From Armatimonadota bacterium (GTDB lineage: Bacteria > Armatimonadota > Hebobacteria > CAIYQO01): a stretch of 35,629 nt of DNA. Location of the stretch: the NCBI GenBank assembly GCA_020060775.1, contig JAGUZN010000339.1, positions 1 through 35,629 on the forward strand, read 5' to 3'. Of the stretch, positions 1 to 35,629 are shown piece by piece. Every line of letters begins with the position of its first letter. Position 1 is the first letter of the stretch. Position numbers and translations under genes: made by a program. A model generated the notes under the pieces. The model ran no database searches, was not told the origin of the DNA, and worked only from the letters and a program-made list of their open reading frames with translations.

Positions 1-225
1 CCTGGCCTGTGCCTGGATCACCAGCCAAGTGGCCATGATGTTTGAATGAAAAGGGAACGAGAATCATATCAGATATTCACTTTTCGGATAGGCTCTTAAG
101 GCATGCGCTCTGAACAGCGGCTCGATAATCGACGAGATCCACAACGGTGCTGCTAATCATCGCCGCTGGATATGGTATTGTGTGTAAAGACATCATACTG
201 ATTCCTGGCTGAAGGTCTGTCTACC

Positions 226-3200
226 TCATACTTCCCCATACCGGTACTTCGTGCTCTCCTCAATCAATGTGATCTCGTCATCCGTCAGCCCGAAGAGGGC
301 GTAGACGCGGGCATTGAGGGCGGTTTCGCGGGCCACGATCTCGGCGGTGAGGCGGGTGTGTTCGGCGCGTTGGGTGGTCAGCCAGTCCTCCACGTCGTCG
401 CGGTCCTTCATGGGGATGTCGCGTTTGAAGACCTTCTGCAGTTCCGCGCGCAGGGCGGGGAAGTCCAGGTCCCACCAGGCGGTCAGTTTCTGGTTGAGTT
501 TCTTCTCCGGCATGCCAAAGTCGGTGAGCAGGCGGTGGCGCACCCGCTGGTGCAGCGCATAGCGGGCGCGGGCGAGATCGGTGATCTCCATGGCGAGCGT
601 CCCGAGGGCGGCACGGTCGGCGTCGGCCATGGCAATAATTGGCAGCCGACCGACAAATTGCGTGAACAGGCGGAACTGCCAGAGGCCGGCACGCAATCGC
701 AGCGGTGTGCAAATCTGCATAATGGCAAACCAGGATATTCTGCTTTGCAATAGGGCTAACCACTCGGGATGTGTCGCAGGTATGAAATAGCCGGTATTCC
801 CGACAAACACACCGGCCTCACCCCAGGAGCATCGCGGGAGTTTCGACACATCCGGCCAGAAGATTTTCGGTTGCTCGAACGCCTCGTAATAATCAACCGT
901 ATCTTGTATCTCATACCATTGATACGAACCGGGCTTTCTGCCCGGCCATGGTTTATTCTCATCCCAATGGCCTGGTCGGGGTTCAAGCTGCTCACGGAAC
1001 TGACCGAGATAAGCCTTAATCGTCGGATATGCCTCGATATCAATGCCACGCCGAGTGAAGATCAGCCATCGCCCTTCATCTTCCTGATACCAAGGTCGTA
1101 AATCTTCACCTCGCAGTATTTTCTTTAAGATAGAGCCACACGCCGGATTGTCATGTATTAGGCGGTCACGTGTCTCCTGGTCGATGATGAAGGCCTCGTT
1201 CAGTCCGGTCAGCACACCGCGATACATGCGCCCTTCGACCACCTCCTCCAGCGGGCGACCGGCAGCCATGATCTTCTGAAACAGCCGTGTCGATGCGCCC
1301 GCCTGGAAGGTCCATTCCGCTTGCTCGAGGGCAGCCAGGTCGCAATCCACCCCTTGCTCAATCAACGCCATCTCCAGCGATGCCGGGATCTTGTCGGCGA
1401 TGAAGAGGCTGCGGAAGCCATCAGCCGTCGGTGCTTTCCGCAGCACGACGATGGAGGGGCGCACCATTTCGGCGCCGGGGAAGGGTTGGTTTTCACCGAA
1501 GTCGATGATCGTTTCCATCTGCGCCACGGTGGGCAGCCACTGGCGGAGGGGGCCGGCGAAATTGGCGCGGGCGAAGGTGCCGGAGGAGATATACGCCATG
1601 CGCCCCTGCCGGCGGGCCACCTCCAGACCGCGCTCGTAGAAGTACAGGTAGAGGTCGGCGACGCCGTGAAACGATTTGAAGTGCTCCTGGAAATACGGCT
1701 TATACGGCGCCAACTGCTCCTGGCGCACATACGGCGGGTTGCCGATGACGGCTTCGAAGCCGCCCTCCTCGCCCAGCGGGCGACCGTGACGGTCGAAGTA
1801 GAGTTCGGGGAATTCCAATTCCCAGTGGAAGAAGCGTTCGCGGGCGGCGATTTCCTCCACCTGCGTGATGATGTTCTGCAGGGCAGGCAGCGGCATCCGC
1901 GACCGGCCCATGACCACATCGACCAGCGCGTTCCACAAGTCGGGCGACACGGCCACGCCGAAGTGCTGCGCGGTGAGGAGGTCGGCCAGTTTGCCGTATT
2001 TCTCCACCAGTTGCCGGCGCAGGTCGGCGTAGAGCGATTCCTGCTCCTTCACCTGTTCCACGCTGACGGCCTCATTCTCCTCGATGAGCCACATGGAGCC
2101 TACCGCCACCGCCATGCGCTGGGTGAAGTCGGCATCGGCGAACAGGGAGGCCTGGTCGGTGATGACCGGCGCGGCCTTCTTCTTGCGTGCGGCCTTCGCG
2201 GTGGCCGTGCTGTGCTGTTGCAGGGCGGTGAGGCGCGCGCCCACCAGCGAATTGCCGGGGCGCAGGTGGTGGTCGAGGAAGGAGAGCGGGCGGTCCTTCG
2301 CCACGGTGGTGAGCCAGAGGGACAGTTTCGCCAACTCCACCGCCAGCGGGTTGAGATCGACGCCGTAGACGCACGACTGCGCCACCCGGCGCTTCCAGAA
2401 GGCGAGGTCGGCCTCCTCGGCGGTGTTGCCCTCGGGGACCACGCCGAGATCGACGAGGAAGCGCGCGATGTATTCGGTGGCTTCCACCAGAAAATGCCCG
2501 CTGCCCATCGCCGGGTCGAGCACGTTCACCGCCAGCACGGCGTGCAGCAGGTCGGCATCCGCCGTCTTCCCCGCCACCGCCTCGCGCAGGGCCGGACCGA
2601 CGGTGTGCTCGACGATGAACTTGACGATATACTCCGGCGTGTAATAGGAGCCGGTGGCCTTGCGCTCGCCCTTGTCGTTGACGAGATCGACCGTCCAGGT
2701 CGGACCGCCAGCATCCTGCCGACCCGTCTCATTTGCCGGCTGGAAGCCGGCGGTCCCAGCCAACGGCACCAGTTTGAACTCCAGCAGGCCCTCGTAAATG
2801 GTGCCCATATGGCGCACGGTGAGGTCGCGGTAGTCGATGAATTGCCCATCCACCCGCGCCAGCATGTCGATGGCCTGTTGCAGGTGGGCGTCGCCGACGG
2901 TGTAGCGCTCCAGAAAGGGATGTTTGCCGGGGTCGAACAGGCCGCCGTTGAAAGTGGCGATGTGCAGGTCAGGCTCCCCGAGATTAATGCACTGAAATAG
3001 CTGCCGCAGTCGCGGCCAGAGCAAGGCACTGGTCGACAGCAACCGTCTGCCGGCGTCACGAGCGACGGCGCGCTTGATGGCCAGCAGGCTGTAGGTGTCG
3101 CGATAGAGCTCGCTCTCCCGCACCGGCAGCAGTTCGCGCGCCTCCGCATAGAGGATGAAGATGAGCCGGTAGAGCAGGATGAGGCTGTTGTCGTAGGTCT

Positions 3201-4053
3201 CTTTCAGCACCTCCGGCGTGGGGTGCAGCCCGTTGCCTGGGTAATCGAGAAATCCCTGCGCGAGGTGCCGCAGGGCGTCATACACCTGACTCTTCAGCGT
3301 ATTGCCGACGCCATGGGCGTACTCCACGCTGGCGCGTAGCAGATCGGCGAGACACAATGGTCCCGGCTCGAAAGCGGAACGGCGGAAGAAGGCGTAGAAG
3401 TACAGGAAACGCCCCACGTCGCCGCTCTGCACCAGTTCCGGCAGGTCCACCTCGTAGTAGACATCCAGTTTGTGCGCCGTGTCGCGGTGGTAGAGCCGCC
3501 ACAGCCGGCCATTGGTGAGGATACCCCATTCGACGCCACTGTGCAGCATGTAGAAATAGATCTGGTACGCCGGGTTCTTATTGGACAGCGCATCGGCGCC
3601 CTTGGTGCGCACAGCGATATCCAGCGGGCGGTTCCAGTATTTGGCATCGCCGACCGCGAAGGCGCCTTCACTCGCGACTGCCTCGGTGAGCACCTGGTTT
3701 TTGCGCGCGGCCAGCGCCGCGTCGTCGCGGTAGAACACGTAATCCGGCACCTTGGTGCCATCGGGGGTTTTCAGTGGGGCCTGCACCTCGAAGGTGTGCC
3801 CGAGGGCGCGCAACACGGGGCAGACCAGGTTATCCTCCGTCTGCCGCTCGTTTTCGCTGGGGACGAAGCGGTCGAAGATGCCCGTGATCTCGGCCAGTGC
3901 CGACGCTGCCTGCGCCGCCAACGCCCGCCATCTCGCCTGGGTGGGCAGGATTTCGTTCAGATAATGATCGGAAAAGAGTTGGCGGTTTTGGTGCGCCGGC
4001 AGGTGCAGCGACAGTTGCGAATCGGGCATGGGCCATCCATCCATGAGCGCCAT
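226..4053 (-). CDS. Single-polypeptide restriction-modification protein, Eco57I/type IIG-like (N-terminal PD-(D/E)XK-like nuclease + N6-adenine methylase + TaqI-like C-terminal region)
   Basis: 1275 aa ORF. SAM motif I-like VLDPAMGSGHFLVEA, YGVDLNPLAVELAKLSLWL, catalytic NPPY in FEAVIGNPPYVRQEQL; N-terminal VPDYVFY...FAVGDAKYWNRPLD fits PD-x(n)-(D/E)xK; KGERKATGSYYTPEYIVKFIVEHTVGP is typical of Eco57I-type methylases. Confidence 0.9.
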   Translation of the reverse strand: MALMDGWPMPDSQLSLHLPAHQNRQLFSDHYLNEILPTQARWRALAAQAASALAEITGIFDRFVPSENERQTEDNLVCPVLRALGHTFEVQAPLKTPDGTKVPDYVFYRDDAALAARKNQVLTEAVASEGAFAVGDAKYWNRPLDIAVRTKGADALSNKNPAYQIYFYMLHSGVEWGILTNGRLWRLYHRDTAHKLDVYYEVDLPELVQSGDVGRFLYFYAFFRRSAFEPGPLCLADLLRASVEYAHGVGNTLKSQVYDALRHLAQGFLDYPGNGLHPTPEVLKETYDNSLILLYRLIFILYAEARELLPVRESELYRDTYSLLAIKRAVARDAGRRLLSTSALLWPRLRQLFQCINLGEPDLHIATFNGGLFDPGKHPFLERYTVGDAHLQQAIDMLARVDGQFIDYRDLTVRHMGTIYEGLLEFKLVPLAGTAGFQPANETGRQDAGGPTWTVDLVNDKGERKATGSYYTPEYIVKFIVEHTVGPALREAVAGKTADADLLHAVLAVNVLDPAMGSGHFLVEATEYIARFLVDLGVVPEGNTAEEADLAFWKRRVAQSCVYGVDLNPLAVELAKLSLWLTTVAKDRPLSFLDHHLRPGNSLVGARLTALQQHSTATAKAARKKKAAPVITDQASLFADADFTQRMAVAVGSMWLIEENEAVSVEQVKEQESLYADLRRQLVEKYGKLADLLTAQHFGVAVSPDLWNALVDVVMGRSRMPLPALQNIITQVEEIAARERFFHWELEFPELYFDRHGRPLGEEGGFEAVIGNPPYVRQEQLAPYKPYFQEHFKSFHGVADLYLYFYERGLEVARRQGRMAYISSGTFARANFAGPLRQWLPTVAQMETIIDFGENQPFPGAEMVRPSIVVLRKAPTADGFRSLFIADKIPASLEMALIEQGVDCDLAALEQAEWTFQAGASTRLFQKIMAAGRPLEEVVEGRMYRGVLTGLNEAFIIDQETRDRLIHDNPACGSILKKILRGEDLRPWYQEDEGRWLIFTRRGIDIEAYPTIKAYLGQFREQLEPRPGHWDENKPWPGRKPGSYQWYEIQDTVDYYEAFEQPKIFWPDVSKLPRCSWGEAGVFVGNTGYFIPATHPEWLALLQSRISWFAIMQICTPLRLRAGLWQFRLFTQFVGRLPIIAMADADRAALGTLAMEITDLARARYALHQRVRHRLLTDFGMPEKKLNQKLTAWWDLDFPALRAELQKVFKRDIPMKDRDDVEDWLTTQRAEHTRLTAEIVARETALNARVYALFGLTDDEITLIEESTKYRYGEV
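2702..2757. repeat. Palindromic REP/MITE-like element inserted in frame within the R-M gene
   Basis: ggaccgccagcatcctgccgac ... gccggctggaagccggcggtccc: imperfect inverted repeat (GGACCGCC / GGCGGTCC ends). Encodes AGTAGFQPANETGRQDAGGP between EFKLVPL and TWTVDLVNDKGERKATGSYYTP. Confidence 0.7.
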
Positions 4054-4352
4054 CCCTGAACACGCGGTATGCGGGGCAGCGCCCGGGTATCTGGTTACGC
4101 TAAATTCGCTGCAACCCTGTTCACTTCCTGCCTGATTGCGGCCGTATAGCAGTTACCTCCAGAGATGGCATTTCGCCAGACGATTCATGCAGGGACCGTT
4201 TGGCAGATTCAAACTGTCAGATTATCGCGTTTTGTCTCCTACCTTCTGTTCCGCCCCCCCAACAACGCCCCGTAAGTGGAGGACTTCATAACAGCAATAA
4301 CGGTCTTTCCTGAGTACACTGAGCTCACGCTGTATTCAATGAGGAGTCAGAG

Positions 4353-6011
4353 ATGGCACAGCAAGGCGCGCAACGGGGAGCCAATCCAGCAGCGCTTGCC
4401 ACCGGGCGTGCGGTGGCGATGGGCACGCACGGGGCGGTGGCGTCGTCGCATTACCTGGCGAGCCAGGCCGGGTTCGAGGTACTCAAGCGCGGCGGGCATG
4501 CGGTGGAGGCGGCGATTGCCATGAATGCGGTGCTCGCCGTGGTGTATAACCATATGGCCGGCCTGGGCGGGGATTTGTTCTGCCAGATCTGGGATCGCGG
4601 CACCACCAAGGTTGAAGCGTTAAACGGCAGTGGCCGCTCCGGTGAACAGGTCACGCGTGACGCCTATACCTCGCGCGGCATGGAGAAGATTCCCCAGCGC
4701 GGGCCGTTGGCGGCGAATACCGTGCCGGGGGTGGTCGATGCCTGGTGGCAGATGCACCAACGCTATGGCAAGCTACCATGGGCGTCGCTCTTCGAGGCGG
4801 CGATCAGCTTTGCCGACGAGGGATATCCCATCTCGCAGAAGTTCCGCGACTACATCGCGCAGTACGCCGGCACGCTCAAGGAGTTCCAGGCGACCGCCCG
4901 GGCCTTCCTGCCGGACGGCAAGCCCCCCGCAGCGGGACAGGTGGTGCGCCAACGCGACCTGGCCGCCTCGCTGCGCCAGATTGCCGACGGCGGGGCGGAG
5001 GTGTTCTACCGTGGTGAGCTCGCCCAGCGCATCATCCGTCACCTGTGCGACGCCGGTGGCCTGCTGACCGATGCCGACTTCGCCGAACACACCTCCGATT
5101 GGGTCGAGCCGGTGCGCACGACCTATCGCGGCTATACCGTGACGGAACTGCCTCCAAATACACAGGGGTTGACCACGCTGGTGCTTCTAAACCTCATTGA
5201 GCCGTTCAACCTGAACGATCTTGGCGACAACACGGCGGACTATTACCATCTGCAGGCGGAAGCGACCAAGCTGGCCTTCATTCCGCGCGACCGCTGGGTG
5301 ACCGACCCGGCCTTCCTGCAGATGCCGCTGGAGGAGATTACCTCCAAAGCCTATGCAGACCGCCTGCGGAAATTGCTGGATATGGGGCAGGCACGCAATG
5401 AGCAGGAGGTGCGGCAGCAGGCGCCAGATGTGGACGGTGGCGATACCACCTACATGTGTGCCGTCGATACCGAAGGCAACTGCTGCTCGCTCATCCAAAG
5501 CGTCTATTTCGAGTTCGGGTCCGCCTTCATGCCGGAGGGTACGGGCATCCTGCTGCAGAACCGCGGCTCGTTCTTCAAACTCGACCCCGAGCATCCGAAC
5601 ACGCTGGAACCGCGCAAGCGAACCTTCCACACGATTATCCCGGCGATGGCGCTGAAGGATGACCAGCCGTTCCTGCTCTTTGGCTCCATGGGCGGTGAAG
5701 GGCAACCGCAGACCCAGGCGGCCATGTTCACGCGCATTGTGGACTTCGGTTACACCATCCAGCAGGCCATCGAAGCCCCGCGGTGGCTGTACGGCCGCAC
5801 CTGGGGCGAGGAGAGCCGCACGCTGAAGCTGGAGGGCCGCATCCCCGACGGCGTGGCCACTGAGCTCAAGCGTCGCGGGCACGAGGTCGAGATGATGGAG
5901 GACTGGTCGCAGAAGATGGGGCATGCGCAAGGGATTGTCATCGACCAGGAGACCGGGGTACTGGCGGCTGGCGCCGACCCGCGTGGCGACGGGGTGGCGC
6001 TCTGCTGGTGA
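4353..6011 (+). CDS. Gamma-glutamyltransferase family protein (Ntn hydrolase), no obvious signal peptide
   Basis: 552 aa; VASSHYLASQAGFEVLKRGGHAVEAAIAMNAVLAVV...MAGLGGDLF; GGDTTYMCAVDTEGNCCSLIQS around the predicted autoprocessing Thr; GSMGGEGQPQTQ; family-typical motifs. Confidence 0.9.
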   Translation: MAQQGAQRGANPAALATGRAVAMGTHGAVASSHYLASQAGFEVLKRGGHAVEAAIAMNAVLAVVYNHMAGLGGDLFCQIWDRGTTKVEALNGSGRSGEQVTRDAYTSRGMEKIPQRGPLAANTVPGVVDAWWQMHQRYGKLPWASLFEAAISFADEGYPISQKFRDYIAQYAGTLKEFQATARAFLPDGKPPAAGQVVRQRDLAASLRQIADGGAEVFYRGELAQRIIRHLCDAGGLLTDADFAEHTSDWVEPVRTTYRGYTVTELPPNTQGLTTLVLLNLIEPFNLNDLGDNTADYYHLQAEATKLAFIPRDRWVTDPAFLQMPLEEITSKAYADRLRKLLDMGQARNEQEVRQQAPDVDGGDTTYMCAVDTEGNCCSLIQSVYFEFGSAFMPEGTGILLQNRGSFFKLDPEHPNTLEPRKRTFHTIIPAMALKDDQPFLLFGSMGGEGQPQTQAAMFTRIVDFGYTIQQAIEAPRWLYGRTWGEESRTLKLEGRIPDGVATELKRRGHEVEMMEDWSQKMGHAQGIVIDQETGVLAAGADPRGDGVALCW

Positions 6012-6032
6012 GGCCCGAGGGAGGAGATCGTC

Positions 6033-7625
6033 ATGCTGCCTATCACGCTCTGGACCTGGTTGATTGCCCTATCACCGCTGGTATTGCTATTGCTGCTGCT
6101 CGTCTGGCGGCGCTGGACGGCGGCAGAGGCAGGACCGGTGGGCTTCTTTGCCGCGGTGCTGACGGCGATGCTCATCTTCCGTACGCCGCTGGAGACCGTG
6201 GCCGTCGCGGCGGGCAAGGGCATCTGGGACGCCATTTTCATCCTCTATGTCATCTGGCCGGCACTGCTCCTCTATCTCGTCACCAAGGAGGCCGGCGCCT
6301 TTGACGCCATTCGCCAGGGCATTCAGGATATCACCGAGAGCCGTCTGCTGCTGGTACTGGCCTTTGGGTGGGTCTTTGCTTCCTTTCTGCAGGGGATTGC
6401 CGGCTTCGGGGCGCCCATTGCCATTGTTGCCCCTCTGCTGGTGGGCCTGGGGGTGCGTCCCCTCATGGCCGTGGTCATCCCGCTCATCGGGCATGCCTGG
6501 GCGAATATGTTCGGCACACTGGCCGTGAGTTGGTCCGCCACCAACCTCATTGTCGATCTCACGAACCCGCCGCTCACCGCGTTCCTGACCGGTATCCTGC
6601 TATGGATTCCCAATCTCGTATCTGGCTTCTTTATCTGCTACCTCTTCGGCAAATGGCAGGGCGTGAAGGTCGGCGTGTGGGCCGTGCTCATCATTTCGGC
6701 GATTCACGGGGGTGGCCAGTTGTTCTTGACCCAGGTGAATCCCACCTTGAGCAACTTCATTCCGGGCACGGTAGCGATGGGTGCGGTCTTTCTGCTGGCA
6801 AAATGGGGGCCATATCAGAAGCGTGCCATCGAGGACAGTCCGGTGATGAGCGACACGCATAAGGAGTTGAAGGCTGAGCCGAAGATGTCGCTGCATGTCG
6901 CGCTCTTCCCGTACTATGTGCTGACCGCGCTCTCCATTCTCGTGCTGGCGATTCCGGCGGTCAGTAATTACCTGGGCCGTTGGGAAGTGGGTCTGCCGTT
7001 TCCCGGCGTCTCGACTGGGTACGGTGTGATACGCGAGGCGGAGGTACCCTATTCCCCCTTCTCGGTGCTCACCCATCCGGGCACCTTCTTGATCATCGCC
7101 TCGCTGGCGGGATATTTCTGGTTCCGCTCGCGTGGATTCTACGATGAAGGGCTGTGGGGGCGGCTTGGCTCCGGTTTTGTGAAAAACGCCTTCCCGGCCA
7201 GCGTGGCCATTCTCGGTTTTCTGACGATGTCGACGCTGCTCGACCATTCCGGGCAGACCACTGTGCTGGCCCTCGGCATTGCTGCGGTTTCGCCACCGGT
7301 GGTGTATGCCGCGCTGGCCACGTTTATCGGGATTATCGGCGCCTTTATGACCTCATCTAATACGGCCTCGAATGTCCTCTTTGTGCCGTTGCACTCCCAG
7401 GTCGCCGCGGCACTGCCTGCCCTTGGACAACCACTGGTCGTCGCCGCACAATCGGTGGGCGGCGCCATTGGGAATGCCATCGCACCGGCGAACGTGGTGC
7501 TCGGGACCGGGACAGCGGGTATTGCCGGCAAAGAAGGGGATGTATTGCGCGTGACCCTGGTCTATGCGGCCATCGCCGGCGTGCTGGCAGCGCTCGCCAG
7601 CGTCGTGATCTATTGGTTGACCTGA
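6033..7625 (+). CDS. L-lactate permease family (LctP/GlcA) transporter
   Basis: 530 aa polytopic protein; FASFLQGIAGFGAPIAIVAPLLVGLGV and GGAIGNAIAPANVVLGTGTAGIAGKEGDVLR are LctP-family signatures. Confidence 0.9.
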   Translation: MLPITLWTWLIALSPLVLLLLLLVWRRWTAAEAGPVGFFAAVLTAMLIFRTPLETVAVAAGKGIWDAIFILYVIWPALLLYLVTKEAGAFDAIRQGIQDITESRLLLVLAFGWVFASFLQGIAGFGAPIAIVAPLLVGLGVRPLMAVVIPLIGHAWANMFGTLAVSWSATNLIVDLTNPPLTAFLTGILLWIPNLVSGFFICYLFGKWQGVKVGVWAVLIISAIHGGGQLFLTQVNPTLSNFIPGTVAMGAVFLLAKWGPYQKRAIEDSPVMSDTHKELKAEPKMSLHVALFPYYVLTALSILVLAIPAVSNYLGRWEVGLPFPGVSTGYGVIREAEVPYSPFSVLTHPGTFLIIASLAGYFWFRSRGFYDEGLWGRLGSGFVKNAFPASVAILGFLTMSTLLDHSGQTTVLALGIAAVSPPVVYAALATFIGIIGAFMTSSNTASNVLFVPLHSQVAAALPALGQPLVVAAQSVGGAIGNAIAPANVVLGTGTAGIAGKEGDVLRVTLVYAAIAGVLAALASVVIYWLT

Positions 7626-7652
7626 TGCCGTGCCAGCGGTTGGAGGATCACT

Positions 7653-7928
7653 ATGCCTGAGGACTCGACGGGATTCTTTGCGAATAAAAGTGCGATGCTC
7701 GGCACCGCACTGGTGCTGGTGCTCCTTTCGCTGTTCCTCATCAACTGGGGCGTGCGTGGCACCACCTGGCTCTACTGGGTCGGGGTCGGCCTGCTGGTGC
7801 TCGGCCTCCTGTTAGCACCGCTCTCCCGCTTCACGGCGGGCAATAAAGCGGAGGAGGAGTCGGGCCGAGAAAAGGCCAGCGAAGAGGAGGGCAAGGACAC
7901 GGGCACGGGTAAGCGCGAGGGGAATTAA
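7653..7928 (+). CDS. Small two-TM membrane protein of unknown function
   Basis: 91 aa; two hydrophobic segments then charged tail (AEEESGREKASEEEGKDTGTGKREGN); lies in the same-strand cluster with 10-27 bp gaps. Confidence 0.6.
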   Translation: MPEDSTGFFANKSAMLGTALVLVLLSLFLINWGVRGTTWLYWVGVGLLVLGLLLAPLSRFTAGNKAEEESGREKASEEEGKDTGTGKREGN

Positions 7929-7938
7929 GGAGGCACAG

Positions 7939-8871
7939 TTGCGACGACTCACGCGTGAGCATAAAGTCTTCACGTTGTCGAAAGAGCATCCGCCGGTCAT
8001 GGAGATTGTTCCCGGCGAGACGGTGCTGGTCGAGACCACCGATTCCTTCGATGCGCAGTTCGATAAATCGAAATTGGCCAAATGGGATGCTGGTACGTCG
8101 GAATCAGACACCAGCATCGATCTGAACCGCGCATTGCCGCATACCGGTCCCATCGCCATCCGCGGCGCGGAACCTGGCGATACCCTGGTTGCGGAACTGC
8201 TGCAGATTGTGCCGGTGTCGAACGGTTACATCTCCTGCCTGCCGGGCTTTTCCCGGCTGTTGCTCGGACACAAAATTCCACAGGACGAACGCTGGACGGT
8301 ACGTATTGTCGAGACGCTGCCGGGCGTGGTGAAGTTTGACGAGGGCATCTATTATCCCTATCGCCTGATGGTCGGCTCCTTGGGCGTGGCGCCGGATGGT
8401 GAGGTGCCCACGGCCACGCCGGGTGACTACGGCGGCAATCATGACTGTTACCTCTACACGGTGGGCAGCAAGCTGTACCTGCCGGTGAAAGTGCCCGGGG
8501 CGCTGGTCGCGCTGGGTGACGTCCACGCCGCCATGGGCGACGGTGAAGGGGCGGGCACCGCCAATGAAATTGACGCAGAAGTGACGGTAAAGTTCGACCT
8601 GATCAAAGGCACGGGACACATGATTGATTTCCCCATACTCGAAACCGGCACGCATTGGATGCCCTACGGCAGCGCCGAAGAGACCGATGATGCGCTGGCG
8701 GCGGCGAAAGATAACGCGATCAGCCTGCTGCATCGCAAACTCGGGCTGGATTATGCGGATTGCTACATGCTCATGGCCGCGGCCTGCCACATCCGCATCA
8801 ATGAGTTGGTCAATCCGACAAGGTCGGCGAGGGTCGAGATCCCCAAGTACCTGTTGGCGACGATAGTGTAA
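7939..8871 (+). CDS. Acetamidase/formamidase family protein (TTG start)
   Basis: 310 aa; EIVPGETVLVETTDSFDAQF, GPIAIRGAEPGDTLVAELLQI, YGGNHDCYLYTVGSKLYLPVKVPGALVALGDVHAAMGDGE; SD aaggagg upstream of the TTG. Confidence 0.9.
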   Translation: MRRLTREHKVFTLSKEHPPVMEIVPGETVLVETTDSFDAQFDKSKLAKWDAGTSESDTSIDLNRALPHTGPIAIRGAEPGDTLVAELLQIVPVSNGYISCLPGFSRLLLGHKIPQDERWTVRIVETLPGVVKFDEGIYYPYRLMVGSLGVAPDGEVPTATPGDYGGNHDCYLYTVGSKLYLPVKVPGALVALGDVHAAMGDGEGAGTANEIDAEVTVKFDLIKGTGHMIDFPILETGTHWMPYGSAEETDDALAAAKDNAISLLHRKLGLDYADCYMLMAAACHIRINELVNPTRSARVEIPKYLLATIV

Positions 8872-8905
8872 GTCACCGAGTATAGACGCGGGAAGTCAGG
8901 AACGC

Positions 8906-9304
8906 ATGTCCGAAGAGCAGCACCGGTCATCAGAAGATGGACCATCACAGCGTACAGACCTAGCACAGGACCGCACGGAATGGGCGGCGCATCGCACGGT
9001 GCTGGCGAACGAGCGCACCTTCAGCGCCTGGCTCCGCACCGGGCTGGCGACCAGCGGCGCAGGGTTAGCTGTCTCGGAACTCCTCGGCACCGGGGCAACC
9101 GGCTGGCTAGCACGACTGGCTGGTATCCTTTTGGTCTTGAGCGGAGCCGGAATTAGCCTGTTGGCGCGCTGGCGGTTTCACCAACTCTCGGCGGAACTCA
9201 AGGCACGCCAGCTCCCCGTCATGCCATCCTGGGTCGGCAACGAACTCGCTATCACCGTGGTGTTGATTGCGGCACTGGTGTTGCTCCTGCTCCTCGTGCG
9301 GTAG
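8906..9304 (+). CDS. DUF202 (YidH-like) membrane protein
   Basis: 132 aa; LANERTFSAWLRTGLATSGAGLAVSELL is the DUF202 signature, followed by hydrophobic segments. Confidence 0.85.
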   Translation: MSEEQHRSSEDGPSQRTDLAQDRTEWAAHRTVLANERTFSAWLRTGLATSGAGLAVSELLGTGATGWLARLAGILLVLSGAGISLLARWRFHQLSAELKARQLPVMPSWVGNELAITVVLIAALVLLLLLVR

Positions 9305-9309
9305 GGCGT

Positions 9310-10137
9310 TTATCGGCTCGCGGGCGTTCTCCGGCGTCGCCAGACCATCATGAGACCGAGCACCAGCAGCAGCAGGCCGAACAGACTGCGCAGAATGAGT
9401 ACGTCAAGCCTTACCGCCAGGAAGGAGCCGGCGAATGCCCCGGCCACCCCACCCACGGCTAACCAGAGGACATCCCGCGGGCGGATATTGCCCTGCCGGT
9501 AGTGAACGAATGCTCCGGAAATGGCAGTCGGGATAATCACCGCCAACGAGATGCCTTGCGCCAGCGTCTGCGTGAACCCGAGAAGGAAGACCATGGCCGG
9601 CACCATGATGATGCCACCACCGACCCCAAGCAGTCCGCTGAGAATACCGGTGGCTAATCCAATGCCCAGCACCAGCACAACGGACCAGACCCCGCCGGCA
9701 ACGATGCCGTGCCCGGCAAGTTCGTCCGAACGGTCCAGCAGCACGACGCCGACGACATCATAGAGCATGCGCGCGGCGACGAGGATGAGGAAGCCACCGA
9801 AGTAGCGCCGAAGCGTTGCCGCCGGTAGTCTATTCGCTAATTGAGCGCCAAGCACAGCTCCTACGACTGCGCCAGTCGAGAGTTCGAGCACGATCAGCCA
9901 ATCCATTTGCCCGGTAGTGATGTAGGCATAGAGTCCGGCCAGGGCCACGAAGAGGATGACGGCCAGAGAGGTGCCATGGGCGCGATGCTGTGAAAACTGC
10001 AACAGAAACACCATCGCCGGCACCAGCAACACGCCGCCGCCGACGCCGAGGAGTCCGCTCAATACTCCAGCGATCAGTCCAATGCCAATCCCTAATACGA
10101 CCTCATGCATCGATGCCCCACTGCGCTTGATTAGCAT
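9310..10137 (-). CDS. TauE/SafE (TSUP) family sulfite exporter-like permease
   Basis: ORF is 9310..10422; homology-like sequence begins near MLIKRSGASMHEVVLGIGIGLIAGVLSGLLGVGGGVLLVPAMVFLL; two internal repeats ending GxLSGLLGVGGGxxxVPAMVFLL. Start chosen at 10137 (10110 also possible). Confidence 0.85.
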   Translation of the reverse strand: MLIKRSGASMHEVVLGIGIGLIAGVLSGLLGVGGGVLLVPAMVFLLQFSQHRAHGTSLAVILFVALAGLYAYITTGQMDWLIVLELSTGAVVGAVLGAQLANRLPAATLRRYFGGFLILVAARMLYDVVGVVLLDRSDELAGHGIVAGGVWSVVLVLGIGLATGILSGLLGVGGGIIMVPAMVFLLGFTQTLAQGISLAVIIPTAISGAFVHYRQGNIRPRDVLWLAVGGVAGAFAGSFLAVRLDVLILRSLFGLLLLVLGLMMVWRRRRTPASR

Positions 10138-10246
10138 AGCGCAATCCTGGAAGGGTGTGTGATGCGATGGACGCCGTTGTTGCGCGAAGAACGGTACGAT
10201 ATGGCCATCATCGGTAAGGGATGAGTGCAACCGATGCAAACCTGGA

Positions 10247-10642
10247 TTGATGACTGGCATCGGATTTCGCGTTATCTGGAGTGAACTGCATGTGACCCTC
10301 ACCAGCGAGAGCAATTGGGAGAACGCCAAAACACTATTGCTTGGCATCGTCGAGCAGTACGCGTCGCTGACCGAGGAGACCGTGTCGCAGGAGCTCGCCT
10401 CCGGTACGGAGCGATATACCATCTTCCAGACTCAGCTCCAACCCGCCGTCTGGGCTTCATTGAATGAGAAGGGGACGACCATCACCATGCGTTACCTAAC
10501 AGAGGCACGCGACCGGCGTCGGGTGAAGTCACAGGTCTCTGCAGCGGTCTTGAGTACCTTGGCGGACCATGATGATATCCAGACAGCCTACCCGACCTAC
10601 CGGGTAGGCATGCCTCGTTCGGCGGGCGATATGGGACAGTAA
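10247..10642 (+). pseudogene. C-terminal cytoplasmic-domain relic of an MscS-family mechanosensitive channel
   Basis: FRVIWSELHVTLTSESNWENAKTLLLGIVEQY...ITMRYLTEARDRRRVKSQVSAAVLSTLADHDDIQTAYPTYRV resembles MscS C-terminal domains; no TM/pore segment upstream. Confidence 0.6.
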
Positions 10643-10721
10643 CGTGTGTTCCACCGGTATGACTATGGAGCGCATAGCAGTATGCGCTCCATAGGTGAAC
10701 TGGCAGCTAAAGTGTGCCGAG

Positions 10722-10817
10722 TTACTTACGGACGTTCACCAATGCTAGCGCAAGGAACATACCGGAGATCAGACCCAGAATGGTGCCGCCAGTCATGCCT
10801 AAGCCCCATCCGGTCAT
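10722..10817 (-). CDS. Possible 31-aa Gly-rich membrane smORF or relic: MTGWGLGMTGGTILGLISGMFLALALVNVRK
   Basis: Hand translation of the minus strand; hydrophobic with GxxxG-type spacing; its 5' end coincides with the start of the antiporter relic on the other strand. Confidence 0.3.
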   Translation of the reverse strand: MTGWGLGMTGGTILGLISGMFLALALVNVRK

Positions 10818-11226
10818 TGCTGCTGTACGAATTGGGGCACTCACGCTGGCCATCAGCGATGTGCTCGGGGGCAACGCCTTTGACGCCGTCATCGCTGGTG
10901 TCGCAGATATCGCCTATCGGCAGGAGTCCGTCTACCATGCGTTAGGCACCGGGAGCCGTTTTCTGACTGCGCTCGCCATGGCCCTAATCGAAGTCGGCCT
11001 GTGGCTGTATGCACGGTGGATGGCACGGCAAGAAGGAGAGCAGCGTGGGTGGGTGTGCATTGACCTCCCGTCGCCAGATACCGCGCGTGGTGTGTCACAG
11101 CAGGGCAGCCTTTCTCGTTCTAGCACCGGCAAGATACATGCCGTTATACATACTGTGGGCGTCGTGGCGATTGCCGTAGTCACGATTATGGTGCTGGTAA
11201 GCTGTTCTCCATTTTTGTATCTATGA
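10810..11226 (+). pseudogene. C-terminal relic of a Na+/Ca2+ exchanger (CaCA) family protein
   Basis: IAAVRIGALTLAISDVLGGNAFDAVIAGVADIAYRQESVYHALGTGSRFLTALAMALIEVGLWLYARWMARQ resembles the second alpha-repeat/C-terminus of bacterial sodium:calcium antiporters; N-terminal half absent. Confidence 0.6.
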
Positions 11227-11407
11227 TCGTCGGTGGTCGGTGGTTGGAAGCGGGGTGTCATTCTTTATCCGAGCGTAGGGATACCACGTAGACAACCCCT
11301 GAAGAGGTGAACTCAGTCGAACGGTGTTTACTTCCACGAACAATCCTTAATGGAAAGTATCCAGTATGGCTTTCCGCCCCACCTCTCTCTTCGTGCTGTG
11401 AGAGCGC

Positions 11408-11438
11408 CCCGATTGCTGTCGATCTCACAGCAATCGGG
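11408..11438 (-). terminator. Perfect 12-bp hairpin just downstream of the RND gene
   Basis: cccgattgctgt-cgatctc-acagcaatcggg; ends 13 bp beyond the RND stop codon on its 3' side. No strong U-tract. Confidence 0.55.
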
Positions 11439-11451
11439 ACGTTTCTCATGG

Positions 11452-14400
11452 CTAGACGGTTTCCTTCACGCGACGGGTGCCTGACAGGGTCAGGTGCCAC
11501 CGGACACGACCCCTGGCGTGTTCCCAGGCGAGATAGACCGCCGGGAGGACGCACAGGGTGAACAGGGTCGAGGTGATTAGGCCGCCCACCAGGACGATGG
11601 CGAGGGGCTTTTCGATCTCCGCGCCGACGCCACTACTTAGCAGGATGGGCGCCACACCGAGGGCGGCACAGGCGGCAGTCATTAGCTTGGGACGCAACCG
11701 TTGTACGCTTGCCAGCCGGATCGCCTCCTCCTTGCTGTGCCCCTCCGCGACGAAGTCGTTGGTCTGCGTCAGCAGCACCAGGCTGTTTTGCACCGCAATC
11801 CCGAAGAGGGCAATGAAGCCCACCGCCGAGGAGACGTTGAGCGTTTCCCCGGTGAGCAGTAACGACGCCACCCCGCCGACGAAGGCGCTGGGCACCGTAG
11901 CCAGGATGAGGAGCGCCTGCGATGCGGACTTCAGCGCCAGGAAGAGCAGCATGAAGACGATGACCAGGGCAATCACCGTCGCCAGCGCCAGCGATTTCAT
12001 GGCGCGTTGCTGGTTCTGGAACTGCCCGCCGAACACCACGTAGTAGTCCCTCGGCAGCTTCACCTCCTTCATGCCGGCCTTGATGTCGGCCACCACGCTG
12101 CCGAGGTCACGCCCCTGGATGCTGGCATTGATGCTCAACCGGCGGTTCATCGCCTCGCGCCAGATGACGTTCGGGCCTTCCGCCAGGCGGATGTCGGCCA
12201 TCTGGGACAGCGGCACCGCCGCCCCGGACGGCGTGTCGACTAGCAAGTTCTTCAGCGCCTCGATGTCGCCCCGCGCGTCGTCGGCCAGGCGCACGAAGAC
12301 GCCGTAGCTGCGCTGGCCCTGCCAGACCTGGGTCAGTTCTTCCCCGCCCACGGCGAAGTGGAGCATCTCGGAAATCTCCCCCACCGAGACGCCATAGCGC
12401 GCCGCGGCCTGCCGGTCGATCTGGATCTGCACCTGCGGGATGCCCGCCACCTGATCCATGTTGACGTCGGCGACGCCGGGGGTGCGCTCCATGATCTCGC
12501 GAATTTGCGCGCCCTTCTCGGCCAGCGTCTGGATGTCCGGCCCGAAGAGCTTTATCTGCAAGGGCGCCGGGGTACCTTCCATGCTTTCGTTGATCTTATT
12601 CTGCAGCGGCTGGGTGAAGGCGACCGCCACCCCTGGAATGTGCTCGATCTCCTCGCGCACCTCGGCCAGGATCTCCTCGCTCGGTTTCGACAGCTGGTGT
12701 TTCGGCTTCAGGTTGACGAACATCTCCCCTGAATTGACCGGCAACACGCAGCCGATGGCGCGTTCGGACCGCCCGTTGCGGCGCACCACCTCGACGATAT
12801 CCGGGTGGTCGAGCAGCAGCTGTTCGATCTGCCGGGTGATGCGGTCATTCTCTTCCAGCGACGTTTCCGCCGGGGTCGCCGTTGACACGAACCAGGTGCC
12901 CTCATCGAGTTTCGGCATGAAGTCGCGGCCCACCGCCAATAACCCCAGCGCGGAGGGGATGAGCAGTACCACGGCGATGCTGATCACCACCCAGCGGTGC
13001 CGCAGCGCCCATTCCAGCGCTGGCACATAGCCGCGCTTGATCCAGGCGACGAACTTGACTTCACCGTCCGCATTGTCGAGCGGTTTCGGATGCAGGAAGC
13101 GCATCCCGAGCACCGGCGTGAGGGTGAGCGAGAGTAGCAGCGCCACCAGCATGGCCGCTCCCACGGTGACGGCCAACGGGCGGAAGAGCAGGCCTTCGAT
13201 ACCGCCCATCAGGAAGAGCGGCAGAAAGACCGCGATGATGATTAGCGTCGCGAAGGCGATGGGGCGACCGACTTCGATGGCCGCTTTATGCGCCACCGTG
13301 CGTTTCACCCCCGGATCATCGAGGTTTGTTCTGCTGCGATGGAAACGATGGTAGAGGTTCTCCACCATGATGATGGAGGCGTCCACCATAATGCCAACCG
13401 CGATGGCCAATCCGCCCAGCGACATGGTGTTCAAGCCAACGCCGAGTTGGCGCATCAGCACCCCGGCGATGATGACCGACAGCGGCAGCGAGACCGCCAC
13501 GATGAGCGTGCTGCGGAAGTGGCCGAGGAAGACCAGCAGCACCAGGATGACCAGCACGGCGCCGATGAGGATGGCTTGCGTGACGCTGGAGAGCGCGTGA
13601 TTGATCAGGTGCGTCTGGTCATAGTATGGGGTGATGCGCACCCCGGCCGGCAGTGTTTCGCGCAACTCGGCGAGGGTGCGTTCGATGCCCTTCACCACCT
13701 GCACCGTGTCGGCATTCGGCTGCTTGATGACGAGCGCCACCACCGTTTCCTTGCCATCTTTGCTGGCGATGCCCCGCCGGATGGCCGTGCTCTCCTTGAT
13801 GGTGGCGACATCGCGCAGGTAGACCGGCACGCCATTACGGGCGGTCACCACCGTCATCTCGATGTCCTCGACCGATTGGTAGCGCCCCAGGCCACGCACG
13901 GTATATTCCGTCACCCCCGTGCTGATGAAGCCGCCGGACGCGTTCTCATTGCCACTTTCGACGGCATCCTCCACCTCGGCCAGCGAGACACGATACGCGC
14001 GTAGGGCGCGCTGGTCGAGGGTGACCCGGTACTGCCGCAGGCTGCCGCCCATGTTGAGGACTTCGGCCACGCCGGGCACGTTGAGCAGGCTGTAGCGGAT
14101 CTGCCATTCGGCCAGTTCGCGCAGCTCAGTGGGTGGGAGATCACCCTCCACGGCGAACTCATACACCTCGGCCAGGCGTGTGGTGGCGCTGGAGAGGGTC
14201 GGCGGTTCGGTGCCCGGTGGCAACTGCCCGGTCACCTGGGACATGCGCTCGGTGACAAACTGGCGCGCGCGCCAGAACTCCGACTCGATGCCAAACTCGA
14301 CCACCACAGAGGACAACCCCTGCGTCGTCTGCGAGCGCACGCGCTGCACGCCGGGCAGGCCGTTCATCGCCGCCTCCATCGGGCGGGTGATCGTCGTCTC

Positions 14401-14613
14401 GATCTCTTCTGCGGCCATCGATTCGTTCTCGGTGACGATGGTGAAGACCGGAATGGTAATGTCGGGATAGACGTTGCGCGGCAACTGCTGGTAGGCGAGC
14501 ACGCCAAACACCAGCGCGAGCCCCACGAGCATCACGACAATGGCCTGGTGACTGAACGCGGCATGGATGATCTTCTCAATCAGACTGCCGTGTGGATGGT
14601 GTTGCTGATCCAT
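11452..14613 (-). CDS. Heavy-metal efflux RND transporter, CusA/CzcA family
   Basis: 1053 aa; PDITIPVFTIVTENESMAAEEIETTITRPMEAAMNGLPGVQRVRS; TM4 AIAVGIMVDASIIMVEN; RND architecture; adjacent adaptor and OMF genes. Confidence 0.93.
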   Translation of the reverse strand: MDQQHHPHGSLIEKIIHAAFSHQAIVVMLVGLALVFGVLAYQQLPRNVYPDITIPVFTIVTENESMAAEEIETTITRPMEAAMNGLPGVQRVRSQTTQGLSSVVVEFGIESEFWRARQFVTERMSQVTGQLPPGTEPPTLSSATTRLAEVYEFAVEGDLPPTELRELAEWQIRYSLLNVPGVAEVLNMGGSLRQYRVTLDQRALRAYRVSLAEVEDAVESGNENASGGFISTGVTEYTVRGLGRYQSVEDIEMTVVTARNGVPVYLRDVATIKESTAIRRGIASKDGKETVVALVIKQPNADTVQVVKGIERTLAELRETLPAGVRITPYYDQTHLINHALSSVTQAILIGAVLVILVLLVFLGHFRSTLIVAVSLPLSVIIAGVLMRQLGVGLNTMSLGGLAIAVGIMVDASIIMVENLYHRFHRSRTNLDDPGVKRTVAHKAAIEVGRPIAFATLIIIAVFLPLFLMGGIEGLLFRPLAVTVGAAMLVALLLSLTLTPVLGMRFLHPKPLDNADGEVKFVAWIKRGYVPALEWALRHRWVVISIAVVLLIPSALGLLAVGRDFMPKLDEGTWFVSTATPAETSLEENDRITRQIEQLLLDHPDIVEVVRRNGRSERAIGCVLPVNSGEMFVNLKPKHQLSKPSEEILAEVREEIEHIPGVAVAFTQPLQNKINESMEGTPAPLQIKLFGPDIQTLAEKGAQIREIMERTPGVADVNMDQVAGIPQVQIQIDRQAAARYGVSVGEISEMLHFAVGGEELTQVWQGQRSYGVFVRLADDARGDIEALKNLLVDTPSGAAVPLSQMADIRLAEGPNVIWREAMNRRLSINASIQGRDLGSVVADIKAGMKEVKLPRDYYVVFGGQFQNQQRAMKSLALATVIALVIVFMLLFLALKSASQALLILATVPSAFVGGVASLLLTGETLNVSSAVGFIALFGIAVQNSLVLLTQTNDFVAEGHSKEEAIRLASVQRLRPKLMTAACAALGVAPILLSSGVGAEIEKPLAIVLVGGLITSTLFTLCVLPAVYLAWEHARGRVRWHLTLSGTRRVKETV

Positions 14614-14622
14614 GCCCCCTCC

Positions 14623-16419
14623 TTAATGATCGGTACACCCGGCTTCGAGTTGCCCGGAGCCGAGTGCCGTCTTCAACTGGTAGTTGCCGGTGGTCACGAC
14701 ATCGAGACCGGGCTCCAGTCCGCGAAGAATCTCGACCTGGTCGCCGTGGGTTGCTCCCAGGATGACTTCCAGCTTATCGAAGGAGCCGCAGCTTTTCCCG
14801 GTCGCCTGATCGTCCTCGCAGTCCATGCAGGGGCTGAAGACGATTTTTTTGCCGGCCTCGTCCAGCACGGCCGCCTTCGGAATCAGGAGCGCCTGCGTGC
14901 CTTTGCCGGTCGCGATGTTGACGGTGGCGAACATGCCGGCTTTCAGCGCGCCGCCGGGGTTGGCCACATCACAGCGGATGCGCGCGGTGCGAGTTTCGGC
15001 ATTAAGCGCCGTCCCAACCTGGCGAACCGTGCCGCGGAAGGGCTGGCCGGGGAAGGCGGTGACGGTGATCTCAGCCGCCTGTCCCAGGCGTACCTGCGCC
15101 AGGTCCTTTTCGTAGACATTCGCCCACACCCACACCTTCTCGGTATTCACAATGGTGAAGAGATCGGTGGACGCTTCGACGGCCTGGCCCGGTGTGGCCT
15201 GACGCTCGGTGATAACCCCGCTGATCGGCGCAGTAATGGGGATGCTGACGGCATTGCCGGAAGCGCCGGCAGCACGCAGGGCACGCAGCGCGTTCTCGGC
15301 CGCCTGCACATCAGCCCGTGCGCGCGCCAGGTCGGCTTCCGCCTCCTGGATCTCCTGCCTGGCGAGGAGCGCCTTCCCGGCGACCTGTTTCTCGCGGGAC
15401 AGCACGGATTGGGCGACAGCCAGTTGACCTTTGGCGCGCTGCAGGGCCACCTCACAGGTATCGACTTCACGCTCGGCCTGGTGCAGCGCGGATTCGGCAG
15501 CTTTCGTCTCGGCCGACGTATATAACCCCTGCCCGGCGATGCCTTCTTCACGGCTCTGGGCCTGTTTCGTCAACTCCACCTGCGTGCGTGCGGCGCCCTC
15601 TTTGGCTTTCGCGTCAGCCAGCTCCGCTTCGGTGGCTTCCACTTCTCGTCGTGCCGCGATGCCGGCGTCGAAGAGTCGCTTGCTGCGATCATACGCGGCT
15701 TGCTTCACCTTCACTGCCGCCTGCGCCGATTCCAGTTCCGCCTGTGCGGTCGCCACCGCGCCCTTCGCGGCCTCGACCTGCGGGGCATGAAAGGCATTGG
15801 CCTTTGCCAGCTTGTGCTTGCGTTCCAGTTCGTCCGCCGCCAGTTCCCGTGCGTTGCGCGCACGGGCCAGCGCGGACTCTGCTTGCTTGACCTCGGCTTG
15901 CGCCGCACTGTAGGCCGCTTCCGCATCCTCGAGCGGGCGTTGCGTAAGCGCACCGGTGGCCGCCAGTTCCTTCACATTGGCCAGCCGGGCACGCGCCGCC
16001 TGTTCCTCGGCACGGGCACGGGTTAACGCGGATTGCATATCAGCGACATCGCGGCTGGCGACGGTCGCCAGGGTTTGCCCCGCGCGCACGCGCAGGCCAA
16101 CTGTCCCGGAGAGCTGGGTGAGTCGGCCGGAGACGGGAGAGCCCACCTTTGCGGTCTGATCCTCGTTCGCCTGTATGTCCCCGCTGACGGTCAATACGGC
16201 AGTGACAGGCGCCATGACCACCGGCGCGGTCTCCAGGCCGGCAATGGCTACGCCTTCATGACCGTGTGTGTCCTCACTGGCTTCATGCCCATGCCCCTCG
16301 TGATCCGTCTCTTGCGCAGCAGTGGCGGTTTTCTGCATGGTGACACGGACAATCGCAAAGACGCTCCCCGTGACGATGAGTCCAAGCACGGCAAGTAAGA
16401 GAAGACTCCGGGTATTCAT
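14623..16419 (-). CDS. RND periplasmic adaptor (CusB/CzcB-like membrane fusion protein) with unusually long alpha-helical hairpin region
   Basis: 598 aa; VSPVSGRLTQLSGTVGLRVRAGQTLATV biotinyl-lipoyl-like half motif, ITAPISGVITERQATPGQAVEASTDLFTIV second half; beta-barrel AEITVTAFPGQPFRGTVRQV; long Ala/Glu-rich coiled region between. Confidence 0.9.
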   Translation of the reverse strand: MNTRSLLLLAVLGLIVTGSVFAIVRVTMQKTATAAQETDHEGHGHEASEDTHGHEGVAIAGLETAPVVMAPVTAVLTVSGDIQANEDQTAKVGSPVSGRLTQLSGTVGLRVRAGQTLATVASRDVADMQSALTRARAEEQAARARLANVKELAATGALTQRPLEDAEAAYSAAQAEVKQAESALARARNARELAADELERKHKLAKANAFHAPQVEAAKGAVATAQAELESAQAAVKVKQAAYDRSKRLFDAGIAARREVEATEAELADAKAKEGAARTQVELTKQAQSREEGIAGQGLYTSAETKAAESALHQAEREVDTCEVALQRAKGQLAVAQSVLSREKQVAGKALLARQEIQEAEADLARARADVQAAENALRALRAAGASGNAVSIPITAPISGVITERQATPGQAVEASTDLFTIVNTEKVWVWANVYEKDLAQVRLGQAAEITVTAFPGQPFRGTVRQVGTALNAETRTARIRCDVANPGGALKAGMFATVNIATGKGTQALLIPKAAVLDEAGKKIVFSPCMDCEDDQATGKSCGSFDKLEVILGATHGDQVEILRGLEPGLDVVTTGNYQLKTALGSGQLEAGCTDH

Positions 16420-16844
16420 CGTGTGGCTCCCTTCGCGGCGGGTGTCGATGGATGTGGTGCGTCGGTACCGCAGGTGTCGCCTGCTTTGTGGTGATGACCG
16501 TCATCTGCATGAGCATTCGTATCAGGAATGCTAGTCTCACAGGCATCACCAGCCTTGTGGCTATGGGCATTTTCGGTGCCACGCGTGCCGGTGTCGCACG
16601 AGTCTCCAGCCCGGTGGGTGTGATCGCTCGCCTTGCCAGCGTTCGTGCCAAGTGTTTTGGGGTCCGCATCATTGCATGGATCACCTGGAGCACCGTGTTT
16701 GTGCCCTTCAACAGCAGGGCGAGACTGGGTTGGCGGATGTGCGGGCGGACGCGTCGTGGTTTTGGCCAGAATCACGCCCGACACGATGCTGACCGCAATC
16801 ACGGCGATCACGGCGAATATCATGGGTTTGTTCTTAGTGCTCAT
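16416..16844 (-). CDS. Membrane-anchored periplasmic His/Cys-rich repeat protein (putative metal-binding component of the efflux operon)
   Basis: 142 aa; N-terminal TM (MIFAVIAVIAVSIVSGVILA) then HKHGAPGDPC, HTHRAGDSC, HSHKAGDAC, HHHKAGDTC; ATGA-type 4-bp overlaps with both flanking genes. Confidence 0.8.
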   Translation of the reverse strand: MSTKNKPMIFAVIAVIAVSIVSGVILAKTTTRPPAHPPTQSRPAVEGHKHGAPGDPCNDADPKTLGTNAGKASDHTHRAGDSCDTGTRGTENAHSHKAGDACETSIPDTNAHADDGHHHKAGDTCGTDAPHPSTPAAKGATR

Positions 16845-18082
16845 TGTTGCTGCTCCTTGTCAGCCGCCGGCAATGTCGTGCCGACGGCCCATTCCAATTG
16901 CGCCAGTGCCGTCTGATACTCACCGAGCGCGGTCAAATATTCGATATGGGCAGCGCGCAAGGTCCGGCGCGCTTCCAGCACTTCCAGATAGGTCATCGCC
17001 CCTTCCTGATAGCCGGTGGTGGCCATTTGCGCGAGCTTGTCTGCTGGTGCGAGCACCTGGTCGCGTAAGGTGCGAATTTGCGCTTCGGCGCTACGCGTTG
17101 CGATCAGCGCAGTGCTGATCTCCTGCCGCACCAGTAAGCGCGTGGCATCCAGTCGACGCTGCTGTGCGGTGACCACCGCCTGGGCACGGTCACGTTCAGC
17201 GCGCGCCGACCCCCAATCGACCAGTGGGAGCGAAATCCCCAGGCCGACGCCGCCATCGCCATCCCAGGATTCACGCCGCACCTGGATGGCAACGTCTGGT
17301 CGTTGTGCCGCACGTGCGGCATCGACTTCTCCAGAGGCGGCTGTAACCAGGGCCTGATCACGCCGGAGTTCGGGACGATGCGCCACTCCCTGCTGCAGCA
17401 AGACCTCATCCTGTAAGGTGACGGGGGTGTAGGTGAGGGACTCGGTCAGTGTCATCGGCGTATTGGGATCACGCCCCAGGGCGCCGTTGAGGGCGGTTTG
17501 CGCGTGCGCGACAGCCGCGTGAGAGCGTGTCAGTTGCTGCCGAGCCCGCGCCAGTTCCACCTCTGCCTTGATGACATGGGACGTCGGTTCGTTCCCGAGT
17601 TCCAGCTGTTTCTTGGCTGTTGCCAGGAGCGTTTCGGCATACGTGACATTCTCCGCATCAAACATAGCTACGGCATGCGCTTGCGCTAAATTCCAGTAGG
17701 CGGTTTTCACCGCGAGGATTAGATCGCGCTCGGTTACCTGCTGTTCGGCTTTCACGGCCTCCAGTTGGCTGGAAGCGACTTTCGTGCGCGCTCGCCGTGC
17801 ACCGCTGAGTTCGAGCGGCTGCGTAATGGACAGCAGTTCGTCAGAACCTGCCGGACCTAAGAGGCCGGGAGTCACGACGATTTCCGGATTGCGGAGCGTC
17901 CGTGCGCCACGCAGATGAGCCGATGCGGCCGTCAGGTCGGCGGATGCCGCGTGATAAGACGGATGGTGCGTTAATGCGTACTGAATCGCATCAGCGAGGC
18001 TCAACGGTTCTTGCGCCAGTGCTGGTAGCGTCAGTACCGTGAACATACCCGTAAGTGTCAGGTATCGTGTAAACGTTCGCAT
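16841..18082 (-). CDS. TolC-like outer membrane efflux protein (OMF)
   Basis: ORF 16841..18253; signal peptide at MRTFTRYLTLTGMFTVLTLPALAQEPLSLADAIQYALTHHPSYHAA supports start at 18082; two OEP-type repeats. Confidence 0.88.
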   Translation of the reverse strand: MRTFTRYLTLTGMFTVLTLPALAQEPLSLADAIQYALTHHPSYHAASADLTAASAHLRGARTLRNPEIVVTPGLLGPAGSDELLSITQPLELSGARRARTKVASSQLEAVKAEQQVTERDLILAVKTAYWNLAQAHAVAMFDAENVTYAETLLATAKKQLELGNEPTSHVIKAEVELARARQQLTRSHAAVAHAQTALNGALGRDPNTPMTLTESLTYTPVTLQDEVLLQQGVAHRPELRRDQALVTAASGEVDAARAAQRPDVAIQVRRESWDGDGGVGLGISLPLVDWGSARAERDRAQAVVTAQQRRLDATRLLVRQEISTALIATRSAEAQIRTLRDQVLAPADKLAQMATTGYQEGAMTYLEVLEARRTLRAAHIEYLTALGEYQTALAQLEWAVGTTLPAADKEQQQ

Positions 18083-18371
18083 AGACAAGTGTCCTTGTGA
18101 ATCGACCCTACCGCGCACAGCCGGAATAAACCGCATGCGCCCAGGGAGGGGTGATATATGGTGAATGGGGAGTCCGACGCCCAGCCGCCACGTGACATGG
18201 CAATGTCTTGAGAAACGCGGTAACGCCCGAGATGGCAACCGCCCTCTTACCACGCGCGTGGTGTTGGCAGGTCACCAACGAGCACTGCCGTGGAACCAAG
18301 GCAATGACGTCACGGTGAGGAGACGTGGGTATGCGTCGCTGGTCGAGATCAATCGACCTGTGGGTGAGGGC

Positions 18372-18656
18372 TTAGCAGGATTTCGGTGGTTGGAAGATGG
18401 TAAAGGCGATGTCACGCAGGCACAGCGCATCGCTGTAAACAGTTTCATGGGCGCGTTCGGCTACATGGAGCGCTGGTGGACAGGAATGCGAGCTATCCAG
18501 GCGTACCGGTGCCTGGCAGCAGGTACACACACAGACGGCTTCGGTGTCATGGTGGTCTTCCTCATGCGCGGCATCGCAAGGCGCGGAGATCCACAAGAAC
18601 GCACCCAGGAGGAGCAAGGCCAGTATGCGAAACCATCGTCTGTCGTGTTGAGCCAT
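18372..18656 (-). CDS. Small secreted Cys/His-rich protein
   Basis: 94 aa; signal-peptide-like FRILALLLLGAFLWISAPCDA followed by HEEDHHDTEAVCVCTCCQAP; same strand upstream of the efflux operon with a good promoter. Confidence 0.65.
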   Translation of the reverse strand: MAQHDRRWFRILALLLLGAFLWISAPCDAAHEEDHHDTEAVCVCTCCQAPVRLDSSHSCPPALHVAERAHETVYSDALCLRDIAFTIFQPPKSC

Positions 18657-18663
18657 TTCAGGT

Positions 18664-18699
18664 GGTCATATTATGAAAGGTGACCGCATTACCTGTCAA
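18664..18699 (-). promoter_or_regulatory. Sigma70-like promoter (TTGACA-18-CATAAT) with a dyad GGTCA-N12-TGACC over the -10
   Basis: Minus strand: TTGACA = 18694-18699, CATAAT = 18670-18675, 18-nt spacer; dyad arms 18664-18668 and 18681-18685. Confidence 0.55.
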
Positions 18700-18776
18700 T
18701 GAGTATAACGCCTGGTTCGCTAAACGTTGACCGAAAAACGTTCACAGCCGTTCGTTGCCAGCACTGTTTGATGCAG

Positions 18777-19012
18777 TTATCCAACCGGCGCCTGCTCGTT
18801 GAGATCGCGGTAGCGTTCACGTGCGATCCCCAATGCCTGTTGTGCGCGGCGCAACTCATCATTCTGCATCTCCAGCCAATCTGGTGGACGCGCAATTCGT
18901 GTATGACATGCGCCATTGCTTCCGGTAACAGGGGGTGTTCCGCCTCCTCGGCTACGCGGAGTTGCGCTTCGGCACGTGCCCGCAGGCTATGATGCTCATT
19001 CGGTGCTGTCAT
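18777..19012 (-). pseudogene. Frameshifted, truncated N-terminus of a PAS/histidine-kinase paralogue
   Basis: Frame 1: SLRARAEAQLR...VIHELRVHQI; after a 1-nt loss near 18876 the next frame gives LEMQNDELRRAQQALGIARERYRDLNEQAPVG*. Matches the intact kinase HELRVHEVELQVQNDELRATQEELTAARDQYRDLYDFAPVG. Confidence 0.8.
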
Positions 19013-19089
19013 GCGGCGGCTCCTGGGCGCAGCGACCGTTATCTGTGATGATACCTCCGCGTGCTCTTGGGTCCAGGTTGTCTCATCGG

Positions 19090-20325
19090 TTACGCCACCG
19101 GGAGGGTGAAGGAGAACGTGCTCCCACTTTCAACCTGGCTATTGACGTGGATGTGCCCGCCGTGCGCTTCCACCAGCACCCGGGTGATATACAATCCCAG
19201 TCCGGTCCCTGTCGCCCGGTGTTCATCTTTTGCCCGCGAGAACCGTTGGAACAGGCGCGGCAGATCCTCCGGTGCGATCCCGCGCCCCTGGTCGGACACC
19301 GCCACCACCACCTCGTCGCCCTGCCGATACACGCGGATGCCGATGGGGGTACCGGGATCAGCGTATTTCTGCGCATTGGACAGCAGGTTGGTCAATATGC
19401 GGTCCAAACGATCAGTATCCGCTAACACCTGTGGGACATCATCGGCCACCTGAAGATCGAGGCGTTTGCTATCAAAGACGGTCGCTGAGCGGTGTAAAAA
19501 ATCGCGCAAGAAGGATGGGAGCGCGATCGGTTCTCGCTCAAGCTGAAGTTGTCCGCCTTCGATGCGGGCGAGCTCGGTCAAGTCTTTGAGCATCGTCTCT
19601 AACCGACGCGCATTCCGGCGTATGGTGGCCAGGCTCTCGCGCATCGCCACTTCACTCTCAGGTGTGCCGATCATCTCTTCGAGCAATCCGATGTGCCCAT
19701 GCATCACGGTCAAGGGTGAACCGAGGTCATGGGAGACGATATGGAGGAGGATCTGTTGTTCGTGCAAATCATGTAACGCGGTGGTATCGGTCACGGCCAT
19801 CTGATATACCAACTCCTGGTCAGCGCCATGCATGGTCATCTCTTGAACTGTTGTAACGTCAACCTGCGCCCAGAACAACGTGCCATCGGCGCGCACCATC
19901 GAAAAATCCACCGTCCCTGGCGCCTCGCCTGACTGCAGGTGCTGCCGAAAAAAATGGTAGTCATCCATGGCATCCTCCGCGACAAAGTCTGCGAAGGACC
20001 TGGCGAGCAGTGATTGTCGAGGGAGGCCCAGCAGACGCTCACAGGCCAGGTTGGCCTGCTGGATGCGTCCCGCCGTCGTGCAGGTGAGTAATCCCACCGG
20101 TGCGAAGTCATACAAATCACGATACTGGTCGCGTGCGGCCGTCAGCTCCTCCTGGGTTGCCCGTAACTCATCGTTCTGTACTTGCAGTTCCACCTCGTGG
20201 ACGCGCAACTCGTGCAGCAGGCGTTGCACCTCCTCCCGTGAGAACCTGTCGAACGATGGTGCCTTGCCATAGAGGCGCTCCTCGGCACGCTGGCGAAGTG
20301 ATTTCTCGCCGGGCGATTCATTCAT
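19090..20325 (-). CDS. PAS-domain sensor histidine kinase (HisKA + HATPase_c)
   Basis: 411 aa; H-box HIVSHDLGSPLTVMHGHIGLL; N box INLLSNA-type DRILTNLLSNAQKYADP; VSDQGRGIAPEDLPRLFQRFSR; GTGLGLYITRVLVEAHGGHI. Confidence 0.93.
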   Translation of the reverse strand: MNESPGEKSLRQRAEERLYGKAPSFDRFSREEVQRLLHELRVHEVELQVQNDELRATQEELTAARDQYRDLYDFAPVGLLTCTTAGRIQQANLACERLLGLPRQSLLARSFADFVAEDAMDDYHFFRQHLQSGEAPGTVDFSMVRADGTLFWAQVDVTTVQEMTMHGADQELVYQMAVTDTTALHDLHEQQILLHIVSHDLGSPLTVMHGHIGLLEEMIGTPESEVAMRESLATIRRNARRLETMLKDLTELARIEGGQLQLEREPIALPSFLRDFLHRSATVFDSKRLDLQVADDVPQVLADTDRLDRILTNLLSNAQKYADPGTPIGIRVYRQGDEVVVAVSDQGRGIAPEDLPRLFQRFSRAKDEHRATGTGLGLYITRVLVEAHGGHIHVNSQVESGSTFSFTLPVA

Positions 20326-23318
20326 GGTGTCTCGCTTTCGGTCACCTCGTCGATGGCCAGCAGGATCATGCGCGGTTGATACGTTTCCTGGCGCAACTCG
20401 CGCGCATTCAAGCGCATCACGCGACGTCCTATCTGTTCGAAGGTATGCGTCACGGTATAGTCCGTGACCACGAAACGCTCCGGCAACACCGCTTCAAGCA
20501 GCCGCCGTAACTCCGGGATGTCCCACTGCCCGTTGCCCAAATCATACAGCCGTCGTCCCACAGTATCGTCTCTGTTCACCACAAAGGTGGTCGTAAATGC
20601 CTGGTTGACGGAGATCACCCGCAGGTCGGCATCCAGTACGAGCAGCGGTTCCCGGATCGTCTCGACGATCTGCTCGGCATAGGCGTGCGCCAGTTCGGCC
20701 AGCCGCGAGGCCTGCAACGCCTCCCGCAGTGTGTGCTGCTCGGTGACATCGACAAAAGTGAAGACGACCCCGGCCACTTCGTTCCGGAGCGTGCGGTAGG
20801 GCAGGATACGCATCAGGTACCAGTGCCCATCCGTCGTCTGCACCTCGGTTTCCTTTACCGTCAATGTGTGATACACGTCCCGCGCGGCATCGAGCAAGCG
20901 GACATCGCCGGTCAGATTCGTGCTGTAATGCGCCAGCGGCCGGCCGATATCCGCCGACCGGATATTGACGATCCTGGTGGCGGCCGGCGTGAACTGCTGG
21001 ATGCCAAAGGCGTCGTCGAGAAAAATCGTCCCGATGTCGGTGCCGGCCAGCAGATTGTTCATGTCGTCATTGGCCTGGGACAATTCCTCGACCTTTTTCT
21101 CCAGTTCGGCATTCACTGTCGATAATTCTTCGTTGACGGACTGCAGTTCTTCGCGTGAGGTGTCCAACTCCTCATTGGTCGATTGCAGCTCTTCATTGGC
21201 GGATTGCAGCTCTTCGTTGCTGGTGCTCAACTCTTCGACATGCGATTGCAGGAATTCATCTTTGAGGAGGAGTTCCCGTTCGAGCTCTGCGATGCGTCGA
21301 TCCTTGTCCGAAAGGGGCGCATGGGGTGTGGTATCCATGGACGGGAGGCTGGCGGTGGGCACCTCGTCAAACACGACCAGCAGCAAGGTCGGCGCAGGGG
21401 ACAAGGACACCGGATGTACCAGGAGATTGACGGTGTGCATGCCGCCATTCACCGGCACCTGCATCCCATCATAGCGAATCACTTCATGCTGCGCGAGGGC
21501 TTTGCGAATGGCGACAGTGAGTTCCAGGCGCAGTCCGGGACGCGCCATGCGATGAATGTTGAGGTTGGCCTCCCCGGTGGCGGTTTCCAGATACCGACTG
21601 GTGCTCCCATGCACAAAGAGGATGTCGCCCTTTTCATTGATGAGTACCGCGGAGGCGGTGTAGTGTTCGAGCAGGATCGTCTCGACCAGTTGCCGGAGAC
21701 TGCGCGGCTCCGCGGGTTGCACGGCTCGCTCTTGCGTCGACGGCACCGGGGTGACACGCGCCAATGGAACCTGGGGCAAGGTGCGTGCGGTGGTCACTGC
21801 CGCTTTGCGCTGGTAAATTTTCCACTTCCGATTGACGATCGCAAACAGGTCTGTGAACTCGCCGATGCTCTCCGAACTGCCCAGCAGCAAGAATCCCTGT
21901 GGATTCAGCGCATAGTGAAACAGAGGCAGCAGCTTCTTCTGGAGATCGGCGGTCAGATAGATCAACAGATTCCGACAACTCAACAAATCGACGCGGGAAA
22001 ACGGGGGGTCCTGGATCACGTCCTGTTCGGCGAAGGTCACGGTATCGCGAATCGTCTTCTTCACCCGGTAATGCTGTTCTTCCCGGGTGAAATATCGCTC
22101 CAGATACGGTGGGGGGACATCGGCGGCGATATTCGTCGGATAGGCGCCGGTCCGGGCCTGCGCGATCGACACCGGATCGATATCGGTGGCAAAAATCTGC
22201 ACCGTGCACGCCTGCTGGTGCGTGTCCAGATAATCGCGGATCAGTATGGCCAACGAATAGGCCTCCTCACCCGTCGAGCAGCCGGGCACCCACACCCGCA
22301 CGGTCGCGTCGGCATCTTTGCCATCGAAGAGATGGGGCAATACGTGCGTTTTCAGGGCGTCAAAGGCCTCCGGGTCACGGAAGAAGCGGGTGACGCCGAT
22401 GAGGAGTTCGCGGAAGAGGATCGTCGCTTCGTCGGGGTTATCCTGCAGATAACGGAGATAGGCCTCCAGGTCGGCGACCTGGTGGACGGCCATGCGCCGT
22501 GCAGTACGGCGAAGCATCGTACTTGATTTATACTCGGAAAAATTATGCCGGGTCCGTGCGCGGAGCACGCCGAATATTTTCTGCAAGGCATCATCGACTT
22601 GTGGGGATGGTGGCAATATGGTTGGCAACAGCCGGTGCGTCAGGTGGCGGGCATACGCCAGCAATTGGGCCGGCATCTCCGCTGGCGGCAGAATGTAATC
22701 GACCAGGCCGGTGGCGATGGCACTCTGCGGCATGCTGGCATATTCCGCGGACTCCGGCGTCTGAGCGATGACGAGGCCACCCGCCTCTTTCACCTCGCGC
22801 ACGCCGAGCGCCCCATCGCTCCCCGCCCCGGACAGGACAATGGCGATGGCCTCTTCCTGCATCTCCTGCGCCAGCGAGCGGAAGAAATGGTCAATGGGCA
22901 GGCGCGGCCGTCGTGATTCTGCCGGCGGCGTGACGTACAACCGCCCCTGCACCAGTGCGAGGTCGGTGTTGGGGGGAATCACATAGACGCCATTCCGCTC
23001 CACGACCATGCCGTTTTCCGCATCGCGGACTTGCAGAGGAGTGAAACGCTGGATCAACTCGGCCAGGATGCTGGGATGCTCGGGGGCGAGATGCTGCACC
23101 AGCACAAACGCCATTGCCGGGTCCATGTCGGCGGGGAGGTGCGAGAAGAACGCCTCAAAGGCCACCAGCCCGCCCGCAGACGCGCCAATACCGACCACCG
23201 GCACACGGGATGACGGGCTGTCCTGCACGTCCCCAGGCGCCGGTTGGGCAGACCGCGGCGACGTCTCCTCGCGAGGACGGGGGCGTTTACGCGACATACT
23301 CCCTCCAGTACGCACCAC
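20322..23318 (-). CDS. CheB-CheR-PAS hybrid protein (methylesterase + methyltransferase + coiled coil + PAS)
   Basis: 998 aa; VVGIGASAGGLVAFEAFFSHLP (CheB), RFFRDPEAFDAL...VWVPGCSTGEEAYSLAI (CheR), NEELQSxNEELxS coiled coil, PAS; 4-bp ATGA overlap with the downstream kinase. Confidence 0.93.
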   Translation of the reverse strand: MVRTGGSMSRKRPRPREETSPRSAQPAPGDVQDSPSSRVPVVGIGASAGGLVAFEAFFSHLPADMDPAMAFVLVQHLAPEHPSILAELIQRFTPLQVRDAENGMVVERNGVYVIPPNTDLALVQGRLYVTPPAESRRPRLPIDHFFRSLAQEMQEEAIAIVLSGAGSDGALGVREVKEAGGLVIAQTPESAEYASMPQSAIATGLVDYILPPAEMPAQLLAYARHLTHRLLPTILPPSPQVDDALQKIFGVLRARTRHNFSEYKSSTMLRRTARRMAVHQVADLEAYLRYLQDNPDEATILFRELLIGVTRFFRDPEAFDALKTHVLPHLFDGKDADATVRVWVPGCSTGEEAYSLAILIRDYLDTHQQACTVQIFATDIDPVSIAQARTGAYPTNIAADVPPPYLERYFTREEQHYRVKKTIRDTVTFAEQDVIQDPPFSRVDLLSCRNLLIYLTADLQKKLLPLFHYALNPQGFLLLGSSESIGEFTDLFAIVNRKWKIYQRKAAVTTARTLPQVPLARVTPVPSTQERAVQPAEPRSLRQLVETILLEHYTASAVLINEKGDILFVHGSTSRYLETATGEANLNIHRMARPGLRLELTVAIRKALAQHEVIRYDGMQVPVNGGMHTVNLLVHPVSLSPAPTLLLVVFDEVPTASLPSMDTTPHAPLSDKDRRIAELERELLLKDEFLQSHVEELSTSNEELQSANEELQSTNEELDTSREELQSVNEELSTVNAELEKKVEELSQANDDMNNLLAGTDIGTIFLDDAFGIQQFTPAATRIVNIRSADIGRPLAHYSTNLTGDVRLLDAARDVYHTLTVKETEVQTTDGHWYLMRILPYRTLRNEVAGVVFTFVDVTEQHTLREALQASRLAELAHAYAEQIVETIREPLLVLDADLRVISVNQAFTTTFVVNRDDTVGRRLYDLGNGQWDIPELRRLLEAVLPERFVVTDYTVTHTFEQIGRRVMRLNARELRQETYQPRMILLAIDEVTESETP

Positions 23319-23601
23319 ACATTATGGGTCTGGTTAGGCTAGTGCAAGCTTTGTTCAACTATACAGGTTTCCCTGCCGAATGAAAATAGCCAGGAGAGAA
23401 TGGCCTGGGAAGGTGCCTTCGCCTGACAACAATACTGTAATCCGTATTGCGTGCCGTCCGCAACGCCATGGAAACGTCAGTACTTGCGATATCTCGACGC
23501 TCGACTCCCAATTTGCCGCTGTTTCTCCCACGCGTATAGCCATGACTCAATTACAATGATGAAGATCTTACCGTATGAAGTGGCATCGGAGGGAAGCCGT
23601 G

Positions 23602-25062
23602 ATGGACCATCACCAGCACTACCGCCTCTCGGTCGGCGTGCCGGGGCTGGATGAAATCCTGGATGGGGGATTACTCCCCCGCCAGGCCTACCTGGTGCGC
23701 GGAGACACGGGGACCGGCAAGACCACCCTTGGCTTGCATTTCCTCCAGGAAGGCGTCACTCAGGGGGAACCGGTGCTGTTGATCAGTCTCATGCGGGGGG
23801 AGGCGGAGATTCGCCGGCATGCCGCCTCGCTGGGGATGTCCCTCGACGGGGTGACGTTTCTCGACTTAAGCCCCACACCGGAACTCTTCTCGGAAATGCA
23901 ATCCTATAATGTGTTTACCCCCTCTGATGTCGAACGCGGCCCCATTTCCCAGCAAATCTCCGGCGTACTGGCGCAGGTGCACCCGCGCCGGATCTTCGTC
24001 GATGCGTTGACACAACTCCGCTATGTGGCCACCGACGAATATGATTTTCGCCGGTTATCGCTCTCCCTGCTGCGTTTTCTCACCGGTGGCAAGGCGACCC
24101 TCCTTGTCACCTCGGAGACCATGGAGTACGCCTCTGATGCCAGCCTCAAGTTCCTCTGCGACGGCGTGATTGACCTCTGTATATCCTCGTATGGTCGCAC
24201 GGTGCAGGTGACCAAATATGTCGGGTCAGCCTTCCGCTTTGGCACGCACTCCATGCACCTGGAGGCGTCCGGTATGGTGGTCTTCCCGCGGTTGGAGGCG
24301 GAACAGCCCACGATCCCGTTCACCGGTGAGTTGATTTCGTCCGGTATCCCTGCGCTGGATGCGATGCTGCATGGGGGCATCGAGCGTGGTCTGAGTACCA
24401 TCATCACCGGCCCGAGCGGGGTCGGCAAAACGACGATCGGCATGCAATTCGTCAAGGAGACGGCCAAACGGGGTGAACGCTCAGCGATCTTTATCTACGA
24501 AGAAGCGTATCAGCCATTGGTACACCGCATGACGGAACTGGGCATTCCCATGGAGACCATGATCGCGGAAGGCACCCTCGCCGTCATCCCGGTGCAGCCA
24601 TTGCGCTATCTCCCCGATGAATTTACCGCGCTGGTGCGCGCGGAAGTCGAGGAGCGCCACACCCGTGTTGTGGTACTGGATAGCATGCGGGGCTATCAAT
24701 TGACCTTACACGGGGAAGACCTGACCAGTCACCTGTATACGCTCATCAAATACCTGGCGGGACGGGGTGTGACGGTCATCTTGCTGAATGACGTGGAGAT
24801 GATCACCGGCGATTTTCGCGCCACTGAGGTGGGGATCAGCTATATCGCGGACAACATTCTCTTTCTACGCTATATCGAAGTGCGCGGCGCCTTGCAGAAG
24901 GCCATTGGGGTGCTGAAGAAGCGGATGAGCGGATTTGAGAAAACGCTACGGGAGATCGATATCACGCAACACGGCATCGAAATCGGCCCCCCCTTGCTCG
25001 ATATGCGAGGCATTTTGCTCGGGGTGCCGGAGTGGGTGCATCCTGACAAGGCAGGGGAGTAA
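23602..25062 (+). CDS. KaiC-family two-domain RecA-like ATPase
   Basis: ORF opens at 23575; start at 23602 preferred (SD ggaggg). Two Walker A motifs: GDTGTGKTTLG and GPSGVGKTTIG; GVPGLDEILDGGLLPRQAYLVRG; C-terminal VEVRG-like YIEVRGALQKAIGVLKKRMSGFEKTLREIDI. Confidence 0.92.
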   Translation: MDHHQHYRLSVGVPGLDEILDGGLLPRQAYLVRGDTGTGKTTLGLHFLQEGVTQGEPVLLISLMRGEAEIRRHAASLGMSLDGVTFLDLSPTPELFSEMQSYNVFTPSDVERGPISQQISGVLAQVHPRRIFVDALTQLRYVATDEYDFRRLSLSLLRFLTGGKATLLVTSETMEYASDASLKFLCDGVIDLCISSYGRTVQVTKYVGSAFRFGTHSMHLEASGMVVFPRLEAEQPTIPFTGELISSGIPALDAMLHGGIERGLSTIITGPSGVGKTTIGMQFVKETAKRGERSAIFIYEEAYQPLVHRMTELGIPMETMIAEGTLAVIPVQPLRYLPDEFTALVRAEVEERHTRVVVLDSMRGYQLTLHGEDLTSHLYTLIKYLAGRGVTVILLNDVEMITGDFRATEVGISYIADNILFLRYIEVRGALQKAIGVLKKRMSGFEKTLREIDITQHGIEIGPPLLDMRGILLGVPEWVHPDKAGE

Positions 25063-26907
25063 ATGGCAGATCAACCCAGCCCTGCGAGCCGTATCCTGCT
25101 ACTGGTCGATCACCCGGGTAATCGACAGCGACTGGCGAACGCACTGGCACCGCAGTATGCCGTCGTGTTGCCATCGTCTGATGCTACCCTGGCCGAACCG
25201 GTGGATTGCTGTCTCCTGGATGCGCCGGCATTGGCCCGTCTCACGGAGCGCCTCCTGCAACGCAAAGCGGTCGAGGCGCCGAATTTTCTCCCCATGATCT
25301 TGTTGATCCCGCGTGAGGCTGTGCGCCTGGTGCCCCCAGCGTACTGGGACGTCATCGATGAGGTGATGTCCATCCCTGCCGAGAAGCCTGAACTGCTGCA
25401 GCGCGTGTCCTCCTTGCTGCGCATCCGGCGCCTTACCAGCGAGGTCCGTCAGAAGGCCGCCGCTGATGCGACACTGGCGTCGCTGGCGGAAGGGTTAATC
25501 ATCTATGATACGACAGGTCATATCCTGCAAAACAATCACATCGCCGACGCCTACCTCGACTACTTCCGCGTCACACCCCATCCCCCATTTCTGGACCGGA
25601 CACGCGACTTGCACATCGAAACCGTGGACGGCAGCCCGTTTCCTCCCGAGGCCCTGCCCACCGTGCGTGCCTTGGCGGGTGAGACCATCACAGGCCTGGT
25701 GATGGCCTTCCGCTACGATGCCAGCGCCACGCAATGGCTCTCGGTCAATGCGGCGCCGATTCAGTTGCCGTCCGGGGAACGGATGGGCGCCGTGGTGACC
25801 TTTACCGATATTACCCGACGCCGTCAGATCGAGGAAGAGCGTGAGCGGTTGTACGCCGAGTTAGATTCGACCATCTCCGCGATCGCCGACGGTATTCTCG
25901 TCTTTGACACGGACGGCAAGGTGATGCGGATGAATCCGACGGCGAGAATCCTTCTCGGCACGCACAATGGCAACGGCATCGAGCAACTGGAGGAGCAGAT
26001 CGCCTTCCCGCTGTCGACGACGCCGGACGGTCCGACCATGCCGGTGCACGTGCTCCCGGTCTGGCAGGCCTTGCGCGGGGAAACGGTGCATGGCCTGACC
26101 GGCCTGCTGCGGGCTCCGAACACCAGGGAGACCTGGCTCTCCATCAGTGCGGCGCCGATTCGAACAACGCAGGGGCGGATCATCGGCGCGATCCTCTCCC
26201 TGACCGATGTGACCGTACTGCACGAACTGCAACAACGCCAGGAGGATTTCCTGCGCATCGTTTCCCATGATTTGCGCAATCCGCTCACCATCATTCAGGG
26301 GCATATCCAGCTGTTGTCCTCCAGATTGGCCTACGCGGGCGTGAACGGCGATATGCGCAGCGGCGTCGAGGCGATCCAACGCAGTGTGAAGCGCATGAAT
26401 GCGATGATCCAGGATCTGGTAGATGCCACCCGGCTCGAAAGCGGCCAATTCCCGCTGGAGTTGCACGCGGTCGATCTACGAGATTACCTGCAGAATCTGT
26501 TATCACGCACGGAAATGCTGATCGACTACGCCCGCATCACTCTGGAGATTCCATCCGATCTCCCGCCGGTGTCCGCCGATTACAATCGCCTCGAACGGAT
26601 CTTCATCAACCTGCTCTCCAACGCGCTGAAGTACTCCACGCCGGGTACCCCGGTGCTGGTACGTGCTCGACGAGAGGGTGGGATGGTACGCATTGCGGTC
26701 ACCGATGAAGGACCGGGCATTCCGCCCGAGGATCTCCCCTTGCTCTTTCAGCGGTATTATCGTGTGAAAGGCGCTCGTATGCAAGAAGGCATCGGCCTCG
26801 GGTTGTATATCTCACGCCTCCTGGTCGAAGCGCATGGGGGACGGGTGTGGGTGGAGAGTGAAGTTGGCAAGGGGAGCACGTTTTCGTTCACGCTGCCCGT
26901 GGCATAG
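25063..26907 (+). CDS. Sensor histidine kinase with degenerate receiver-like N-terminus and two PAS domains
   Basis: 614 aa; ATG immediately follows the KaiC stop. [15 protein letters not shown]...[13 protein letters not shown]...[21 protein letters not shown] resembles a receiver with altered acidic/Lys residues; PAS repeats ([19 protein letters not shown]); [21 protein letters not shown]. Confidence 0.9.
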
Positions 26908-27011
26908 TTCCCGATCAGTGAAACTACTCAGGGACAATGTGCAAACATGTTATACCAGCAGGTTGACGTGAAGTGGAACCAAAGGTCCCATTCGTCAGAT
27001 TGGAGCACACC

Positions 27012-27767
27012 ATGAGCGATGAAGCATCGATGAACGATACAGAGCATCAATGGGTTGAGGCGATGATTGACACCATGCGCGAGCCGGTGATGTCTCTACA
27101 AGGTGATGCCGATCTGTTGGCCGAGATGGTGCGCGAGCGGTGTCCGGATACCGAGACCCACGAGCGGGTCGCGACAGTGCAACGTAACGCTCACCGCATG
27201 CATGTGATCATGCTGGACCTGGTGGATATGGCGCGGCTGGACAGTGGACACCTGACGCTCCACTATCAGCCGTTGGAACTGAACGCATTCCTTGATGATC
27301 TACTCACACGCTTGGCGACGATGCTGGAGGTCGCGCGTATCAGGACCGAAATCCCTCCCGACCTGCCGATGGTCAATACCGATCCCGCGCGGCTGGAGCG
27401 TATCTTTATCAATCTGCTCAGCAATGCGATGATCTATTCGCCAATACACACCCCGGTGACGATCCATGCGACGCTCGGGGCTGACACGGTCATCGTGTCA
27501 GTGCACGATACGGGACGCAGCATTGCGCGTGAAGACCGCCCCCATATCTTTGAACGCTTCTACCACGCGCACGGTGGCCGAACCGCGGAGAGCATGGGCT
27601 TGGGCCTCTTTATTGCGCGCATGCTGGTGGAAGCCCATGGTGGGCGCATCGGAGTGGAAAGCGATGTCAGCAGGGGGAGCACGTTTTTTTCACACTGCCG
27701 GTTGCCTGATATGCACAATACGTGCCTCGCCTGCGATTGTCATACGGGACAGGAGTTGGTGCGATGA
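27012..27767 (+). CDS. Histidine-kinase homologue lacking the phospho-acceptor His (predicted pseudokinase); 3' end frame ambiguous
   Basis: ORF opens at 26973. IDTMREPVMSLQGDADLL aligns with [18 protein letters not shown] (H replaced by D); NLLSNAMIYSP, DTGRS in place of DxGxG, GLGLFIARMLVEAHGG retained. Confidence 0.8.
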   Translation: MSDEASMNDTEHQWVEAMIDTMREPVMSLQGDADLLAEMVRERCPDTETHERVATVQRNAHRMHVIMLDLVDMARLDSGHLTLHYQPLELNAFLDDLLTRLATMLEVARIRTEIPPDLPMVNTDPARLERIFINLLSNAMIYSPIHTPVTIHATLGADTVIVSVHDTGRSIAREDRPHIFERFYHAHGGRTAESMGLGLFIARMLVEAHGGRIGVESDVSRGSTFFSHCRLPDMHNTCLACDCHTGQELVR

Positions 27768-28876
27768 TGACCCAGTCGCCTATTGCCCGTGTGTTAATAC
27801 TCGGCGCGAGCCTGGTTGTCGTTGTGGCAGGACTGCGGGCGGCGGCGGCGTTTATCGCGCCTGCGTTGTTGGCGATGCTGCTTGCGGTGGCGGTACTGCC
27901 GATGATTCACTGGCTTGAACGGAAACGGCTTCCGACCTGGGTGTCCATCTTGCTGGTCATTGTGGGCGGACTGCTGATCGGGTCGGCGCTGATTTTCTTT
28001 GTCTCGATGTCGCTCGTCCGGCTGGGAATACATCTGCCCGCCTACCAGGAAAGCTTCACCGCCAAGCTCACCGCCCTGGCTAATTGGCTTGCGCGCTACG
28101 GGGTGCCGATGCCATCAGCATCCTCAAGCGAATTCTTCAGTGTGTCGCGCATCTTCAGTGTATTGGGGACGGTGTTCGGTATTCTCAGCCGCGGCTTGAC
28201 TGCCGCGCTCCTCAGTCTGCTGCTCTTTGTGGTGTTTTCGATTGAGGCAGCCAGGGTTACCAGGCGTATCGGAACGCAACTCGGGGTAGAGAGTCCGGCG
28301 GCAGCACGATTCGTGCGACTGGGGAAGGATATCGCGAGCTACTTCCGTGTCCGCGCATATAACAACCTGTTTGTCGGCGCCGCGTTAACCGGTTTGTTCT
28401 GGGGGTTCGGCGTGGATTTTGCCGGGTTGTGGGGGGTGCTGGCATTTTTCCTCGGTTTCATCCCCAACATCGGGCTGCCGTTAGCTGTGGCGCCTGCCGT
28501 TGTTTTGGCCTGGATTCAGCATGGCGGGTTGACCGCACTACTCATCATCGGTGGGGCCATCCTGATCAATATACTCGGCGATTATGTCCTCACCCCGCGG
28601 ATGGCAGGGAAGGCGCTGAATATGTCGATCGCTACCATCTTCCTGTCGTTTATCTTCTGGGCATGGATCTTCGGACCGTTAGGAGCGCTGATCTCCATTC
28701 CACTGACTTCTATCGTGATGATGGCGTTGGATAGCTACCGCGAGACGCGCTGGATGGCGAATCTCATGAGCGCACAAGGTCTCAAGGAATATCCGGACAC
28801 GGAGAGTACCGTAAGTACAGCTCCTCCTCCCGCTACGGGAGGACCGGATGAACAACACGAGCAGCATAATGCGTAG
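27764..28876 (+). CDS. AI-2E transporter (PerM/TqsA) family membrane protein
   Basis: ORF opens at 27722; MMTQSPIARVLILGASLVVVVAGLRAAAAFIAPALLAMLLAVAVLPMIHWLERK..., GILSRGLTAALLSLLLFVVFSIE, GFIPNIGLPLAVAPAVVLAW, NILGDYVLTPRMAGKALNMS: family signatures. Confidence 0.9.
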   Translation: MMTQSPIARVLILGASLVVVVAGLRAAAAFIAPALLAMLLAVAVLPMIHWLERKRLPTWVSILLVIVGGLLIGSALIFFVSMSLVRLGIHLPAYQESFTAKLTALANWLARYGVPMPSASSSEFFSVSRIFSVLGTVFGILSRGLTAALLSLLLFVVFSIEAARVTRRIGTQLGVESPAAARFVRLGKDIASYFRVRAYNNLFVGAALTGLFWGFGVDFAGLWGVLAFFLGFIPNIGLPLAVAPAVVLAWIQHGGLTALLIIGGAILINILGDYVLTPRMAGKALNMSIATIFLSFIFWAWIFGPLGALISIPLTSIVMMALDSYRETRWMANLMSAQGLKEYPDTESTVSTAPPPATGGPDEQHEQHNA

Positions 28877-28899
28877 TACAAGCAATATCGGCGAGGCCA

Positions 28900-29030
28900 T
28901 ACGCCACCTTGTGACGCACAGTCGTATCCCCGCGTTTCCCAGTACCCATCAACAAGCCCCAAATCCTGTAAGGACTCCAATAATAGCCCACAACACGAGT
29001 AGCCATCACCAATGGCACCTCAGTGGTCAT
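28900..29030 (-). pseudogene. Frameshifted duplicate of a GlsB/YeaQ/YmgE-type membrane protein
   Basis: Stitched minus-strand frames: MTTEVPLVMA / LVLWAIIGVLTGFGAC / LMGTGKRGD versus intact neighbour MADGVSFPMALALWAITGLVVGLLFALIMGTGKYGG. Confidence 0.65.
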
Positions 29031-29095
29031 CGACAGTTTCTCTTCGCCACCCTGATACTGGTATGGTAACTGGAGAGCATTACTCATCAGGCTTC

Positions 29096-29410
29096 TCATG
29101 TTTTCGTCGTCGCTGTTCGCCGACGTGCCATTATGGCAATCACCATCAGGATCACAGTGCCAGCAGCCCCCGCCATGATTGCGAATGCCCAGCTATTCAG
29201 TAGCGATGCACCCACGAGCACCCTGATCAGCAGCCCCCCGAGCAGGGCGCCGACAGTGCCGAGGAGCACATATCCCCAGAAGCCGCCGTATTTCCCTGTC
29301 CCCATGATGAGGGCAAAGAGCAAGCCAACAACTAATCCGGTGATGGCCCACAACGCGAGTGCCATTGGAAATGATACGCCATCAGCCATCGATACTCCCC
29401 CTGAATTCAT
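29096..29410 (-). CDS. GlsB/YeaQ/YmgE family stress-response-type membrane protein
   Basis: 104 aa ORF (start likely at MADGV...); LWAITGLVVGLLFALIMGTGKYGGFWGYVLLGTVGALLGGLLIRVL: Gly-rich three-TM pattern. Confidence 0.75.
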   Translation of the reverse strand: MNSGGVSMADGVSFPMALALWAITGLVVGLLFALIMGTGKYGGFWGYVLLGTVGALLGGLLIRVLVGASLLNSWAFAIMAGAAGTVILMVIAIMARRRTATTKT

Positions 29411-29832
29411 CCGCTATGGATACTGTTACCTCGTTATGGTGTGATGACTCTCGCTTCATGGTGCGAAAACAGCCTAGAGCCTAATGCAGAAGAGGAGTCG
29501 ATGATGCACGAAGGTGTCTAGGCAAGCAGTATATCTGTTACGAAGCATCCTGGCACTATTTCATCCCGCGACACAGTGGCACCAGCGGCAAGTGGTGACC
29601 GTCCCAGCGAGGACAACCCATGATGCCTGCTGATGCAAGGCAGGGAAAGTATCGGCATCTCATGTTTGGCCTGCGATCGCATCTCTTTCTCGTCATCAGA
29701 GTGTATCACTGCCTGGAGTTATGCGAGGACTTGTGATTTTTCACAGGCAAACTGGACATGGCCTTGACATGAATGAAGTAGCACCCGGTAAAAATTCGAA
29801 TGAATGTTTTCGTTAAAGCCGGGGGACATCCG

Positions 29833-31959
29833 ATGGCCATCCGCATGTTAGTGTTGTGTATTCTGCTGCTAATCAATGTAGCGGTCTTCGCGCAAGCGCC
29901 GTTGCCACCGGAGGTGTATACGACGCCAGGCCCGCATGTGGTGGTGAATGGTACGCTGGTGCGTGCCCCGGTGCGTAACGTCAACGGGCGCTTGCTATTG
30001 CCGATGCGGGCGGTCTTCGAAGCACTGCAGTCGGATGTGCAGTGGTTTGCCGCGACCCAGCAGGTGACCGCGACACGCGGGCAGACGGTCGTGCAGTTGT
30101 GGATCGGCCGCTCGTATGCGCTGGTAAACAGCCAACAAGTGCCGCTCGACGTGCCGCCGCAGCTCATCAACAGTGTCACCTACGTGCCGCTGCGTTTCCC
30201 CGCGGAGGCGTTCGGGGGCGACGTCATTTGGGACCCAACGACGCAAACGGCGATCATCACCATCCCACCGCTCGGGACGGTTCCCCCACCGACGGCGACG
30301 TTCACCGGCACGCTGCTGGATGTGCGCACCACCGACGGGCGCACACTGATCGTGCAGGAGCGGGGGACGAATACTATCGTAGCCGTCCCCCTGGCGTCGA
30401 ATACCGTCATGACGCGGGGTCGCGTCAATGTGCCCGCGCAGTCGGTAAACATCACTGACCTGCAGCCTGGTGACCTGGTGGTGATCACCCGGGACAGCGC
30501 GGGCCGGGCGACGCGCATTGACGCCACCTATCAGCAGGTGACCGGACGTGTGTCAGGCATCACTGCGAATCGTGTGTTGCTGCAGGACGGCGCGGTCTAC
30601 GAGTTGCGCCCCGAGCTGCGCGTGACCGATACCCTCGGTAATCCGGTCTCGCTGTCCAGCGTGCCGAGCGGCACGGAGGTGACGCTCCGCATCACCCCCG
30701 GCACCAGCCAGGTTTGGGCGATCATGACAACCACAACAGCGCCGCCGCCTGGAACGCCGTCGATCACGTCGGTCAGCGCCGTCAACTACACCCGGCCGCT
30801 GCGCGCCGGAGAGACGCTGGTGATTCAAGCGACCGGTATGCCGCAGGCCGATGCAGTGACGGCGCGGGTGGGCGATCTGCTGACGAACATCCCGCTGGCC
30901 GAACAATCGCCCGGCGTGTATCAGGGACAGGTGACGATCCCGGCGAATGTGAACCTGACTGAGACGCCGATTTACGCGCGCATGCGCCGTGGGACGACGA
31001 CATCCGCCGAGGTGCGCTCCACGCAGACCATTACCATCGACACCCTCCCGCCGGTCATCGGCAACCGGACGCCGGCGAATAACAGCCAGATCGCGGATCG
31101 CAATCCCGTCATCAGCGCCAGTTTCGATGATCGCGGCGGCAGCGGTATCAATCCGCAGGCAGTGCGGATACGGGTCAACGGCATCGATGTCACCGGCTCC
31201 GCGCTGATCAACCAGACGGGCATCAGCTACCAGGGGCGCGACCTGCCCACAGGACAAGTCGTCATTCAAGTCGAGGCTGCCGACCGCGCGGGGAACACCA
31301 CCGCCGCCGACTGGCGGTTCACGGTGACGACGGGCGCTCCGGGGTCTTTGCAGATTTTGTCGGTGACCCACAACGCCACGAGCCCGCTCCAACCCGGACA
31401 GCAGGTGACCTTCACCACCCGACTCTCTGCCCAGCCGACACGCCTGGAGTGGTATCTGGACAACCAGCTCATCGCGACCGGCGGCACGCGGGCGACCGGC
31501 ACGCTGGAATATACCCAACGCTACACTATTCGGAGCACTGATCCGACCGGCACGCATACCCTGAGCGTGCGGGTCTTCGATGCCGCGGGCAACAGCCTGC
31601 AGCAGGCGGCCTCCAACCCGCTGATCATCGGCACACCGTCGTCGCAAACCTTCGGCATCACCGCGCCGGCTGATGATACCCCTGCGCCTGATCCGCTGGT
31701 GGTCACCGGCACAGCGCCGGCAGGCAGTCAGGTACGGGTGACGGTGACGTACCAGGGGAGCATCGTCATTTTTCCGACGCAGGGGCAGCTGTTCCAGGGC
31801 ACCGTCACGACGAATAGTAACCGGATCTGGACAACGTCGGGGATCAACCTGTCAGTTCCCGCGCTGACGACAGTGGAGGCTTATACCGTGCGCGCGGAAC
31901 TCCTCGATGCACAGGGCAACGTCGTGCAGACAGACACCGTGACGCTAACTGAACAATAG
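29833..31959 (+). CDS. Secreted stalk-domain protein (copper amine oxidase N-terminal-like domain) with Ig-like repeats
   Basis: ORF opens at 29800; signal peptide MAIRMLVLCILLLINVAVFAQA; VVVNGTLVRAPVRNVNGRLLLPMRAVFEALQSDVQWFAATQQVTATRGQTVVQLWIG...YVPLRFPAEAFGGDVIWDPTTQTAII; later TPANNSQIADRNPVISASFDD Ig-like. Confidence 0.85.
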   Translation: MAIRMLVLCILLLINVAVFAQAPLPPEVYTTPGPHVVVNGTLVRAPVRNVNGRLLLPMRAVFEALQSDVQWFAATQQVTATRGQTVVQLWIGRSYALVNSQQVPLDVPPQLINSVTYVPLRFPAEAFGGDVIWDPTTQTAIITIPPLGTVPPPTATFTGTLLDVRTTDGRTLIVQERGTNTIVAVPLASNTVMTRGRVNVPAQSVNITDLQPGDLVVITRDSAGRATRIDATYQQVTGRVSGITANRVLLQDGAVYELRPELRVTDTLGNPVSLSSVPSGTEVTLRITPGTSQVWAIMTTTTAPPPGTPSITSVSAVNYTRPLRAGETLVIQATGMPQADAVTARVGDLLTNIPLAEQSPGVYQGQVTIPANVNLTETPIYARMRRGTTTSAEVRSTQTITIDTLPPVIGNRTPANNSQIADRNPVISASFDDRGGSGINPQAVRIRVNGIDVTGSALINQTGISYQGRDLPTGQVVIQVEAADRAGNTTAADWRFTVTTGAPGSLQILSVTHNATSPLQPGQQVTFTTRLSAQPTRLEWYLDNQLIATGGTRATGTLEYTQRYTIRSTDPTGTHTLSVRVFDAAGNSLQQAASNPLIIGTPSSQTFGITAPADDTPAPDPLVVTGTAPAGSQVRVTVTYQGSIVIFPTQGQLFQGTVTTNSNRIWTTSGINLSVPALTTVEAYTVRAELLDAQGNVVQTDTVTLTEQ

Positions 31960-31998
31960 ACCGGCTGAATGGGTACAACTACAACAGCTTGCGAACCG

Positions 31999-32220
31999 TT
32001 AGCTATATAGGGCATATTCTGTACCTTCAACCGGGGTAACAGGATATTGCGGATTAAGTTGTCGTATCTCTTCCCATGGTCGTGCATTGGCGATACTGGC
32101 GCCACAATTGGGGCAGGTATTATCGGCAGCGACCCAGGCTGCCGCGCTATAGACATGGCCACAGAGTTCACACCAGATATACTTACCGAATGATTCCTCC
32201 AGTGGACTATCAGTTCCCAT
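31999..32220 (-). CDS. Short rubredoxin-like/zinc-ribbon protein
   Basis: MGTDSPLEESFGKYIWCELCGHVYSAAAWVAADNTCPNCGASIANARPWEEI: CxxCG...CPxCGA knuckles; start 2 bp from the desaturase stop. Confidence 0.7.
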   Translation of the reverse strand: MGTDSPLEESFGKYIWCELCGHVYSAAAWVAADNTCPNCGASIANARPWEEIRQLNPQYPVTPVEGTEYALYS

Positions 32221-32221
32221 A

Positions 32222-33271
32222 TCATGTCCCTCCCCTCTCATCGATTTGTTCACAGCGATCAAGCGCATGAAAACTGACCATTTGCCGCCGGCGTTCGTCG
32301 TACAGATTCAGCCGTATGGTTTTCAGGCTGCTGCGCAGGGTTAACGCTTTGACCGCCTGCACGGCCGGCGTCGCATCATAGGCTTGCTGCAAAGAGTAAT
32401 TCGGGATACGCGGGCGCAGATGGTGGACATGATGCAAGCCGATATTACCCGTGAACCATTGGAGCACTTTCGGGAGTCGGTAGTATGAACTTCCCTCCAA
32501 TGACGCGCGAAAGAAGTCCCACTCCGCCTGGCGGGCCCAATAGACCCCCTCGAATTGGTGCTGGATGTAGAAGATCCAGACACCGACCATCCAGAGAATA
32601 AACCAGACCGGCACCAGCACCAGCAGCAATGGTCGAAAGCCGACCGTTAAGCCGACGACCGCGGTCATCGCCAATAGCGCGCCATCGGTCAACCAGACGC
32701 TTCGGCGCTCACGTGCTGACGCTCTACGAATAGGAAAGCGATAAATTATCGCAAAGAGTATCGTTGATCCAAGGCCGAACAGCACGAATGGGTGCCGATA
32801 CCAGCGGTAGACCAACCGTTGCCACCGAGAGGCGGCCTGATATTCATCGACGGTCATAAGCTTTACATCACCGACACCCCGGCGGTCGAGATTGGCAAAG
32901 GAGGCATGGTGCTTCAAATGCGACCAGCGCCACTGGCCATAAGGCGTCATCATCAATACGCCCAGGAGAAATCCCAGGATCGCGTTTGCCCGCTGCGATG
33001 GAAAGAACGAGCCATGGGTACAGTCATGGAAGAAAATGAAGGTGCGGCAGAGGAATCCCGCCGCCACCACCGACATCCCCAGGGTGATCCAGTATGGGTA
33101 GCCGTGTGTCACCGTATACAGCATCATCCCCAGTAGTCCAAGCAAAGGGATGAGGGTATTGCACAGTTGTATGAATGCCCGGCGGATGTCCGGTTTCTCA
33201 TATTTCGCCAGTTCTTTATACCACTCTGGCTTTTCTGGTTGATGCTCCGCATGGTACGCTGCGTCTGGCAT
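32222..33271 (-). CDS. Membrane fatty acid desaturase
   Basis: ORF 32222..33430; start at MPDAAYHAEHQ likely. Three His boxes: HDCTHG, HLKHH, HHVHH; multiple TM segments. Confidence 0.88.
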   Translation of the reverse strand: MPDAAYHAEHQPEKPEWYKELAKYEKPDIRRAFIQLCNTLIPLLGLLGMMLYTVTHGYPYWITLGMSVVAAGFLCRTFIFFHDCTHGSFFPSQRANAILGFLLGVLMMTPYGQWRWSHLKHHASFANLDRRGVGDVKLMTVDEYQAASRWQRLVYRWYRHPFVLFGLGSTILFAIIYRFPIRRASARERRSVWLTDGALLAMTAVVGLTVGFRPLLLVLVPVWFILWMVGVWIFYIQHQFEGVYWARQAEWDFFRASLEGSSYYRLPKVLQWFTGNIGLHHVHHLRPRIPNYSLQQAYDATPAVQAVKALTLRSSLKTIRLNLYDERRRQMVSFHALDRCEQIDERGGT

Positions 33272-33619
33272 CGGATACCTCGTTATTCTGGATAGACCAG
33301 CAAGGCCTTCATGATCGTGCCTCCCATACCGCGCCCGACGGGATGGTATACCCGAGTCGGCGGCAATAGGTAGAACACGACCGCCAACCGACGGAGGCTT
33401 GCATGCGTGCGTGGCGGCCATCTTGGTCACCCCGGCACCCCGGTCGGCGTGTCAGCATTGTAGCAAGTTGGCGCGGCCGAGCGTTGTCGCTTTGCGTGCG
33501 AAACTCTGGTCGGTGGAACGATGCAGGGACATGGGAATCAATACGAGCCGTGGTGTAGATCGGGAGGACAGAGCATTCGTCTCGTGTCACATCATGGGAT
33601 CGAGACATCTGTGTCTGGA

Positions 33620-33946
33620 TCATTCGTGTGCAGTCTGCCGGAAAGCCTTTCGGCGGCGTATCCACTTGTCGATTTCGACGATGCCGATAATGGCCACGGC
33701 GATGGCGCCGGCATCGAGCCATGACACCCATGGAACCGGCCTCGTCTGGAATAGACGTTGCATGATGGGGGTGTAGACGACTAAGAGTTGCAGGAGGAGC
33801 ATCACTCCCGCCCCGCCGACGGCCCAGGGATTCGAGAACAGCCCGAGATGCCAGACAGGATAGAGCAGCGAACGGTTACAGAAGAGGTAGACATACTCCG
33901 ACATATCCGCAGCCGCACCAGCAAGAGAGCGTCTCGTTCTATGTCA
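33620..33946 (-). pseudogene. C-terminal relic of a cation-transporting P-type ATPase
   Basis: (RTRRSLAGAAAD)MSEYVYLFCNRSLLYPVWHLGLFSNPWAVGGAGVMLLLQLLVVYTPIMQRLFQTRPV...VEIDKWIRRRK resembles the C-terminal TM domain; in-frame stop just upstream and no catalytic domains. Confidence 0.7.
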
Positions 33947-34344
33947 GGTCACGCGGTAACCACACGTCCCGCATCTCCAATCGAGCGAGATGCCTGGCAT
34001 GACTCATTGGGATACCGATGCGTGAAAACTATTCTGGAGGGAAGGTCATGGTATCACCCTACCATGGCGGAGATCCCAATATTTGAGTTCAACTGCCATC
34101 TATCCGGGGCTGGGGTTCACGAGCGCTGGCCCCGCAGTATCGAGCAGTCTCCGGTGCGTGGACGCCCATTATATAATAGTTAGTTAGTATTTTTACTGTT
34201 CTATGGTGTTCGGCAGCCAGGAGAGGAAACTCCACCCGCCCTTTACATCCACCCTTAACTGTTCGCTGCTACTCCATTCACCCTCTCTCCGCGCAAACTC
34301 TCGTTCGTGCAGTCGTAGTGAGAGTCTTCCCCTCCACCAATATC

Positions 34345-34379
34345 AGCTGATCAAACCGCCGCCGGGCGGTTTCTCAGCT
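34345..34379. other. Strong imperfect hairpin, possible bidirectional terminator or structured element
   Basis: agctga-tc-aaaccgcc-gccg-ggcggttt-c-tcagct: 8-bp perfect inner stem and 6-bp outer stem separated by a small asymmetric bulge. Confidence 0.5.
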
Positions 34380-34557
34380 TAGGCTAGGGAGAGGCCGAGA
34401 TGCGAATTTCTACGTTCAAACCGTCCTGCTGGGACACACGTGGATGGCAAAACCAGGGGACGAGGTGTCGCCGACCAGACCCCCAAAACGCCCAAAATCG
34501 GCTAATTCTCTCTCTGATTCTCCTTGACCTTCGGACTCATCCCATCCCGTCCAGAGG

Positions 34558-34871
34558 TCAGCGTGCGGAGAGCACGCGCAGGCAGGGATATTGCGCAAGC
34601 ATGCGCTCGGCCAATGCGCGGCCGTTCATCTCGGCATTACCACATCCGTGAGCAGGAGCGCGATCGCTCCGGCATACGTTGCAGCGATGCGTAACGCCTC
34701 GCCAGGGGTGCGCGCGGCGAGGAGGTGGTAGCCCCGTTCAGGGAGGATGGATGCGGATAACTCCAGGAGGGCCTGGTCATCTTCAGCCAGCAAAATCGTT
34801 TCCGGCCCGCCATCAACCAGTGCCATTGTCGGCACCGGTTCGAGACGAGTGGATGATGTGCTGGATGCCAT
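34558..34871 (-). pseudogene. Frameshifted response-regulator receiver-domain relic
   Basis: TILLAEDDQALLELSASILPERGYHLLAARTPGEALRIA...IALLLTDVVMP, then 1-nt frameshift, then EMNGRALAERMLAQYPCLRVLSAR*. Confidence 0.7.
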
Positions 34872-35137
34872 ATGGCGACATCACAGCCGAGCCCCATGCA
34901 TGTCCATGCCGATTTCCCGGGCTGTGACATGCACGCGCCAATTTCACCGGAGCTCGCTCACGCGCGAGGGCGTCACGGCGTGCTGAACGCGTTTAGCACC
35001 CATGTTCCACCCCCTGTCGTTGACAACCCCACCGCTTGGCGGATAATGAGAATATCAACGGCATCCTTCCTCCGCCCCAGGTTCGGACGCCCCACTTTCG
35101 ACATACCTGCACTGCACGAGCAGGGGAGACACTAACT

Positions 35138-35629
35138 ATGCGTACACGTTCTCATGGATTTGTATGGGCGCTCTCGCTGTTCATTCTCGGGCTACTGGCG
35201 CCGTATACTGTTGCGGCAGAACCTGCAGCGTTGGATCGGCGCATGTACGGCATCGATGATCTGCCCAAACGGGTGGGCGTCGTGCAGACGTCAACGCCAC
35301 CCACCATTGACGGCATCATGGAGCCGGGCGAGTGGGAGGCGGCCGCCGCCATCACCGGACTCACCGTCGGCACCGTGTCGCTCTACCATTTCTGGGGCCT
35401 GCAGAATGTCGCCGGCGATCAGAGCACCTTCTGGATCACCTACGATGACGAGCACCTCTACGTCGCCCACCACAGCCCGCCACCCGCGCGCATTGCGGGC
35501 AATCAGGCGATGATCCCCATCATGCTCAAGCGCACGGAAACCGTGCACGACGGCTGCACCGATTTTGATGACAGCATCCGCATTTCCATCCAGGATCCCT
35601 ACCCCGGTGGGGACGAGTACTGGATCTAC
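35138..35629 (+). CDS. Secreted CBM9-like/DOMON-type domain protein, truncated by the window edge
   Basis: Not in the ORF track because it runs off the end. MRTRSHGFVWALSLFILGLLAPYTVAAEPAALDRR...TSTPPTIDGIMEPGEWEAAAAITGLTVG...TFWITYDDEHLYVAHHSPPP; open for 164 codons to the last base. Confidence 0.75.
   Translation, partial: MRTRSHGFVWALSLFILGLLAPYTVAAEPAALDRRMYGIDDLPKRVGVVQTSTPPTIDGIMEPGEWEAAAAITGLTVGTVSLYHFWGLQNVAGDQSTFWITYDDEHLYVAHHSPPPARIAGNQAMIPIMLKRTETVHDGCTDFDDSIRISIQDPYPGGDEYWIY

Follow-up and report, generated by a model that had tools for sequence, protein, structure and literature searches.

What could a small protein with four His/Cys units do for a heavy-metal RND efflux pump, when its gene sits between those of the outer-membrane factor (OMF) and the periplasmic adaptor? 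The question is raised by a gene, here called P0001, in a window of 35,629 nucleotides (the whole stretch of DNA that was analysed) from an Armatimonadota bacterium. We lean towards reading P0001 as a lineage-specific, SilE-like, membrane-tethered metal-binding accessory of the heavy-metal RND tripartite pump.

The P0001 gene and its operon

On the minus strand, the genes follow in the order 94-aa secreted protein, OMF, P0001, adaptor and permease (Table 1), the OMF start being placed by inspection at the ATG that precedes the signal peptide MRTFTRYLTL. The permease scores above the CusA/CzcA cut-off and lies with adjacent OMF and adaptor genes, which makes this a heavy-metal RND (HME) operon, the setting that had been proposed for it. 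The named relatives of the pump are Armatimonadota/Armatimonadetes MAGs.

Table 1. Positions of P0001, its repeat units, the other operon genes and the members of the 94-aa family (window coordinates, or locus and coordinates where an L number is given)
Feature	Position	Strand	Evidence or remark
Heavy-metal RND permease, CusA/CzcA family	11452..14613	(-)	TIGR00914, 872.5 bits (cut-off 701.45)
Periplasmic adaptor, 598 aa	14623..16419	(-)	TIGR01730, E=1e-58
P0001, 142 aa, ATG start, no known family	16416..16844	(-)	ORF and translation
Unit 4 of P0001, HHHKAGDTC, residues 117-125	16470..16496	(-)	
Unit 3 of P0001, HSHKAGDAC, residues 94-102	16539..16565	(-)	
Unit 2 of P0001, HTHRAGDSC, residues 75-83	16596..16622	(-)	
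Unit 1 of P0001, HKHGAPGDPC, residues 48-57	16674..16703	(-)	
Outer-membrane factor, TolC/OEP type	16841..18082	(-)	PF02321, E=3.9e-48
Secreted Cys/His-rich protein, 94 aa, ends IFQPPKSC	18372..18656	(-)	Homologues upstream of OMF
94-aa family member	L082:5203-5496		
94-aa family member	L083:5084-5377		
94-aa family member	L087:1652-1924		
94-aa family member	L088:9976-10239		
94-aa family member	L089:4287-4541		
94-aa family member	L090:4726-5016		

P0001 consists of a single N-terminal hydrophobic helix followed by a low-complexity tail with four spaced H-x-H...G-D-x-C units, of which the first is one residue longer than the others; this is the architecture of the original prediction. Each unit carries one of the four Cys residues of the protein, none lies outside the units, there is no CxxC, and the tail has no Met. 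The OMF stop and the P0001 start share an exact ATGA (16841-16844), as do the P0001 stop and the adaptor start (16416-16419), so that both predicted 4-bp overlaps are exact. SD-like sequences precede the starts of P0001 (AAGGAG) and of the adaptor (AAGGGAG), and these sequences, together with the overlaps, give the appearance of the translational coupling that had been suggested.

When the tail was shuffled 200,000 times and searched with the pattern H.H.{1,4}GD.C, no shuffle held more than one motif, against the four observed, and a scan of the whole window found no H.H..GD.C-type motif in any other frame. Among the codons for the invariant H, H, A, G, D and C of the units, five of the six third positions vary and none of the 12 first and second positions does, a comparison that is partly circular, as the motif was chosen by its amino acids. 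Such synonymous-only change at the conserved residues favours selection on the protein rather than a recent DNA repeat. The GC3 of P0001 is 0.57, against 0.65-0.86 in the neighbouring genes, and its synonymous-codon score exceeds the random-codon null by only about 0.9 s.d., which gives no strong coding support. As codon usage is near neutral, the coding case is built on the overlaps, the SD sequences and the motif, and on these P0001 is a real gene-like feature. Single-sequence AlphaFold2, whose weight is small because it worked without an alignment, places a helix at residues 3-28 and leaves most of the remainder below a pLDDT of 50, a model consistent with a tethered disordered tail.

Occurrence of P0001

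Searches with P0001 returned no Pfam family at E<=1, no match in NCBIfam or the PDB, no convincing match among PLSDB plasmids (tblastn and blastn), and no convincing homologue in a scan of GTDB contigs and 61 relatives. Weak matches at E 0.001-0.005, confined to the low-complexity tail, were taken as chance, as was a second match in the same genome that is interrupted by two internal TGA stops. The low-complexity filter of BLAST could mask true relatives; a codon-degenerate DNA pattern for HxHxAGDxC was also run over 291 Armatimonadota genomes, which included no other species of the genus of P0001. The pattern was clustered only at the P0001 locus. Outside the window it gave 38 matches, each of them single, and the 29 that were readable in context appeared either to be out of frame or to fall within unrelated ORFs. 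P0001 is thus known so far, across the databases and genomes searched, from one genome only.

In two genomes of the same family, whose adaptors are about 76-79% identical to this one, the OMF and adaptor genes overlap directly and P0001 is absent; among 20 related-adaptor neighbourhoods, none has a comparable ORF at the OMF-adaptor junction. As neither the two nearest operons nor any of these 20 neighbourhoods has P0001, the pump can do without it, and the idea that it is a general pump component finds no support.

Two distant operons do carry a gene in the gap between OMF and adaptor (L085:6027-6872 (-) and L101:5314-5868 (-)). It lies on the opposite strand and is unrelated, and these loci were rejected as P0001-like insertions. 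The gap genes have the sequences MTRAEIIAEVEKRLGPLDE.. and MTKTEIFAELERRLGPLDE.., respectively, with DFDTG, and possibly encode a retropepsin-like protein.

Permease, substrate and adaptor

Among solved structures, ZneA (619 bits) is the closest to the permease, followed by CusA (534 bits), in which M573, M623 and M672 form the Cu(I) site (PMC8092243). At these positions the permease has S577, S628 and E676 in place of the Met triad, and this Ser/Ser/Glu combination is kept in the five relatives aligned. The HME1/HME2 (CzcA/CnrA-type) permeases are recognized by the TM4 signature DFGx3DGAx3VEN (PMC3637150). TM4 of the present permease is AVGIMVDASIIMVEN, a CusA-like helix without the DFG motif and hence without the HME1/2 signature. 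Of the zinc-site residues of ZneA, E136 is kept as E149 in the permease, while G, N and E stand at the positions of D602, D654 and D658 in the alignment. With the Met triad absent and ZneA the closest solved relative, a Cus-like Cu(I)/Ag(I) pump is not supported and is not to be assumed.

The adaptor has its own N-terminal helix, a His tail (DHEGHGHEASEDTHGHEG), a Cys cluster (CMDC..SCG) and the C-terminal sequence LEAGCTDH. A membrane helix, a short His-rich tail and then the adaptor fold are the layout of the adaptors of this operon and of related ones. The L009/L065 adaptor tail holds HAHEGEACTEGDGC, which includes HAHEGEAC, a single HxH..GExC-like unit. In other adaptors (L091:6364-8868 and L092:3277-5709) a long extra N-terminal region, His/Cys-bearing and with the sequence GHMHGPDGRHI..VEGCDVHSIIHKKGDP, lies ahead of the usual fold. 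Within the last 95 residues, the Cys cluster PC-x2-C...C-G-(S/A)-(F/Y)-D and the C-terminal AGC(A/T)D are conserved, also in L082, L083 and L087-L090; the cluster is absent from the L009/L084 adaptor. The permease contains the stretch ER(A/V)IGCVLPVNSGE at positions 617-631, and it is possible that this stretch and the Cys cluster and C-terminus of the adaptor form a path of thiols for metal in this subfamily of pumps.

Comparison with known metal-binding accessories

In function, the closest counterpart of P0001 is SilE, which represents an established type of protein: a disordered periplasmic sponge, encoded beside an RND pump, that binds six Ag+ per molecule through repeated His/Met motifs (PMC5008109), and its interplay with the adaptor SilB has been discussed (PMC8686694). 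P0001 resembles SilE and PcoE, the periplasmic silver/copper sponges of the sil and pco operons, in being small, in its repeated short metal-ligand motifs and in the position of its gene beside an RND metal pump. SilE and PcoE are disordered when metal-free, whereas the disorder of P0001 is a prediction (pLDDT mostly below 50 beyond residue 50). The SilE motifs are MxxHxxxxxHxxMxx and HxxMxxxHxxMxx, while P0001 has HxH..GDxC, with Cys and with a Met-free tail; SilE is periplasmic, while P0001 is likely membrane-anchored and encoded at the OMF-adaptor junction. No sequence homology to SilE/PcoE and no MxxH...HxxM motif were found in P0001, which places it outside that family.

The tails of heavy-metal RND adaptors of the CusB/CzcB class are similar to P0001 in that a membrane helix is followed by a presumably disordered His-rich segment. 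They have irregular His runs, whereas P0001 is a separate protein with four regular units, and the Pfam and NCBIfam searches found no HlyD/RND_mfp domain in it that would make it an RND adaptor itself.

CusF, like P0001, is encoded in an RND metal-efflux operon and is proposed to deliver metal to the adaptor, but it is a beta-barrel, whereas P0001 is apparently disordered and has no CusF domain (PF11604), so the predicted unlikeness of the two is borne out. It had also been proposed that P0001 replaces CusF. The PF11604 search found no CusF at E<=0.01 in the genome of P0001, which is 92% complete, and none above the cut-off in six relatives that have the same pump and lack P0001. There is therefore no complementary pattern between CusF and P0001: the whole group lacks CusF, and P0001 does not compensate for this, so that the idea of a replacement is unsupported.

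The conserved 94-aa protein upstream

Homologues of the 94-aa protein lie just upstream of the OMF gene in 7/7 operons with this permease type, and a profile built from the family matched strongly, at E 1e-19 to 1e-32, in the same 7 of 101 genomes only. The family shares a signal peptide, a His/Cys cluster and, at the C-terminus, IF(Q/R/H)PP. Proteins of the CutF type sense metal as nascent chains during their export and control the gene that follows (PMC9973294). By inspection, the 94-aa protein has all three CutF-like features, namely the export signal, the Cys metal motif and the proline-rich end. No curated family matched it above the cut-off, and NCBIfam CopL_fam gave weak, below-cut-off matches to two family members. 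From these sequence features, the family is a candidate for CutF/CopL/CzcI-like translational metal sensors.

In L088, the stretch that separates the small IFRPP gene from the start of the OMF gene (about 9830-10000, G045:C5) holds two inverted repeats, both of them strong: GGATTATGC..GCATAATCC and GCATTATTCACG..CGTGAATAATGC. They fit the stem-loop model of CutF-type regulation.

A model for P0001 and its alternatives

In the model that we lean towards, the helix of P0001 would act as an inner-membrane anchor, with the tail on the periplasmic side, although the helix may instead serve as a signal peptide that is cleaved off, and P0001 would then be soluble. The HxH..GDxC motif is a candidate metal site that is not among the experimentally known ones; its His and Cys may bind soft or borderline metal ions, about one per cluster. 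The tail would then catch metal locally, as an antenna or sponge next to the pump, and it may hand its ions to the His-rich N-terminal tail of the adaptor or merely buffer them. Of the original prediction, the part that stands as the best reading of the gene is a metal-binding accessory, tethered and disordered, a role deduced from its sequence and setting. P0001 would be a free-standing, regularised, four-unit version of the helix and His-rich tail module of the adaptor, and it may have originated as an extra adaptor-type anchor and tail placed between the OMF and adaptor genes. A DNA-level comparison for duplication of the adaptor 5' end gave only chance-level matches of 8-19 bp. The bolder version, that P0001 is a new, translationally coupled pump accessory, a free-standing antenna held at the inner membrane that is built from a new HxH[KR]AGDxC repeat, feeds the adaptor tail and is unrelated to CusF and SilE, is one that we hold only tentatively.

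Clearly less credible to us than the metal-binding accessory, though to be taken seriously, is the explanation that P0001 is an orphan ORF, either young or in decay, of little function: a low-complexity, repeat-prone insertion between the coupled OMF and adaptor genes, tolerated as its overlaps keep the adaptor translated. Its presence in one genome and absence from the sister operons, the lack of a homologue and a codon usage near the random-codon null all agree with this. An ORF of that kind would not be expected to keep H, H, A, G, D and C in four units whose third codon positions differ, to confine every Cys to these units, or to combine a hydrophobic helix with SD sequences and ATGA overlaps at both ends. 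It is improbable that P0001 is instead a metal-responsive regulator, a nascent exported His/Cys peptide that responds to metal in the periplasm and tunes adaptor translation in the manner of CutF or CopL. P0001 lies directly upstream of the adaptor gene and overlaps its start, and it is like the CutF/CopL/CzcI leaders in being a small exported protein with His/Cys metal motifs in a metal-resistance operon; leaders of the CutF type, moreover, have both a Cys metal motif and an export signal, and they regulate the gene downstream (PMC9973294). P0001, however, ends in AAKGATR and lacks the proline-rich C-terminus of such leaders, its 4-bp overlap with the adaptor gene gives no room for an intergenic stem-loop, and the operon already holds a better leader candidate in the 94-aa gene at 18372-18656, with its IFQPP.

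Hardly probable at all is a thiol-redox or structural partnership with the adaptor, in which the Cys residues of the units would form disulfides, or mixed disulfides with the adaptor Cys cluster, and metal would be secondary. Adaptors of this subfamily do carry C-x2-C...C-G as a conserved cluster, as well as GC(A/T)DH at the C-terminus, but these Cys residues are conserved also in relatives without P0001, and the HxH beside each Cys of P0001, in a protein without CxxC, suggests metal.

Implications

For this pump family, the broadly conserved small protein is the upstream CutF/CopL-like one, which makes it a better experimental target than P0001. If P0001 does bind metal, the sponge role that SilE has in silver resistance would have been solved independently in this lineage, with Cys/His repeats and a membrane tether in place of Met/His repeats, and P0001 would show that a pump operon whose genes are tightly coupled can take up a new accessory and keep the coupling intact.
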